Origin: Clostridia bacterium | GTDB taxonomy: Bacteria; Bacillota; Clostridia; UBA1212; UBA1255 | DNA length: 64,000 nucleotides | Direction of reading: 5' to 3' | NCBI GenBank assembly: GCA_016287565.1 | Contig: JAEFAM010000006.1 | Coordinates: forward strand, 1 to 64,000 | Part shown: positions 1 through 64,000 of the stretch, in pieces | How positions within the stretch are numbered: position 1 is the stretch's first letter | How the letters are laid out: each line of letters begins with the position of its first letter | The notes under the pieces: generated by a model | Databases searched by the model: none | What the model was told of the DNA's origin: nothing | Seen by the model: the letters and a program-made list of their open reading frames with translations, nothing else | Translations under genes and position numbers: made by a program

Positions 1-790
1 CCGAGCTAAATTGCTCGCTGGCGCTCACAACTAAATTCGTCCTGCGGCCGAGCTAAATTCGGCTGCGCCGAGCTAAATTGGATCCTGCGGATCCAGCTAA
101 ATTCCGCTGCGCGGAGTAATGTTCGCACTAACGTGCGAGTGATATTGCGCGCGTTGCGAGCAGGGAACCGCTTCCTTCGCTCGTACCAAGGGATTTGCTC
201 TGTCTCGAAGTGGAAGGCAAGGAAAAAACACCCATGATTTACTGCTTACCCCCGGATCCTTGGGCGTTTAAAAAGAAGCGGCGCTGTCTCTTAAGCCGCG
301 AAAAGCAAGAAACGCCCATATTTTGCCGTTTGTCTCGATTTTCTGGGCGTTTTGGAAGAAGCGGCGCTGCCTCTGAAGCCGCAAATGAGCGAGAAACGCC
401 CAGATTTTGCCCCTTTACCCGGATTTCTTGGCGTTTGGAAGGAGGTTGCACCGCCCGACAATAAAAAATGAGCAAGAAACGCCCGGATTTTGCCCCTTGA
501 CCCGGATTTCTTGGCGTTTGAGAAGAAGCGGCGCTGCCTGACAGCTTAAAATGAGCGAGAAATCAAATCCACCTTCGCTCATCCGCAGGACGAATTTAGC
601 TGAAAGCCATCGGCTTTCAATTTAGCTGCCGCAAAGCGGCAATTTCGCTCACCCGCAGGGTGAATTCAGCTGATCGAAGGTCAATATCGCTCACCCGCAG
701 GGTGAATTTAGCTGAATCCTGAAAAAAAGACAAACCATCAGGATTCAATATCACTCCGCGCAGCAGAATCTCACTCCCCCCTGGCACAAA
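1..790. repeat. Composite hairpin-mosaic repeat, copy 1
   Basis: No gene is supported in the first 900 bases. Positions 1-180 are a chain of short GC-rich inverted repeats separated by the linker AGCTAAATT or variants such as GTGATATT. Positions ~222-560 hold four diverged ~80-bp units, each with AAACGCC and GGCGTTT arms about 30 bases apart and the phrase GCGCTGCC. Positions ~590-790 are again small hairpins, but the linkers are reversed (AATTTAGCT, AATATCACT). The whole is therefore roughly palindromic around the central units. The same plan, with the core in opposite orientation, recurs at 41600-43030. ORFs running through it follow the repeat periodicity and are not credible genes. Confidence 0.8.
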
Positions 791-801
791 GCTCTTCGTC
801 C

Positions 802-830
802 TTGACAAATCCGGCCGCGGCAGATAGAAT
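802..830 (+). promoter_or_regulatory. Predicted sigma-A promoter for the GH99-like lipoprotein
   Basis: TTGACA at 802-807 is followed after 17 bases by TAGAAT at 825-830. It lies just beyond the repeat array and about 95 bases before the start codon at 927. Confidence 0.65.
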
Positions 831-926
831 TAACAGCGGACCTTAGCGTAAACTGAGAGACAGGCAGAAAATCCCGGAACTCGAAAAAACAAGCCGGGAA
901 TTTCATGAAAGGGGAACGCGAATCCT

Positions 927-2831
927 ATGAAACGAATAATTGTATTGACGCTGGTGGCGGTAATGATGCTGACTGCCGCATGGGGATGCTCCGTGGACAA
1001 GGGCGGCGACAACAACAAGGCGACCGCAGAGCCCGCAGAAGAGGTCATCTGGAGATACTCCGGACCGTACTCCGACGTTGACGGAGCGTATTACGCCGTC
1101 GACGATCTGGGGCGCGTTGTCACCACGGATGCCGAAGCGGGACAGCTCAGAGACAGGAAAGTGGGTATTTTCTACTTCCTGTGGCAGGGTCAGCACGGCA
1201 CCGACGGACCTTACGATAACTACAAGACCGTGCTCAACGATCCCGACGCCATAAAGTCTGAAAAGAACTGGGTCAAGGCGGGAGGCGGCGGCGTTGGCGC
1301 GCACCACTTCTGGGGCGAACCCATGTTCGGTTATTACACTTCCAACGACGCCTGGGTAATGCGCAAACATTGCCAGATGCTCACCGACGCGGGAGTCGAT
1401 TTCATATTCTTCGACACCACCAACGCGGTGGATTACACCAACTCGGCCCGCAAGCTGATCGAAGTGTGGTACGAGTATCTCGAAGCAGGCTACGACGTTC
1501 CCAAGCTTGCCTACTACACCAACTCTTCTTCCGGCAACACCATCAACACCATCTATAAAAACATTTACACCAACAAGAAACTGAACGAAAAATACCCGCG
1601 GCTCAGCGAACTGTTCTTCGAATGGGACGGCAAGCCCATGATCATCGGCGATCCCGACGATCGGGCCCTTTCCCAGGAGTGCAAAGATTACTTCCGCATC
1701 AAACATACCGTATGGCCCAACGACGTCAGATACGACGACGGATTCCCCTGGATGGAATTCGGACGCAATATGACCGACGAGGCCGTGTACGGGCTTGACG
1801 GACGCAAGGAAGTGGTCAACGTATCCATTGCCCAGCACGACGCCACCTGCACCATGTCGCTGACCGCCTGGTACGGCGCCAACGACCGCACCAGAAGCTG
1901 GCACAACGGCTCCAACGACACTTCCGAAGGCGCCATCAACTACGCGTACAACTTCTCGGAGCAGTGGGAATGGGCCATCAGCGTTGACCCCGAAATGGTC
2001 TCCGTTACCGGCTGGAACGAGTGGGTAGCCCAGCGCCAGCCTGCTCAGAAAAAGCACCCCATCATCTTCGTGGACTGCGCGGATCCCAACACTTCGAGAG
2101 ACGCGGAGCCCGTGAACGGACTGTTCGGGGACAACTATTATATGCGCCTCATCCACTACATCCGCCTCTACAAAGGCATCAAGAACAGGGTCAACGTAGG
2201 CGAGAACGTCACCATCGATATCAACGGCAGCTTCGACCAGTGGGATAACGCGGCCATCACCGCAAAATATACCGACTACGCCAATGACACGGTAAAGAGA
2301 AGCACCAAAGGCTTCGGAAACATCAAATACGTCGACGAGACCGGCCGCAACGACTTCGTGTCCATCAAGATGGCCAGAGATACCGAAAAGCTGTACTTCT
2401 ACGCGCAGACTGCCGCGGACATCACCGATCCCTCCGACGACAACTGGATGACGTTGTTCATTGCCAGCGGCGTGGAGGGCAATCCTGTCTGGGCGCAGCT
2501 CTTCGACTACGCGGTGAACCTGGTGAAGCCCAACGGCAACGAAGTGGTCATCTCCAAATTCAACGGCGACGGCACCTGGTCCGAGGCCGGCAAGGGCACT
2601 ATGAAGGTCGAGGGCAACAAGATCATGATCGAAGTTTCCCGCGACGTTCTGGGCATCCCGGACAACGACGGCAAGACCGTGCTGGACGTTAAGTTCAAAT
2701 GGGCTGACAATTACCAGTATGACGAAGAAGGCAAGCTTGACGTGTTCTCCTTCTACAAGAACGGCGACGCGGCTCCTCTCGGCAGGATGGCGTACCTCTT
2801 CTCCGAGAAGCCCAACACCAAAGACGAATGA
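927..2831 (+). CDS. Lipoprotein with GH99-like glycosidase domain and CBM9-like tail
   Basis: This 634-residue protein begins with a lipoprotein signal peptide whose lipobox Cys is residue 21 (AAWGC), so it is probably anchored outside the cell membrane. Residues ~75-400 resemble the GH99/GH71-like TIM-barrel group (also called WbsX-like): an early segment GIFYFLWQGQHG, a central DFIFFDTTN strand and a GWNEW motif near 362, typical of these putative endo-acting mannan or alpha-glycan enzymes. Residues ~470-634 (DNWMTLFI, VSRDVLGIP) look like a CBM9-type carbohydrate-binding domain. The AAAGGGG ahead of the ATG is a plausible ribosome site. It stands alone behind its own promoter. Substrate is unknown; family assignment is by motif memory and could shift to another GH99-like subfamily. 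Confidence 0.65.
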   Translation: MKRIIVLTLVAVMMLTAAWGCSVDKGGDNNKATAEPAEEVIWRYSGPYSDVDGAYYAVDDLGRVVTTDAEAGQLRDRKVGIFYFLWQGQHGTDGPYDNYKTVLNDPDAIKSEKNWVKAGGGGVGAHHFWGEPMFGYYTSNDAWVMRKHCQMLTDAGVDFIFFDTTNAVDYTNSARKLIEVWYEYLEAGYDVPKLAYYTNSSSGNTINTIYKNIYTNKKLNEKYPRLSELFFEWDGKPMIIGDPDDRALSQECKDYFRIKHTVWPNDVRYDDGFPWMEFGRNMTDEAVYGLDGRKEVVNVSIAQHDATCTMSLTAWYGANDRTRSWHNGSNDTSEGAINYAYNFSEQWEWAISVDPEMVSVTGWNEWVAQRQPAQKKHPIIFVDCADPNTSRDAEPVNGLFGDNYYMRLIHYIRLYKGIKNRVNVGENVTIDINGSFDQWDNAAITAKYTDYANDTVKRSTKGFGNIKYVDETGRNDFVSIKMARDTEKLYFYAQTAADITDPSDDNWMTLFIASGVEGNPVWAQLFDYAVNLVKPNGNEVVISKFNGDGTWSEAGKGTMKVEGNKIMIEVSRDVLGIPDNDGKTVLDVKFKWADNYQYDEEGKLDVFSFYKNGDAAPLGRMAYLFSEKPNTKDE

Positions 2832-2994
2832 TCCTCGCTTTCTGAAAGGACGCGAGGCGGCGCACGCTGACAACAAAGCAGACTTATAACGAAATGACGG
2901 TCATTGGCCCGGCTCGACGCCGCGGGCAAGGCCGTCATTCGGCTTTACTTAAGGATCGGGCAGCACGGCGGACGGGCGGCCCCGGACCACGGTT

Positions 2995-4542
2995 ATGATC
3001 GAGATCAACGCTTTTTATTACGAAAACGAATACTACCTTTACCCCGGCGACGTGAACGACGTCGACGGGCTCAGGACCTACGTACGGAAACTGCGGGGCA
3101 GCGGGGGGCAATTGCACGTGCGGCGCCTGGGGCGCGAGCGGTCCCTGCCTCCATATTTCGCTGACAATTCCATCTCCGACAGCGTGATCGACGAGATCGA
3201 CCTCCGGTTCGTGTTCCCGGTCCGCGTCTTCCTTATGCCCCGGGACGAGTACGACAGGAACCTCAGGGAACGGATCGAGAACCAGTGTAGGCATTGCCAC
3301 AGATACACTGGAGATCCGGCGCGGCTGGAAGATTACTACTACGAAACGATGCTCTTCGAGGATTGCCACGACAAACTGAACAAGAAGCAGTTCGATTCCA
3401 CCGGATCCCTTAAAACGGGGTACGAGCCGGTATTCTCCGTCGACGACTTCTGGAACGATTTCGGCCTCAGATCCAGGGACCTGAAGGAAGCCATGGACAA
3501 CTGCGACACTAAAGGGGCAACGAAGATCGTTTCGGACATACTGAACTCCTGCGGCTTTTCGGAATACCTTTTTCCCGCGCTGTCGAAATACAGCTACGTG
3601 GACGGGAAGGGCAACAGGATCAAGCGGTACATACTCATATTGACCGGCGGCGGATTCCTTTCCGCGAACCTTGTTGCCGAATATTTCGTGAAAGAGATGC
3701 CGGAAAAGCTGAAAAAAGACTGGGACGTGTATCCCTACGTTGTCCGCGGCCTTTCAGGGTACTGGCCCATAGTTTCCGAACTGGACGTGGCTTCGAGGCC
3801 TCCTATGATGCGGGCAACCTACCTGGAGCAGCAGGACAGTTTCCAGGTGTTCGTGTTCGCGGAATGGGACCAGGAAAAGCTGGAACAGCTGGCGCCCGAG
3901 ACGCTGCCGGAAGATTTCGAGTTTTCCGAAGAAGAAGTGCCCGGCATAGTGTTCTGCGCCAATTACCTCTACATAGCCAGCATAATAGGCGAGGACCGCC
4001 TGAGGGGCGCCTGCCTGGAACTGACGATGTTCCCAGCGTCGGAGCTGGTATACGACGGCAACACCGTGACCACCGAGGAGTTCGACCGTCTGATAGACCT
4101 TCAGATCAGGGACAAATCGAAGCTGCTGCCGGACAAGAGCGCCAAGACCCTGGAGCTGGAGGGCGTGGCTGAGCTCAGGAACGTGTCCTTCGTGGAGACA
4201 CAGTGCGACCAGTTGACCTTCGACCTCCTGCTGGGGGGCGACAGCGTGCTGTCCTATATGTGGGAGAGAGATATCGCCACCGGAGTGCTGAGGCTGGACA
4301 CGGTGCCCGAGGGGTATATGCTGGACTATATCAGGAACAAATTGACCGCCATGCTGGAAGCTCCGGGGAGCGCTCAGTTTTTCGGATTCAGCTACGGGGA
4401 AGACGGCGTCTATTTAGACTGCCTCGTGTGGGACCGGTTCGACACCAAACGGGCGCTCAGGAGCATTGCCCCCATACTGAGGCCCTTCGGAGGCACGTTC
4501 ACGCTAACGATGGGGAGCGAGTCGGAAGAAATGCGGCTGTAG
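2995..4542 (+). CDS. Hypothetical protein, 515 aa, cytoplasmic
   Basis: I do not recognise this protein. It has no signal peptide or membrane segment and is rich in acidic and aromatic residues. A CxxC-type pair followed by His (CRHCHRY, around residues 97-103) could bind metal. A glycine-rich segment ILTGGGFLSANLVAEYF near 218 suggests a nucleotide-like loop but matches no motif I can name. The ATG at 2995 has no clear Shine-Dalgarno sequence. The 163-base gap after the glycosidase contains only a weak CTCGC/GCGAG inverted repeat, so read-through from the upstream gene is possible. Codon use matches the surrounding GC-rich genes, so recent transfer is not indicated. Confidence 0.6.
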   Translation: MIEINAFYYENEYYLYPGDVNDVDGLRTYVRKLRGSGGQLHVRRLGRERSLPPYFADNSISDSVIDEIDLRFVFPVRVFLMPRDEYDRNLRERIENQCRHCHRYTGDPARLEDYYYETMLFEDCHDKLNKKQFDSTGSLKTGYEPVFSVDDFWNDFGLRSRDLKEAMDNCDTKGATKIVSDILNSCGFSEYLFPALSKYSYVDGKGNRIKRYILILTGGGFLSANLVAEYFVKEMPEKLKKDWDVYPYVVRGLSGYWPIVSELDVASRPPMMRATYLEQQDSFQVFVFAEWDQEKLEQLAPETLPEDFEFSEEEVPGIVFCANYLYIASIIGEDRLRGACLELTMFPASELVYDGNTVTTEEFDRLIDLQIRDKSKLLPDKSAKTLELEGVAELRNVSFVETQCDQLTFDLLLGGDSVLSYMWERDIATGVLRLDTVPEGYMLDYIRNKLTAMLEAPGSAQFFGFSYGEDGVYLDCLVWDRFDTKRALRSIAPILRPFGGTFTLTMGSESEEMRL

Positions 4543-4552
4543 ACGTGGCGTC

Positions 4553-4795
4553 ACTCGCTGCGGCCTGACAGACTCAGACCCGCCCCATTCGCTGCGGCCT
4601 GACAGGCACAGACCCGGCTCAGGCTCGGCACAGCGCCGGCCCATTCGCTGCGGCCTGACAGGCTCAGAATCGCCAGGCACAGAGCCGCCCCATTCGCTGC
4701 GGCCTGACAGGCTCAGAATCGCCAGGCACAGAGCCACCCCATTCGCTGCGGCCTGACAGGCACAGACCCGGCTCAGGCCCGGCACAGCACCGGCA
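4553..4795. repeat. GC-rich tandem repeat, ~5 copies of ~50 bp
   Basis: The phrase TTCGCTGCGGCCTGACAG recurs about five times at ~49-54 base spacing directly behind the 515-residue gene. The variable part between copies includes CTCAGAATCGCCAGGCACAG. Reverse ORFs through it simply repeat the unit. No gene is supported between 4543 and 5627. Confidence 0.8.
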
Positions 4796-4951
4796 TAACC
4801 CCTGAACAGGCCGGGCCGCGGTTTCGGCGAGCGCCGAAAAGCAATTTGGGCAAAAACCGGCACGGACCCGTACCTTACTCACGTTGAAAAACAGGCTCAG
4901 GCGCCGTCATTGCCATTTTGTTGCCCATTTCGGACGTTCAAAAAAGGGGGA

Positions 4952-4990
4952 GTTAAGTAAAATGGCCTGATTTTTACGATTTTACTTAAC
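4952..4990. repeat. 12-bp perfect inverted repeat (hairpin 1)
   Basis: GTTAAGTAAAAT at 4952-4963 pairs perfectly with ATTTTACTTAAC at 4979-4990 across a 15-base loop. A near copy lies at 5214-5252. Confidence 0.85.
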
Positions 4991-5213
4991 ATTGTCGCTC
5001 ATTTTACCCGTCAGGCGCTGTCTTCGATCCAAAACCGTCCATCATTTTGGACAGGACAGGGGCGCCTGTCGGTTAATGATCGAACGGCAGACACAAGACC
5101 TTCTCAAAATTGCGATTTAAATAAACAGAATGACAATATTCATAAAACCACGCTGCCAATCCCAAATTAACACTGAAATCAAATGGGCGATATTGACGAA
5201 CAGGCAGAGCAGA

Positions 5214-5252
5214 GTTAAGTAAAAGCATGGAAAAACACGTTTTTTACTTAAC
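5214..5252. repeat. 11-bp perfect inverted repeat (hairpin 2)
   Basis: GTTAAGTAAAA at 5214-5224 pairs with TTTTACTTAAC at 5242-5252 across 17 bases. It is the same arm sequence as hairpin 1, about 260 bases away, with an unrelated loop. The 220 bases between them are AT-richer and show no gene. Confidence 0.85.
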
Positions 5253-5268
5253 TTTAAATTTTACAAAA

Positions 5269-5484
5269 TGCGGTTACAGAGACGGGCAGCTCAAATGCGA
5301 AAACAGAGCCCGGTGGCTTGAATGCGGTTACAGAGACGGGCAGCTCAAATGCGAAAACAGAGCCCGGTGGCTTGAATGCGGTTACAGAGCAGGGCAGCCC
5401 AAATGCGAAAACAGAGCCCGGTGGCTTGAATGCGGTTACAGAGCAGGGCAGCCCAAATGCTAAAACAGAGTCCGGTGGCTTTAA
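5269..5484. repeat. Four tandem 54-bp repeats
   Basis: Copies start at 5269, 5323, 5377 and 5431 and are nearly identical (TGCGGTTACAGAG...GGTGGCTTGAA). Because 54 is a multiple of three, frames stay open across the array, but the unit is wholly repeated without spacers, so it is neither a CRISPR nor a convincing gene. Confidence 0.9.
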
Positions 5485-5563
5485 TGCGAAAACAGAGCCC
5501 GGATCATCTGCGGTACCGGCATATCTTCACGGAAAGAAGAAACAGCTTTGCGCTCTTATAACC

Positions 5564-5593
5564 TTGAAAAACACCCCCGCCGTATGTTATACT
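5564..5593 (+). promoter_or_regulatory. Predicted promoter of the secA operon
   Basis: TTGAAA at 5564-5569 and TATACT at 5588-5593 are separated by 18 bases, 35 bases before the first gene of the forward operon. Confidence 0.55.
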
Positions 5594-5627
5594 AAAATTT
5601 GAGGTAAAAGGCCTCCGGAGGGATCAT

Positions 5628-6257
5628 ATGAAAGATTGGGTAAAAAAGCTAAAAGAGTTTATCGTCCCGGGAAGCTGCGAAACAGACGGCGAAAAGCAGT
5701 CTGAACGCGCCGAAACCCCCACGGGGCGTAATTCCGTGCGCTCCGGCTCCTACTTCGCCGGCGCCAGAAAGAGCAGACATCCTCTCGGATATACGGATAA
5801 ACAGGTCAAGACCTGGTCGCTCCTTACTCTGGCCGTAGTGCTTATCGACCTGATCGCCTTTGGATTCCTTGCCTCCAAACTCCTTTTCGGGCTCACCGAA
5901 AAGATCTGCTACGCCTTTAAAATGGACGGCCTCTCCTACGTAAGCCACAGCTTTCTGCAGGTAGAGATAATGATCGCCTATGCCGTTGACTTCATCATCG
6001 GCGGCGCCCTTATTTGGCTGACGCTCAGCATTGCCGGGACCTTCGCCGAAGAAGCGTTCCTGAAACTGAAGCGCAAGCACATACTGGCGATCGTGGCGAT
6101 ATTTGCCGCCGTTTTCCTGATCCTCACCATTATCAGCGCCATTGCCGGAAACAGGTATGACTCGTACAACACCTACCGCTTCATGGCGCCCCTGATGTGC
6201 TACGCGGGAGGCTGCGCTTTCCTGGGCCTTTCGCTGCTGAGGTTCGAGATAAAATAA
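5628..6257 (+). CDS. Four-TM membrane protein, unknown function
   Basis: This 209-residue protein has a charged cytoplasmic N-terminus of about 60 residues, then four hydrophobic segments at ~62-88, ~109-138, ~151-174 and ~184-204. The loop EEAFLKLKRKH between segments two and three is basic. I recognise no family. A strong GGAGGG ribosome site precedes the ATG. It is the first gene of a run that continues with the GT-C-like protein 27 bases downstream, then SecA. Confidence 0.7.
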   Translation: MKDWVKKLKEFIVPGSCETDGEKQSERAETPTGRNSVRSGSYFAGARKSRHPLGYTDKQVKTWSLLTLAVVLIDLIAFGFLASKLLFGLTEKICYAFKMDGLSYVSHSFLQVEIMIAYAVDFIIGGALIWLTLSIAGTFAEEAFLKLKRKHILAIVAIFAAVFLILTIISAIAGNRYDSYNTYRFMAPLMCYAGGCAFLGLSLLRFEIK

Positions 6258-6284
6258 ACTAAATTGACCGGATGAGGAATCGAA

Positions 6285-8270
6285 ATGCTGGGAGCACTGG
6301 TATTCACAATATATCTTGTACTCGGAATAATGATGGCCGCCTGCCTGTTGCCGGAGAAGCGGCCTATGGTGCGTTTATGGGCCGGAGGCGTCATGGGTAT
6401 GATCGCCTTTATGTGGTCCAACGTGCCTTTTTCTTTTATATTCGGCTTCACCGTCGCCTCTCACCTGTGCGGCCTGGCGTTCACGGTGCTGCTGACTTTC
6501 GCACTGTACTTCTACCGCTGTAAAAAAGACGGCGTGACGCTGGCTCCCACCAGGGACTGGGCCAGGAAACTGTTCGGAGACTTTTCCGGCTTCGTGAAGG
6601 ACGACGGAAGGCTCATGCTGCTCGTATTGCCCTTTATGATCTTCGGCATCGTCTGCCTCCTGAACCACTCGTTTTACGACGTCAACGGCACGTACTACAC
6701 CGGCCAGTGCACCTACGGCGACATGAATTTCCACCTGGGGATCATCACCAGCCTTAAAGAGCAGGGCACGTTCCCGCCTGACTACAGCATCTGCCCGGGC
6801 AATCAGCTTGACTATTATTTCCTCTGCGACTCCGTGTCCTCCTCGCTCTACCTGCTGGGCATGGGCCTCCGGGCCGCCTACGTGCTCCCCATGATATTCG
6901 GCTTCCTGTTCGTGTTCATGGGCTTCTGGTTCGTTGCCGAAGCGGTGCTCAAATCGTTCCCGAAAGCTTCCGTGGCTTTCCTGCTGTTCTTCCTGAACGG
7001 CGGCTTCGGCACCTTCTATTTCCTGGACAACCTCCGGAAGGATCCGGGCAATTTCACTCAGATATTCACGGAGTACTACCACACTCCCACCAACTTCGTC
7101 AATTCCCAGGGAGGCACCACCAACATCTGCTGGACCAACACGGTGGTGGATATGATGTTGCCACAGCGGGCAACGCTGTTCGGGTGGATGGTATTGTTCC
7201 TTGCCATCTTCCTCCTCTACAACTCTGTGTTCGAGGGCAGGGAAGAGCCGAAAGAGCGCCACTTTATTGCCGCCGGCGTCATTGCCGGACTGCTCCCGAT
7301 GGTCCAGACGTATTCGTACTTCACGATCGGCCTCGTTGCCATCGCCTGGCTCGTTTACTCCTGCATCCGGGACAAGTTCCGCTGGCCGATCTTACGGTCC
7401 TGGCTCTGCTTCGGCATACCCGCATTGGCCTTGTCCATACCCCAGCTTAAGATATGGATCTTCGGCGCCGTGGGAGGAGAGAGTTTCATAAGCATCGCGT
7501 TCAACGCGTATAACGAATCGGACAACTGGCTCTGGTTCTGGGTGAAGAACGTGGGGCTGGTGTTTATACTGCTGCTGCCTGCCTTCATCAGCGCGTCGAA
7601 GAAGCTGAAACTGATGTACAGCGCCGGGCTGCTCATATTCGTCGTCACGGAATTCGTCAAGTTCCAGACCTTCGCCTACGACAACAACAAGCTGTACCTT
7701 ATGTGGTACGCTTTCTCCACGCTGATCGTTGCCGAACTGCTGGTCAACTGCTACAAGAAGTTGGAAGGGATCAGGGGCCGCTCCGTTATTGCCGTGATAT
7801 TGCTGATCATTGCTACGAATGCCGCCGTATTGACCATGGGCAGAGAGATATATTCAGGCTTCCGCCCCCAGTCCTACTCACTGTACGACGCCAAAGCGGT
7901 AAGGGCCGCCGCATTCGTGGAGGACAACACCCCTGCGGATTCAATGTTCATCTGCTATAACAACCACAACAACGCCATTGCCTGCCTGACGGGGCGCAAC
8001 ATATTCGTGGGTTCGGGCACCTTCCTCTACTCTCACGACGTGGGATACGCGGACAGGCAGAGCGCGTTGACCTCCATATTCAACGACCGCGACGCGTTCG
8101 AGCGCTACAAAGAAGAATACGGATTCGATTACGCATATATTTCAGAATACGAGCGCAACAACCTTAACAAGGGCGACTTTATAGAGGATTACCTCGAGGA
8201 GACCTACACGCTGGTGTATAACAGCGACGGTATCAAGATATTCGACCTGAACAGGCCCCTGGCCGGATGA
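6285..8270 (+). CDS. Large polytopic membrane protein, GT-C/DUF2298-like
   Basis: The 661-residue product has roughly a dozen membrane segments. The first large extracytoplasmic part contains GDMNFHLGIITSLKEQGTFP followed by a Tyr-rich LDYYF motif, the arrangement seen in GT-C glycosyltransferase-like proteins of the DUF2298/PMT type, where an acidic residue in the first loop binds a lipid-linked sugar. The soluble C-terminus (residues ~540-660, with SMFICYNN and YAYISEYERN) resembles the periplasmic tail of such enzymes. Likely role: transfer of a sugar from a polyprenyl phosphate donor outside the membrane. No acceptor can be inferred from the neighbours. Start is ATG 6285, 27 bases behind the previous gene. 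Confidence 0.55.
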   Translation: MLGALVFTIYLVLGIMMAACLLPEKRPMVRLWAGGVMGMIAFMWSNVPFSFIFGFTVASHLCGLAFTVLLTFALYFYRCKKDGVTLAPTRDWARKLFGDFSGFVKDDGRLMLLVLPFMIFGIVCLLNHSFYDVNGTYYTGQCTYGDMNFHLGIITSLKEQGTFPPDYSICPGNQLDYYFLCDSVSSSLYLLGMGLRAAYVLPMIFGFLFVFMGFWFVAEAVLKSFPKASVAFLLFFLNGGFGTFYFLDNLRKDPGNFTQIFTEYYHTPTNFVNSQGGTTNICWTNTVVDMMLPQRATLFGWMVLFLAIFLLYNSVFEGREEPKERHFIAAGVIAGLLPMVQTYSYFTIGLVAIAWLVYSCIRDKFRWPILRSWLCFGIPALALSIPQLKIWIFGAVGGESFISIAFNAYNESDNWLWFWVKNVGLVFILLLPAFISASKKLKLMYSAGLLIFVVTEFVKFQTFAYDNNKLYLMWYAFSTLIVAELLVNCYKKLEGIRGRSVIAVILLIIATNAAVLTMGREIYSGFRPQSYSLYDAKAVRAAAFVEDNTPADSMFICYNNHNNAIACLTGRNIFVGSGTFLYSHDVGYADRQSALTSIFNDRDAFERYKEEYGFDYAYISEYERNNLNKGDFIEDYLEETYTLVYNSDGIKIFDLNRPLAG

Positions 8271-8314
8271 GCGGCGGGACTGCAGGCAGGCAATAGATTT
8301 TAGAGGATTTCGAA

Positions 8315-11140
<2,826 letters not shown>

Positions 11141-11181
11141 AAACGGGCGGCCGATGACCGCACCGGAACGGAAGCAAAGAG

Positions 11182-12009
11182 ATGGCAACGCTGAAAGAAG
11201 AGGCCGCGGGGTTCGATCCCGTTGACCTGGCGAAACTTAAAGAAACGCAGAACGTGACCGACGCCATGAGAGCGGCGTGCGGCCTGTATAACTCTGCGCT
11301 CAGCGATATTGCCGCGGGCAGCTATTCCTCCGCCAGGAGCAGCCTCCGGAAGGCAACGGTGCTTTGCCCCGAGTTCAACTACGCCGTGATCCTGTACGGC
11401 ATCTGCACCTTCTGTGCCGGTGACCGCACCGGGGCAATGCGCATCTTCAACTCCGTCAGATCCCCAAAGGAGCGTTCCCGGGCAATGCGCATATACGACC
11501 GACTGGTGGACGAGGAACTGTCTGTTTCCGCCGCGGAGATCAGCGGCGCCAGGCTCAGAAAGTCTATCGAGACGTTCAGCGACGGCCACGTTGACAGCGT
11601 GTACCGGAAAAAGCCCGAGCGCGAATACGAGGAAGAAGTGATCACCCAGCCCCAGAGCCTGTTCATAGACGGTGAAGCCGGCGGCTCCTCCACCACCGTT
11701 AGAGTCTCCACCGGCAGCTGGACCGGGCGCTCCGACAACGCCCCCGACGGCCCCGATCCCGTGCCTGCCCGCAAAAAGGCCGTGGTCACCGTGCGCCAGA
11801 TCCCCGAGATGGAAGTGGAGCAGTCGAAGAAAAAGCGCGTCCTCAGCGGCAATCTCCTGGTGATCGTCATCATCGTTCTCCTGATCGCGCTGCTGATCAG
11901 CGTCATCGGCTGGGTGGCCGAAAGCGCCCGCCGCAGGACCGCCGAACGTCAGCCCGGAACGGCAACGTTCGAGTACGCGCAGACCCGGCAAGAAGACCGC
12001 TTTATCTAA
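11182..12009 (+). CDS. TPR-like protein with C-terminal membrane anchor
   Basis: Residues ~30-110 of this 275-residue protein look like paired helices of tetratricopeptide type (LYNSALSDIAAGSYSSAR, ATVLCPEFNYAVILYGICTF). A low-complexity Ser/Gly/Pro middle section follows, and then one hydrophobic helix at ~223-246 (LLVIVIIVLLIALLISVIGW) with a short basic outside or inside tail. A scaffold role at the membrane next to SecA is possible but is only inference. No catalytic motif is seen. It is the last gene before the tRNA promoter. Confidence 0.65.
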   Translation: MATLKEEAAGFDPVDLAKLKETQNVTDAMRAACGLYNSALSDIAAGSYSSARSSLRKATVLCPEFNYAVILYGICTFCAGDRTGAMRIFNSVRSPKERSRAMRIYDRLVDEELSVSAAEISGARLRKSIETFSDGHVDSVYRKKPEREYEEEVITQPQSLFIDGEAGGSSTTVRVSTGSWTGRSDNAPDGPDPVPARKKAVVTVRQIPEMEVEQSKKKRVLSGNLLVIVIIVLLIALLISVIGWVAESARRRTAERQPGTATFEYAQTRQEDRFI

Positions 12010-12034
12010 AGTAAAATAAATGCGCATTTTGTTG

Positions 12035-12063
12035 TTGACAGGACAATTTCCGGGTGGTATAAT
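12035..12063 (+). promoter_or_regulatory. Promoter of tRNA-Lys
   Basis: A near-consensus promoter: TTGACA at 12035-12040, 17-base spacer, TATAAT at 12058-12063. The tRNA begins 27 bases after the -10 box. Confidence 0.85.
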
Positions 12064-12089
12064 GCGTCCTGCGCTTCACGAAAGCGTAT

Positions 12090-12162
<73 letters not shown>

Positions 12163-12170
12163 CGTCCAAG

Positions 12171-12195
12171 GCAGACCGAAAGGTCTGCTTTTTTT
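12171..12195 (+). terminator. Rho-independent terminator of tRNA-Lys
   Basis: GCAGACC-GAAA-GGTCTGC followed by seven T residues, nine bases behind the tRNA. Confidence 0.9.
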
Positions 12196-12237
12196 ATTTC
12201 ATAAGGCAGACCTGCAGGCCTGCAGAAAAAAGGTGCG

Positions 12238-12389
12238 CCTTCAGGGACTCGAACCCGAGAGGGTTCAGCCGCGAAACGAAATCTCCGGGGGAGATTCCGG
12301 CGGCTGAATCGCGAGAAGCTGTGCTTCGAGCAGGAAGCGGGCGAGCCAGGAAGGGAATAAGGCGAGGCAGCGGCGAGTCCCTGAAGGTG
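12238..12389. repeat. Copies of the tRNA-Lys 3' end around a hairpin
   Basis: Nineteen bases at 12238-12256 are the exact reverse complement of tRNA positions 12140-12158 (T arm and acceptor). Sixteen bases at 12374-12389 (CGAGTCCCTGAAGGTG) are an exact direct copy of 12145-12160. Between them lies an imperfect hairpin with GGTTCAGCCGC/GCGGCTGAATC arms. The 12163-12480 gap holds nothing else apart from the two terminators. Such 3'-end copies are what integrases leave at tRNA attachment sites, but no integrase is present. Confidence 0.75.
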
Positions 12390-12425
12390 ATTATTAAAGG
12401 TTTTAAGAAAGATCAAAACCTTGAT

Positions 12426-12458
12426 AAAAAAGCGGCAGGTCCTGCCTGCCGCTTTTTT
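12426..12458. terminator. Bidirectional terminator
   Basis: GCGGCAGG (12432-12439) and CCTGCCGC (12445-12452) form a stem with an A-run before and a T-run after. It mainly serves the reverse gene that ends at 12481. Confidence 0.85.
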
Positions 12459-12480
12459 GGATCCATATAAAATACGACTG

Positions 12481-13338
12481 TTATTTCTCCACGTCCTTGA
12501 CGGTAAAGGCGTCGTCCACATGCTTCGAGAGCTGCTCGTCAACGGGGCCGTAGGACGAAACGGCGCTGTCAACAGAGCCGTTGAACGAATCCACGGCGGT
12601 GTTGACCGTATCGGCCGCATCGCTGCGGACAGCATCTGCAGCGTTCTCAGCGGCGTTCTCGGCAGCACTGTAAGCTTCATTGGCATTGTCCGATACCACG
12701 TTCACGTCGATAACGTTGACGCCCGTCGTATCCTCAACCGGCACTTCCTCCACGGCATTCTGGTAAGAGACCACGAAAGGCGGCTGATTCGCCTCGCGCT
12801 CCTTCTCGTTCTTGACGTTCTGCAGCTGTACGCGGATGTAGAAAACGGATGAAATGATGCAGAACAGCAGGCCCAGGGCAAGCTGGCCGAAATATTGAAG
12901 CGCGAAGTCGGGCTCCTGGAACAGCAGCTGGATGCCGATGGCGGCGGCCTGGACAAAGGTAGGCATGCGGTCGATCAGGCCCTCGTTCTTGTATTGCCGG
13001 TACGCCGACAGCACGTCGATGGTCAACGAAATGAACGACGCCAGCAATATCACTATGATCGATATGATGATGCAGATGACGATGCCGCGCTTGGTCAATT
13101 TCTTGCCGAATTTTTTGTAGCCAGTTATTGCCAGGAAGATGGTGAGCAATCCGGCGATGCCGGCAATAAACCCTACCTGCGAGATGAGCACCCAGACGAC
13201 GCCTCCGCCCAGCGCGAACAACAATGCGCCCAGCGTTCCGAGAAGCACGTTCTCGGTAACAGGTGCGCCTGAAGACGTATTTGAACCGGTGGGGCCGGCG
13301 TTTCTGGTGGGATCGGTGTAAACTACGTTAAAAGCCAT
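12481..13338 (-). CDS. Four-TM membrane protein with acidic Ala-rich tail
   Basis: The 285-residue product has two close hydrophobic segments at ~31-70 (LLGTLGALLFALGGGVVWVLI and the next), a third at ~84-108 and a fourth near 150-173. After that comes a hydrophilic tail of about 100 residues rich in Ala, Asp, Asn and Val (AYSAAENAAENAADAVRSD). No family is recognised. It could be a small-protein scaffold or transport accessory, but nothing shows that. It reads toward the tRNA region and ends at a good terminator. Its promoter is at 13363-13391. Confidence 0.65.
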   Translation of the reverse strand: MAFNVVYTDPTRNAGPTGSNTSSGAPVTENVLLGTLGALLFALGGGVVWVLISQVGFIAGIAGLLTIFLAITGYKKFGKKLTKRGIVICIIISIIVILLASFISLTIDVLSAYRQYKNEGLIDRMPTFVQAAAIGIQLLFQEPDFALQYFGQLALGLLFCIISSVFYIRVQLQNVKNEKEREANQPPFVVSYQNAVEEVPVEDTTGVNVIDVNVVSDNANEAYSAAENAAENAADAVRSDAADTVNTAVDSFNGSVDSAVSSYGPVDEQLSKHVDDAFTVKDVEK

Positions 13339-13362
13339 GCTGATTCCTGCCTTTCGGGGGAT

Positions 13363-13391
13363 ATTATACAGATGGAGGGGCGGGTTTGCAA
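13363..13391 (-). promoter_or_regulatory. Reverse promoter for the 285-aa membrane protein
   Basis: On the reverse strand TTGCAA (13386-13391) and TATAAT (13363-13368) are 17 bases apart, 25 bases ahead of the start codon. Confidence 0.7.
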
Positions 13392-13414
13392 GAGAAGGCG
13401 AACGGGGGACAGAC

Positions 13415-13444
13415 TTGCGTTTTCCGGCCGCCCTCGAATATAAT
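13415..13444 (+). promoter_or_regulatory. Forward promoter for the interrupted LRR gene
   Basis: TTGCGT at 13415-13420 and TATAAT at 13439-13444 (18-base spacer) lead to a GGGAGG ribosome site and ATG 13482. It is divergent from the promoter at 13363. Confidence 0.55.
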
Positions 13445-13889
13445 TATCCAAAACCCACGGCAGGGAGGCACGAATAAGAATATGAGCAGGAAATTGTCCG
13501 CCACCGAACAATATTTGTACACTTTGTCCGCGTCGATGCCGAACCTGGAATTTGCCACAGATCGGCTGTTTTCTTGATTTCAAGCAGGATGTTGTCGATC
13601 TCATCGCAGTCGATCTCGCCGGTCGTGTTCATCCGCTTCAGACGCTCGTTGAGGTTCATTCCAAGGCGGCGAAATTCCGACGCATAAAGCGCGTAATCAA
13701 TGTCAGTTGCCGGGATGACCTCTGTTTCACTCATCAGTTTGCGGATATACGCACAGCGGTTCAGCCCTGTTTTTTTGCGTTTTTATCGACTAAGGCGAGC
13801 TCATCGTCGTCAAGCCAGAATTCTGCATCTGAGCGTTTGCCGTGTATAAAGCTGCTCCCCGGAGAGAAAAGACTGCTTTTTGAAAACAA
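13444..13889 (-). pseudogene. mobC: mobC-like relaxosome protein relic, frameshifted and truncated
   Basis: Reverse-strand reading gives FIHGKRSDAEFWLDDDELAL...DKNAKK and, after a -1 shift at a run of seven A residues (13770-13776), TGLNRCAYIRKLM, then EFRRLGMNLNERLKRMN and ILLEIKKTADLW. This is the layout of MobC plasmid-mobilisation relaxosome proteins: KR start, E...L...A...G, YIRKL, the GxNLN core and a C-terminal helix ending LW. Homology ends at ~13555, where host sequence begins. A possible TTG start at 13889 is preceded by GGAAAGGA. The slip site A-AAA-AAC could allow translational frameshifting, but with the missing C-terminus a dead relic is more likely. It marks the island as derived from a conjugative or mobilisable element. 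Confidence 0.65.
13482..13577 (+). pseudogene. 5' stub of an interrupted gene, probably the LRR gene
   Basis: A good promoter and ribosome site introduce ATG 13482, and about 25 codons (MSRKLSATEQYLY... ASMPNLEFA) read in the local GC-rich style. At ~13556 the sequence runs into a reverse-strand mobC relic and the frame stops at 13577. MPNLEFA is typical of the start of a leucine-rich repeat. A forward LRR 3' fragment starts at 27082 on the far side of the lower-GC island. I infer that both are halves of one gene split by the island. The same-gene link is unproven. Confidence 0.5.
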
Positions 13890-13935
13890 AAAAGTCCTTT
13901 CCCGATAAAGAGAAAGAACTTCAACAAGAAAGAAT

Positions 13936-14034
13936 GCGAAATCCTAAGCGAAATCCATGCGAAATGAAGCGAAATTAGCGTAATTTGTTTCGCTTATTTC
14001 GCTTATCAACTTCCGAAAACAATTTTCCGGAAGA
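13936..14034. repeat. Iteron-like GCGAAAT repeats and hairpin upstream of the island genes
   Basis: GCGAAAT occurs as direct repeats at 13936, 13948, 13959 and 13969, then inverted as GTTTCGC (13987) and ATTTCGC (13996). A hairpin with CTTCCG/CGGAAG arms follows at about 14010-14034. Nothing coding is seen between 13890 and 14155. The cluster lies about 60 bases before the promoter of the DUF4143 gene and could be an operator or a relic of a replication or transfer origin. Confidence 0.6.
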
Positions 14035-14095
14035 ACGCTTCAAGAAAAGTGCGACGATGCGGCGAAAAAGTTCATGGAAAAGTGTAAATTATATT

Positions 14096-14124
14096 TTGAT
14101 TTCTCCGTGGATTTGTGTTATGAT
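14096..14124 (+). promoter_or_regulatory. Promoter of the DUF4143 ATPase gene
   Basis: TTGATT at 14096-14101, 17-base spacer, TATGAT at 14119-14124, then AGGAGG before ATG 14156. Confidence 0.75.
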
Positions 14125-14155
14125 AATACCATCGAGAATTATAGGAGGATGAAGA

Positions 14156-15520
14156 ATGCTCCAACGTAAAATCACAAAGCAAATTGAAGAGTTCTACAAG
14201 GGCAACCCGAAAAAGGCGCTGATGATCATCGGCGCCCGTCAGGTCGGTAAGTCTTATATAATCGAACAGTTCGCAAAAGCAAACTACGACAGCGTGATCA
14301 AAATGGATTTCATCGAGAATCCGGATTATATCCCGCTTTTCGAGGGTGCGCAGGGTGCGGATGAGATTTTGCTGCGCCTTTCTGCGCTTTTCGGCGACCG
14401 GATGATCCCGGGAAAAACGATGATCTTCTTTGACGAGGTGCAGGAGTGCAAGGAACTGATCACGCAGATCAAGTACCTTGTTCAGGACGGCAAGTATTCG
14501 TATATCCTCAGCGGCTCCCTGCTCGGAACCGTTTTCAAGGACATCATTTCCGCCCCGGTGGGATATATGGATATCATCACGATGTTTCCGCTTGACTTTG
14601 AGGAATTTGCGTGGGCAAACAGCGTCGGTACAAAGGTCATCGATGCGCTTCGTAAATCGTTTGAACAAAAGACGCCGGTGGATCAGTTCATCCACGAGCG
14701 TATGATCGCCCTGTTTGAGCTTTATCTCATCGTCGGTGGAATGCCGGAGGCGGTCTCCGCCTATCTGGAAACGAAGAACCTTCGAAAGGTCGCCGATACT
14801 CAGAATGCAATCATCCGGCTGTATAAACGCGATATTTCGAAATACGACGAGAAGAATCGATTGTATCTCAATGAGATCTTCGACCTGATCCCCAGCGAGC
14901 TGAACGCAAAGAATAAGCGCTTTATCCTGAAGAATCTCAACGAAAAAGCGCGCTTCGATAAGTATTACGACAGTTTCCTGTGGCTGAAAAACGCCGGCGT
15001 CGCGCTTCCTGCAAACGTCGTAGACGAGCCGAGAGTTCCGCTTCTGCTTTCAAAATCTCAGAACCTGTTTAAATTGTTCTCGAACGACGTCGGCCTGCTC
15101 GCAGCGCAGTACGGCAATGAGATCCAGCTAAAGATTCTGCAGCATGAAACAACGATAAACTTCGGTTCAATTTACGAAAACGTCGCCGCCGAAGAGCTGG
15201 CAGCCCACGGATATGCGCTCTATTACTACAACAGCAAGAAGTTCGGCGAGCTTGACTTTGTGATCGAAGAGGACGGAAAAATCCTGCCAATCGAGATCAA
15301 ATCCGGCAAGGACTATTACCGCCACAACGCAATGGATAACGTGCTGAATCTGACAGATTACGGCATCGAAGAGGGCTACGTTTTCTGCAACGGCAACGTC
15401 GAAACAGACGGCAAGGTCACCTACTTCCCGATCTATATGCTGATGTTCCTGCAAAAGCAGGAACTGCCGAAGGAAATCCTGTTCAACACCGATTTTTCGG
15501 ACCTGAACGACAAGATATAA
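14156..15520 (+). CDS. AAA_14/DUF4143-family ATPase with PD-(D/E)XK-like C-terminus
   Basis: This 454-residue protein belongs to the common AAA_14-DUF4143 group. Walker A is GARQVGKS (26-33), Walker B is MIFFDEVQ with Asp 93, and a sensor-like LSGSLLG lies near 119-125. The C-terminal DUF4143 part has the nuclease-fold signature GELDFVIE (Asp 367) and EIKSGK (Glu 380, Lys 382). The family is widespread, often mobile and of uncertain function; a role in defence or as a stand-alone selfish or regulatory ATPase has been suggested. It has its own promoter and an AGGAGG site. It is separated by 104 bases and an inverted repeat from the helicase gene, so it may be a passenger and not part of the four-gene system. 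Sequence composition is less GC-rich than the host genes. Confidence 0.85.
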   Translation: MLQRKITKQIEEFYKGNPKKALMIIGARQVGKSYIIEQFAKANYDSVIKMDFIENPDYIPLFEGAQGADEILLRLSALFGDRMIPGKTMIFFDEVQECKELITQIKYLVQDGKYSYILSGSLLGTVFKDIISAPVGYMDIITMFPLDFEEFAWANSVGTKVIDALRKSFEQKTPVDQFIHERMIALFELYLIVGGMPEAVSAYLETKNLRKVADTQNAIIRLYKRDISKYDEKNRLYLNEIFDLIPSELNAKNKRFILKNLNEKARFDKYYDSFLWLKNAGVALPANVVDEPRVPLLLSKSQNLFKLFSNDVGLLAAQYGNEIQLKILQHETTINFGSIYENVAAEELAAHGYALYYYNSKKFGELDFVIEEDGKILPIEIKSGKDYYRHNAMDNVLNLTDYGIEEGYVFCNGNVETDGKVTYFPIYMLMFLQKQELPKEILFNTDFSDLNDKI

Positions 15521-15526
15521 AACCGC

Positions 15527-15609
15527 TTCGATTCGAACCCCCGGACGGTTTTTCAAAAACCGAGGCTCGAAAACAGAGCTGACGTGATACCCCGTGGGTT
15601 CGAATTGAA
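15527..15609. repeat. 14-bp inverted repeat resembling tRNA T arms
   Basis: TTCGATTCGAACCC (15527-15540) is the inverse of GGGTTCGAATTGAA (15596-15609) with one mismatch. Just inside the left arm the reverse strand reads CGGTTTTTGAAAAACCGTCC, like the variable arm of a tRNA-Ser, followed by GGGGGTTCGAATC like its T arm. It is either a tRNA-Ser-like relic or a leader hairpin ahead of the helicase gene. Confidence 0.6.
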
Positions 15610-15624
15610 AAAAAGAGGGATAAG

Positions 15625-18447
15625 ATGATTACAAAATATCATGCCAAATACTATGCCAATCTGCTTGCCGGGCAAGCCATCGGCGGTAATATTGACAGCT
15701 TATCTCAGTCGCTTCTGAATGCTGCCGTCGATATAAACCCTCATCAGATCGAGGCGGCGCTTTTTGCGTTCAAATCCCCCTTGTCAAAGGGCGTTATCTT
15801 TGCTGATGAAGTCGGTCTCGGAAAGACTATTGAAGCCGGACTTGTTCTCTGTCAGTACTGGGCAGCCGGGAAGCGCAAGATCCTTATCATCTGCCCTGCC
15901 TCCATTCGTAAACAGTGGGGTTACGAGCTTACGGAGAAGTTCGGCATCGACAATGAAGTTCTGGATGCAAGGAACTACAACGACTACGAACGCAGAGGCT
16001 TGGATCCTTTCTATCAAAAAAAGGTGATCATCTGCTCCTACAATTTTGCCGCCAGGAAAAAAGATGAGATCAAACGCCGTGGTTTTGATTTTGCCATCAT
16101 CGATGAGGCGCATAAACTGCGAAACGTATATAAGAAAAACGCAAAAACTGCCCAAGCAATCAAAGAGTCGCTCTCAGCTATGAAAAAGCTTTTGTTGACC
16201 GCTACACCGTTCCAGAATTCTTTAATGGAGTTATTCGGCTTGACCAGCGTCATCAACGACAACATCTTCGGCGACGCCCGTTCTTTCCGAGCTGAGTACG
16301 TATATGATGAGAATCTTTCCGATCTGCAGCAGCGTTTGCTTCCATATTACAAGCGTACGCTTCGCCGCGACGTAAAGGAGTACATAAACTATACCAATCG
16401 CCTGCCGATCACTCAGCAGTTTGACGCAACGGATCTCGAATCGAAACTGTACGAAGACGTTTCCGAATTCCTGCGCAGAGAGGACGTGTATTCCGTCCCC
16501 AAGCGTCAACGGATGCTGACGACAATGATCATTCGCAAAATCCTTGCCTCCTCCACCTACGCCTTAATTGGCACGCTTACCACCGTCAAATCCAGATTGG
16601 AGCAGATGCTGAATAACGAGTCTGTGAAACAGCTTACGCTTTCCGACTATCTCGACGAGGATGAGGCGGAGCTCTACGAAGAAGACGATGATGAAGAGAA
16701 CCTCATCGAAGATGAGAAGATCGATCTCGAAAAGCTGCGTGAGGAGATCAAAACGATAGAGGGATTTATTACAACAGCTCTGCAGGTCAAATACGACTCA
16801 AAATCGGAGGCGCTCTTGCAGGCATTAGAGCAGTCTTTCTCCATACTTCCCAAGACCGGCGCAAACAGGAAGGCTCTGATCTTTACAGAATCCACCAGAA
16901 CGCAGAAATACCTGAAGGATTATCTGGATCAGCACGGTTACGCCGGAAAGATCGTTACGTTCAACGGTTCCAACAACGATCCGGAATCGGGCGCCATCTA
17001 TGACGCCTGGTACGCAAGAAACGCTTATAACGGGAAGGCCAGCGGGATCAAGGCCGCCGATAAGCGTGTAGCCCTGGTTGAGTACTTCCGGGATCAGGCG
17101 GAGATTATGATCGCCACGGAGGCTGCGGCGGAAGGACTCAACCTGCAATTCTGTTCCCTCGTTGTAAACTACGATCTCCCGTGGAACCCGCAGCGTATCG
17201 AGCAGCGTATCGGCCGCTGCCATCGTTACGGGCAAAAGTGTGACGTCGTGGTCGTGAACTTTGTCAACAAGCGCAATTACGCCGATGTGCGTGTCTATAA
17301 TCTACTGCTCGACAAATTCCACCTGTTCAATGATGTGTTCGGTGCCTCCGATGATGTACTGGGTCAGGCCGATGCCATTGATTTCGAGCGGCGCATCTGG
17401 GAGATCTATCAGGAATGCCGCACGGAAGCGGAGATCAACGCCGCTTTTGAAAAACTCCAGCACGACCTGCAGGATCAGATCAACGAAAAAATGCGGGACG
17501 TCCGGGAACAGGTGCTGGAGAACTTCGATATCGGCGTTCAAGAACGGCTGAAGCTGGCAAAAAGCGAAACCGGCGCGTTCCTGAACCGCTATGAACACAT
17601 CTTCTGGGAACTGACGAAATACGTACTCGGTAAAGACGCCGAATTTGATGACGAAAACCACTTCTTCCGTTTGCTGATCCCGGTGGCGGGCTGCAAGACG
17701 GGAAAATACGAACTGCTCTCCTGCGTGACCGACGGCATCCCATACCGTTTGTCTCATCCGTTGGCGCAATACGTATTGCATACGGCTCTTGCGATTCAAA
17801 CGGGAGACGGCGCCATCACTTTCCGGGAGAATGATCTGGCGCTGAAAGTAACGCTGCCGGAATATCTGAAAAAACAGTCCGGCTATTTGGTGCTTTCCCA
17901 TTTGGCTGTATCGGCCTTTGACGATGAGCAATACTGCCTCTTCACGGCGTTCACAAAAGACGGGCGATTCCTCTCGCAGGAAGATTGCGAAAAACTGTTT
18001 CTTTGCGGCGGCGCTGAAACCGAATTCGGAGGCATCACCGATGATATCCGCAAAAAGCTCGGCGCCAATTCCACACAGCATACCAAGAGTAAACTGCAGG
18101 AGATCGACAGCCGGAATCTCGGATACTTCCGGGAAGAGGAAGAGCGCATCTTCCGCTGGGAAAAGGACCTGATCGAGAGCATCGAAAAGGAACTTGACGT
18201 GGTAAAGCGTTCAATCCGGGAGCAGGAGCGGCTTTCCCGCAGCGCCGCCAACATGGAAGAAAAGCTAGTGATCACAAAAAAGATCGAAGAGTTGGAACGG
18301 CAAAAACGGAAAAAGCGAAACGAACTGGCTGACCGAGAAGACGAAGTCAGCACGCAACGCCGCAAGATGATCGAGGAGCTTGACCGCCGGATGGTCAAGA
18401 CCACCAATACCGACGATATATTCGTTGTCACATGGCAAACGAGATAA
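15625..18447 (+). CDS. SNF2-family helicase of a defence operon
   Basis: The 940-residue protein is a superfamily 2 SNF2-type DNA translocase. Visible motifs: Walker A GLGKT at 64-68 (DEVGLGKTIEAGL), Ia ICPAS, motif II DEAH at 160-163 (IIDEAHKLRN), III LLTATPFQN, V ATEAAAEGLNLQ and VI QRIEQRIGRCHRYGQ at 523-537. An acidic stretch (DEDEAELYEEDDDEEN) sits between the motor halves. The C-terminal 100 residues form a charged coiled coil. It resembles DrmD-like helicases of DISARM and the helicase of helicase-methylase-ATPase defence sets. A GAGGG site lies before ATG 15625. The methyltransferase starts 12 bases after its stop, so the two are co-transcribed. Likely role: sensing or translocating along foreign DNA. 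Confidence 0.85.
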   Translation: MITKYHAKYYANLLAGQAIGGNIDSLSQSLLNAAVDINPHQIEAALFAFKSPLSKGVIFADEVGLGKTIEAGLVLCQYWAAGKRKILIICPASIRKQWGYELTEKFGIDNEVLDARNYNDYERRGLDPFYQKKVIICSYNFAARKKDEIKRRGFDFAIIDEAHKLRNVYKKNAKTAQAIKESLSAMKKLLLTATPFQNSLMELFGLTSVINDNIFGDARSFRAEYVYDENLSDLQQRLLPYYKRTLRRDVKEYINYTNRLPITQQFDATDLESKLYEDVSEFLRREDVYSVPKRQRMLTTMIIRKILASSTYALIGTLTTVKSRLEQMLNNESVKQLTLSDYLDEDEAELYEEDDDEENLIEDEKIDLEKLREEIKTIEGFITTALQVKYDSKSEALLQALEQSFSILPKTGANRKALIFTESTRTQKYLKDYLDQHGYAGKIVTFNGSNNDPESGAIYDAWYARNAYNGKASGIKAADKRVALVEYFRDQAEIMIATEAAAEGLNLQFCSLVVNYDLPWNPQRIEQRIGRCHRYGQKCDVVVVNFVNKRNYADVRVYNLLLDKFHLFNDVFGASDDVLGQADAIDFERRIWEIYQECRTEAEINAAFEKLQHDLQDQINEKMRDVREQVLENFDIGVQERLKLAKSETGAFLNRYEHIFWELTKYVLGKDAEFDDENHFFRLLIPVAGCKTGKYELLSCVTDGIPYRLSHPLAQYVLHTALAIQTGDGAITFRENDLALKVTLPEYLKKQSGYLVLSHLAVSAFDDEQYCLFTAFTKDGRFLSQEDCEKLFLCGGAETEFGGITDDIRKKLGANSTQHTKSKLQEIDSRNLGYFREEEERIFRWEKDLIESIEKELDVVKRSIREQERLSRSAANMEEKLVITKKIEELERQKRKKRNELADREDEVSTQRRKMIEELDRRMVKTTNTDDIFVVTWQTR

Positions 18448-18459
18448 GGAGTAACTGAT

Positions 18460-21400
18460 ATGAGCGAGAAACTACAGAGATTTACCGATCTGATGAAACA
18501 GGTCTTTGAGCTTGACAAGTCCGACCTTGATTTCGGTATCTACCGGATCATGAACATCCGCAAGGCTGAAATTGAAAAGTTCCTTACGGAAGGTCTGCCG
18601 GAAAAAGTGAGGGATACCCTTGCGCCTTTTGCTCAGGGAAATACGGATGAGATCAAAGCGCGCATGGCGCAGATAGAGCAAGCTTTGGGCGATGTGTCTG
18701 TGATTCCGGATTCCGTACCCATGAAAGCCGAATATCTGAAGCTGCAAAAGCAACTTTCCGAAGGGACCGACCTCGCTGCTCTGGAAACCGACGTATATTC
18801 CGCTCTTTACTCCTTCTTCAATCGCTATTACGAGGAAGGCGACTTTATTTCCAAACGTCGGTACAAGGAAGGCGTTTACGCTATCCCATATGAAGGTGAG
18901 GAAGTCAAGCTCTACTGGGCGAATCAGGATCAGTATTACATCAAAACCAGCGAGAATTTCAAGGATTACACGTTTGTCGTTGACGAATATACCGTTCACT
19001 TCCGGTTAGTGGACGCCACCACGGAGCAGAACAACAACAAGGAGTCCGCAGACAGCAAGCGCGTCTTCATGCTCTTCACCGAGGATGAGGAAAACTATCC
19101 CGGCATCAAGACCTTTGAGTATAACGAAGAGACGAAAGAACTGATAATCCACTTTATCTTTGATATTCCGGAGAATAAAAAGAAGAAATACTTTGACGAG
19201 AACTACGAGGCGATCCGTAAATACGTTTTTGAGAATCACCTTCCCATGTGGTCGGATCTGCTCTCGTCGATCCCCGGCAATGATACCGTTGACCTGCTGA
19301 AAAAACACCTGAACGGTTACGTTGCAAAAAATACCTTCGACTACTTCATCCATAAGGATCTGCGGGGCTTCCTGACGCGGGAGTTGGATTTCTACATCAA
19401 AAGCGAGATCATGCACCTGGACGATCTGGATACCGGTAATGAAGCTCGCGTTGAAACTTACCTTGCCAAGGTAAAGGCCATCAAGCGCGTCGGTAAGATC
19501 ATCATTGATTTCCTTGCTCAGATCGAAGATTTCCAGAAAAAGCTCTGGCTGAAAAAGAAATTCGTCGTGGAGACCAACTGGTGTATGACACTTGACAAAG
19601 TCGACGAATCTTTTTGGCCGGAGATCATCGCAAACAAGGCGCAGATCGACGAATGGATTGCGATGTACGCTATTGACGAGGTGGAACCTGCTATTGGAGT
19701 CGAAGGCTGGACGAATCCGCCCAGTCTGGATTTCCTGCACCAAAATCAGAATCTGATCATTGATACCAAGCATTTTAACGAGGATTTCAAGGAGCGGTTG
19801 GTTGCGAGTATTGATCGTCTGGATGATAATACAACTGGTTTGATGATCAACGGGGATAATTACCACGCGCTAACTCTTCTGACAGAAAAGTACCAGAAAA
19901 AGGTGAGTTGTATCTATGGAGATCCTCCATATAATGCTAAATCGAGCGAAATTCTATATAAGAATAGTTTTAAGCATTCATCGTGGATTGCGATGATGCA
20001 AAACAGACTTCAACTATGCGCTGATCTGAAAACAGAACGAGGAGCAATCATCACTGCAATAGATGAAAATGAGGGCTTTAATCTCTCCAAGTTGCTGGAT
20101 TTAATGTTCCCTGAATGGGATAAGACTGTAGTGACCGTTCTTCATAATCCGGCAGGAGTGCAAGGAGACAATTTTTCCTATAGTCATGAGTATGCGATGT
20201 TCATATTCCAAAAATTCAAGCATGTGATCGGAAGAAAAGAATTGGAAGAAAAATCCACCGAACCGTTTCGCGATTGGGGTCCTTCCGGCTTGAGGAATCC
20301 ACAAGGAGATACATTTTACCCAATTTATGTAAGCCTTGAAGGAGATCGCATACTCGGTTTCGGAAAAGCATGCGCCAGTGATTTCCATCCCGGTGCGCAA
20401 AACATTATTACAAAAGAACATATCGAAGTGTATCCCATTGGAGATGATGGAACAGAAAAGAAGTGGGTCTTTGCTCGTAACTCAATAGAAGAGGTTGAAG
20501 ATGACCTCTATCCAGTAAAGAATGGTGACATAGTTCAAATATATCGAGACAAATCTAAAGGAAGCTTCAAAACAGTATGGCTCGATAAAAAATATTATGC
20601 GAATATTTATGGGTCCAAATTATTCAACAATATAATGGGATCAAAGAGATTTGACTTTCCTAAATCGTTGTATACTGCTTCGGACTGCGTCTACGCGGTC
20701 AATGAGGTGCAGAAAAATCCTGCAATTATCCTGGATTATTTTGCGGGCTCCGGGACCACAGGGCATGCTGTAGTTAATTTGAACCGAGAAGATCATATTA
20801 ATAGAAAGTATATTCTTATTGAGATGGGGGAGTATTTCGATACGGCAACCAAACCGCGCATGCAAAGAGTAGTATATTCCGATGATTGGAAAGATGGAAA
20901 GCCTCAGAATCGCAACACCGGCGTATCTCAGATCATCAAATACATGCGCCTCGAAAGCTATGAAGACGCTCTGTCCAACATTGAATTGAAAGACGATAAC
21001 TTGCAGATGCATATCTTGTTCGGTGAGGACTATCTCATCCAGTATATGCTGGATTTGGAGAGCAAGGACAGCATTTTGAACGTTTCCGCGTTTAAAGATC
21101 CATTCAATTACAAGATGAAGATCACCGAGAAAAACGAATGCAAAGAACGCCCGGTGGACCTGATCGAGACCTTCAATTATCTCATCGGTTTGACGGTAAC
21201 ACATCATGGCGCGGTATCGTATTTCTCTGCCAAGCCTGCCGCCGATCCCGCTTACGAAGGCGCCGTGGAACTGATGAAGGATCTCGGCGGTCAGTATGCG
21301 TTTCGGCAGATCGAGGGCACGCTTCCCGACGGACGCCGCGCGCTGGTGATTTGGCGTATCGTGTCGGACAACGTGCTGGAGAGCAACGCCGCCCTAGACG

Positions 21401-21558
21401 CCTATTTCACCAAGTACCGCATCAATCCCGCCGACCGGGAGTATGACGTCATTTACGTCAACGGCGACAATAATCTGGAGAATCTACGCACGGCAAACGA
21501 GACCTGGAAAGTCCAGATGACCGAAATCGAATTCAAGAAGCGTATGTTCGAGGAGTAA
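18460..21558 (+). CDS. Mod-like site-specific DNA adenine methyltransferase
   Basis: A beta-class N6-adenine methyltransferase with motif IV DPPY at 488-491 placed before the AdoMet motif DYFAGSGTTGHA at ~759-770, the order of type III Mod subunits. At 1032 residues it is much longer than classical Mod (~600-650). The extra part is a ~450-residue N-terminal region starting DKSDLDFGIYRIMNIRK, shared with large defence-associated methyltransferases. The region between the two motifs is likely target recognition and is noticeably AT-richer (positions ~19900-20800), hinting at domain exchange. It starts 12 bases after the helicase and ends 4 bases before the ATPase gene. It probably marks host DNA as self; the recognition sequence cannot be read from the gene. 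Confidence 0.88.
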   Translation: MSEKLQRFTDLMKQVFELDKSDLDFGIYRIMNIRKAEIEKFLTEGLPEKVRDTLAPFAQGNTDEIKARMAQIEQALGDVSVIPDSVPMKAEYLKLQKQLSEGTDLAALETDVYSALYSFFNRYYEEGDFISKRRYKEGVYAIPYEGEEVKLYWANQDQYYIKTSENFKDYTFVVDEYTVHFRLVDATTEQNNNKESADSKRVFMLFTEDEENYPGIKTFEYNEETKELIIHFIFDIPENKKKKYFDENYEAIRKYVFENHLPMWSDLLSSIPGNDTVDLLKKHLNGYVAKNTFDYFIHKDLRGFLTRELDFYIKSEIMHLDDLDTGNEARVETYLAKVKAIKRVGKIIIDFLAQIEDFQKKLWLKKKFVVETNWCMTLDKVDESFWPEIIANKAQIDEWIAMYAIDEVEPAIGVEGWTNPPSLDFLHQNQNLIIDTKHFNEDFKERLVASIDRLDDNTTGLMINGDNYHALTLLTEKYQKKVSCIYGDPPYNAKSSEILYKNSFKHSSWIAMMQNRLQLCADLKTERGAIITAIDENEGFNLSKLLDLMFPEWDKTVVTVLHNPAGVQGDNFSYSHEYAMFIFQKFKHVIGRKELEEKSTEPFRDWGPSGLRNPQGDTFYPIYVSLEGDRILGFGKACASDFHPGAQNIITKEHIEVYPIGDDGTEKKWVFARNSIEEVEDDLYPVKNGDIVQIYRDKSKGSFKTVWLDKKYYANIYGSKLFNNIMGSKRFDFPKSLYTASDCVYAVNEVQKNPAIILDYFAGSGTTGHAVVNLNREDHINRKYILIEMGEYFDTATKPRMQRVVYSDDWKDGKPQNRNTGVSQIIKYMRLESYEDALSNIELKDDNLQMHILFGEDYLIQYMLDLESKDSILNVSAFKDPFNYKMKITEKNECKERPVDLIETFNYLIGLTVTHHGAVSYFSAKPAADPAYEGAVELMKDLGGQYAFRQIEGTLPDGRRALVIWRIVSDNVLESNAALDAYFTKYRINPADREYDVIYVNGDNNLENLRTANETWKVQMTEIEFKKRMFEE

Positions 21559-21562
21559 TACG

Positions 21563-23266
21563 ATGATTAGAAAAATAGAGATAGACAGATTTAAGTCCAT
21601 TGAGCATGTAGAACTCAATCTTGGAAAAGTCAACGTTCTTGTTGGAGCCAACAATTCTGGGAAAAGTAGTATCTTACAAGCAATACAATTTGCAACATCT
21701 GTCGCACAAACCTCACAGTTGAGTCCATCTGCTCCTAAGTTTAAGAATAAAGATGCTTTGGCAACATCGGTCTACCCCAATCAGTTGATTTATTCGCCAG
21801 TAAAGGACCCGTACACATTAGCAAAAGGCGGGGTTTTGAAAGAAGACGAGGCGCAAGCTATTTGCGTTAAGATAGAAGATGAAACGGGAAAGAGCGTTAA
21901 GGCAACATTCCGTAAAGGAAAAAACAAAAATATATCCGCCAATTTCATCGGACATGAAATAGGGGATAAACTGCTATCTTTGGAGAATCCTTTTTGCATG
22001 TACGTTCCCGGTCTTGCAGGTATTCCATTCGAGGAAGAGATTCGTCCCGTTGGAGTTGTGCGTCGTATCTCTGCCAAAGGAGATTCAAATACCGTCTTCC
22101 GTAATGTTCTATACCGACTGTTCCAAAGCGAAACATGGGAGATCTTTATGCAAGACATAAGATCGATTTTCCCATATATCCAAATCAGCATTAACGCCAA
22201 AGAAGATACCGATGGATTGGTTGATGTTAGATTCCGATTTGATAATACTGATGAATACTTGCCCATTGATTTGGCCGGAACAGGCATTCTTCAAGCCATC
22301 CAAATAGCAGCGTACGTCAACTATTTCCGCCCTGAAATACTCTTGTTGGACGAGCCAGATTCCCATCTTCATCCAGATAATCAGAGGCTTTTGGCATCTA
22401 TGATGCTTCGTTTAGCAGACCGTGATGATACTACAATTATCATTTCTACTCACTCTCGTCATTTGATGGCTGCCCTAAGAGAAGATGCTACATTCTTTCT
22501 TGTCCATGATGGTTGCATTTCCGCAGATGCCTATGATCATTACGCAGGATTACTCGAATTGGGAGCGCTGGACGAATACGATGATATTCGAAATGGAAGG
22601 CTTCAATATGTTGTCCTGACAGAAGATTCTTCCCCTAAAAGTCGACGCTATTTGGAGAAAGTATTTGAGGCTTCTGGGTTCGCTTCAAATGAGTATAAAA
22701 TATACTCGTACAACAGTATTTCAAAGATTGATTCTGCCAAAACGTTTGCTCAGTTTTTGCTGGATTTAAATGAAAGTATCCGTGTCATTGTGTATCGCGA
22801 CAGAGATGGTTTGTACGATAACGAAGTTGAGCAGGAACGGCAAAAGATTGAGTTTAATGAGCGTGTGAAGTGCATTATTGCTGAGAAGAATGATATTGAG
22901 ATGTATTTCTGCAATAAAGAACACCTAAATAGCATCTGTGAAAAAATGGGACTAGTACATACGAATGAAGAATTACAAATCCTTATTGAAGAAGCAATTG
23001 CAGAATGCGAGGAAGAATCAAAGTCAAAATTCTATGCGCATAGGGTAGAAATCGCTCGAAGGTTATACGGTAATGATACCGGTGCTGCTATGGTTGAGGC
23101 AGAAAGAGAGTTTACAACCGATAGGCTAAAGTATATGTATGGGAAAAAACTATCAGGAGTAATAAGTAGCAAACTACAGCAGAAATTCGGTCAAAACATA
23201 AACATTTTTGATGCTTCACCTGCAATTCAGGACGAAAGATTAGTGACTCTCCACTCGGCAGCATAA
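21563..23266 (+). CDS. OLD-like ATPase with TOPRIM nuclease domain
   Basis: The 567-residue protein has an ABC/SMC-type ATPase head: Walker A GANNSGKSS (28-36), signature-like LAGTGILQAIQIA, Walker B ILLLDEPDSHLHP (Asp 263) and a switch His in ISTHSRH. A C-terminal TOPRIM-like domain follows, with Glu 354 in VVLTEDSS and the acidic pair D413/D415 in VYRDRDG. This is the OLD-family layout, a DNA nuclease controlled by ATP, found in many phage-defence systems (class 2 OLD, GajA-like). It lies between the methyltransferase (4 bases) and the Res-like helicase (18 bases). The gene is distinctly AT-rich compared with its operon partners, so it may have been acquired separately. It is likely an effector or sensor subunit. 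Confidence 0.85.
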   Translation: MIRKIEIDRFKSIEHVELNLGKVNVLVGANNSGKSSILQAIQFATSVAQTSQLSPSAPKFKNKDALATSVYPNQLIYSPVKDPYTLAKGGVLKEDEAQAICVKIEDETGKSVKATFRKGKNKNISANFIGHEIGDKLLSLENPFCMYVPGLAGIPFEEEIRPVGVVRRISAKGDSNTVFRNVLYRLFQSETWEIFMQDIRSIFPYIQISINAKEDTDGLVDVRFRFDNTDEYLPIDLAGTGILQAIQIAAYVNYFRPEILLLDEPDSHLHPDNQRLLASMMLRLADRDDTTIIISTHSRHLMAALREDATFFLVHDGCISADAYDHYAGLLELGALDEYDDIRNGRLQYVVLTEDSSPKSRRYLEKVFEASGFASNEYKIYSYNSISKIDSAKTFAQFLLDLNESIRVIVYRDRDGLYDNEVEQERQKIEFNERVKCIIAEKNDIEMYFCNKEHLNSICEKMGLVHTNEELQILIEEAIAECEEESKSKFYAHRVEIARRLYGNDTGAAMVEAEREFTTDRLKYMYGKKLSGVISSKLQQKFGQNINIFDASPAIQDERLVTLHSAA

Positions 23267-23284
23267 TGAAAAGATGGTGGAAAT

Positions 23285-26200
23285 ATGGCAAGAAGACAAA
23301 CAGCACCCACGCTTTCCTTTGACGATCAGTTGATCCTGTTCCGCTATTTCCTGCGGGAGTTGGGGATCGAATCTCTTGCGGAGATCAGCAAAAAACTGAA
23401 CACTACAGAGTACGAAGGCGTCAACGAAAGCGGAAATACATATTTCTTTGAATACATCGCTCGCATCAGCCGGTTAAACGGCGCAAGGGTGAGCGAGGAT
23501 CAACTGCGCCTTTATGACGAGAACATCTGCCGTCATACCCGCCAGATCAGCGAAAAACGCGGCGCCATCCGCTGGAAGTACTTTCAGTATCTCTCCCTGC
23601 TTTTTACGGAGATGTACCTGGATCGTTTTTTTAGCGACAAGGACGCATTCTGTAAGAGCCTGAACGAGTATCTTTCAGAAAAAGTGTCGGAAACGCTTGG
23701 GCTTTTGAACTTTGCTCCTTACACGACGGAGAAAATGAATAAACTGGCCTTCATGTGCGCCACCGGCAGCGGCAAGACGCTCATTATGCACGTGAATATC
23801 CTGCAGTTTATACACTATTTAAGCCGTGCAAAAAGGCTGAATAGTAATCTGTCCATCAACAAGATCATCGTGCTGGCACCCAATGAGGGAATGAGCCTGC
23901 AGCATCTGGACGAACTCGCCCTTTCTTCTGTTTCCGCCGCCATGTTTGAAAAAGACAGAGGCTTTATCACGCAGCGGGAAGACGTTATCGTCATTGATAT
24001 GAACAAGCTGAAGGAGGAAGGCAAGGTCAAAACGGTTTCCGTCGACAGCTTCGAGCAGAACAACCTTGTTCTGGTGGACGAAGGCCATCGTGGGCTTTCC
24101 GGCAACGTGTGGTATGAATATCGTACCAGACTGTCCCAGGATGGTTTCTCCTTCGAGTATTCTGCCACATTTAAGCAGGCGTTGAATGCCAATGCGACCG
24201 GCAACACGGCGAAGGCAAAAGAGGAACGGGCCCTGATGGAGGAATACGGGAAGTCCATTATCATGGATTTTTCCTACAAATATTTCTACGAGGATGGTTA
24301 CGGCAAAGACTACCGAATCTACAACCTGAAGGGCAGCATTGACGAAGAACAGCGTCATCTGTATCTGACAGGATGCCTGCTGTCCTTCTATCAGCAGATG
24401 AAACTTTTTAACACAGCCGAGACCGGTCTTGCCGAATTCAATATTGAAAAACCGCTGCTGGTTTTTGTGGGCAACCGCGTAACGGCGTCCACGTCCAAGG
24501 AAGAACTGACCGACGTAGAGGAAGTACTGGACTTCATTGACAAATTCGTCCGCAACAGAGCAACGTCCATTTCTCGTATCAAAGCCGTTCTCAGCGATGA
24601 CACGGGACTGATCGACGGAAGAGGCAATGAGCTGTTCTACGGGGATTTCTATGCTCTGCAGCATATCTTCGGAAATACGCCTGATCCGGCGGTCCTTTTT
24701 GAGGATATTCTCCGGACGGTCTTCAATTCCGATACCGGCGCCGAGGAACCGAGACTGCATCTGGAAAACATCAAACAGGTTGCAGGCGAGATCGGCTTGA
24801 AGATCGGAGAATACGGCGAGTATTTCGGTGTGATCAGCATCGGCGATACGGCAGGACTCATCAAAAACTGTGAACAGAAAGGGATCGTTGCAAAATCAGA
24901 GGAGTTTATATCTGAATCTCTGTTCCGTGCGATCAACCAAAAGGATTCCCGCATCAAAGTACTGATCGGATCCCGCAAGTTTACCGAGGGATGGAACAGC
25001 TGGCGTGTTTCCACCATGGGCCTTATCAACTTTGCCAAAGGAGAGGGATCGCAGGCGATCCAACTTTTCGGACGCGGCGTGCGCCTGAAGGGCTATCAGG
25101 GCTGTCTGAAACGCTCCCGCAAACTGGATAACCGTAGTGTTGTCGCTCCGAGAGATATCGAAGTGCTGGAGACGTTGACCATTTTCGGCGTCAAGGCGCA
25201 GTATATGGAGGATTTCAAGAAGTATCTTGAACTGGAAGGCGCTCCGACGAACGATAATATTCTGGAATTCCGCCTTCCTGTGATCAGCAGATATGAGGAA
25301 GCGAAGGATAAGCGCCTTCACGTGATCAAGGTGAAAGACGGCGCCAATTTCAAGAAACAGGCAAAAAGGTTGATCCTTGATGCACCCGATGAGGGTTTCT
25401 TGCGCTATTTGCTGAGAAGTAAAACGGTCATCGATTGTCGCAGCAAGATTCAGACAATAGACTCCACATTCAGCATGAAGATCGAATCTGAGCCGGAAGA
25501 GCATACGCTGCCGGATGATAAACTGGCTTTTCTGGATTATGAGCGGATCTTTGAGGAACTTGAACAGTATAAAAACGAGAAGTTCTATTTCAATATCAGT
25601 ATCGTCAAGGAAAACCTGATCAAGATTCTTTGCACGGATGGCTGGTACTCGCTCCTGATCCCGAAAAATCATTTGGAAATTGACTCTATTCCCAAGCTGG
25701 ATGCGGCGACGGATTACGCGATCATGGCGCTGAAATCATATATGGACAAGTTCTTCAAATACGAAAAAGAACGCTGGGAAGCTCCCAGGCTGGAGTATGC
25801 CGTGCTGGATGCGTCGGATAACAATTTCGTTGATGAATATGCCATCACGTACGCTCAGCAGAGTGAGCTGGATCACACCGGAGACGAGCTGGAAACGTTC
25901 ATTTCGGATATCAGCGCCATACTGGATCAGAACGGCGGGCTTGATGAGTACGAAAAAGACGCATTCCACGGTCGAATGGTGCTCTTTGATTTCCGCTCCC
26001 ACTTGTATGCGCCGCTGATCTGCCTCCAAAAGAGCAATCTCAAAATTCAGGTCTCTCCCGTCAGCCTAAATGAAGATGAAAAGAGATTCGTTGATTTGCT
26101 GAAAGATTATGTGGACAGACACGGTGATCGCTTAAAGGGTAAGTCCCTGTACCTGCTCCGCAACAAGAGCAAAGTGGGAATGGGATTCTTTGAGGCGGGG

Positions 26201-26539
26201 AACTTCTATCCGGATTACATTCTTTGGATCGATGATGAGAAGACGCAGTACATCTCGTTTATTGATCCGAAGGGCTTGATGCATATTCGTCCGGATGATC
26301 CGAAGATCCAATTCTATAAGACGATCAAGGAGCTGGAAGCGCGGCTTGCTCCTACAGCGCAGGAAAAAACCATTGTGCTGAATTCGTTTATCATGAGCGG
26401 CACGCCGTCCTCTGATCTTCGTCTTTGGTGGAGCACGCCGGAAGTTGAGGCAAACAAGGCGTACCGCGAAGCGCGAAACGTCTACACTCTGGACGATCCG
26501 GAGTGCGTTGAGGCGATGATAGAGAAGATTTTGAAATAA
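23285..26539 (+). CDS. Res-like type III helicase with C-terminal nuclease signature
   Basis: A DEAD/DEAH superfamily 2 protein of 1084 residues, similar in plan to the Res subunit of type III restriction enzymes. Motif I CATGSGKTL (Lys 164), motif II LVDEGHRG (Asp 265, so DEGH instead of DEAH), motif III EYSATF, and motif VI AIQLFGRGVRLKG (Arg 597) are clear. Near the C-terminus FYPDYILW (Asp 977) followed by FIDPKG (Asp 994, Lys 996) fits a PD-(D/E)XK endonuclease core with the D-x-K variant. It is the last gene of the tight operon and is followed by a strong stem-loop. Paired with the Mod-like enzyme it could form a restriction complex; having a second, SNF2-type motor in the same operon is unusual for plain type III systems. 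Confidence 0.85.
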   Translation: MARRQTAPTLSFDDQLILFRYFLRELGIESLAEISKKLNTTEYEGVNESGNTYFFEYIARISRLNGARVSEDQLRLYDENICRHTRQISEKRGAIRWKYFQYLSLLFTEMYLDRFFSDKDAFCKSLNEYLSEKVSETLGLLNFAPYTTEKMNKLAFMCATGSGKTLIMHVNILQFIHYLSRAKRLNSNLSINKIIVLAPNEGMSLQHLDELALSSVSAAMFEKDRGFITQREDVIVIDMNKLKEEGKVKTVSVDSFEQNNLVLVDEGHRGLSGNVWYEYRTRLSQDGFSFEYSATFKQALNANATGNTAKAKEERALMEEYGKSIIMDFSYKYFYEDGYGKDYRIYNLKGSIDEEQRHLYLTGCLLSFYQQMKLFNTAETGLAEFNIEKPLLVFVGNRVTASTSKEELTDVEEVLDFIDKFVRNRATSISRIKAVLSDDTGLIDGRGNELFYGDFYALQHIFGNTPDPAVLFEDILRTVFNSDTGAEEPRLHLENIKQVAGEIGLKIGEYGEYFGVISIGDTAGLIKNCEQKGIVAKSEEFISESLFRAINQKDSRIKVLIGSRKFTEGWNSWRVSTMGLINFAKGEGSQAIQLFGRGVRLKGYQGCLKRSRKLDNRSVVAPRDIEVLETLTIFGVKAQYMEDFKKYLELEGAPTNDNILEFRLPVISRYEEAKDKRLHVIKVKDGANFKKQAKRLILDAPDEGFLRYLLRSKTVIDCRSKIQTIDSTFSMKIESEPEEHTLPDDKLAFLDYERIFEELEQYKNEKFYFNISIVKENLIKILCTDGWYSLLIPKNHLEIDSIPKLDAATDYAIMALKSYMDKFFKYEKERWEAPRLEYAVLDASDNNFVDEYAITYAQQSELDHTGDELETFISDISAILDQNGGLDEYEKDAFHGRMVLFDFRSHLYAPLICLQKSNLKIQVSPVSLNEDEKRFVDLLKDYVDRHGDRLKGKSLYLLRNKSKVGMGFFEAGNFYPDYILWIDDEKTQYISFIDPKGLMHIRPDDPKIQFYKTIKELEARLAPTAQEKTIVLNSFIMSGTPSSDLRLWWSTPEVEANKAYREARNVYTLDDPECVEAMIEKILK

Positions 26540-26542
26540 TAT

Positions 26543-26582
26543 ATCGATAGCTTCTGCTCCTCGTCGAGCAGAAGCTATCGAT
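26543..26582 (+). terminator. 17-bp perfect stem-loop ending the defence operon
   Basis: ATCGATAGCTTCTGCTC pairs perfectly with GAGCAGAAGCTATCGAT around a six-base loop, four bases after the operon's last stop. There is no T-run behind it, so it may stabilise the mRNA 3' end or act as a boundary element and not as a classical terminator. Confidence 0.6.
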
Positions 26583-26630
26583 GACCGTTTAGAGCAACTC
26601 CTCGCCGTGTGCGATGAATGAGGTGAAACT

Positions 26631-26810
26631 ATGCAGGATAATAATATGGACAGGCATTTTACGGGAATGTTCAATATTGGTGGAGAAGAAATAGCAGGCG
26701 ATTTAATCTACAATATAGAGAGTGGTGTTACGCTAGGTTCTTTTTTCATTTCGATTCTCCTTTTTTGTCATGCTTTTCATCTACAAATAAGATTTGTCGA
26801 TGGCAGATGA
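26631..26810 (+). pseudogene. Truncated N-terminus resembling an ApeA-type protein
   Basis: A 59-codon frame starts at ATG 26631 behind a GAGGTG ribosome site. Its first 38 residues (MDRHFTGMFNI, EEIAGDLIYNIESG, VTLGSF) fit the N-terminal domain of ApeA/HEPN anti-phage proteins, where a short 'G.f.l......i.G.l.y....g..l...GsF' pattern recurs. After about 26740 the frame runs through sequence that belongs to a reverse-strand leader, so the gene is cut. I read it as the stump of a second abortive-infection gene in the island. The family match is from memory of a short stretch and therefore tentative. Confidence 0.4.
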
Positions 26811-26903
26811 ACGGGCAGACAATTCTCATATGTGCGACCTCTTTCGGCAAATCGACCTCCTACCGATCGTCCGAATGCTTCTAAACCTATGGGGCATCTT
26901 CAT
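26708..26903 (-). pseudogene. Three coupled tiny ORFs, the last truncated
   Basis: On the reverse strand a 25-codon frame (ATG 26903, AGGAGG upstream) overlaps a 27-codon frame (ATG 26829, MRIVCPFICHRQ...) by ATGA. That frame in turn overlaps, by ATGA, a frame starting at ATG 26749 (MKKEPSV) with an AAGGAG site, which ends after about 13 codons. The third frame is probably the start of a real gene whose body was lost where it meets the ApeA-like stub. A 17-19 base phrase, AAATCGACCTCCTA, occurs at ~26849 and ~26906. No function is assigned. The remaining bases to 27081 show no gene. Confidence 0.4.
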
Positions 26904-27081
26904 AAAATCGACCTCCTATCGACCTCATAAGCACTCGAAAACCGGTATTTTTTCAATCTTCCCGTAATAGCAGGCGTATCGGATCAAAGAGTCGGGTGAG
27001 CGTGCGAAAATCCTTTCATTTTCAGGGCTTTCTGGGGCTTTAACCGACCTCGTGAAGCACTGTTTTCCTCTATCTTCCTAA

Positions 27082-27351
27082 ACACGTAGGCTCCTCTGCC
27101 TCTCCAACGCCGGTTCCCTCACCGACGTTGCCCCGCTGGCCGAACTGGAGGAGCTCGAGGTGCTGGTTCTGGGTCAGACCGTGAAGATCCACGACTATTC
27201 CGCGCTGGCGAAACTTAAAAATCTTAAGGTGCTGGGGATCTGCGCTTCGCCCGTCAGCCGGAGTACGACCATAAAGGTGACCGACCTGGAATTTATCAAA
27301 GAAATGCCCTCGCTGGAATACGTTGACCTCGCCGGCGTCAGGCTGATCTGA
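27082..27351 (+). pseudogene. 3' fragment of a leucine-rich-repeat protein
   Basis: An open frame without a start continues from a stop at 27079 to TGA 27349-27351. It reads LTDVAPLAELEELEVLVLG, YSALAKLKNLKVLGI and FIKEMPSLEYVDLAGVRLI, three leucine-rich repeats of about 22-24 residues. Base composition switches back to host-like GC-rich at ~27082, exactly where the repeats begin. An internal GTG at 27160 is unlikely to be used. It is probably the rest of the gene whose promoter and first 25 codons lie at 13415-13556. Confidence 0.7.
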
Positions 27352-27365
27352 GCAGGATTCCCCAC

Positions 27366-27394
27366 TTGACAATTGCCCGCCTTTCGGGTATGTT
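27366..27394 (+). promoter_or_regulatory. Promoter of the one-carbon operon
   Basis: Consensus TTGACA at 27366-27371, 17-base spacer and TATGTT at 27389-27394. The first gene starts at 27485, leaving a ~85-base leader containing a short 43-codon frame from ATG 27400 of doubtful reality. Confidence 0.75.
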
Positions 27395-27484
27395 AGAGTA
27401 TGAAAATCGAGGAGAAAAAAACGGAAAATCCAGCGGCATCCGTTACATCCAGATCAGCGCCGTTGCCGCCCGGCATGGTGACCT

Positions 27485-28309
27485 ATGACACCTACAAAAA
27501 ACCGCATCCGACCCGCCGGTTTCCACGTTGAACTCATACCGCCGAAGCAGGATTCTCAGAAGCTGGAAGACGATCTTCAGCTGTTCGCTTCGAAATTTGA
27601 GCGCGTGATGGCAAGCGGCTTTACGGCGTCCATCACCGACAACGCCATGGGTCTTCTGGCATTTCAGGGCCACGAATGCATCGAGGAACTGGGGCTCCGG
27701 GCGCGCCCCGGCCAGGTCCTTATCCACCTGAACACTTTCCATACAAAACAAAATCTTGACGAGATCCTCACCGCCTGCGAAAGGCTGGGGATAAATTCCG
27801 TGCTGGCCATCAGCGGAGACGGTTCCCCGAGATTGCCCAAGCTGCTGCCTTCCGACGTGGAAGCAGAAGGCGTGGCGTCGGTGACCTCCGTGGAATTGAC
27901 CAGGTACATCCGGAAACACTACCCCTCGTTCACCGTGGGCGTGGCCTTCAACCCCTACGAACCGGAAGCAGATGAATTCGAAAAGCTGAAGAGGAAGCTT
28001 GACGCAGGCGCCTCTTTCGTTATCACCCAGCCCATCATCGAGAAAAACGCCGTCACTGACAGGATGCTCGAAAAATACCCTGTACTGCCTGTGTTCATCG
28101 AGGCCTGGATGTCCAAAAAGCTTTTCCTGCTCTCCGACGTGGTGGGTTATCCCATCCCCGAAGACGCGGCCTTCGACCCGCTGGCAACGCTCGATCAGTT
28201 GCGGGGCTTCTATCCCGACTGCGGGCTTTACCTTTCTCTCGTGGGATTCAAGACCCAGTACGAGGCCATCGAAGCCATGGCTGCGGCAGAAAAGGAGGCG
28301 GCGGAATGA
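27485..28309 (+). CDS. metF: Methylenetetrahydrofolate reductase family protein
   Basis: The 274-residue protein fits the MetF barrel: FHVELIPPKQ at the N-terminus (the conserved Glu of the E(x)PP motif), SITDNAMG, the folate and flavin strand VLAISGDGSPR, VAFNPYEPE, a GASFVITQP strand near 178 and VFIEAWM. It would reduce 5,10-methylene-THF to 5-methyl-THF using FAD. It ends in an ATGA overlap with etfB, so electrons may be delivered through the electron-transfer flavoprotein instead of NADH; this is an inference from gene order. No strong ribosome site is seen before ATG 27485, and translation may depend on the leader frame from 27400 that ends inside the gene. Confidence 0.8.
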   Translation: MTPTKNRIRPAGFHVELIPPKQDSQKLEDDLQLFASKFERVMASGFTASITDNAMGLLAFQGHECIEELGLRARPGQVLIHLNTFHTKQNLDEILTACERLGINSVLAISGDGSPRLPKLLPSDVEAEGVASVTSVELTRYIRKHYPSFTVGVAFNPYEPEADEFEKLKRKLDAGASFVITQPIIEKNAVTDRMLEKYPVLPVFIEAWMSKKLFLLSDVVGYPIPEDAAFDPLATLDQLRGFYPDCGLYLSLVGFKTQYEAIEAMAAAEKEAAE

Positions 28310-29109
28310 GGATCGCAGTTTGCATCAAACAGGTCCCTGCCACCACGGACGCCAGGATCGATCCCGAGACCAAAAGGATCATTAGGGAAGGGACGAAAGC
28401 AGTGATGAATCCCTTCGACCTGTACGCCGTGGAAGAGGCGCTCAGGCTGCGTGAACGGGCGGGGGGAGAAGTGATCGTGCTGTCAATGGGACCCGACAGC
28501 GCCAGAAACGTCCTGACCGAGGCGTTGTCAATGGGCGCCGACCGCGCCTTCCTGCTCTGCGACAGGAAGTTCGCCGGGTCCGACACCTGGGCAACGAGTT
28601 ACGCATTGTCCAGGGCCATCGAGACCATCGGCGGCGTTGACCTCATCATCTGCGGAAAGCAGGCCGTGGACGGCGACACCGCGCAGGTGGGACCGGGCAT
28701 TGCCGCGAAACTGGATATCATGCAGGCCGCCAACGTGTCGAAAGTGGAGGAGATCGGGGATGATCATATCACTGTCTTCCGTACGGACGAGACGGGTTAC
28801 GACGTGCTGAAACTGCGACTGCCCGCGCTCATAACGGTGCTGAAAGACATAAACGTGCCCAGGATCCCCACGCTCAGGAACGCCAGGCGGGCAAGGGCCG
28901 CGGAGATAACGCTGTGGAAGCCGGAAGATATTGGCGCGGATCCGGACAAGCTCGGGCTCGCTGCTTCTCCTACGAGAGTGGTCAAAACGGAGCCTCCGGC
29001 ATTGCGCGGCGCGGATACGCTGCTGATCGAGGGAGATCCTGCGGACGCGGCGAAGGCGCTGGCTGATGAGATATTGCGCAGAGGATTGCTGGAAAGGGGG
29101 AGCGTATGA
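28306..29109 (+). CDS. etfB: Electron transfer flavoprotein subunit beta
   Basis: A 267-residue EtfB. It starts MRIAVCIKQVPAT, has the family signature NPFDLYAVEEALRL near 38-51, the nucleotide loop VLSMGPDSA, and DLIICGKQAVDGDTAQVG near 118-132, all standard. It overlaps metF and etfA by four bases each (ATGA), so the three are translationally coupled. With EtfA it forms an FAD-containing heterodimer that carries electrons between dehydrogenases. Whether it is a bifurcating type cannot be settled by eye. Confidence 0.93.
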   Translation: MRIAVCIKQVPATTDARIDPETKRIIREGTKAVMNPFDLYAVEEALRLRERAGGEVIVLSMGPDSARNVLTEALSMGADRAFLLCDRKFAGSDTWATSYALSRAIETIGGVDLIICGKQAVDGDTAQVGPGIAAKLDIMQAANVSKVEEIGDDHITVFRTDETGYDVLKLRLPALITVLKDINVPRIPTLRNARRARAAEITLWKPEDIGADPDKLGLAASPTRVVKTEPPALRGADTLLIEGDPADAAKALADEILRRGLLERGSV

Positions 29110-30122
29110 AAATAACCGACGAACTTGACAGACAGTCCTACTGCGGTGTATGGACCGTATCGGAATTCACAGGCGGCGCCCTCGATCCCGTATCGCTGGA
29201 ACTTTTGGGAGCGGCGGAAAAGCTGGCGGCCGAAAGGGGCCAGGAAGTGTGGACCGTTGCCCTGGGCAGCGGCATCGCGGGGATGGCGGACCGGCTGTTC
29301 GCCTGCGGCGCTGACAAGGTCATCCTTATCGACGACCCCAGGCTCCGGGCCTTCAACGACGAGCTGGAGTGCAACATACTCGAGCGCCTGATCAAAAAAC
29401 ACAGGCCGGAAATAGTGCTCTGCGCCGCCACCGCCAGAGGACGCGCTCTCGCTCCGCGCATCGCAAGCAAGATCCACGCGGGCCTCACCGCAGACTGCAC
29501 CGGGCTCTCCATCGACCCGGTCAACGGAGACCTGCTCCAGACGCGCCCCGCTTTCGGCGGCAACGTTATGGCTACTATCCGGAGCAGCGACTGCAGGCCG
29601 CAGATGGCAACCGTGCGCCCGAAGATCATGCCTGCTCCCGAGCCCAGGCCGGGCCGCCGTGGAGAGGTGATCCGTGAGGAGATCGAGGCAGTTGACGCGC
29701 TGAACGTGAAAGAAATATTGAGCACGGTGGAGCGGCGGGAACCCACGGTGAACCTGGGAGACGCCAGGATCATCGTTGCCGGAGGACGGGCAATGAAGGG
29801 TCCCGACGGTTTCAAAATGCTGGAGGCCTTTGCCAATCAGATCGGCGGCGCTGTCGGCGCCAGCAGGCCGGCGGTGGACAACGGCTGGATCGCGTACCCT
29901 CACCAGATCGGCCAGACCGGGGCAACGGTGCAGACGGACCTTTATATTGCCTGCGGCATTTCAGGCCAGATACAGCACCTGATCGGCATGCAGGCGTGCA
30001 AGACCATCATTGCCATCGATATCGACGATACCACGCCTATGATGAAACTGGCGGACATCGCGGTGAAAGGCGATCTGTTCAAGATCGTGCCCAGACTGAT
30101 GGAGGAATTGAAGAACAGATAA
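29106..30122 (+). CDS. etfA: Electron transfer flavoprotein subunit alpha
   Basis: The 338-residue product matches EtfA. The N-terminal half contains an Etf alpha/beta domain (VWTVALGSG, RPEIVLCAATARGRALAPRI, ADCTGLSID). The C-terminal FAD domain contains IIVAGGRAMKGPDGF, GASRPAVDNGWI, HQIGQTGATVQTDLYIACG, ISGQIQHLIGMQ and IIAIDIDD, which hold the FAD. It follows etfB with a four-base overlap. The next gene starts 123 bases on, after a simple GC repeat (CGGAAACGCG variants at ~30130-30200). Confidence 0.94.
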   Translation: MKITDELDRQSYCGVWTVSEFTGGALDPVSLELLGAAEKLAAERGQEVWTVALGSGIAGMADRLFACGADKVILIDDPRLRAFNDELECNILERLIKKHRPEIVLCAATARGRALAPRIASKIHAGLTADCTGLSIDPVNGDLLQTRPAFGGNVMATIRSSDCRPQMATVRPKIMPAPEPRPGRRGEVIREEIEAVDALNVKEILSTVERREPTVNLGDARIIVAGGRAMKGPDGFKMLEAFANQIGGAVGASRPAVDNGWIAYPHQIGQTGATVQTDLYIACGISGQIQHLIGMQACKTIIAIDIDDTTPMMKLADIAVKGDLFKIVPRLMEELKNR

Positions 30123-30245
30123 ACACCCACGCGGAAACGCGGCGGAAACGCGAAGAAAACGCGAAGCGCAGCGCGGAGAAAACCCGGCGGAAACGCATAG
30201 AAAACACTGATAATCGACAGAAATGATAAAAAAAGGAGAACAGCT

Positions 30246-31052
30246 ATGATCATCATCGGAGAAAAACTGAACGGCGCGATCAAGTCCGTGGCGGAAGCCA
30301 TTCAGAAGAGAGACGGAGAATTCGTCAGGAACCTTGCCACCAGGCAGCTCGACAGCAGAGCCGACTACCTGGATATCTGCTCCGGAGTGCCGGTCGGAGA
30401 CGCGGAGGTGCTGAAATGGATGATCGACCTTATCCAGGCGGACCATCCCGACGTACGGTTCAGCCTCGACAGCCCCAATCCCGACAGCATCATCGCCTGC
30501 ATACCCCTGTGCAAAAATCCGGGCATGATCAACTCGGTCTCCCTCGAGGGCAACAAGATCGACAAGATCTTTTCCGCCGTGGCGGACAAAAAGGGCTGGA
30601 AGATCGTGGCGCTGCTGCTGGACGACACCGGAATACCGGACGACGTCGACAAGCGCATGGACAATTTCCACCGCATCGTTAAGAAGGCAGAGGAGTACAA
30701 GATCTCCATGGACCGCCTCTATTTCGACCCGATGGTGTTCACCGTGGGCACCTCCCCGGACAGCTTCCTGAATTTCATCGGAGCGTCGAAAAAGATCCGG
30801 GAAGAGTATCCCGACGCTCACATCGTCAGCGGCCTTTCCAACATTTCCTTCGGGCTGCCTTACAGGAAAGCGTTGAACCACGCCTTCCTGATCGGGGCAA
30901 TGATGTTCGGCATGGACAGCGCGATAATGGACCCGCTGAACAGGGATATGCTGGGCGGCGTGTACGCGGCGGAGGCGCTTTTGGGGATCGACGAATACTG
31001 CATCGAATATCTTTCCGCTTACAGGGAGGATCTGTTCGGGGTGCAGAAGTAA
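30246..31052 (+). CDS. Methyltetrahydrofolate:corrinoid (or homocysteine) methyltransferase domain protein
   Basis: This 268-residue TIM barrel belongs to the pterin-binding (DHPS-like) family that includes AcsE and the folate domain of MetH. Seen are IIIGEKLNGA at the N-terminus, YLDICSGVP near 39-47, RFSLDSPNPD near 76, the phosphate or pterin strands LYFDPMVFTVGTS, and GLSNISFGLPYR near 197-208, the typical GLSNxSfg motif. A stand-alone domain of this length transfers methyl from methyl-THF to a corrinoid protein. The AAGGAG site precedes the ATG. Lying behind metF-etfBA it completes a methyl branch. No corrinoid protein or CO dehydrogenase gene is in the window. Confidence 0.82.
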   Translation: MIIIGEKLNGAIKSVAEAIQKRDGEFVRNLATRQLDSRADYLDICSGVPVGDAEVLKWMIDLIQADHPDVRFSLDSPNPDSIIACIPLCKNPGMINSVSLEGNKIDKIFSAVADKKGWKIVALLLDDTGIPDDVDKRMDNFHRIVKKAEEYKISMDRLYFDPMVFTVGTSPDSFLNFIGASKKIREEYPDAHIVSGLSNISFGLPYRKALNHAFLIGAMMFGMDSAIMDPLNRDMLGGVYAAEALLGIDEYCIEYLSAYREDLFGVQK

Positions 31053-31181
31053 AACATCACACGCGGACGGCAGGCGGGACCGTATTGACCGCCCGGACCG
31101 GAAGGGCCTGCGCGCGGTTTATTGACCGGAAAACGGCCGGAAAGCAGGCGCTTGTCCTGCGCTTATCTATGCGGTCATCCC

Positions 31182-31211
31182 TTGCATTTCCACCCGCGGG
31201 AAGCGTATAAT
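31182..31211 (+). promoter_or_regulatory. Promoter of the phosphohexomutase gene
   Basis: TTGCAT at 31182-31187, 18 bases, TATAAT at 31206-31211, then GGAGG before ATG 31246. Confidence 0.7.
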
Positions 31212-31245
31212 TCGAACGTAAAAATAACAAACGGAGGTCGTCATT

Positions 31246-32775
31246 ATGAAGGATAAATGGAAGAAATTGCAGAACGGCAGCGACGTGCGCGGAATAGCGC
31301 TGGAAGGCATCGAGGGGCAGCACGTGAACCTGACTCCCGAAGCGGCGGGAATGATAGCCGCGGGATTCGTGCTGTGGCTCAGGAAAAAGCTGGGCAGGAA
31401 CGATCTGACGGTGGCCGTGGGCAATGATTCGAGGATATCCGGACCGGCCATCAGGGAGAGCGTTGTCCGGGCAATGCGCGAACGCCATGCGGACGTGGTC
31501 AACTGCGGCCTCTGCTCTACTCCAGCCATGTTTATGACCACCGTGACCGAGGGATATATGTACGACGGTTCCGTGATGCTGACGGCGTCCCACCTGCCTT
31601 TCAACCGCAACGGCCTGAAGTTCTTCACCAAAGACGGCGGCCTCGAGAAAGCTGACATCACCGACGTGCTGGCGCTGGCAGACGAGATAGAAGATGGGCT
31701 CCATCCCGTTGACTCCGCCGCCGCTCCCGGCAGAGAGATCAAAATGGATTTCATATCCATCTACGCCGCCGGGCTGGTGACGAAGATCAGGAACGCCACG
31801 GGAGCGCTGAAGCCCCTGGAAGGGACCCACATCATCGTTGACGCCGGAAACGGCGCAGGCGGATTCTACGCCGAGAAAGTGCTGAAGCCTCTGGGCGCCA
31901 ACACCGAGGGCAGCCAGTTCCTGGAGCCTGACGGCACGTTCCCGAACCACATTCCGAACCCCGAGGACAAGAACGCCATGGATTCCATCCAGAAGGCCGT
32001 GCTGGACAATCACGCGGACTTCGGAATCATTTTCGACACCGACGTTGACCGCGCCGGAGCAGTGGACCGCCACGGCAAGGAGATCAACCGCAACCGCATC
32101 ATCGCCATGATCTCTGCCATTGCCATCGCCGAGCATCCCGGGGCAACCATCGTCACGGACTCCATCACTTCTTCAGGCCTGAAAAAGTTCATCGAGCAGG
32201 ACCTGGGCGGCGTGCATCACCGCTTTAAGAGGGGATACAAAAACGTCATCAACGAAGCCATCCGCCTTAATAATGAAGGCATCTACACGCCGGTGGCCAT
32301 CGAGACTTCGGGTCACGGGGCGCTGAAGGAAAACTATTTCCTGGACGATGGCGCGTACCTGATCGCGAAACTGCTGATCCAGCTAGCGCTGATGCGCAGG
32401 GAAGGCCGCCACATCGACGAGCTCATCGACAGGCTGGAGGAGCCCGCGGAGGCCGTGGAGTTCCGCCTGAACATCGCCGACGAGGATTTCAAAAAGTACG
32501 GGCAGGAAGTCATCGATTCGCTGGGCGTTTACGTTAAGGCGCAGCCCGGCTGGAAGGCGGAGGAGGTCAATTACGAGGGCCTTCGCGTGCGGTGCGAGAA
32601 CGACAGCGAGCGCGGCTGGTTCCTGCTTCGCCTTTCGCTGCACGACCCGCTGCTGCCTCTGAACATCGAGTCCGACGTCAACGGCGGCAACAAGGAGATC
32701 GCGAGGAAGCTGGAGCCGTTCTTCAGGGGCTTCGAGAAGCTTGATTCCGCGTCGCTGGCTGCGTTCTGCAAGTAA
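31246..32775 (+). CDS. Phosphomannomutase/phosphoglucomutase family enzyme
   Basis: A 509-residue alpha-D-phosphohexomutase, which interconverts hexose 1- and 6-phosphates through a phosphoserine. Conserved parts: NGSDVRGIAL at the N-terminus, TASHLPFNRNGLKFF near 107-121 (catalytic Ser in TASH), the metal loop IFDTDVDRAG near 263-272, the sugar-specificity loop VAIETSGHGALKENYFLDDG near 350, and a C-terminal RCENDSERGWFLLRLSLHDP phosphate-binding domain. It is a stand-alone promoter unit with the 69-residue gene 12 bases downstream. It likely feeds sugar nucleotides for cell-surface glycans. Confidence 0.9.
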   Translation: MKDKWKKLQNGSDVRGIALEGIEGQHVNLTPEAAGMIAAGFVLWLRKKLGRNDLTVAVGNDSRISGPAIRESVVRAMRERHADVVNCGLCSTPAMFMTTVTEGYMYDGSVMLTASHLPFNRNGLKFFTKDGGLEKADITDVLALADEIEDGLHPVDSAAAPGREIKMDFISIYAAGLVTKIRNATGALKPLEGTHIIVDAGNGAGGFYAEKVLKPLGANTEGSQFLEPDGTFPNHIPNPEDKNAMDSIQKAVLDNHADFGIIFDTDVDRAGAVDRHGKEINRNRIIAMISAIAIAEHPGATIVTDSITSSGLKKFIEQDLGGVHHRFKRGYKNVINEAIRLNNEGIYTPVAIETSGHGALKENYFLDDGAYLIAKLLIQLALMRREGRHIDELIDRLEEPAEAVEFRLNIADEDFKKYGQEVIDSLGVYVKAQPGWKAEEVNYEGLRVRCENDSERGWFLLRLSLHDPLLPLNIESDVNGGNKEIARKLEPFFRGFEKLDSASLAAFCK

Positions 32776-32787
32776 GGCGGGAGCGCG

Positions 32788-32997
32788 ATGGAGAGGATAC
32801 CTGTCAAAGATTCGAATTACCGCCTCGTGGGTTATTACGAGAACCAGGACAACGGCGACAAGGTCGTCCGTGATCCTACGGGCCGGATACTTGGGTATTA
32901 CGTCAAGAAGTCCAACTGGACGCTGGATCCCAACCGGCGAATGATCGCCATCGGCGACGTGACAGGACTTTTATTCAGGGACGTGATATCGTTCTGA
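32788..32997 (+). CDS. Small protein of 69 aa, unknown function
   Basis: It starts at ATG 32788 behind a GGGAG site, 12 bases after the mutase stop, so it is co-transcribed. The protein has two similar short segments, YRLVGYYENQDNG and GRILGYYVKKSNW, each of the form (x)LGYY, suggesting a small beta-sheet repeat. It has no signal or membrane segment. Family not recognised. Confidence 0.6.
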   Translation: MERIPVKDSNYRLVGYYENQDNGDKVVRDPTGRILGYYVKKSNWTLDPNRRMIAIGDVTGLLFRDVISF

Positions 32998-33072
32998 CCG
33001 GTTGACCGGAGGAACGTATGAACGCATGAACGTCCGGAGGCGAGAACAGTTGACCGTCCGGCAGCAAAAAAA

Positions 33073-33110
33073 GGGGACCGCCTTTCGAAAAGCGGTCCCT
33101 GATTTTTTTA
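33073..33110. terminator. Bidirectional terminator between convergent genes
   Basis: GGGACCGC (33074-33081) and GCGGTCCC (33092-33099) form a stem extended by TTTCGAAA, with an A-run before and TTTTTTT after. It serves the mutase unit on the forward strand and prs on the reverse strand. Confidence 0.88.
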
Positions 33111-33174
33111 TTGTCCCGGTCGTGATCACGACGGATCGCTGCCCGCCGGATCTTCGACGGTCTTCCTGTGGTCC

Positions 33175-34332
33175 TCAGATCTTCTCGCCGCGATTATGGC
33201 GCTCCAGCAGGTTCATTATACGTTGACGCGGATCCAGCAGCACGCTGATGGACTCGTCATAGTTCAGCGCGTCGACCAGCTTGGCAATGTACTTGGACAT
33301 GCTGACTTCCACGAACCACGGCCGCTCGGCCAGTTCGGGGCGCCGGTACGTCAGGTTGGTCGAAAAGATCTTGTCGATAAGGCCCTTCTTGTAATATTGG
33401 TCAAACTGCTTGATGCCGTCGGTAAACATAGCGAAGGTGACGCCGGCAAACACGCGGTTCGCCTTGCGGCGCTTCAGCTCTTTCGCGATATCGAGGATCG
33501 AATCGCCGGAGGACAGCATATCGTCCATGATCAGCACGTCCTTGCCCTTCACCGACGAACCGATGAATTCGTGGGCAACGATGGGGTTGCGGCCGTTGAC
33601 GATCCGGCTGAAGTCGCGGCGCTTGACGAAGATGCCCAGGTCGAGCCCGAACAGCGTGGAGTAGTAGAGGTTGCGGTGGATACCGCCTTCGTCGGGGCTT
33701 ATCATCATCAGGTGCTCTTTATCTACCTGGATGTCCGGCACTTCCCGGAGGATGGATTTCATCAGCTGGTAGTAGGGATGCACGTTCTCGAAACCGGTGA
33801 GCGGAATGGCGTTGGCTACGCGGGCGTCGTGCGCGTCGAAGGTGATTATGTTGGTGACGCCCAGGTTCTGGAGCTCGATCATGGCGCTGGCGCAGTCCAG
33901 CGACTCACGGGCGGCGCGTTTGTGCTGGCGGCCGCCGTACAGGAACGGCATGATGACGTTGATGCGCTTGGCCTTGCCGCCGATGGCCTGTATCACGCGC
34001 TTCAGGTCCGCGTAATGATCATCCGGCGACATATGGTTCTGGATGCCCATGATGTTGTAGGTGAGGCTGTAATTGCCCACGTCGACCAGAATGTAGATGT
34101 CTTTGCCGCGCACGGATTCGTCGATAATACCTTTCGCCTCTCCGTTGCTGAAACGTGGGCAGCGGCTCTTCAGAATGAAGGTATCAGGGATCAATTCATT
34201 GTGCTCTTCGTGCAGTTCTTTAAGGTGTTTGTCCACTCGCTGCCCAAGGTCGCGGCAGCTTTCCATTACGATAAGGCCGATAGGGCCAACCTGATGTGTA
34301 AGATCTGAGAACGGTGCTCTTTCAGGACTCAT
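33175..34332 (-). CDS. prs: Ribose-phosphate pyrophosphokinase
   Basis: It makes PRPP from ribose 5-phosphate and ATP for nucleotide synthesis. The 385-residue protein has FLYGGRQHKRAARE (ATP site), IITFDAHDARVANAI (near 175) and the PRPP loop VLIMDDMLSSGDSILDIA near 280-297. It is about 65 residues longer than classic Prs; the N-terminus (ESCRDLGQRVDKHLKELHEEH) and C-terminus are extended, as in a clostridial subgroup I know. A good promoter (TTGCCA-17-TATAAT, 34372-34400) and GGAGGG site precede ATG 34332. Confidence 0.92.
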   Translation of the reverse strand: MSPERAPFSDLTHQVGPIGLIVMESCRDLGQRVDKHLKELHEEHNELIPDTFILKSRCPRFSNGEAKGIIDESVRGKDIYILVDVGNYSLTYNIMGIQNHMSPDDHYADLKRVIQAIGGKAKRINVIMPFLYGGRQHKRAARESLDCASAMIELQNLGVTNIITFDAHDARVANAIPLTGFENVHPYYQLMKSILREVPDIQVDKEHLMMISPDEGGIHRNLYYSTLFGLDLGIFVKRRDFSRIVNGRNPIVAHEFIGSSVKGKDVLIMDDMLSSGDSILDIAKELKRRKANRVFAGVTFAMFTDGIKQFDQYYKKGLIDKIFSTNLTYRRPELAERPWFVEVSMSKYIAKLVDALNYDESISVLLDPRQRIMNLLERHNRGEKI

Positions 34333-34371
34333 ACGACGAAAACCCTCCGAAAGCGTTTTTTTATTATGGAA

Positions 34372-34400
34372 ATTATACCACCGCAGAAGGCCCGTGGCAA
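34372..34400 (-). promoter_or_regulatory. Reverse promoter of prs
   Basis: Reverse strand TTGCCA (34395-34400), 17 bases, TATAAT (34372-34377). The rest of the 34401-34666 gap is AT-rich, with the CTGTCCCCCGTTCGC phrase at 34469-34483, and shows no gene. Confidence 0.8.
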
Positions 34401-34666
34401 GGGAAAATTAGCGGTGTATAACTGAAAAAAACTCGAAAAACGCGCTCCTGAAACTCAAAAACGCGTACCTGTCCCCCGTTCGCTTTCTGTGTAAATTTTG
34501 AAAATATCGCGTAATATTTCGTGATATTGACGGAAATTGCCGAATCGACGGCGAAAATCGGTGTAATTCTGAATTTTCGGTAAACTGTCCGTTTAGATTC
34601 AGTTTAGTTTTCCGTGTTAGTATGGCAGGCGAGAAAGTGCGGCGATGCCGCGGGGAGGAGCAGATA

Positions 34667-35560
34667 ATGAGAAAGATCCGCGTGTTGACCGATTCGTGTT
34701 CGGACCTGACTCCTGAATTGATGGAGGAGTACGGGATCGACTACGGCAGGATGAATACCGTCTACAACGGCGAAGTGACGGTGGCCGATCTCTCCTGGTC
34801 TGCGGAGGGCGCCCACAGGTTCTACGATATCCTCAGGAGCGGCGGGAGGATCACCACCACGCAGGTGCCGCCGGAAGAGTTTGACAGACTGTTCAGAAAG
34901 TACCTTGACGCGGGGGAGGATATCATCTATATTTCCTGCTCCAACAGGCAGTCGGGCTCCATCTTTACGGCCGGGAAGCAGGCGGAAGCGCTGAAGGCAG
35001 AGTACCCGGAAGCGCGGATATGCTGCATCGACAGCCTCCACGCCAGCGCGGGGGAAGGCCTGATCGCCATAATGGCGGCGAGATTCGTGAGCGGCGGAAA
35101 GACCGTTGACGAGGCCGAAACGTATATAAACGACGTCATTTCCAGGACCAACGAGTTCCTGACGGTCCATTCCCTCGACTGCTTGAAGCGGGCGGGGCGG
35201 GTCAAGGCTTCGGCGGCGTTCTTCGGCAACCTTATGGGCGTGAAGCCGGTCATCATCGCCAACACCGAGGGCGACCAGACGCCGGTGACGAAGGTCAAAG
35301 GCCGCCTGAATTCTCTCAGGACGATCGTGGCGCTGACAAAGGAGTCGCTGGCTGATACCGCGGAAGGGGACCGGGAAATATTCATCGCTCACGCCGATTG
35401 CCAGGCCGCGGAGATACAGCTGATCCGTGACCTCATCAAAGAAGAGATCGGCTACGTAAAAGTGACGGACGTGATCATGGGGCCAATCATCGGAGCCTCC
35501 TGCGGACCGGACGCCGTGGCGCTGCTCTCGGTGGGCAGGCCCATCAGAAACACGCTTTGA
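34667..35560 (+). CDS. fakB: DegV-family fatty-acid-binding protein (FakB type)
   Basis: I take ATG 34667, preceded by GGGGAGGAG, in preference to the upstream in-frame ATG at 34622. The ~297-residue protein shows the DegV layout: VLTDSCSDLTPEL at the N-terminus, GGRITTTQVPPEEF, IIYISCSNRQSGSIFTAG, CIDSLHASAGEGLIAI and HSLDCLKRAGRVKASAAF, which lines the fatty acid pocket. FakB proteins present an acyl chain to FakA for phosphorylation. FakA follows 19 bases later, so both subunits of the kinase are encoded together. Confidence 0.88.
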   Translation: MRKIRVLTDSCSDLTPELMEEYGIDYGRMNTVYNGEVTVADLSWSAEGAHRFYDILRSGGRITTTQVPPEEFDRLFRKYLDAGEDIIYISCSNRQSGSIFTAGKQAEALKAEYPEARICCIDSLHASAGEGLIAIMAARFVSGGKTVDEAETYINDVISRTNEFLTVHSLDCLKRAGRVKASAAFFGNLMGVKPVIIANTEGDQTPVTKVKGRLNSLRTIVALTKESLADTAEGDREIFIAHADCQAAEIQLIRDLIKEEIGYVKVTDVIMGPIIGASCGPDAVALLSVGRPIRNTL

Positions 35561-35579
35561 CAGCGAAAGGACAGATAAA

Positions 35580-37259
35580 ATGGCGGCAACCACCATCAAC
35601 GGCACCGACTTCGCGGTAATGCTCCGTTCCGGCGCGGCCAATCTGAAAAAGCACGAGGACGAGGTCAACGACCTTAACGTTTTCCCCATACCCGACGGCG
35701 ACACCGGCAGCAATATGCTGTTGACGCTGCTGGGCGGCGTGGGCGACCCCGGTGACGCGGAAAAAGAGCTGGGCCAGGCGGCAAAAACCGCGGCCGACGG
35801 GATGCTGATGTGCGCCCGGGGCAATTCCGGCGTCATATTGTCCCAGTTTTTCAGCGGCCTGGCGGAAGGGCTCGGCGGCCTCGAACAGGCGGACCGGGAC
35901 AACCTTGCCCGGGCGTTCGACGAAGGCGTCCGCAAGGCGTACGGAGCCGTATTGACGCCGGTGGAAGGTACCGTGCTCACCGTTGCCCGGGAAAGTTCCG
36001 AATTCGCTTCTCAGGCGGACAGTGACAGCCCCGCTGGCTATCTTGGCGACGTGGCGGAAGGGGCAAGGCGTTCCCTGGCCAGGACGCCGGAACTGCTGAG
36101 CGTCCTTAAAGAGGCGGGAGTGGTGGATTCCGGAGGCGCCGGGTTCATCTACATAATAGAAGGCATGCGCTCCGCGCTGGCGGGAGACGGCAGCGTCGCC
36201 CAGTTCGCGGAGGGAGACGCGGATCTCCTGGCAGGACCGGGCAGTCCCAAAGAAGTGGATTACGACCTGTTCACCGCGGACAGCGAGCTGGACTACGGAT
36301 ACTGCACCGAAGTGCTGGTGCGGCTCCAGAACGCCAAATGCGACGTAGAAAATTTCGACGTGAGCGTCGTCAGAGACTACCTCCAGACCGTGGGCGACTC
36401 CATCGTGGCGTTCAAGAACGGCAGCGCGCTGAAGATACACGTACACACGATGACGCCGGACAGAGTGCTGGCTTTTTGCCGCAGCTACGGCGAATTTCTG
36501 TCGGTAAAAATAGAAAACATGTCGCTGCAGCACAGCAATCTTGACCCGGAAACGGCCGCCGGCGCAGGGGAGGTACGCAAAAAGATCGTCACGAAGGCCA
36601 AACCCTTCGGAATCGTGTGCGTTGCCCCGGGAGAAGGCCTGGCGAGGTGCTTCCGTGATATGGGCGCGGACCAGGTCATACTGGGAGGCCAGAGCCGAAA
36701 TCCCTCCACGAAAGACTTTATCGACGCTTTTCGCATGATCAACGCGGAGCGCATAATCGTTTTCCCCAACAATTCCAACATAATCCTGGCCGCGCGCCAG
36801 GCGGCGGAAATGTACGGCGAAGTTCCGGTCAACGTCATCGGCTCCTGCACAGTGGGCGAGTGCCACGCAGCGCTTTCGATGATGAACCCGCTGCTGGGGC
36901 CCGACGAAATGATAAAGGATATGGAAGCGTCAATGTCCGGCGTCATCACCGCGTCTGTCTCCCGCTGCGTCCGTGACACCCGCATGGGCGATTTCGACCT
37001 CCACGCGGGGCAGTTCATCGGCTTCACCGGCAAGACGGTGGTCAGCGCCGACAACGACCGCCTGGACACCGCCACCATGCTATTGGACGCCGTCGATTTC
37101 GGCGACAGGGAAGTGTGCATCATATTCACCGGCAGGGACGCTCCCGCCGAGGAGACCGGCGAGATCGAAGCCCACGTCGCCAGGACCAGGCCCTACGTAG
37201 AAACCTACGTGGTTGACGGAGGGCAGGAAGTGTACGACTACATCATCGTGATCGAATGA
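35580..37259 (+). CDS. fakA: Fatty acid kinase catalytic subunit FakA (DAK2-type)
   Basis: A 559-residue DAK2/DhaL-type kinase. The N-terminal ATP domain has NVFPIPDGDTGSNM near 34-47 (metal-binding Asp cluster) and GNSGVILSQFFSGLAEGL near 80-97. A middle domain (GYCTEVLVRLQNAKCD) and a C-terminal DegV-like domain (ALSMMNPLLGPDEMIKDME) complete the FakA plan. It phosphorylates fatty acids bound on FakB to acyl-phosphate. It sits between fakB (19 bases) and plsY (25 bases), which would use the product. Confidence 0.9.
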   Translation: MAATTINGTDFAVMLRSGAANLKKHEDEVNDLNVFPIPDGDTGSNMLLTLLGGVGDPGDAEKELGQAAKTAADGMLMCARGNSGVILSQFFSGLAEGLGGLEQADRDNLARAFDEGVRKAYGAVLTPVEGTVLTVARESSEFASQADSDSPAGYLGDVAEGARRSLARTPELLSVLKEAGVVDSGGAGFIYIIEGMRSALAGDGSVAQFAEGDADLLAGPGSPKEVDYDLFTADSELDYGYCTEVLVRLQNAKCDVENFDVSVVRDYLQTVGDSIVAFKNGSALKIHVHTMTPDRVLAFCRSYGEFLSVKIENMSLQHSNLDPETAAGAGEVRKKIVTKAKPFGIVCVAPGEGLARCFRDMGADQVILGGQSRNPSTKDFIDAFRMINAERIIVFPNNSNIILAARQAAEMYGEVPVNVIGSCTVGECHAALSMMNPLLGPDEMIKDMEASMSGVITASVSRCVRDTRMGDFDLHAGQFIGFTGKTVVSADNDRLDTATMLLDAVDFGDREVCIIFTGRDAPAEETGEIEAHVARTRPYVETYVVDGGQEVYDYIIVIE

Positions 37260-37284
37260 CCGACCGAAACAGGAGGCGGACGAT

Positions 37285-37923
37285 ATGGGACCGGTACTGA
37301 AAATAATAATTGCCGCGGCTTGCGGAATTGCCTCTTACCTGATCAGCGCGCTGAACCCGGCCATCATACTGTCCCGCCGTTTATACGGAAAAGACGTCCG
37401 CGAATGCGGCAGCGGCAACGCCGGTTTCTCGAATTTTAAGCGGAATTTCGGTATGAAATACGCCTGGGTGGTCTTCGTCATCGACCTGGCCAAAGGCGTG
37501 CTGCTCCCGCTGCTCACCGGCTTCGCGTTCCGGTCGATGGCCCTGGGCTGGTACAACGGCGTATGGTTCTCCGGCATCTTCGGCCTCCTGGGCCACGCCT
37601 ATCCCGTATGGTACGACCTCAAAGGCGGCAAAGGCTTCCTGGAGTGCCTCGGCCTTGCCTTCGTGCTCGACTGGCGCGCCGGCCTGCTGGCCTTCGCCCT
37701 GATGGTAATCCTGCTCCTCACCGTCAAGATAATGTCCGTGTCAACGCTTTCGGGCCTTGCCGCGGGCGCCGTCGCCCTCTGGTTCCTCTGCCCCTCGCTT
37801 CCCGCCCGCATCGCCTTCACCCTCTGCGTCCTTTTTGTGTGGGTGCGTCACCGGTCGAATCTGGTGCGGCTGATCCACGGCAACGAGTCGAAATTCATTT
37901 TGTTTAAGAAGAAGGAAGGATGA
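37285..37923 (+). CDS. plsY: Acyl-phosphate:glycerol-3-phosphate acyltransferase PlsY
   Basis: PlsY makes lysophosphatidic acid from acyl-phosphate and glycerol-3-phosphate in the membrane. This 212-residue protein has the expected multi-TM layout and three signature regions: CGSGNAGFSNF near 47-57, GHAYPVWYDLKGGKGF near 104-119 and VRHRSNLVRLIHGNE near 190-204. The first is unusual: most PlsY enzymes have GSGNxGATN, whereas this one has GFSN. The other two are standard. A GGAGG site precedes the ATG. Operon context with FakA/FakB supports the call strongly. Confidence 0.9.
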   Translation: MGPVLKIIIAAACGIASYLISALNPAIILSRRLYGKDVRECGSGNAGFSNFKRNFGMKYAWVVFVIDLAKGVLLPLLTGFAFRSMALGWYNGVWFSGIFGLLGHAYPVWYDLKGGKGFLECLGLAFVLDWRAGLLAFALMVILLLTVKIMSVSTLSGLAAGAVALWFLCPSLPARIAFTLCVLFVWVRHRSNLVRLIHGNESKFILFKKKEG

Positions 37924-38029
37924 GCGGCAAAGCGTCGGCAGCAAGGGACCAGCGCCACCCGGCGTTCGACCGTCGGCAACAGATGGCAGGAACTCCAGGG
38001 CGGACTGGTGTCGAAGGGTGAACGTGTGT

Positions 38030-38450
38030 AAAGGCCATCCTGCGGCAACAGTCGTTTTGCGCGGCGATCCTTTTTTCTATGACGATCAGCATTTTCTGCC
38101 ATTTCTTGACGTTTATGTTCATTTGATTAGCTCGTGCCACAGGCGACTACGTTTTTTTCGAGGGAAATAAAGTAAAACGCCAAAATCCCTGACGTTTATG
38201 CTCATTTCCGGAAACGATAGTGGTTACGAAGGCAGGGCAACGCTCTTCAGACGGCGCAAAGTGTTGCCGTTTTCGAGGATTATAATCAAAATCACGTGAT
38301 CCCTCGAAATTTTAAGAACATGGCTTTTTGAGACAGCGCAGGCCGAAAAAACTTTCGAGGGGATTTAAATGAAACGTAAAAATCCTCGATTTTTTGTCAT
38401 ATAGCCGTTTCGAGACAGTGCCAACGCTCCTCAAACGCCTGAACTCACGG
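38030..38450. repeat. Composite repeat family B, copy 1
   Basis: No gene is supported from 37924 to 38630. Around 38100-38215 is a segment (TCGAGGGAAATAAAG, ATCCCTGACGTTTATGCTCA, GACGTTTATGTTCATTTGAT) that recurs nearly unchanged, in reverse orientation, at ~49925-50030. Further on, CGAGGATT...CCCTCGAA and GAGACAGCGC elements match 49700-49860 in part. Each part contains inverted TCGAGG/CCTCGA arms. Confidence 0.75.
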
Positions 38451-38559
38451 CGGTAAGAGGTCGCTCCCATGCATTTCCGCTCTTTGCTCCTTCTCCGCGC
38501 CTGGTCGCAGCTCACAATAACAAAGCCAAGTGTCTTTATCCCGGCCCGGCCTGTTCTTC

Positions 38560-38588
38560 TTTACACGCCCTCATCTTTGTGCTAAAAT
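38560..38588 (+). promoter_or_regulatory. Promoter of solute-binding protein 1
   Basis: TTTACA at 38560-38565, 17 bases, TAAAAT at 38583-38588; ATG 38631 follows a GAGGAG site. Confidence 0.65.
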
Positions 38589-38630
38589 TGCCCGTTGTAG
38601 ATTCCAACTAATAAAAGTGAGGAGTTATCG

Positions 38631-40031
38631 ATGAAACATAGAAAATTAAATACCGTTTCCAAGATCCTTCTGGGCGTGTTGTCCGTCGTGCTGCTTTTCG
38701 GAGCCGTCAGCTGCAAAAAAGCGCCGATCCAGACAGGTGACGTTGACCAGAATCTCACCAAAAACGAACTGAACATCAAGGGAACGATCCGCTTTACAGA
38801 AAACAACGCCAGCAGCACCGAGGCTTCCGCCATGGCCCCCAAAGCTATCGTCAGCGCCTTCGAAAGAGCGTATCCCGGCGTTAAAGTCGTTTACGAGGAA
38901 GCAGCTTCTTCCAGCTATGCCAACAGGATATCCTCCGGCGACATCGGAGACGTGTTCTGGGGAGACGCCACCGATATGCACAACTACCAGACGAACCACA
39001 ACGCCCTGATGCCTCTCGACGCTTACATCAAGCCCCTGGGCATCGACCTGGGCGAAGTGTTCTCCGGAGCGCTTGACGTGGGCAAGATCGGTGGCAAGCT
39101 GTATATGGCGCCCAGAAACATCGGCGAACATCTGCTCATATACAACGGGGATATATTGACCGAGGCCGGTATCTCCATCGACAACACGGTGGCAATGCCC
39201 TGGGATGAATTCAAGGCCATGTGCATCCAGCTCACCAAGACGGGCGACGACGGCAAGCTTACGCAGGTCGGCGCGTCCCTCAAGGTCTGGTGGCATCCCA
39301 TCTGGCAGGTCTTCTTCCGCGGCTTCGGCGGCACCTGGATCGACAGCATCAACCACAAGGTCAGCATCGCGGACAACACCGAAGTGATGCAGGGCGTGAA
39401 CGAGCTGTTCGACGCCATCAATGAAGGCTGGCTGTATCCCGAGGATATTGCCGGATCCATCAGAGGCGAACTTGGTACCAAATTCAGCGGCATTACCGAC
39501 ACGTATTCCCAGGCGGCATTCAAAAACTTCGGCGACCTGAGCTGGACCACCTCCTACGGAACGGCTTATGACGCGCTGAAAGTCGACTGGAACTTCTGCC
39601 CGTTCCCGGCGCTTCCCACCCACACCGTATCTACCGGCGCTACCGGATATCTGGTATATAACCGCACTTCCAATCCCGACACCGCCGCGGCCTTCGCGCT
39701 CTACTTCCTCACCGAAGACGGACAGCGCGCCTACCACGGACAGACCGGCGGCAACGTGCCTCTGCTTAAATCTCTTGCCGACGAGGACTTCTGGTACGAG
39801 CAGGAGGTCAAATGGGCCGACAAGAACTGGGGCGCTTTCGTGTCCTATCCCGACCAGACCATGCCCACCAACGTGGTGACGATGGCTCCTCAGGAAGTTG
39901 CCGACATGTTCTCCACCACCGCTATGCAGAACCTGTTCGTACAGGTGCTGAACGGCCAGATGGACGTGTTGACCGCGTTCAACCAGCTGCAGACCAAGGC
40001 CAACGAGAAGTGGCAGACCATAATGGAGTGA
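38631..40031 (+). CDS. Extracellular solute-binding lipoprotein, family 1 (paralog 1)
   Basis: This 466-residue lipoprotein has its lipobox Cys at residue 28 (GAVSC). The mature part is a type-1 periplasmic-binding fold: IVSAFERAYPGVKVVYEEA, SSGDIGDVFWGD, LMPLDAYI, APRNIGEHLLIYN, and FALYFLTEDGQRAYHGQTGGNVPL near the C-terminus. Such proteins deliver sugars, iron or polyamines to ABC permeases. Ligand unknown. No permease or ATPase gene is adjacent; instead a close paralog follows, each with its own promoter and a terminator between. Possibly they share a transporter encoded elsewhere. Confidence 0.85.
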   Translation: MKHRKLNTVSKILLGVLSVVLLFGAVSCKKAPIQTGDVDQNLTKNELNIKGTIRFTENNASSTEASAMAPKAIVSAFERAYPGVKVVYEEAASSSYANRISSGDIGDVFWGDATDMHNYQTNHNALMPLDAYIKPLGIDLGEVFSGALDVGKIGGKLYMAPRNIGEHLLIYNGDILTEAGISIDNTVAMPWDEFKAMCIQLTKTGDDGKLTQVGASLKVWWHPIWQVFFRGFGGTWIDSINHKVSIADNTEVMQGVNELFDAINEGWLYPEDIAGSIRGELGTKFSGITDTYSQAAFKNFGDLSWTTSYGTAYDALKVDWNFCPFPALPTHTVSTGATGYLVYNRTSNPDTAAAFALYFLTEDGQRAYHGQTGGNVPLLKSLADEDFWYEQEVKWADKNWGAFVSYPDQTMPTNVVTMAPQEVADMFSTTAMQNLFVQVLNGQMDVLTAFNQLQTKANEKWQTIME

Positions 40032-40071
40032 CGGCAGGACAACGGAATTGACCCTTAATAGTGATTCGGCG

Positions 40072-40110
40072 GAAGACAGGCTTTTTCGGAAGCCTGCCTT
40101 CTGTTTTTTT
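40072..40110 (+). terminator. Terminator after solute-binding protein 1
   Basis: GAAGACAGGCTT and AAGCCTGCCTTC (one mismatch) form a stem around TTTCGG, followed by seven T residues. Confidence 0.85.
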
Positions 40111-40119
40111 CTGCATTTA

Positions 40120-40148
40120 TTGTAATTTTCCCGCGGCCCAAGTATAAT
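40120..40148 (+). promoter_or_regulatory. Promoter of solute-binding protein 2
   Basis: TTGTAA at 40120-40125, 17 bases, TATAAT at 40143-40148, directly behind the terminator. Confidence 0.75.
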
Positions 40149-40192
40149 AAACCCGTTGCCGGAGCATTCGCGGCGTGAGAAGAGGTCGAAAT

Positions 40193-41599
40193 ATGATGCA
40201 AGGATCCACCAAAACGAAGACGGCCGTCAGGTTGTTTGCGCTGATGATCGCTTTATTGACCGTGGCGGCGGCAACAGCCTGCGGGAGAGGTCCCATACAG
40301 TCCGGCGACGTTGACCAGTCCAAAACGGTCAGCGATCTGTCAATAAGAGGGAGGATCACTTTCTCTGAGACGAATATCGGTTCTGAGGAGGACACGCTGG
40401 CCTCCCGGGCCATCGTAAAAGCCTTCGAAGCCGCGTTTACGGGCGTCGAAGTCATATTCGAAGAGGCCGCCAGATCCACGTTTACCACCAGGATCTCCGC
40501 CGGAGACATTGGCGACGTGTTCTGGGGCGACGAAGCGGACATGTACAATTTCCACAAGATCCACAACGCAGTAATGCCTCTGGACTCGTACATTCAGCCC
40601 CTGAACATCGACCTGGGGGACGTGTACTCAGGAGCCCTCGACACGGGCAAATCAGACGGCCGCCTCTATATGGCGCCCAGAAACATCGGAGAGCACATTA
40701 TGACGTACAACGTCGATATGCTCACTGCGGAAGGCATCGCATACGACGGCATCGAAGCCCTTGACTGGGAGACTTTCAAATCCTATTGCAAAATGCTCAC
40801 CAAATTCGACGATTCAGGCAAGGTCACCCAGACCGGTTCGTCAATGAAGATATACTGGTATCCGGTTTGGCAGGTGTTTTTCCGCGGTTTCGGCGGCACC
40901 TGGATCGATCCCGTAAAGCACACCGTTTCGATAGTCGACAACACCGAAGTCATGCAGGGGCTGAATGAGATGCTCGCAGGCGTCACCGAAGGCTGGATCT
41001 ACCCCGAAGACTTTGCCTCCGGCATCACCGGCGAAGTCTCCACGATGTTCAGCCTCATCTCCAACGACAATTTCTCTACCGCCTGCTTCAAGACTTTCGG
41101 CGACCTCAGCGGCCTTAATTCCGTGGGCAACGCCTACGACCGCCTTAACGTGGCCTGGGATTTCTGCCCCTTCCCGGCGCTTCCCACCCACACCGTCTCC
41201 ACTGGCGCCACCGGCTATATGGTGTACAACAGGACGGATAATCCCGACACCGCCGCCGCTTTTGCGCTGTTCTTCCTGACGCCCGACGGCCAGCGCGCCT
41301 ACCACAGCCAGGCCGGGGGCAACGTCCCTCTGCTGAAATCTCTTTCCGAGGAGACCTTCTGGAAGGGCAAGGGTACGGTCTGGACCGACAAGAACTACGG
41401 CGCTTTCGTCTCTTACCCCGAACTGACGCGCCCCGCCTCGGTGGACGTCCAGGCCCCCGGCGAGATCGCCGCCCTGTTCAACGGCGAACATATGAAAGAG
41501 GCGCTGTCAAAGATATTGTCCGGCAAAGCCGACGCCAACACCGTCTTCTCTAAGATCCAGACCGAGGCCAACGAGAAGTGGTCGCTGATCTACGAGTAA
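40193..41599 (+). CDS. Extracellular solute-binding lipoprotein, family 1 (paralog 2)
   Basis: I start at ATG 40193, seven bases behind GAAGAGGT, though an in-frame GTG lies at 40175. The lipobox Cys is about residue 30 (AATAC). Throughout it mirrors paralog 1: PIQSGDVDQ, IVKAFEAAFTGVEVIFEEA, SAGDIGDVFWGDEADM, MAPRNIGEHIMTYN, WQVFFRGFGGTWID, FCPFPALPTHTVSTGATGY and GQRAYHSQAGGNVPLLKSL. Clearly a duplication followed by divergence of the ligand loops. Its own promoter suggests separate regulation. The gene ends directly at a hairpin-mosaic array. Confidence 0.85.
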   Translation: MMQGSTKTKTAVRLFALMIALLTVAAATACGRGPIQSGDVDQSKTVSDLSIRGRITFSETNIGSEEDTLASRAIVKAFEAAFTGVEVIFEEAARSTFTTRISAGDIGDVFWGDEADMYNFHKIHNAVMPLDSYIQPLNIDLGDVYSGALDTGKSDGRLYMAPRNIGEHIMTYNVDMLTAEGIAYDGIEALDWETFKSYCKMLTKFDDSGKVTQTGSSMKIYWYPVWQVFFRGFGGTWIDPVKHTVSIVDNTEVMQGLNEMLAGVTEGWIYPEDFASGITGEVSTMFSLISNDNFSTACFKTFGDLSGLNSVGNAYDRLNVAWDFCPFPALPTHTVSTGATGYMVYNRTDNPDTAAAFALFFLTPDGQRAYHSQAGGNVPLLKSLSEETFWKGKGTVWTDKNYGAFVSYPELTRPASVDVQAPGEIAALFNGEHMKEALSKILSGKADANTVFSKIQTEANEKWSLIYE

Positions 41600-43030
41600 T
41601 GTTCCGCTGCGCGGAGGGATATTCGCCTGTCGGCGAGTGAGATTGCGCATACTGCGCAGTGATATTCGTCCTGGCGGACGAGTGATATTGTGCTTCGCAC
41701 AGTGATATTCGCCTGTCGGCGAGTGAGATTGCGCATACTTCGCAGTGATATTCGTCCTGGCGGACGAGTGATGTTCCGCTTCGCGGAGTGATGTTCGCGC
41801 TGACGCGCGAGCTATGGCCGCCTGACGGCGAGTGAGATTGCGCATACTGCGCAGTGATATTCGTCCTGGCGGACGAGTGATATTCCGCTTCGCGGAGTGA
41901 TGTTCGCGCTGACGCGCGAGCTATGGCCGCCTGACGGCGAGTGAATTTGTTCGCTGTCGCTCACAGCTAAATTGCCGCATTTGCGGCAACGAAATTGAAA
42001 GCCGGTGGCTTTCAGCTATATTCGCACTGCGGATGAGCGGAGGTGGATTTGATCTCGCGCTCATTTTAAGCCTCAAGGCAGAGCTGTTTTCTTAGAAACG
42101 CCCAGGAATTCGAATAAAGCGGTAAATTGTGGGCGTTTTGCGCTCATTTCAAGCCATCAGGCAGCGCTACCTTCTTCAAAACGCCCAGAAATCCAGAAAA
42201 AGTGGCAAAAAATGGGCGTTTTGCGCTCGTTTCAAGCTTGCAAGGCAGAGCATCCTTCTTTAAAACGCCCAGAAATCCGGGAAAAGTGGCAAAAACCGGG
42301 CGTTTTGCGCTCGTTTCAAGCTGCGAGGCAGAGCAACCTTCTTCAAAACGCCCAGAAATCCGGGAAAAACGGAAAATTGCGGGTGTTTTTCATTCATCTA
42401 CCTCTTCGAGACAGAGCAAGGTCCCAGATATGAGAGAATGAAGAGATCGATTTCCCCGACCGAAGGGCGATTTAGCTTGCCGCAGTGCGAATATCACTCG
42501 TCCGCAGGACGAAAATCACTCACTTGAAAGTTGAATAATACTCGGCGAAGCCGAATATCACTGAACCCTGACAATTCCGTTTAAACTGTCAGGGTTCAAT
42601 ATCACTTGCTCACCCGCAGGGTGAATTTAGCTGATCGAAGGTCAATTTAGCTGGATCCGCAGGATCCAATTTAGCTGAAAATCGCGGGCTCCATTGTCCT
42701 TGGAAGCCTGCGGTTTTCAATTTCGCTACTCGCAACGCGGGCAATATCACTCCACGCAGCGGAACATCACTCGCATGTTAGTGTGAATATCACTCCACGC
42801 AGCGGAACATCACTCGTCCGCCAGGACGAATATCACTGCACGCATAGCGCGCAAAATCACTGAACCCTGACAATTTCATCGAAACTGTCAGGGTTCAATC
42901 TCACTCGCCGTCAGGCGGCCATAGCTCGCGCGTCAGCGCGAATTTAGCTCGACGAAGTCGAATGTAGCTGTGCGAAGCACAATTTAGCTGCGTGCCCGGC
43001 ACGCAATTTAGCTGAGACCGCCAGGTCTCA
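41600..43030. repeat. Composite hairpin-mosaic repeat, copy 2
   Basis: These 1.4 kb between two convergent genes hold no gene. 41600-42040 is a chain of about 20 hairpin modules (for example CGTCCTGGCGGACG, GTGCTTCGCAC, CGCCTGTCGGCG, GCGCATACTGCGC) linked by AGTGATATT or AGTGAGATT. 42055-42440 has four ~85-bp units with AAACGCCC and GGGCGTTTT arms and GCGCTC, the reverse complement of the core units at 222-560. 42450-43030 is again hairpin modules, with reversed linkers AATATCACT and AATTTAGCT; one module has 12-bp arms (TGAACCCTGACA/TGTCAGGGTTCA). The modules begin one base after the stop of the forward gene and end just after the stop of the reverse gene. Confidence 0.85.
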
Positions 43031-43035
43031 CCGTC

Positions 43036-43959
43036 TTATTTCTTCTTCTTTTTCGCGATCAGGATGCCGCAGACGACGGCGGCGACAAGGACCACGGCGG
43101 CAACGATACCGATGATCAGACCGGTAGAAAGACCTTTGTTGTCCTTGGCCTGGTCGTCAGCCTTGTCGGTTGCGGCGGGAGCGTCGGTCGCAGGAGCGTC
43201 GGTTGCCGGAGCTTCGGTGGCGGGAGCATCGGTTGCCGGAACTTCCGTAGCAGGAACTTCGGTTGCCGGAACTTCCGTAGGCTCGGCAGGAACGTCGGTG
43301 GCGTCCGCAGGAGCGTCGGTAGCGTCGGCGGGCTTGTCGGTGGGATCAGCGGGAGTCGTTCCTTCGGCGTCGTAGATGATCGTCAGAGCAACGCCGTCCT
43401 CGGAGCGGGTGTTCTGAGCCACGTACTCGACGTCGAACTCGGCGTCGTCATCCGCAGGGGCGCCCTGGGCGATAACGATGTAAGCGCCCTCTTCGGTAAG
43501 CTGGGTGACTCTGAAGCAGTAGCGGCCGGCAGGCTGCTGATCGAACTCCCAGACGAAACCGGTGTTGTCCTGGTCGCAGGTCATGTTGAGCAGCACGACG
43601 GCGTCCTCGGACTTGTAGTCCTCGCCGTAATTGTTGTCAACGGCCTTGAACAGCGCGAACTCGACGTCGCAGGGAACGATGCCGCCGAAGTTGTTGGGGT
43701 TGCCCGCCCAGTAGGGAACGGCAATGGCGCTGAAGGGTTTGGCGGCGGTGAAGGTGGCCGCGACGTAGTAACCGTCAGAGAAGCATTCCCATTCGTTGCC
43801 GCCTACGTTTGCAACGGTAGCGAGCCAGAAGCCGATCTCGGCGCCTTCGGTAAGCTCGTAAACGTCGGCCGGTTCCTCGGCCTCTTCAGCCATTGCCGGA
43901 ACGGTGAGCATCGAGAGCGCGAAAATCATCGCCAGAGCCAGTAAAATGATCTTTTTCAT
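43036..43959 (-). CDS. Secreted, membrane-anchored protein with Pro/Ala/Thr stalk
   Basis: Start is ATG 43959 behind AGGAGA; a longer frame to 44094 overlaps the upstream gene and is rejected. The 307-residue protein has a cleavable signal peptide (ends TVPAMA, ~24), an extracellular domain of ~165 residues with two Cys (ECFSDGYY, MTCDQDN, WEFDQQPAGRYCFRVTQ) that looks like a beta-sandwich, then a repetitive stalk (PATEVPATEVPATDAP and similar, about 60 residues), one TM helix and a basic AKKKKK tail. This is a cell-surface display layout without an LPXTG motif. Binding partner unknown. It follows the ThuA-like gene in the same direction. Confidence 0.75.
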   Translation of the reverse strand: MKKIILLALAMIFALSMLTVPAMAEEAEEPADVYELTEGAEIGFWLATVANVGGNEWECFSDGYYVAATFTAAKPFSAIAVPYWAGNPNNFGGIVPCDVEFALFKAVDNNYGEDYKSEDAVVLLNMTCDQDNTGFVWEFDQQPAGRYCFRVTQLTEEGAYIVIAQGAPADDDAEFDVEYVAQNTRSEDGVALTIIYDAEGTTPADPTDKPADATDAPADATDVPAEPTEVPATEVPATEVPATDAPATEAPATDAPATDAPAATDKADDQAKDNKGLSTGLIIGIVAAVVLVAAVVCGILIAKKKKK

Positions 43960-44012
43960 AATAGTACATCTCCTGTTTTGTTTATGATCAGTCCCGTCAA
44001 CGGGAATGAAGA

Positions 44013-44762
44013 TCAGAAATTGTCGGTGAGCTTGTAATCCACCATCGGGGCGCTGTCGGGGACCGTGTAGCCGATCTCGGCGGGGGCGGCCCATTTGACG
44101 CCGTTTTTGATTATACGCTGGACGTATTCGTTATAGAATGATCTGCAATATTCGTGCCCGGGCTGGAAGTAGAAGACCTTGCCGGCGCCGCGGTAATAGC
44201 ACAGTCCGGAGCGGAAAATGAATCCGTCCTCGAACCACGAACCGAAAACCAGTTCGTCGGGCTGGGGGATATAGAAGGGCTCGCAGTAGAGCTCTTCGAA
44301 CAGGTCGAAGTGATCGGGTATCCCGGCGGCAATGGGATGCGCAGGAAGCAGATTCCAGACGATCTCATGCTGGTCGCGTCCCCAGGAAAGGTTTCCGTTG
44401 GTGCCTACCACCGACCGGAACACTTTGGAATGGTGGCCGGAATGCAGCACCACCAGGCCCATCCTGCCTTTGTACACTCTGTCGCGGATACGCTCCACCA
44501 GATCGTCGGGCACTTCGTGATGGGCAAGATGTCCCCACCAGATAAGCACGTCGGTGGCGTCAAGCACTTCCGGCGGCAGGCCGTTCTGATCGTCGTCCAG
44601 GGCCGCTAAACGGACGTTTAAGGCGGGGTCTTCGTCAAGGAAGGATTTTATCAGTCCGTGGATCCCGTTGGGATAAATGGCCCCTACGGCCGCTTCAAAC
44701 CGTTCGTGGCGGTACTCGTTCCACACGGTAACGTTGATCTTTTTTTCGCAATTCTTTTCCAT
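44013..44762 (-). CDS. ThuA-like protein (trehalose-utilisation family)
   Basis: I choose ATG 44762 (GGGAGAA site) and not the longer frame. The 249-residue protein has the class I glutamine amidotransferase-like fold of ThuA: VTVWNEYRHE at the start, ATDVLIWWGHLAHHEVPD, GMGLVVLHSGHHSKVFR-type strand, HPIAAGIPDHFDLFEELYCEPF, and YYRGAGKVFYFQPGHEYCRSFYNE near the end. ThuA proteins act on trehalose or related sugars or 3-keto-glycosides; the exact reaction is unsettled. It is 53 bases upstream of the surface protein gene. A weak TTGCAT-17-TACCAT reverse promoter lies near 44930-44960. Confidence 0.8.
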   Translation of the reverse strand: MEKNCEKKINVTVWNEYRHERFEAAVGAIYPNGIHGLIKSFLDEDPALNVRLAALDDDQNGLPPEVLDATDVLIWWGHLAHHEVPDDLVERIRDRVYKGRMGLVVLHSGHHSKVFRSVVGTNGNLSWGRDQHEIVWNLLPAHPIAAGIPDHFDLFEELYCEPFYIPQPDELVFGSWFEDGFIFRSGLCYYRGAGKVFYFQPGHEYCRSFYNEYVQRIIKNGVKWAAPAEIGYTVPDSAPMVDYKLTDNF

Positions 44763-45171
44763 AGGGCAATTCTCCCGTTTTACTGCATTTTTTCGCGTCA
44801 ATGCCTTTTGTCTGCCTCTGCTTCGGCGTCTGCTCCCGCCGGACTCTTCCGCGTTTTCTGCTGCCCTCAAAGCCCGAGCCGCGCCCGTCACGCTCGACTG
44901 CAGGAAGTATGCGCCGTCAACGAGGATATGGTATCATTTATGCAGGAAAAATGCAATAACAATGATAATCAACGCCCGATTTTGATTCGAAGCCGGGCCG
45001 GTCGGCGGTAAAATAAAGAGAAAAAATAAAATATGCGACTAATCGGCCGTTTTTGCCTGTTGAAAAAAAACAACAACTGATATAATCCAAACTAGACGTA
45101 TCAGTTTGACCAGATGACACGAAAACGTGTGATTACATACTGCTTTTTTATAAAGAATAGGAGGAAACGTT
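44763..45171. promoter_or_regulatory. Divergent intergenic region with extended -10 promoter
   Basis: About 410 bases without a gene. On the forward strand TGATATAAT (45078-45086) is an extended -10 box with TTGAAA 15 bases upstream (45060-45065), driving the lipoprotein at 45172. A small CACGAAAACGTG hairpin lies at ~45118-45129 in the leader. On the reverse strand only a weak promoter is seen. Confidence 0.5.
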
Positions 45172-45933
45172 ATGAAATCGAACCGTTCCATAGCCCGGAT
45201 CGCGGCGATCGCCCTTTGCGTATTGACCGCTGCCACCGTGCTGGCTTCCTGCGTAAACCCCAACAGATCGACGGCCGGATCCGGTACCGAAAAAAGCGAA
45301 GATAAAGCCTTCGAAGGATTGTCCCTCCTTGACAACGAAGAGTACGTGATCCGCAAGACCGAGACCGATAAGATCGCCGCGCTGAAACCGCACAAACTGG
45401 AAAGGCATTTCTATTATTTCCAGTCGATGACCGAAGCAGACGAATATAACGGGTCGGGCAAAACGGCGGAAGCGTACGTCGACGCAGACGGCAATATCTA
45501 CGTGAAGGCAGCCGAAGTTGACTGTGACGATATATATGCGGTCAGGATCGTTGACAACGATACCGCGCGCAAGCTGCTGGATTCGAAAGGCCTTTCAGAT
45601 ATCGGAGGGAAGCAGAGATATATCCTCATGCATATGCTGGCGCAATACCCGCGCATGCGTCTGTTCTATGTGCCGTCCGCCGAAGACGTGAACTCATTTT
45701 ATGCGTCCCAGACGGTACTGTATTTTACCGACGAGCACGTCGTAAGCTGCCGCATGGAACAGTCCGCGCCCACGGAGCTGCACGAATATGACTCGCCCTA
45801 CGGCACCGTTATAAAGGTGTCGGAACTTGCCGGCAACGAATGGGCCGAAAAGCCCTGGCTCAAGTTTGCCGCCAACGACTTTGACGCCTATTTCGACAAG
45901 GTCTCTGAAAAACTGACCGCTTTCTGGAATTAA
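45172..45933 (+). CDS. Lipoprotein of unknown function
   Basis: A 253-residue protein with a lipobox Cys at residue 27 (LASC) and an AGGAGG site before the ATG. The mature part is mixed alpha/beta with many charged residues (LERHFYYFQSMTEADEY, VDADGNIYVKAAEVD, LYFTDEHVVSCRMEQS). I do not recognise a family. It is a single-gene unit with its own extended -10 promoter and converges on the ABC operon, whose last gene ends 38 bases away. Confidence 0.7.
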   Translation: MKSNRSIARIAAIALCVLTAATVLASCVNPNRSTAGSGTEKSEDKAFEGLSLLDNEEYVIRKTETDKIAALKPHKLERHFYYFQSMTEADEYNGSGKTAEAYVDADGNIYVKAAEVDCDDIYAVRIVDNDTARKLLDSKGLSDIGGKQRYILMHMLAQYPRMRLFYVPSAEDVNSFYASQTVLYFTDEHVVSCRMEQSAPTELHEYDSPYGTVIKVSELAGNEWAEKPWLKFAANDFDAYFDKVSEKLTAFWN

Positions 45934-45971
45934 TCCGGACAACGAACGGCATAAAAAAACAGGCTTTTGCG

Positions 45972-47639
45972 TCAGCCGGTTTTGCCGTCGATATTAAGCA
46001 CGCTGCCTCCGAGCTCGTCAATATCTTCCCGGCTGTGGGTGATGATCAAGACGGGGCTTCCGTCTGCGCACAGTTCCGTCTTGATAAAATTCACGGCGGC
46101 GGCGCGGGAGGCCGGATCCAGCCCTTTAAGCGGCTCGTCCAGCACCGTCAGGCTCACACGTTTTCCCGCGTTCCTGAGCGCCTCGCCCGACAGCGCCGCC
46201 CTTGCCAGGGAGACCCGCTGCCGCATGCCGCCCGAGAGCTCCCCGGGCCTTTTTGCCGCGTCATCCTCCGTCAATCCCAGCTTCCGCAGCAGCGCCCCGG
46301 GCCTGCTGTCAGCGTCGCCTGCCGCACCGGCTCCCGCTCTCAAGGACCGACCGGCGGGAGCCGCCAGAGCCACGTTCGCCGCGGCGGTCCTCCAGGGCAG
46401 CAGCCGCGGCTCCTGAAACAGGAATACTACGTTGTGATCGACGCCGGACACCGTGCCGGCGTCTCCTTCTTCGAGACCCGCAAGTATCCGGGCAAGAGTG
46501 GTCTTGCCGGAGCCGGACGCGCCGGTGAGGCAGGTGACGCCTGAAGGTATCGAGGCTGAATAATCTGTGAACACGTGGTTGGAGCCGTATGATTTGGAAA
46601 GGCCGCGGATCTCTATTGCCGCGGGAGCTGCGGGGCTATATTTATTCGTTGCGGTGATTCCGGAGTTCGGCGCGTCTGCCACCGACGAAACTCCGGGCTC
46701 CGGCTCTGCGGTTGCCGGGGCGTCCCCGGAACCGTCCGGTCCTGCAGTTGCCGCCGCCTCTCCATCGCTCGCGGATGATTCGTTGTCCCTCGCGGCCTCG
46801 GCGGTTTTTCCGCCTTGCGCAGGCGCCGCGCTTTTAACGAACCGCTTCACGGCCAGCCTGATTGCCGCCTCCATAATGACGCTCAGGATCACCACCAGCG
46901 TTGTCCAGGCGAACAGATCCGTCATTTCCAGGTATATTTTCGACTCGTACAGCAGACGGCCTATCGAGATCCTGGGCAGGCAGAGCACTTCGGCGGCAAT
47001 GCCGGATTTCCAGGCGAGGCCCAGCGAGGTGATCACCGACGAAAGATACGCCGGGAGCGCGGAAGGGAAGTAGACGTGGGCAACCGTGCGGAATGCGCCT
47101 AAACGGTATATCTTCGCCATTTCCAGGAGGTCTTTGTCAACGGAAAGCAGCGCGGTTTTAAGCGCGTCCCAGACGATGGGAGTAACCAGAAGGAAAACAA
47201 TGAAAGAAGGGATGTTGCCCGCGGGGAGCCAGACCAGGGCCAGTATGATGAAAGAGGCAACAGGTGTGGCTTTGGCGATGCGGCCGACGGGTGCGGCGAC
47301 GGCTGAGATCCAGGAGGACCAGGCGGTCAAGGCGGCCAGCACGGTTCCGGCGAGGATGCCTCCGAGGTAGCCCAGAAGTATCCTGCCCAGCGTTTGCCCG
47401 GTGGCTTTCCACAGTTCCGCCGTGCCGGAGAGCCGGAAAAGCCGCTTGAACACGGATACCGGGGAAGGGAGCAGCAGCTCCGAATCGACCCGCAGGGACA
47501 ATATCATCCACAGCCCCAGCCAGAACGCTGCCACTCCAAGCACGGTCAATACGACCTTTACGGCTTTCAGGGCGGCATCGTTCTTTTCGGGACGCTTATA
47601 AAACGTGCGGACGTTATCGTCTGTGCGGGTGCGTTTCAT
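45972..47639 (-). CDS. ABC transporter permease-ATPase fusion (SsuC/SsuB-like)
   Basis: One 555-residue chain contains both transporter parts. Residues ~1-270 are a SsuC/TauC-type permease (SELLLPSPVSVFKRL, TLGRILLGYLGGILAGT, a coupling loop AKIYRLGAFRTVAHVYFPSA, LGLAWKSGIAAEVL). Residues ~270-345 are an Ala/Ser/Glu-rich linker. Residues ~345-555 are the ATPase: Walker A GASGSGKT (373-380), Q-loop FLFQEPRLLPW, signature LSGGMRQR, Walker B VLDEPLKGLD and switch His in ITHSRED. These are usually two genes. It overlaps the binding-protein gene by four bases (ATGA), the usual coupling. The fusion order, permease then ATPase, gives a homodimer the full 2+2 set. Confidence 0.88.
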   Translation of the reverse strand: MKRTRTDDNVRTFYKRPEKNDAALKAVKVVLTVLGVAAFWLGLWMILSLRVDSELLLPSPVSVFKRLFRLSGTAELWKATGQTLGRILLGYLGGILAGTVLAALTAWSSWISAVAAPVGRIAKATPVASFIILALVWLPAGNIPSFIVFLLVTPIVWDALKTALLSVDKDLLEMAKIYRLGAFRTVAHVYFPSALPAYLSSVITSLGLAWKSGIAAEVLCLPRISIGRLLYESKIYLEMTDLFAWTTLVVILSVIMEAAIRLAVKRFVKSAAPAQGGKTAEAARDNESSASDGEAAATAGPDGSGDAPATAEPEPGVSSVADAPNSGITATNKYSPAAPAAIEIRGLSKSYGSNHVFTDYSASIPSGVTCLTGASGSGKTTLARILAGLEEGDAGTVSGVDHNVVFLFQEPRLLPWRTAAANVALAAPAGRSLRAGAGAAGDADSRPGALLRKLGLTEDDAAKRPGELSGGMRQRVSLARAALSGEALRNAGKRVSLTVLDEPLKGLDPASRAAAVNFIKTELCADGSPVLIITHSREDIDELGGSVLNIDGKTG

Positions 47640-48643
47640 TTCTTGTAGTAGAGCGCGTCCCCGGGCATCGTTCCGCCAACGGAAGCGGGATTTGCCGCGA
47701 AGAGCACGCCGTAGAATTCAGTCAGGATGGAGACCATCTCGTCTCCGTCGATGTAAACGATGTTGCAGTTGGGCAGCGCCTTTTTCGCCACGGCGGCCGC
47801 GGCAACGATCCCTGCCTCCGCGATCATTTCGGACGCTTCGTCGATATTTTCATTTACGAATTTCACAGACGCTTCGTAATCGGAGAGGAATCTGTCCAGC
47901 ACCGCCTTGTGGTTTTCGATCACGTCTGTCGAAACGCTGATGCAGCCCTGCACCGCTTCGCCTTCGCTGACTTTTTTCCACTCTTCGGTGAGGTTCAGCG
48001 CGATGCGCAGGTCGGGATTTTTGGTGAGGGCGTTGGTGACCATAGGTTCGGGCAGCATGCCGATGGTGACCTGGCCGCTGATGAGCAGGGTGGCAAGCTC
48101 GCTGTGTTCCGTCTTGTATTCCACCTCTACGTTGTCAAGACCGTTCTTTTCCAGAATGTAGTTGAGGATGTATTCGGGGGTGGAAGCCTGGCCGGTGGCG
48201 TAGATCTTCTTGCCCGCCAGATCGGCGATGGAGTTGATGGTGTTGCCCGCTTCCAGAACGTAGAGGACGCCCAGGGTGTTGACGGCGGCAACTTTATACT
48301 TGCCTTCGGTCTTGGCGTTGACGACGGCGGCCAGATTCACGGGCAGCGCGGCAACGTCCAGAGACCCGCTGAGCAGGGCGGCGCGGATCTCGTCGGGGGA
48401 GGAATAGATCTGCACGTCGTATCTTCCGGCCATGGAGCCGCCTTCTTTGGTGTCGTTTATGAGCTTCGCCATGCCCATGCCGGTGGGGCCGGACAACGCG
48501 CCTACCTTGAGCACGTAGTCGTCGTTGACGTCCGGTGTCTCGGAGCCTTTATCTTTCTTTCCGCAGGCGGTCAGGGCCGCCGTGAGGACAATGACCAGCG
48601 CGAGCATTGACGCGATGAGTTTTTTTGTTTTTTCCATTTTCAT
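47636..48643 (-). CDS. NMT1/SsuA-like substrate-binding lipoprotein
   Basis: A 335-residue lipoprotein (lipobox Cys 27, LTAC). The fold is the SsuA/NMT1 group: VGALSGPTGMGMAKLI, ALLSGSLDVAALPVN, NTINSIADLAGKKIYATGQ, LATLLISGQVTIGMLPEPMV and ISVSTDVIENHKAVLDRFL. Such proteins bind sulfonates, nitrate, pyrimidine precursors or metals; the ligand is unclear. GAGAG precedes the ATG. It lies 61 bases downstream of the regulator gene and is coupled to the permease-ATPase fusion, together making a complete importer. Confidence 0.88.
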   Translation of the reverse strand: MKMEKTKKLIASMLALVIVLTAALTACGKKDKGSETPDVNDDYVLKVGALSGPTGMGMAKLINDTKEGGSMAGRYDVQIYSSPDEIRAALLSGSLDVAALPVNLAAVVNAKTEGKYKVAAVNTLGVLYVLEAGNTINSIADLAGKKIYATGQASTPEYILNYILEKNGLDNVEVEYKTEHSELATLLISGQVTIGMLPEPMVTNALTKNPDLRIALNLTEEWKKVSEGEAVQGCISVSTDVIENHKAVLDRFLSDYEASVKFVNENIDEASEMIAEAGIVAAAAVAKKALPNCNIVYIDGDEMVSILTEFYGVLFAANPASVGGTMPGDALYYKK

Positions 48644-48704
48644 GATGAATCTCTCCTTTGCAGGTTTTATATATTTATGTGAATTCGAATATTCTGTTAA
48701 CGCC

Positions 48705-49505
48705 TTAACCCGCGCCTGCCAGCCGTTTCAGCCCCTCCGGGTCAAGTATCTCGAAGGATCTTTCGGTCTTGCGTATGAGCCCTTTTTCAACCAGGCTGTC
48801 GATGGCCCGGTACAGGGAAGCGCGTCCCACGTCGATGGCCTTGGCCAGCGCGCTCATATTGACGTTTTCGGTTGTTTCGGAACCGCCTCTGCTGCTCCTG
48901 TAGAGGAATCCAGCCAGCTTGGCGTCCGCGCACTGGGCCGTGAAGTCAACGATCCTGGCGTTGAGGAACCTGATCCGCTCGGAAAGGAAACAGATGTACG
49001 CTTCGGCAAATTCCGGCACGGTCCGGACAAGCTCCCGGACGACGTCTCCGTCAACGAACAGCACGGTCAATGCGTTGTCCGCCCGTATCTCGGTGACGTA
49101 GTTGCCGCCGGCTGTGGAAGCGGAGACGCTGCCGGTGGTGTTGCCGGCGCCGCTGTTGGCGCCCCGGCCACCGGCGTTGACGCCGCCGGCGCCGTTGCCG
49201 TGCTTCGCGTTTTCGCAGAACAGTCCCGCCGCTCCGAAAATGCCGCCCTCCGTCAACCGGTTCAGCAGCACGGTCTTGTCGCCTCGCCGCGTTACGCTGA
49301 CGCTGCCGGAGATCACGAGCCCCAGCGCCTTCCTGAACCGCTCGGGGGAGTAGATCAGCTCGCCTGCTTCGAAGGCCCGGACGTCATCCTTCGCCGCCGC
49401 GGCAATCTCCCTGCGCTTTTCTTCGGGAAGCACGCCGAAAAGCCGGTTTTCCGTCAAAAGTTCTATGGCTTTTTCAGTTGATTTTTTGTCTTCCGGCAAT
49501 TTCAT
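48705..49505 (-). CDS. Crp/Fnr-family regulator with glycine-rich insertion
   Basis: I start at ATG 49505, preceded by AGGAGAAAGC. The 266-residue protein has a cNMP-type beta-roll (FGVLPEEKRREIAAAA, GELIYSPERFRKALGLVISG, LTEGGIFGAAGLF), the long dimer helix (FAEAYICFLSERIRFLNARI) and a winged helix (NMSALAKAIDVGRASLYRAIDSLVEKGLI). Between the beta-roll strands a 32-residue Gly/Ala/Asn-rich stretch (GNGAGGVNAGGRGANSG and more) is inserted, unusual for the family. No Cys cluster of the FNR iron-sulfur type is seen. It heads the importer operon and probably senses the transported compound or a derived signal. An 18-bp palindrome sits at its own transcription start. Confidence 0.88.
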   Translation of the reverse strand: MKLPEDKKSTEKAIELLTENRLFGVLPEEKRREIAAAAKDDVRAFEAGELIYSPERFRKALGLVISGSVSVTRRGDKTVLLNRLTEGGIFGAAGLFCENAKHGNGAGGVNAGGRGANSGAGNTTGSVSASTAGGNYVTEIRADNALTVLFVDGDVVRELVRTVPEFAEAYICFLSERIRFLNARIVDFTAQCADAKLAGFLYRSSRGGSETTENVNMSALAKAIDVGRASLYRAIDSLVEKGLIRKTERSFEILDPEGLKRLAGAG

Positions 49506-49595
49506 ACAGCTTTCTCCTGTGTCGTGCGTGGCAGGTGTCGTGGTCGGGCGAGGCTGGTGCGAGGCCTGGCGATGCGGCCTTCGCAGGCCACGTTG

Positions 49596-49613
49596 GTGTC
49601 TCATATGAGACAC
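49596..49613 (-). promoter_or_regulatory. 18-bp palindromic operator at the transcription start
   Basis: GTGTCTCATATGAGACAC is a perfect palindrome covering roughly +1 to +17 of the operon promoter. Its size and symmetry fit a Crp/Fnr dimer site, and its place suggests repression by the operon's own first product. Confidence 0.7.
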
Positions 49614-49618
49614 AACGC

Positions 49619-49647
49619 ATTATAAACTCGGAGCTCGGTTTTGTCAA
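49619..49647 (-). promoter_or_regulatory. Strong reverse promoter of the Crp-ABC operon
   Basis: Full-consensus TTGACA (49642-49647), 17-base spacer and TATAAT (49619-49624) on the reverse strand. Confidence 0.9.
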
Positions 49648-49679
49648 CAGCTGATTTTTGGAAAGTGTGGGTTGCTGAA

Positions 49680-50090
49680 GTGAAAAGGTGAGTTCTAAGA
49701 ATGGCGCGGCGCTGTCTCGAAGGAGTTTGTTCATAAAAAATCGAGGGAATCTAACGGTTTTTGTTAATTCCCTCGAAACATTATTCCGCCTGCGCTGTCT
49801 CAATAAGGCTTCTTTGTGAAAATTCGAGGATCTGAGCAATTTTGATGTTGACCCTCGAAAGCGGCAGCGCTACGCGCTGCCTGTAGGACGCCGGCGTGCC
49901 GTTATTGGTATAAGCGACTCCGAAAATGAGCATAAACGTCAGGGATTTTTGCGTTTCCCTTTATTTCCCTCGAAGAGAGCAGAGGAACCCAAGACACGAG
50001 CCAATCAAATGAACATAAACGTCGAGGATCTTGGGAAAAAACCTTATTTCCCTCGAAAAAGCGACAGATAGCGATCTCGCTTTTCGAAAA
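49680..50090. repeat. Composite repeat family B, copy 2
   Basis: About 400 bases without a gene. Segments with CTCGAA/TTCGAG arms alternate with GCGCTGTCTC phrases, and at 49925-50030 the sequence is the near-exact inverse of 38100-38215 (AATGAGCATAAACGTCAGGG and ATTTCCCTCGAA). Also present is a GGCAGCGCTACGCGCTGCC palindrome at ~49862-49880. Confidence 0.75.
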
Positions 50091-50123
50091 ATGGACATAA
50101 AACGATATTCAGTCCCCTCGCGT

Positions 50124-51068
50124 CTACCTTTCCTCCACGCAGATCTCTGCGGCGAACTCCATGCCTTTGGCCAGCGCGGCCTTGGCGTCGAAAATGTTGA
50201 CGGGGCCGCCATTGGCGAAGCACCGCTCAGGCAGACCGAACAGGAAGCCGGCAAGGAGATTATCGCCGGCGCCCACCGTGGAATAGCAACGTTCCACTGG
50301 CAGGGCGGGGCAGCTTATTGACGTCAGGGGGGAGGAGAAGCGGGCGCCGTCGGGACCCAGGCTGAGAAGGACGTTGGACGCGAGCTGGCCCAGGACCGCG
50401 GCAATAAAGGACGGCCCGGCGTCGCTGTAATCCATGACCGGAGGGTCATATGAATAGTCGAAGTAATTGCCCGTCAACGCGTCGAAAAGCCTTCGGCCTT
50501 CGGCCAGGTTGGGCTTGATCAGCCAGGGGGAAGCAGCCGCGAGGGCGGAGGCGGACATTGACGCGCAGTCGATGGCCACGAGGGCGCCGCGCCCTTTAAA
50601 AAGCGAGGAAATCCTGACGACGGAGGAGGGGCTGACGCCTTCGGGGAGCGCGCCGGAGATGCAGACCACGTCGCCTTTTTGCAGGCGGGGGGCAAGCATA
50701 TTGCCCAGCGTCAATACGTCTTCATCGCTGGCGCGGAAGTCGCGGTAGCAGATGCGTGTCTCGCTGCCGTCGGAAGCGTCGTTCAGCGAAACGTATTCGC
50801 GAAGGTTGCCCGGGACAACGAGGTTCACGGCCTCGATGCCGGTGGCTTTGAGCATCGCCATATATTCGTCAGCGCCGTTTTCGCCCGTAAGCACAAAGGC
50901 CGGAGCGTTGACTCCGTGCCTCAGAAGCGCCGCGGAAACGTTGACGCCCTTGCCGGCGGCAGCGCGTATCCGATGGCGCGTATAATTTTCCTGTCCGCGC
51001 GTGATCCCGTCCATCGCGAAATGGACGTCGATCACCGGGTTCAGGGTGAGGGTGTAGATCATGCTCAT
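50124..51068 (-). CDS. PfkB-family sugar kinase (1-phosphofructokinase-like)
   Basis: A 314-residue PfkB/ribokinase-type kinase. It begins IYTLTLNPVIDVHF, the typical FruK/LacC start, with AAGKGVNVSAALLRHG near 37-52, CISGALPEGV, LIKPNLAEGRRLF, and STVGAGDNLLAGFLFG near 265-280 (catalytic Asp in GAGD). The start suggests fructose-1-phosphate or tagatose-6-phosphate as substrate. The first ATG (51068) overlaps the ftsH stop by four bases, so it is translated by coupling to ftsH, an uncommon pairing. No PTS gene is nearby. Confidence 0.85.
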   Translation of the reverse strand: MSMIYTLTLNPVIDVHFAMDGITRGQENYTRHRIRAAAGKGVNVSAALLRHGVNAPAFVLTGENGADEYMAMLKATGIEAVNLVVPGNLREYVSLNDASDGSETRICYRDFRASDEDVLTLGNMLAPRLQKGDVVCISGALPEGVSPSSVVRISSLFKGRGALVAIDCASMSASALAAASPWLIKPNLAEGRRLFDALTGNYFDYSYDPPVMDYSDAGPSFIAAVLGQLASNVLLSLGPDGARFSSPLTSISCPALPVERCYSTVGAGDNLLAGFLFGLPERCFANGGPVNIFDAKAALAKGMEFAAEICVEER

Positions 51069-53230
51069 TGAACGTCACCGAAGCCGTCGCTGCCGAAGCC
51101 GTCGCCGGCAGAGCGGCCGGAATCGGAGCCGTTATCGCTGCTCCCGGCGGAGTCGCTGCCTGCGTTGTCCGGCGCTGCCTCGCGTTCGACGGGCTCGGGG
51201 TCATTGCCGGCCACGGCGTCGACACGGCTCTCGGAACCGTCGCGTGTTACGTCGTCGCTGCGGTGCCCGGCATTGTCCCTGACCTCCGCCACCTTGTCCT
51301 TGAGATCCGCCACGCGCTTCTTTCTGGCCAGCTTTTCCTGCTCCGCCTTCTCCTTCTCGATCCGCGCCTGCTCGTCGATGATCCTGGCCGCTTCCGGCTC
51401 GTTCTCGCGCAGGAAATTCATAAATTCCTCTCCGGTGATGGTCTCCTTCTCGAAGAGCGCTCCGGCAAGTTTATCCAGCGTGTCGCGGTGTTCGGACAAT
51501 ATTTCCTTCGCCCTGGCGTAGCTTTCCGTGGTGATCCGGATCACTTCCGCGTCGATGCGCTCCTCAGTGGCGTCGGAGCAGTTGACCGAAGAAGAATCCA
51601 GGAGGTACAGCGAATTTTTCTGCTCCCAGGCGGTAAAGCCGAAGCCATCCAGCATGCCGTAGCGCGTCACCATTGCCCGGGCAAGCTCCGTTGCCCGTTC
51701 GATATCGTTGGAGGCGCCGGTGGTCATAAATCCGAACCGCACCTCTTCAGCCGCTCTGCCCGCGGACAGCGTGATTATCTCATTGAGAATGTCATCTCTC
51801 TTATAAAGCACTTTCTGCTTGCTCGCCACCTGCAGCACGTAGCCCAGCGTGCCGGAAGTCCTGGGGATGATGGTGATCTTGTGCACCGGTTCGGTGTGCG
51901 CCAGCAGCGCGGTGACAAGGGCGTGGCCGGTCTCGTGGTACGCCACGATCTCTTTTTCTTCGTCGGACATCACCCGGTTCTTCTTCTCTTCGCCGGCAAG
52001 TATGATCTCCACCGCTTCTTCGAGCTCCGCCTGGCCGACCTTCTTTTTCCCGGCCCTGACGGCATGCAGCGCGGCCTCGTTGATGATGTTTTCCATATCC
52101 GCTCCGGAGGCGCCTGCGGTAGCCCTGGCGATCACGTCAAGGTCGATATTGTCCTCCATCTTCACGTCTTTTGAGTGCACTTTCAGTATCGCCACCCGCT
52201 CTTCCTGGTCGGGGAGGTCAACGATGATGCGGCGGTCGAAGCGGCCGGGGCGCAGCAGCGCCTTGTCCAGCACTTCCGGCCTGTTGGTGGCGGCAAGTAT
52301 GACGACTCCTTTGGATGAGTCGAATCCGTCCATCTCGCTGAGCAGCTGGTTCAGCGTCTGCTCACGCTCTTCATTGGAAAGGAGGCCGTTGTCACGGCTT
52401 TTGCCGATGGAGTCGATCTCGTCGATAAATACGATACAGGGAGCGTTTTCCACTGCCTGCCTGAAAAGGTCGCGGACTCTCGACGCTCCGACGCCCACAA
52501 ACATCTCAACGAATTCGGAACCGGACAACGAGAAGAAAGGCACTCCCGCTTCTCCGGCAACGGCTTTCGCCATCAGCGTTTTACCTGTTCCGGGAGGTCC
52601 CACCAGCAGCGCGCCTTTGGGAAGCCTGGCGCCGATCTCGGTATATTTCTGGGGGTTGTTCAGGAAGTCGACGATCTCCACCAGGGATTCTTTAGCTTCC
52701 TCCTGTCCCGCCACGTCCGCGAACGTCTTGCCCGTGGACTTCTCTGCATAGATCTTGCTGGTGTTCTTGCCGAAGGACATGACGCCGCCGCCGGAACCCA
52801 GGCGCTTGGAGAGGATCCGCATGGTTATGAACATAAGGAGGCCTATCAGCAGGATCGGCACGCCGTAGTAGAGCAGGTAGTCCAGAAGGGTGGCTCTCTG
52901 GGCGATGGGGGACTTGTAATCCACGCCGGATTCGGCCAGTTTCGCCGCCAGTTCCTCGTCGGATACGGCAAGTATGCCTGTGTAGTAATACCTGTTGGTG
53001 CTTTCGAAATCAGTAGGTTTGATGGTGATCTTTTCGGCGGATTTGTCCAGCTCCACGCTCTCCACTTCGCCGTTGTCAAGCATCTCCAGGAATTTGTTAT
53101 ATGATATCTCCTTCGTCATGGGAGCTGTAAGCTTCGGTACGATCAGGCTGGTGATCAGCACCACCGCCGCGATCATAATAAGGTAGTATACGAATACCGG
53201 TATTTTTCTTTTTCCCTGATTATTTGCCAT
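51065..53230 (-). CDS. ftsH: ATP-dependent zinc metalloprotease FtsH
   Basis: A membrane protease that degrades misfolded or regulatory proteins. I start at ATG 53230 behind AGGAGA; a longer frame to 53323 lacks a site. The 721-residue protein has two N-terminal TM helices (~9-30 and ~125-145) flanking an outside domain, Walker A GPPGTGKT (211-218), Walker [11 protein letters not shown], the second-region RPGRFDR, and the zinc motif HETGH (432-436). The last ~100 residues are a long charged helix followed by a Ser/Gly/Asp-rich tail, longer than usual. Co-translated with the sugar kinase. Confidence 0.97.
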
Positions 53231-53462
53231 GTCGATTCTCCTGTGATCCGGGCAGGCGCCCTCCGGCCGGTCTTCCGGCGTCGATCTTCCGCTTTTTCGC
53301 GGTTCGGGAACTGTTTCCCGCATATACGTGCGCGTACGTACGCGTCAACGTTTTTATTATACACGACAATTGTGAAAAATAAATGACATTTTGTATATAA
53401 AAGATGGCGCAAGGCGGCGGAGGGAGGCGAAAGGCGGTGAAAGGCCGGATAAAGCGGCGGGG

Positions 53463-53497
53463 CAAAAAAGCGGCGGGGCGCTGTTCGCGCCCCGCCG
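53463..53497 (-). terminator. Terminator of the beta-propeller lipoprotein gene
   Basis: GGCGGGGCG and CGCCCCGCC form a nine-base stem around a seven-base loop, followed on the reverse strand by a T-run (53464-53469). Confidence 0.9.
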
Positions 53498-53533
53498 GCT
53501 GACTGAAAACGTAAGTTTTCCTTTCGGAACTTA

Positions 53534-55411
53534 TCAGTTCCGCTCTTCTTCCACCGTTACGGTGACGGTGAAGCTGAGATTCTCGTCGCCGCCCATCACG
53601 ACCTTGACGGTGGTGGTACCGGTGCTCTTGGGCGTTATGACACCGGTCTTGCTGACGGTGCAGATCGACTCGTCCGCCACTTCAAAGGTCATCAGATATT
53701 TAGAAACGCCCGCGTCGACCATTGCCGGATAATCCTTGTGGGACTTGGTCTTGTCGTTGTACGCCTCGCCCCAGGTCTCGTCCTCGAATACCACGAAGCC
53801 GCGGATCTGGACCTTGTGCTTCTTTCCGCCGTCCTTCATATAAACGGTGATGTTGTCGTAGACAGGTTTGAAGGAGACCACGTCGGGCTCTTTCAGATTG
53901 TACCTGAATCCTTCGCCGCGGACGCGCAGCTTGAACGTCTGGGAGAGGCCTTCATAGTGCATCGTGATCTCGGTGTCGCCCACGGCCTTGAGCGTGGCTA
54001 CGTTGCCGGTTATGGAGATGATGTTTTCGTCGTAGCCGTCGAAGGTCACTTTAGAAACGTCGGTGATCTCGTGCTTGCCCAGGTTGGTGTCGTACCAGTA
54101 CATAGGTATGGTGTACGTGCCTTCGCTGAGCAGTGTCAGAGCATGCTGAGGCAGGGAACCGATGGCGATGGGCCAGAACTCGGCGGGAGCTTCCCAGAAG
54201 TAATCTTTGATGAGAGTGCCCTTGCCGTTCTTGTCGGAAGAGGTGACCTTGCCTTCGTAATAGGTGATGGAAACGTGCTGGAAGCGGGTGGGCCATTTGC
54301 CCCAGTTGTCGCCGCTGCCGTCGTAATATGCGTAACCAACGAAGAGATTGTCCTTCAGCTGGATGTGACCGTCGGGACGCTTGGAGATACCCATATTATG
54401 GCAATACTGGGCGATGCCGGTGCGGATGATATCTGCCTGTGTGAAGTGGATGCCGTCGTCGGATTCAAACAGCGCGATGCCGGAGGTGGCGGAGAAACGG
54501 TTGAAGGTGGAGAAAGCCACGAACTTGCCGATGTCTTCGATGTATACCACGTCGCAGGAGTCCTGAGAGCTGTCCGCCGTGTAGGAGAATCCCTGGTAAG
54601 TCATATTAGCGGGCCAGTCGAAGGTGGCGGGAGCGGTGGCAACTCTGGTGAATCTGCCTTCTCCGCATACCCACTGATAGTAGATGTAGAGCGTTCCGTC
54701 AACGAGCACGAAACTGACCTCGCCGGCGCCCCACTGGCTGTCGGCTTCGTCAAAGTAAACGATGGGCTGAGGATCTCCGCCCCAACCGGTGCCGTTCCAC
54801 TTCTCGTAAGGACCGTCGGGCTTCTGGGAGCGGGCAACGAAAACGTTGTTATTGATTCCGCCGTTGGTGCTGACGATGGTGGAAGTGTATCCGATGTAGT
54901 AATATCCGTCGAAGTAGATGACGCCGGGGTCGCAGACGGAATAGTGGTCCATGGAGTCCGGAGTCGGTCTCAGCACGACAACCTCTTTAGACCAGGTTTC
55001 ACCGTTGTCGTCGGAATGTTTGTAGGTGAACCAGTCCCACTCGCCGGAGGTTCCGGGGGTAGCGAACCAGGCGTCGATGGATCCGTCGGGATAATAGATG
55101 ATGGACGGGCCGTAGCGGTAGCCCCATTTTCCGTTCAGCGGAGCGAATACGTCTTTGCCTTCGTCGGTAACGGCCATCGTCACGTGCTGGTCGGAATTGG
55201 GTTCGACCTTCGCCAGCGTATCGGTGAATACTTTAGCGGGATCCGCAGTAGGAGCCGCGGTGGGACCCTCGGTGGCGTTGTCCTCGGTAGCCCCGGGTTT
55301 ATCTGTTGCGTTCACGTCGTCGCCTCCCTTGGTGCAGCCAAAGAGCAGCGCCACTGCCAGAAGCACTGCCGCGGCAATACACGTAAAGATAAGGATTTTA
55401 GCTTTTTTCAT
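53534..55411 (-). CDS. Lipoprotein with beta-propeller glycosidase-like and Big_2-like domains
   Basis: Start is ATG 55411 after GGAGG; the ATG at 55426 lies before the site. The 625-residue protein has a lipobox Cys at 26 (LFGC), a Thr/Ala-rich linker, and residues ~75-395 that look like a five- or six-bladed propeller (GPSIIYYPDGSIDAWFAT, HSDDNGETWS which is an Asp-box, DPGVIYFDGYYYIGYTS, FVAFSTFNRF). This resembles sialidase/GH43/GH117-like folds. The C-terminal ~200 residues have bacterial Ig-like Big_2 strands (SICTVSKTGVITPKSTGTTTV). Probably an exported glycan-binding or hydrolysing protein. An extended -10 TGATATAAT lies at 55443-55451 on the reverse strand. Confidence 0.7.
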   Translation of the reverse strand: MKKAKILIFTCIAAAVLLAVALLFGCTKGGDDVNATDKPGATEDNATEGPTAAPTADPAKVFTDTLAKVEPNSDQHVTMAVTDEGKDVFAPLNGKWGYRYGPSIIYYPDGSIDAWFATPGTSGEWDWFTYKHSDDNGETWSKEVVVLRPTPDSMDHYSVCDPGVIYFDGYYYIGYTSTIVSTNGGINNNVFVARSQKPDGPYEKWNGTGWGGDPQPIVYFDEADSQWGAGEVSFVLVDGTLYIYYQWVCGEGRFTRVATAPATFDWPANMTYQGFSYTADSSQDSCDVVYIEDIGKFVAFSTFNRFSATSGIALFESDDGIHFTQADIIRTGIAQYCHNMGISKRPDGHIQLKDNLFVGYAYYDGSGDNWGKWPTRFQHVSITYYEGKVTSSDKNGKGTLIKDYFWEAPAEFWPIAIGSLPQHALTLLSEGTYTIPMYWYDTNLGKHEITDVSKVTFDGYDENIISITGNVATLKAVGDTEITMHYEGLSQTFKLRVRGEGFRYNLKEPDVVSFKPVYDNITVYMKDGGKKHKVQIRGFVVFEDETWGEAYNDKTKSHKDYPAMVDAGVSKYLMTFEVADESICTVSKTGVITPKSTGTTTVKVVMGGDENLSFTVTVTVEEERN

Positions 55412-55503
55412 GATTGATTCCTCCAACCGGAATGATGCCTTGATTATATCACATGCGGCGTCAATATAAAATCATATTTTTCAAAATTTTTGTTTAAATA
55501 ATG

Positions 55504-55532
55504 TTTACTTTTGTCCGCTCCGTATATATAAT
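55504..55532 (+). promoter_or_regulatory. Promoter of the YegP-like gene
   Basis: TTTACT at 55504-55509, 17 bases, TATAAT at 55527-55532. ATG 55605 follows AAAGGAGAA. Confidence 0.75.
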
Positions 55533-55604
55533 ATAGGCAACAAGGGGGGAACGGCGCGCTTTTTCATTGCCTTTACCACCCGAAAACGTAAAGGAGAAAT
55601 TAAA

Positions 55605-55985
55605 ATGGGAAAATTCGTAGTTAAACCGACAGCAAAGGGCTTCAGATTCAATCTTAAAGCCGGCAACGGTGAGATCATTGCCACTTCTCAGATCTATGCC
55701 AGCCTGAGAACCTGCAAAGCGGGCGTCGAATCCGTCAGAAGAAATGCCATCAAAGCCAACCTCGAGGACCAGACCGTTGAGGATTACGCAAAGGCTAAAC
55801 ACCCCAAATTCGAGGTTTATGTTGACAAGGCCGGCGAGTATCGCTTCCGCCTTAAAGCTTCCAACGGCGAGAACATCTGCGCTTCCGAAGGCTACAAGGC
55901 CAAGACGTCCTGCCTGAACGGCATCGAGTCCGTCAGGAAGAACGCTCCCGAGGCTGACGTCGTCGTCGAGGAGAAAGCTGACTGA
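55605..55985 (+). CDS. YegP/DUF1508-type protein with two repeats
   Basis: The 126-residue protein consists of two DUF1508 (UPF0339) repeats: FRFNLKAGNGEIIATSQ...CKAGVESVRRNA and YRFRLKASNGENICASEGY...CLNGIESVRKNA. Each has the family's GxFrFxLkAxNgexI and GIeSVrknA motifs. Such small basic-acidic proteins are often abundant and stress-linked; biochemical function is unknown. It is a single-gene unit with a strong promoter, ribosome site and terminator, suggesting high expression. Confidence 0.92.
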   Translation: MGKFVVKPTAKGFRFNLKAGNGEIIATSQIYASLRTCKAGVESVRRNAIKANLEDQTVEDYAKAKHPKFEVYVDKAGEYRFRLKASNGENICASEGYKAKTSCLNGIESVRKNAPEADVVVEEKAD

Positions 55986-56027
55986 TACGGTACTCCGCGG
56001 TAACCGCGGATAAAAGCGAAACAAAAA

Positions 56028-56064
56028 AGCGGGCTGATGAGAATATTGTCAGCCTGCTTTTTTT
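56028..56064 (+). terminator. Terminator of the YegP-like gene
   Basis: AGCGGGCTGA and TCAGCCTGCT pair (one G-T), followed by a run of seven T residues. Confidence 0.88.
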
Positions 56065-56079
56065 GTTTGGCTGACAACG

Positions 56080-56280
56080 ATGAGTGCTGCGCACATGATG
56101 CTTGCCCTGACGGGCAAATGATGCGTGCTGCGCACATGACGCTGCCCTTCGGGCAAATGATGCGTGCGTTGCACACGATGCCGTTCGCTTTGCTCACTTA
56201 TTAAGGAAATATCATCATTGTTCCACAATTAGTCCCGCAGGGACGACATCATTAGCGCAGCGACATCATTTGGCTCCGGC
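56080..56280. repeat. Third hairpin-mosaic array (ATGATG linkers)
   Basis: Small hairpins GTGCTGCGCAC, TGCCCTGACGGGCA, TGCCCTTCGGGCA and GTGCGTTGCAC are joined by AAATGATGC. Past the middle (~56210) the linker appears reversed as GACATCATT, next to GTCCCGCAGGGAC. No gene is seen between 55986 and 56440. Confidence 0.75.
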
Positions 56281-56297
56281 CTTTGGCAAAAAACCGA

Positions 56298-56326
56298 TTG
56301 ACACGGAACGGCCCGGAATATAATAT
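56298..56326 (+). promoter_or_regulatory. Promoter of the sugar catabolic operon
   Basis: TTGACA at 56298-56303 with TATAAT 15 bases later (56319) or TAATAT at 17 bases (56321-56326). ATG 56441 has a GGAGGG site. Confidence 0.6.
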
Positions 56327-56440
56327 TTTTATAGATCACACGCACACGGGCCGGATGCGGTCCGCTAACAGACAGTTGACAGATCGCCCGGTCTGCAAAG
56401 GCGCATTGCCCGCGGGGCCGGACACTTGGAGGGTTTAAAA

Positions 56441-57844
56441 ATGGCAAGAAAACTTACTTTCGCGCTGGCTTTCGGAAACCGCGGCTTCATGCCCGGAGAA
56501 TTGATCTACGGCGCCCGGGACGATATGGTGAAAGCGGTCACCGACGCCGGGTACGACTATATCATAATGGACAAAGAACTGACCCGCTACGGAGCCGTGG
56601 AGACCAGGGACGAGGGCAGGCTCTACGCTAAATGGCTGAAGAGCCACGAAGGGGAGTACGACGGAGTCATATTCTCGATGCCAATATTCGCCGATGAAAA
56701 CGGGGCGGTGACCGCCCTTCAGGACGCGGGCGTTCCCATATTTATGCAGGCGTATCCCGACGAGATAGGCAAGATGGATTTCGCACACAGGCGCGACGCA
56801 TATTGCGGCAAATTCTCCGTCACCGACGTGTTCACCCAGTACGGAGTGCCTTTCACCGTGATGAAGCCACACGCCGTGCATCCGCTCTCTCCCAGATTCA
56901 GGGACAATCTCGACGACTTTGCCGCCGTTTGCCGGGTGGTCAACGGCATGAAGCGCTTTAACCTGGGCTGCATCGGCGCCAGGACGACGGCGTTCAAGAC
57001 CGTGCGCTTCGACGAGCTGGCAATGCAGAAATACGGCATCAACGTTGAATCTTTCGACCTTTCCGAAGTGTTCGACAAGATCGCGGCAATGAGGGACGAC
57101 GACCCGGCGGTGGCGGCGAAGATCGAGCGCCTTAAAGCGTACAGCGACTTCTCCCAGGTGCCGGAGATGAACATGCTAAACCTGGGCAAGCTGGCCGTGG
57201 TCGTTGACCGTTACATCGAAGAATACCACCTGGACGCCCTGGCGATACGCTGCTGGAACGAGATGGAAGCGCACCTCAGGATCTGCCCCTGCGTTATATT
57301 GTCCGAGCTCAACGACCGGGGCATCGCGGCAAGCTGCGAGATCGACATGTGCTCCGCCATCACGATGAGGGCGCTGAACCTTGCCACGGAAAAGCCCGCG
57401 GCGGTGCTGGACTGGAACAACAATTACGGCGACGACGACAATAAAGTGATCCTCTTCCACTGCGGCCCCGTGGCCCAGGGACTGATGACCTGCAAGGGCA
57501 CCGTGACCAACCACAAGATGTTCGACAAGACGGATCCGGGCTCCGGCTGGGGCTGCAACGAAGGGCGCATCAGGCCAATGCCCATAACCATATCCAACTG
57601 CCAGACGAAAGACGGAAAGATCGTAATTTACGCTTCGGAAGCCAGGTTTACGGACGATCCAATAGAGGACGGGTTCTTCGGCTGCGCCGGTGTGGCGGAA
57701 GTGCCGGAGCTCCAGGACAAGCTGGTCAGGCTTGCGAGGGGCGGCTTCAAGCATCACACTACTATTGGCGAAGGCCACGTGAAAGATATCCTTAAAGAGG
57801 CCTTTACCACGTACCTGCATTACGACTGGGTGGAGATCGACTGA
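56441..57844 (+). CDS. L-fucose/L-arabinose isomerase-like sugar isomerase
   Basis: The 467-residue protein resembles the FucI/AraA-type fold: an N-terminal Rossmann-like region (YDGVIFSMPIFADENGAVTALQDAGVPIFM), LGCIGARTTAFKTVRFDELAMQKYGINVE, and a C-terminal metal-site region with CWNEMEAHLRICPCVILSELND, DWNNNYGDDDNKVILFHCGPV and GFKHHTTIGEGHV. It probably converts an aldose to a ketose. ATG 56441 is chosen over the TTG at 56426. Its stop overlaps the kinase start (TGATG), so they act in sequence. Exact sugar unknown. Confidence 0.78.
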   Translation: MARKLTFALAFGNRGFMPGELIYGARDDMVKAVTDAGYDYIIMDKELTRYGAVETRDEGRLYAKWLKSHEGEYDGVIFSMPIFADENGAVTALQDAGVPIFMQAYPDEIGKMDFAHRRDAYCGKFSVTDVFTQYGVPFTVMKPHAVHPLSPRFRDNLDDFAAVCRVVNGMKRFNLGCIGARTTAFKTVRFDELAMQKYGINVESFDLSEVFDKIAAMRDDDPAVAAKIERLKAYSDFSQVPEMNMLNLGKLAVVVDRYIEEYHLDALAIRCWNEMEAHLRICPCVILSELNDRGIAASCEIDMCSAITMRALNLATEKPAAVLDWNNNYGDDDNKVILFHCGPVAQGLMTCKGTVTNHKMFDKTDPGSGWGCNEGRIRPMPITISNCQTKDGKIVIYASEARFTDDPIEDGFFGCAGVAEVPELQDKLVRLARGGFKHHTTIGEGHVKDILKEAFTTYLHYDWVEID

Positions 57845-59313
57845 TGAAGATCGGAGGACTTGACATAGGGACCACCGGCTGCAAACTGACGGTGTTCGAC
57901 GAAAAGGGAAGGGAACTGGGGAAAGCCTACCGGGATTATCCGGCCAGGCGCCTCGAGAGCGGACACGAGCTTGACGCGGGATGCCTTATAGAAGGCGTGT
58001 TCGAGGTGATCAGGGAGATAGCGGCCCTGCATCCGGATATGGGCGCCATAGGAGTCACCAGTTTCGGAGAGACTTTCGTTATGACTGACGAGGCGGGGAG
58101 ACCGCTTCACACGGCTATGCTGTATACGGATCCCAGGGGCGCCGAGGAGGTCGCGGAACTCAGCGAAAAGCTGGGCGCCGGACGCATCGTAAAGATCACC
58201 GGCCTGGCCCCTCACGAGATGTATTCCGTCGGAAAACTTATGTGGATTAAACGTCACCAGCCGGAGCTTTTCGCTGCTGCCAGGCGGATCCTGCTGATGG
58301 AGGACTATGCCGTCTGGAGCCTTACGGGCAATGCCCAGATCGATTATTCGCTGGCCACCCGCACGATGGCTTTCGATATCAACACTCTTACATGGAGCAG
58401 GGAGATCTTCGACGCGGCGGGTATCGATCTGTCGCTGATGAGCAGGCTCGTGCCCACGGGTACGGTGGCCGGGAAGATCACTGCGGAAGTGGCGGAGCGC
58501 ACCGGGCTTTGCAAAGATTGCGTGGTGGTGTCCGTGAGCCACGACCAGGTGGCGGCGGCCGCGGGAGCCGGAGTTTTCGACGGAGAGATAGCGGTTGACG
58601 GAGCGGGAACGGTGCAGTGCCTGACGCCTGTGTACGACAGCCTTCCGGACGTGGAAGTGATGGCAAAAGGGTACTTCTCAGTTGTACCGTACGTCGTCCC
58701 GGGCAAGTACGCGGCGTACGCTTTTTCATACACGGGCGGCGCGCTGATAAAGTGGTGCGTTGACAATCTCGGGGGCGGCAGGGGCAATGCCGAACTGGAG
58801 CAGGCGTACGGCAAGGACGGACCCACGGGGCTGCTGGTATTGCCCCACTTCGCCGGAGCGGCAACTCCTTATATGGATACCGGGTCCCGGGGCGCCATAC
58901 TGGGGCTGACCACGGAGACCACGGCGCCGGAGATCTACCGGGCCTGCATGGAGGGCGTGGCTTACGAGATGAGGCTGAACTACGAGGCGCTGGCGGATTC
59001 GGGCATCCGGTTCACGCGGATACGGGCCACCGGAGGAGGCGCCAGGTCGAAGGTCTGGATGCAGATGAAAGCTGACGTGCTCAATATGCCCGTAACGGCG
59101 CTCAAGACCTCCGACGCGGGGACCGTGGGTTCGGCAATGCTCACCGGCGCCGCCATAGGCGTCTTTAAAGACCTGGAAGAAGCAGCCGGACTTATGGTCA
59201 AGGAGACGGAGACTTTCCTGCCGCGGCAGGAGATGCACGACAAATATATGAAGATATATAAGCGCTACAAAGAAGTGTACAGAGCCGTGAGACCGCTGAT
59301 GGACGCGGAATGA
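57844..59313 (+). CDS. FGGY-family carbohydrate kinase
   Basis: A 489-residue FGGY kinase (xylulokinase/fuculokinase-like). The phosphate loop GGLDIGTTGCKLTVFD is at the N-terminus, the catalytic Asp is 234 in SHDQVAAAAGAGVF, VDGAGTVQCL and FSYTGGALIKW follow, and the C-terminal ATP site is RATGGGARSKVWMQMKAD with DAGTVGSAM. It phosphorylates the ketose made by the isomerase before aldol cleavage. Translationally coupled to the isomerase and 66 bases ahead of the aldolase. Confidence 0.9.
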   Translation: MKIGGLDIGTTGCKLTVFDEKGRELGKAYRDYPARRLESGHELDAGCLIEGVFEVIREIAALHPDMGAIGVTSFGETFVMTDEAGRPLHTAMLYTDPRGAEEVAELSEKLGAGRIVKITGLAPHEMYSVGKLMWIKRHQPELFAAARRILLMEDYAVWSLTGNAQIDYSLATRTMAFDINTLTWSREIFDAAGIDLSLMSRLVPTGTVAGKITAEVAERTGLCKDCVVVSVSHDQVAAAAGAGVFDGEIAVDGAGTVQCLTPVYDSLPDVEVMAKGYFSVVPYVVPGKYAAYAFSYTGGALIKWCVDNLGGGRGNAELEQAYGKDGPTGLLVLPHFAGAATPYMDTGSRGAILGLTTETTAPEIYRACMEGVAYEMRLNYEALADSGIRFTRIRATGGGARSKVWMQMKADVLNMPVTALKTSDAGTVGSAMLTGAAIGVFKDLEEAAGLMVKETETFLPRQEMHDKYMKIYKRYKEVYRAVRPLMDAE

Positions 59314-59379
59314 AGCGCTGCCGGAACGGAAAACAGAGAAGCGAAAAACGGAAACAGAGATGAAAAGAGGAGATAAAAC

Positions 59380-60216
59380 ATGCTTGCCAGCCTTACGGAA
59401 ATACTTAAGATAGCGGAAGAGAGAAACATAGCCGTCGGCTCCTTCAACACTCCCAACCTGGAGAGCCTTGAAGCGGTGCTGAACGCGGCGGAAAAGCTGA
59501 ACGTTCCCGTCATAGTCATGCACGCACAGGTCCACGAATACGCGGCGCCTCTGGCGGTCATAGGGCCCGTAATGGTCGTGGCTGCCAAAGCGGCGAAAGT
59601 GCCCGTATGCGTGCAGCTGGACCACGGAGTCGAAGTTGACTACGCCGAGGCTGCGCTGAAACTCGGCTTCACCGGCATCATGTACGACGGAAGCCTGCTG
59701 CCCTACGAAGAAAACCTTGCCAACACCAGAAAAGTGGTGAAGATGGCGGCGGAATTCGGTGCGGGAGTCGAGGCAGAACTTGGTTCGCTTCCGTCCCGCG
59801 AAGGCAGCGCCTCCGCAGCCGTAGGCCCCGTCTACACCGACCCGGAAGAAGCGGTGGCTTTCTGCAGGGAGACAGGCATAGACGCCTTCGCCCCCTCTTT
59901 CGGCACCGCCCACGGCATATATAAATCGACCCCCAAACTGGACCTCGACAGGGTAAAGGTCATAGCCCAAAAGACCGGGCTTCCGCTGGTCATGCACGGC
60001 GGCAGCGGCGTCAGCACGGAAGACTACCGCACAGCCATCCGCAACGGCATCAGAAAGATCAACTATTACAGCTATATGTCGAGGGCCGGTGTGCGCGCCG
60101 CCAGGGAAATGCTGGACAGCCAGGACGTGACCTTCTTCCACGATCTGGCGTTGACGGCGCAGCTGGCAATGCAGGAGGACGCCGAACGGGCGATCAGGAT
60201 ATTCACGGGAGAGTGA
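59380..60216 (+). CDS. Class II (zinc) fructose/tagatose-bisphosphate aldolase family
   Basis: A 278-residue class II aldolase of the FbaA/GatY/IolJ group. Seen are the start AVGSFNTPNLESLEAVL, zinc His in VQLDHG (81-83), GIMYDGSLLPYEENL, GAGVEAELGSLPSREG, SFGTAHGIYKSTPKLD, and LPLVMHGGSGVSTEDY followed by NGIRKINYYSYMS, all metal or phosphate ligands. Fuculose- or rhamnulose-1-phosphate pathways usually use the unrelated AraD-type aldolase, so the substrate here may be a different ketose phosphate. GAGGAG precedes the ATG. Confidence 0.9.
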   Translation: MLASLTEILKIAEERNIAVGSFNTPNLESLEAVLNAAEKLNVPVIVMHAQVHEYAAPLAVIGPVMVVAAKAAKVPVCVQLDHGVEVDYAEAALKLGFTGIMYDGSLLPYEENLANTRKVVKMAAEFGAGVEAELGSLPSREGSASAAVGPVYTDPEEAVAFCRETGIDAFAPSFGTAHGIYKSTPKLDLDRVKVIAQKTGLPLVMHGGSGVSTEDYRTAIRNGIRKINYYSYMSRAGVRAAREMLDSQDVTFFHDLALTAQLAMQEDAERAIRIFTGE

Positions 60217-60236
60217 TCCTCTCCGGGATCGACGCC

Positions 60237-60278
60237 CCGGCCGGCCGGTACCGTTCGCGCGGCCGGCCGGTCTTTTAT
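60237..60278 (+). terminator. Terminator of the sugar operon
   Basis: CCGGCCGGCC (60237-60246) pairs with GGCCGGCCGG (60261-60270), followed by TCTTTTATTT. Confidence 0.75.
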
Positions 60279-60291
60279 TTCCGCGGACAAT

Positions 60292-61059
60292 GTGGTAGAA
60301 TACGCTCGACAGCTTATTGCCACGGGGGACGGTTCTGCTTTGGAAAGTTTTAACGGCATTGTAATTGAAGACGATCAGACCGTTGACCAGCGGATCGACG
60401 TGCGCAATTTACAGGTGTACGGCAGGGCCGTGTTCCGCGAGGAAGTGGAGGCCGACGAGATCGAAGTGTTCGGCAGCGCCAGGTTCAGGAGTTTTCTAAG
60501 CTGCGACAGGCTCAGCGTGTACGGTGAAGGAGTCGTGCTGGACGGATTGCTGGCGGAATCGGTGAAAGTCGACGGCACGCTGAACGTTTCGGGCAGGTTC
60601 CGGGCGGACGTGGTGGTCGTTGACGGCGCCATGAACATGTCGGGGAAGTACTCGGGAGCCAGGCTGCTTATAAGGAGCAGAGGCAGGCTTGATGCGTCTT
60701 CCGCGATAAAGGCAGAACGTTTGAACGTAAACGGCGTCATATATACGGGAGCGGTATTTTCGGGGGAGAGCCTCGAGATACTTTCCTGCGAGCGGTCCGA
60801 GATCGCCAGGGTAAAAGTGCTGGACGCCTCCGTTAAATACAAGCCCAGGGGAGACGTGCCCGGGATAAAAGACGGAGAGTTCCTGCTGTCGTCGTACTTT
60901 ATGGAGGCGCAGAACGCCAGGCTGGAGTACGTTGCCGTCGACACGCTGGAATGCGAGAACGCCTATATAGGCCCCGGGTGCAGGATCGGAGAACTGACGT
61001 ACAGGAACGAGATCGAGATAGATAAGCAATCGGTTGTTGAGAGGTTGTACAGGATATGA
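60292..61059 (+). CDS. Bactofilin-like polymer-forming protein
   Basis: The frame opens at GTG 60292, but TTG 60340 behind GGGGGA is an equal candidate, because TAGAAT at 60296 may be the -10 box. The ~240-255 residue protein is a right-handed beta-helix: short repeated strands such as LQVYGRAVF, IEVFGSARF, LSVYGEGVV, VKVDGTLNVSGRF and VVVDGAMNMSGKYSGARL, the pattern of bactofilins and polymer-forming cytoskeletal proteins. It has no membrane segment. It overlaps the next gene by ATGA, so it works with the GT-C protein, perhaps positioning glycan synthesis. Confidence 0.72.
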   Translation: MVEYARQLIATGDGSALESFNGIVIEDDQTVDQRIDVRNLQVYGRAVFREEVEADEIEVFGSARFRSFLSCDRLSVYGEGVVLDGLLAESVKVDGTLNVSGRFRADVVVVDGAMNMSGKYSGARLLIRSRGRLDASSAIKAERLNVNGVIYTGAVFSGESLEILSCERSEIARVKVLDASVKYKPRGDVPGIKDGEFLLSSYFMEAQNARLEYVAVDTLECENAYIGPGCRIGELTYRNEIEIDKQSVVERLYRI

Positions 61060-63332
61060 TACCGGAAGAAAGATCCGATAAAGATAATAAAGAGGCCGCG
61101 GAAAGCAGGTCCGGCGAGATAAAAAAGGAGCCGGGCGTCGCAGCTTTTATAAAGAAGCACCGTACCGTCGCCATCGTCATCGCCGCGCTGCTGGTGCTGG
61201 CTATCGGCCTGAGCGTGTGTTTTACAGTGAAAAAAAGCGGCAGGGCAGGGTACAAACTGCTGCTGGAATGGGATTTCAGCGAAGGGCAGGGCGACTTTCT
61301 GACTGACGGCTACTATGCCGACAGGAGCGCCTTCTCGATCGTTCCCGAAGGCCCGGACGGCAGCAGCTGCGCCAAGATCGTCAGCGAAGGCGCCAACGAC
61401 GCCAGGTTCCGCGTAAAGATCGACGTCAAGCCCAATTCGTATTACAAGGTCACCGCAAAGGTCAAAACCGCAGGCGTGGATTCTCCGGGCAAAGCCGCCG
61501 GAGCCAACATTTCCGCGCTCTACTCCTACGACTATAAAGGCGGCCTGGTGGGGGACAACGACTGGACCGAGCTCACTGTCTACGGACTCACTTCCTCCGG
61601 CCAGACCAAGGCCGAGATCTGCTTCAGGCTCGGATTCTACAGCTGCGACACCAGCGGCACGGCCTGGTTCGACGACGTAAAGATCGAGCAGCTTTCGAAA
61701 CTTCCCTCCGGCGCCACCGCCGTTTCATTCGAAGAGACCATGCTGAACAATTCCAGCGGCAAGTCCTCCGGCGCCACCACCCAGAGCCAGACCGATCTGG
61801 TGAACCAGTACTACGACGGAATAAAGATAGGGCTGATCATCGTATCGGCCGCCTTCCTGTTCTTCGCCGTTATGTACCGGTACGGGGTGCTGAGAGACAA
61901 GGAAAAGCCGGCGGGCGTTGACGGCGCGGAGAAGGGCATGCGGACCGGCGCGGCGGTGATCGTGCTGCTGACCCTGGGACTGGTGCTGAGGCTCGTGGCC
62001 TCGGTGACGGCGCCGCAGTGCAGCATTGACGTGAACCTGTTCAGCAGCTGGGGAAAACATATAGTGGAAGACGGCATACCCAACTTCTACGCCAACGCCG
62101 CTTCGTACAGCCTCGATTATCCGCCCCTTTATATGTACTTCCTGTGGTTCAACACGCTGATCTCCAAGTGGCTGGGCCTCACGGGGACCGCTGGCCACGT
62201 AATGCTGATGAAGCTGCCGTCGATACTGGCGGATATAGGCATCGGCTGGGTCGTATACCGTATGGCCTCCAAGAGAGTAAGCAAGAACTGGACGATATTC
62301 TTCATCGCTCTGTGGGTGATGAATCCGCTGTCCATGCTGGATTCCGCCGCCTGGGGCCAGGTGGATTCCATCCTGGCGCTCCTCTGCCTGCTGATGGTCT
62401 GGTTCATCGTCAAAGACAAATTCATCCCGGCTTCCGTGATGCTGGGCCTGGCGATCATATTAAAACCCCAGGGCATCTTTATGGTGCCTATAATGGGCTA
62501 CGCTCTATTGCGCCGGTTCTTCAAAAAGAAAGACGAGCCCAAGGTACGCACCGTGCTGCTTTTGCTGAAATGCCTGCTGGTCTGCATCGGTACCGTCGTG
62601 GTGGTGGCGCTGCCCTTCGGGATCAAGATGGAACCCAACTTTATAGAGTGGCTGTTCAACCTCTACGTAGGCACCGCCAACGGCTACAAAGGTGCCACCG
62701 TCAACTCCTACAACTTCTACTACGTGATCAGGCAGAACTGGACTCCGGACGACGGCACGTTCCTGTTCGGCATGTCCTATTTCACCTTCGGAATGATAAT
62801 GATCGTGGTGACCTGCATAGGCGTCTGGGTCATGTACCAGTTCACTAAAAGGGAAGACGAATGGCTGCCCTTCCTGTACTCCTCTGTGCTCGTCTATATG
62901 GTAACGATGTTCGGGCCCCGCATGCACGAAAGATATTTCTTCCCGGCGGCGGTGCTGCTCCTGGCCGCGGTGGTATATTCGGGCAACAAGATCCTGCTCT
63001 GGATCTACGGCGTCCTCACCGGCGTCAATTTCATGTCGGTGCTTTCGGTGATGCTGGGCCTGGAGCTGGGAGGCGCCCTTAAAAACGCGGGAGCCACGCA
63101 GGACCTGTACGGCAAGTTTTACTGGGCCGCCCAGGAGACTCACCGTAGAGTCATCGCATGGATAAATCTGGCCTGCTGCCTGGCGCTGCTGGCCGCGGCA
63201 ATACTGATCTCGATAAACGTCATTAAAGCCGGAGACAAGCGGCTTCGCTTCGGCGCAGCGGAAGGCGGCGCGGAAGAAGGCGCGGATGACGGCGCTGATG
63301 ACAGATCGGAGGACAATGCGGATGAAAACTGA
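61056..63332 (+). CDS. GT-C mannosyltransferase-like membrane protein with carbohydrate-binding domain
   Basis: The 758-residue protein has a cytoplasmic tail, a TM helix near 39-61, and an external beta-sandwich (~70-235: YYKVTAKVKTAGVD, AEICFRLGFYS, GTAWFDDVKIEQL) like CBM4/9. A GT-C core of about ten TM segments follows (~260-735): SIDVNLFSSWGKHIVEDGIP with the catalytic-type Asp in the first loop, LDYPPLYMYFLW, AAWGQVDSILALLCLL, AIILKPQGIFMVP and FGPRMHERYFFPA. The GQVD and MHERY motifs are characteristic of this DUF2029/PMT-like group. The fused binding domain is unusual. Coupled to the genes on both sides. Confidence 0.8.
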   Translation: MIPEERSDKDNKEAAESRSGEIKKEPGVAAFIKKHRTVAIVIAALLVLAIGLSVCFTVKKSGRAGYKLLLEWDFSEGQGDFLTDGYYADRSAFSIVPEGPDGSSCAKIVSEGANDARFRVKIDVKPNSYYKVTAKVKTAGVDSPGKAAGANISALYSYDYKGGLVGDNDWTELTVYGLTSSGQTKAEICFRLGFYSCDTSGTAWFDDVKIEQLSKLPSGATAVSFEETMLNNSSGKSSGATTQSQTDLVNQYYDGIKIGLIIVSAAFLFFAVMYRYGVLRDKEKPAGVDGAEKGMRTGAAVIVLLTLGLVLRLVASVTAPQCSIDVNLFSSWGKHIVEDGIPNFYANAASYSLDYPPLYMYFLWFNTLISKWLGLTGTAGHVMLMKLPSILADIGIGWVVYRMASKRVSKNWTIFFIALWVMNPLSMLDSAAWGQVDSILALLCLLMVWFIVKDKFIPASVMLGLAIILKPQGIFMVPIMGYALLRRFFKKKDEPKVRTVLLLLKCLLVCIGTVVVVALPFGIKMEPNFIEWLFNLYVGTANGYKGATVNSYNFYYVIRQNWTPDDGTFLFGMSYFTFGMIMIVVTCIGVWVMYQFTKREDEWLPFLYSSVLVYMVTMFGPRMHERYFFPAAVLLLAAVVYSGNKILLWIYGVLTGVNFMSVLSVMLGLELGGALKNAGATQDLYGKFYWAAQETHRRVIAWINLACCLALLAAAILISINVIKAGDKRLRFGAAEGGAEEGADDGADDRSEDNADEN

Positions 63333-64000
63333 AAAAAGCAATAAGAAGACCATATTGAAGATACTGCCGGTGATCGCCGCCGCCATGCTGATCTGCATAC
63401 TGTTTACGGGATGCGGCACGGCATTCAAGAACGACTCCTTCGAGAAAGGCTCCGGAGAGAGGATCGACGGCTGGAGCATCAACAACTACGAGCGCTCCAT
63501 CGGCGACGAGACTTCCGGCGGAGTGACGATCAGCGAAGACGGCTACAGCGGCAGATGCGTAAAGATAAGCAACAACGTGCCCAACGACGTGCGCGTGTAT
63601 CAGAAAATTGCCCTTAAAGAGAACACTTACTATAAAGTCACCTGCATGGTCAAGATCGAAGGCGAGATCGACGAGGGCTTCTCCGAGGGCAACCGCGGCG
63701 CGGGCTTCAACATTTCCGCCATCCAGGTGTATCAGCGCACCACGGGCCTCTACACCACAAACGGTGAGTGGATGGAATACACGGCGTACGTGCAGACCGG
63801 CAAGAGCCAGAAGGACGCGGAACTGAGCATCGGCATCGGCGGCTACAGCGCCGAATCCAAAGGCGTGGCGTACCTCGACGAGGTCAGGATCACCAAGATC
63901 GACGCGTTGCCCGAGGGCGTTGGCGCCATCAGCATCCTGCGCAGCGATTCCTCCAGCTCCACCGAAAAGGGGCAGGAGGCCAATATATGGTTCAAGATAC
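63322..64000 (+). CDS. Lipoprotein with CBM4/9-like domain (cut by window end)
   Basis: ATG 63322, behind GGAGG, overlaps the end of the GT-C gene by 11 bases. The frame is open to the window end. Lipobox Cys is residue 31 (LFTGC). Residues ~45-200 form a carbohydrate-binding-like domain that is clearly homologous to the one in the previous gene (TYYKVTCMVKIEGEID, NISAIQVYQ, VAYLDEVRITKIDALPEGVGAIS). The rest is not visible. It probably continues as a longer cell-surface protein working with the GT-C enzyme. Confidence 0.8.
   Translation, partial: MKTEKSNKKTILKILPVIAAAMLICILFTGCGTAFKNDSFEKGSGERIDGWSINNYERSIGDETSGGVTISEDGYSGRCVKISNNVPNDVRVYQKIALKENTYYKVTCMVKIEGEIDEGFSEGNRGAGFNISAIQVYQRTTGLYTTNGEWMEYTAYVQTGKSQKDAELSIGIGGYSAESKGVAYLDEVRITKIDALPEGVGAISILRSDSSSSTEKGQEANIWFKI

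Follow-up and report, generated by a model that had tools for sequence, protein, structure and literature searches.

A hairpin-linker element between two convergent genes

The window, a 64-kb stretch of DNA from the genome of a Clostridia species (2.65 Mb in 143 contigs), contains two elements built to a single plan. In each, an array of short hairpins joined by linkers is followed by a core and then by a second array with the linkers in reverse orientation. The second element, near 42 kb, lies between two convergent protein genes. Parsing of the sequence gave the following features:

40175..41599, + strand: left neighbor, gene for an extracellular solute-binding protein, full length
41595-43024: whole element, second of the two
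41595..42022, +: left hairpin-linker array with 18 linkers of the GTGATAT and GCTAAAT types
42023..42468, +: core of about four tandem units, spacing 83-84 bp, AAACGCCC...GGGCGTTT
42469..43013, linkers in - orientation: right hairpin-linker array with 20 linkers
43036..44094, - strand: right neighbor, convergent gene for a secreted membrane-anchored protein
1-790: copy 1, whole element
4..146, +: left array of copy 1 with 7 linkers, possibly cut, since the contig starts where the window starts
147..570, -: core of copy 1, inverted relative to the 42-kb copy
571..775, -: right array of copy 1 with 9 linkers

The TAA stop codon of the solute-binding protein gene, which ends at 41599, sits inside the first linker of the array, AGTAATGTT at 41595. 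The stop codon of the facing gene lies approximately 20 nt beyond the end of the last array unit. In the closest relative (G006, same genus, another species), the orthologue of the left neighbor shows 74% identity and the same end point. After this stop codon the relative has ordinary sequence and no array, and its right neighbor differs.

The initial annotation had described the 42-kb element as a mosaic whose linkers flip around a core of four ~85-bp units, and copy 1 as having the same plan with the core inverted. Our parse confirmed the mosaic build and the flip (+ array, core, and - array at 41595-43013), recovered about four tandem core units, and placed the core of copy 1 in the orientation opposite to that of the 42-kb core. 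The 84-bp core unit (42057-42397 in the window, plus related loci) has the inverted ends AAACGCCC...GGGCGTTT. About a dozen further sites in the genome, between or beside arrays, have cores related to that of the window.

Conserved pairing and a 7-nt unpaired linker

Parsing of the window together with the first 37 fetched loci yielded 454 units, among which 261 hairpins and 61 stems were distinct. The stems averaged 3.93 uninterrupted Watson-Crick pairs, compared with 0.53 in shuffled hairpins and 1.58 in a control in which the 3' arms were dealt among hairpins of the same length. Pairing also extends into the linkers: base 9 pairs with base 1 of the next linker (T-A in 435 cases, C-G in 5), and a T→C change was accompanied by A→G in 5/10 versus 3/444 cases (Fisher p = 9e-8). 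Compensatory change had been named beforehand as a check on the claim that structure and not sequence is conserved. The claim withstood it, the stems remaining self-complementary despite their changes in sequence. By these counts, it is evidently the nucleic-acid structure that is conserved, with almost free sequence.

Since the outer linker bases co-vary and pair, the unpaired linker between neighboring hairpins is 7 nt long. The linkers are nearly constant, as first described, but the unpaired part is GTGATAT or GCTAAAT and not a 9-mer. A 7-nt gap was by far the commonest in the other arrays of the genome (195/308), and it was seen in 23/48, 28/47, and 8/14 cases in three sets from other genomes. 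The ATGAATT set has a 5-nt gap because its outer bases can pair too. A CRISPR-like array was ruled out, as the "spacers" are hairpins from a shared repertoire and not unique sequences devoid of self-complementarity.

Number, polarity, and placement of the elements in the genome

Counted from the fetched loci, the genome contains at least 46 hairpin-linker elements. Close tandem pairs of AGCTAAATT-type linkers occur 114 times, compared with none for the reversed pattern, so the arrays are not due to chance. For close pairs of AGTGATATT, the corresponding numbers are 89 and 0. The arrays reach up to 25 continuous units, and multi-unit blocks are often duplicated in tandem. All 14 elements of this genome that possess both arrays show the order + then -, and the reverse was never observed.

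The arrays are intergenic, and many of them start no more than 40 nt from a stop codon. The 42-kb element had initially been read as spanning precisely from the stop of one gene to that of the convergent gene. For this copy the reading holds, apart from the short gap before the facing stop, but it does not hold as a general rule. When placement relative to stop codons was tabulated genome-wide with crude ORF-based gene calls, 7/39 elements with two flanking genes had a convergent placement, compared with 57/248 neighboring pairs in the background. A general preference for convergent genes was thus ruled out, and ten elements sit between two gene starts. These data bear on the proposal that the arrays are 3'-end devices, i.e., bidirectional terminators or mRNA stabilizers after genes. 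It would agree with the intergenic position close to stop codons and with the compact elements of other genomes (see below), which often follow tRNA or gene terminators. However, only a minority of the elements have convergent genes on their two sides, the compact elements adjoin an existing terminator and would thus add little, and the link to a protein family reported below would be left unaccounted for. We regard a 3'-end function as highly improbable.

The genome also carries three RAYT-like Y1 transposase genes ringed by GGGGACAG repeats (G000:C131:127375, C96:15767, and C22:13434; loci L089-L091), and inverted GGGGACAG repeats enclose several hairpin arrays (L033, L034, and L037). Both observations could be taken in favor of REP/BIME-like palindromes that are moved by REP-associated tyrosine transposases (RAYT, Y1_Tnp). 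Indeed, the arrays share with BIME/REP, BOX, and other mosaic palindromes that they are intergenic, mosaic, hairpin-forming, and dispersed. However, it is GGGGACAG repeats rather than arrays that surround all three Y1_Tnp genes, and PF01797 was not enriched class-wide in genomes with arrays (22/31 vs. 211/360, p = 0.25). REP recognition, moreover, rests on sequence. The conserved palindrome next to a tetranucleotide that characterizes REP was not found here; instead, 61 different stems are combined with a constant linker, which is the reverse of REP. With no association either in this genome or class-wide, mobilization by RAYT was rejected, and we judge it to be quite unlikely.

Relation to the Rfam family Gut-1

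A covariance-model search of the window yielded four matches to Gut-1 (RF01706) of 54-81 bits, above the gathering score of 50:

41657..41734, +: 80.9 bits, three consecutive array hairpins
41743..41843, +: 56.2 bits
41852..41929, +: 60.6 bits
42739..42838, -: 54.3 bits

Four further matches along the element scored 32-36 bits. In its original description, Gut-1 is a noncoding RNA of three hairpins that had been seen solely in human-gut metagenomes (PMC2864571, Weinberg et al. 2009/2010). The initial annotation knew no standard name for the element, but a part of it had already been catalogued. Common to both are hairpins joined by GUGAAAU-like linkers. The window array differs from Gut-1 in being open-ended, dispersed, tied to a gene family, and Clostridia-wide, including MAGs from sheep and goat gut.

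According to Rfam and Weinberg et al. (2010), each three-hairpin run would be a stand-alone structured RNA, namely a Gut-1 small RNA gene, and the arrays would be repeated RNA genes. The scores above the gathering threshold and the covariation of the hairpins are in line with this view, and Gut-1 has been listed as certainly RNA and most likely an expressed noncoding RNA (PMC2864571). However, a discrete three-hairpin unit was not found in the arrays, where the units continue unbroken and do not halt at three. The loops also speak against RNA. On the strand reading AATATCACT, three-base loops of this genome were c(GNA)g in 157/228 cases and four-base loops c(GNNA)g in 88/113, with C-G as the loop-closing pair in 332/341. 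This polarity favors the strand opposite to the one modeled in Rfam. The GNNA loops comprised 79 GNYA and 9 GNRA, the latter being what stable RNA tetraloops would favor. Loops from other genomes and other linker types had the same polarity (GNA 36/59, GNNA 30/55, complementary type 0), and GNRA was nearly as frequent as GNYA (14 vs. 16); RNA, too, has GNRA and GNA loops. Wobble pairs showed no strand preference, with 16 G.T on one strand and 19 on the other, so that a G.U asymmetry was not apparent. GNA and GNNA loops with G-C closure form extraordinarily stable DNA mini-hairpins (PMC4686876). We read the loop types and the lack of a wobble strand bias as evidence for a DNA form. With moderate confidence, the loops appear to fit DNA better than RNA, in the form of ssDNA or a cruciform. 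A stand-alone RNA is unlikely, and the unbroken run of units indicates that the Gut-1 model is a slice of longer arrays, not an RNA gene of its own.

Arrays in other Clostridia and in viral contigs

Pairs of AGTGATATT were detected in 31 of 391 Clostridia genomes and 28 of 222 genera, including a few chance matches in which the spacer forms no hairpin (G037, G139, G193, and G405). A control pattern gave about five matches in all. The hairpins of other Clostridia are rich in A+T or in G+C, matching their genome. A scan of genome contigs with an exact hairpin pattern, a probe too narrow to describe the distribution, retrieved only two ruminant-gut Clostridia MAGs. In other genomes we observed compact elements of ~230 bp, each made up of two oppositely oriented half-arrays plus a terminal hairpin. 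They are often located 3' of tRNA or gene terminators, and often directly behind a tRNA gene and its terminator (L073, L083, L085, L087, L179, L185, L225, and L229).

Viral spread was discarded as an explanation, as the 75 pattern matches in IMG/VR included only about two real hairpin arrays. On one IMG/VR contig (L098), a phage-type head-tail connector gene has a compact element at its 3' end, which is possibly a prophage insertion.

Association of the arrays with IVP genes

In many genomes, the arrays flank genes of family PF05635 within about 50-170 bp. This family, the 23S rRNA intervening sequence protein (IVP, S23p), is present in 112 of the same 391 Clostridia genomes, i.e., in 24/31 genomes with arrays and in 88/360 without (p = 6e-9). 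At a minimum of seven sites in six GTDB families, an IVP gene is oriented away from a neighboring AGTGATATT array, with 53-69 bp between the array end and the gene start. Seven GTGAAAT/ATGAAAT loci have Gut-1 matches immediately 5' of the IVP gene. A 7-mer occurred at least five times in the flanks of 45/87 IVP loci, compared with 3/77 control stretches further out (p = 2e-12); as some loci had been chosen for their arrays or IVP genes, such proximity counts are not a random sample, which is partly offset by the control flanks and the class-wide tally. By the tests used, roughly one in four sampled IVP genes had no array, which counts against the arrays being parts of an IVP element.

The linkers at IVP loci are of the GTGATAT, GCTAAAT, GTGAAAT, ATGAAAT, ATGAATT, and other types. 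When mapped onto a tree of 51 IVP proteins, the five linker types named here require 5 changes (minimum 4), whereas host family needs 25 for the same 34 rows. Thus, linker and protein were inherited together and hosts were exchanged. On this tree, each linker type has its own IVP clade, and host family does not track the IVP proteins. A stretch of 620-640 bp that includes the PF05635 gene is conserved at 82% within unrelated flanks in two families, and near-identical IVP units of 530-650 bp sit in different flanks. A search with the flank of one compact IVP unit revealed no usable empty site. In compact units, the IVP promoter is situated past the array, which is therefore not part of the IVP mRNA. 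This is a further argument against the stand-alone RNA.

The inheritance pattern also bears on a neutral satellite, in which slippage would expand the units and template switching during replication would keep the palindromes perfect, without any protein. In its favor, multi-unit tandem duplications are common, and polymerase slippage has been named as the cause of the excess of heptameric repeats noted in bacteria (PMC4692102). The model leaves unaccounted for, however, the constant linkers between free hairpins, the linkers common to distant families, and the co-inheritance of linker and IVP together with the fixed inward polarity. We consider it improbable.

In the genome under study, an intact IVP gene (G000:C140:10851-11153) is flanked by two arrays of one type, AGCTAAATT/AGCGAAATT, the first in + and the second in - orientation. 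The IVP of this genome is a protein of 120 aa. The 7-mer AGCTAAA is present in 7 copies upstream (+) and 4 copies downstream (-), i.e., inverted on the far side as in IVS elements. Hairpins of these arrays recur in the window, where both copies lack a PF05635 ORF and the array geometry is kept. The linkers at this IVP gene are GCTAAAT/GCGAAAT and not the GTGATAT common in the window, a difference that counts against an IVP element as the source of the window copies. The second IVP gene of the genome (C49:46004) has tandem AAATGGC-type 7-mers, inverted downstream. On balance, we think that the window copies are probably non-autonomous members of a selfish element that, when complete, carries the gene for the IVP (PF05635, S23p, a four-helix-bundle protein).

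Heptamers at IVP genes beyond the arrays

In other phyla, homologues of PF05635 annotated as "four helix bundle protein" are found on plasmids of Treponema, Bernardetia, Euhalothece, Nostoc, and Planktothrix, with tandem 7-mers upstream and the inverse downstream. Repeats were present in 9 of ten loci, a set in which two were faecal phage contigs that carry hairpin arrays. Strong tandem periodicity was detected in 26/96 IVP loci, with a lag of 7 or 14 in 23 of the 26, compared with 0/80 control flanks. One Clostridia genome contains four identical IVP genes within 23S rRNA genes, with 7-mer repeats on both sides; these repeats (L174-L177) are of the GAAGTTA/GAGGTTA type. On the Bernardetia plasmid (L266), the tandem 7-mer TTAGTGA is a cyclic form of the heptanucleotide GTGATTA from Helicobacter pylori (cited in PMC4692102), and it resembles the window linker AGTGATATT.

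In Coxiella, the S23p ORF is preceded by a variable number of tandem heptamers (GACAGAT), and the IVS has been called a selfish element (PMC4990558). The elements with an IVP gene belong to the same protein family as the 23S rRNA IVS of Leptospira, Coxiella, and others, in which tandem 7-mers likewise precede the ORF. The window element differs from the IVS in that both window copies lie between protein genes instead of in rRNA, the 7-mers are separated by hairpins, and most copies are devoid of the ORF. The heptameric repeats of Nostoc, Xanthomonas, and Calothrix (STRR), among them GGGAATC in Xanthomonas and GGGGATT in Nostoc, share the 7-nt unit but have no hairpins between the units. It is on plasmids of Nostoc, Planktothrix, and Euhalothece that tandem 7-mers were seen in inverted order around four-helix-bundle genes. 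No paper linking heptameric repeats to IVP was found in a literature search that fell short of most subscription journals. A survey from 2023 newly associated 23S rRNA IVP with CRISPR adaptation modules, without these arrays (PMC10910872).

A candidate role for IVP

PF05635 proteins are without known function (PMC4990558). If the window copies do derive from an IVP-encoding element, an oligomeric IVP would recognize its own 7-mer on single-stranded nucleic acid, with one 7-mer per site. The hairpins would fold out the DNA between the sites, thereby holding the 7-mers single-stranded and at regular spacing. Because the loops fit DNA better than RNA, the recognized form may be ssDNA or a cruciform. 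Binding of IVP may tag the element for copying by a host enzyme or another one, and copies that lost the IVP gene would spread in trans. The solved relative 2RLD has five chains, and the Xanthomonas protein was reported to be a homopentamer (PMC4990558). An enzyme for array movement was not found, the Y1 transposases not being associated with the arrays. The core has no explanation under this model and counts against it.

More tentatively, we propose that single-stranded 7-mers are bound in a sequence-specific manner by IVP/S23p proteins, which would define one very widespread class of bacterial selfish elements. Gut-1, the rRNA IVS, and over-represented heptamers (cyanobacterial STRR and others) might all be recognition arrays, the hairpin form being a DNA-level way to keep the 7-mers single-stranded. 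This proposal would join Gut-1, the seven-letter repeats of many bacteria, and the orphan family PF05635 into one testable system. The orphan family would gain a directly testable candidate ligand, the Rfam RNA family would become one component of a DNA repeat, and there would be an alternative to slippage as the cause of the unexplained bacterial excess of 7-bp repeats.

At most loci of the GCTAAAT and ATGAATT classes, a different gene (NUDIX-like, methyltransferase-like, kinase-like, and others) follows the IVP gene at a distance of 2-48 nt (L180, L181, L184, L204, L207, L208, L213, L214, L219, L247, and L248). It looks as though the IVP unit either integrates immediately ahead of genes or picks them up.
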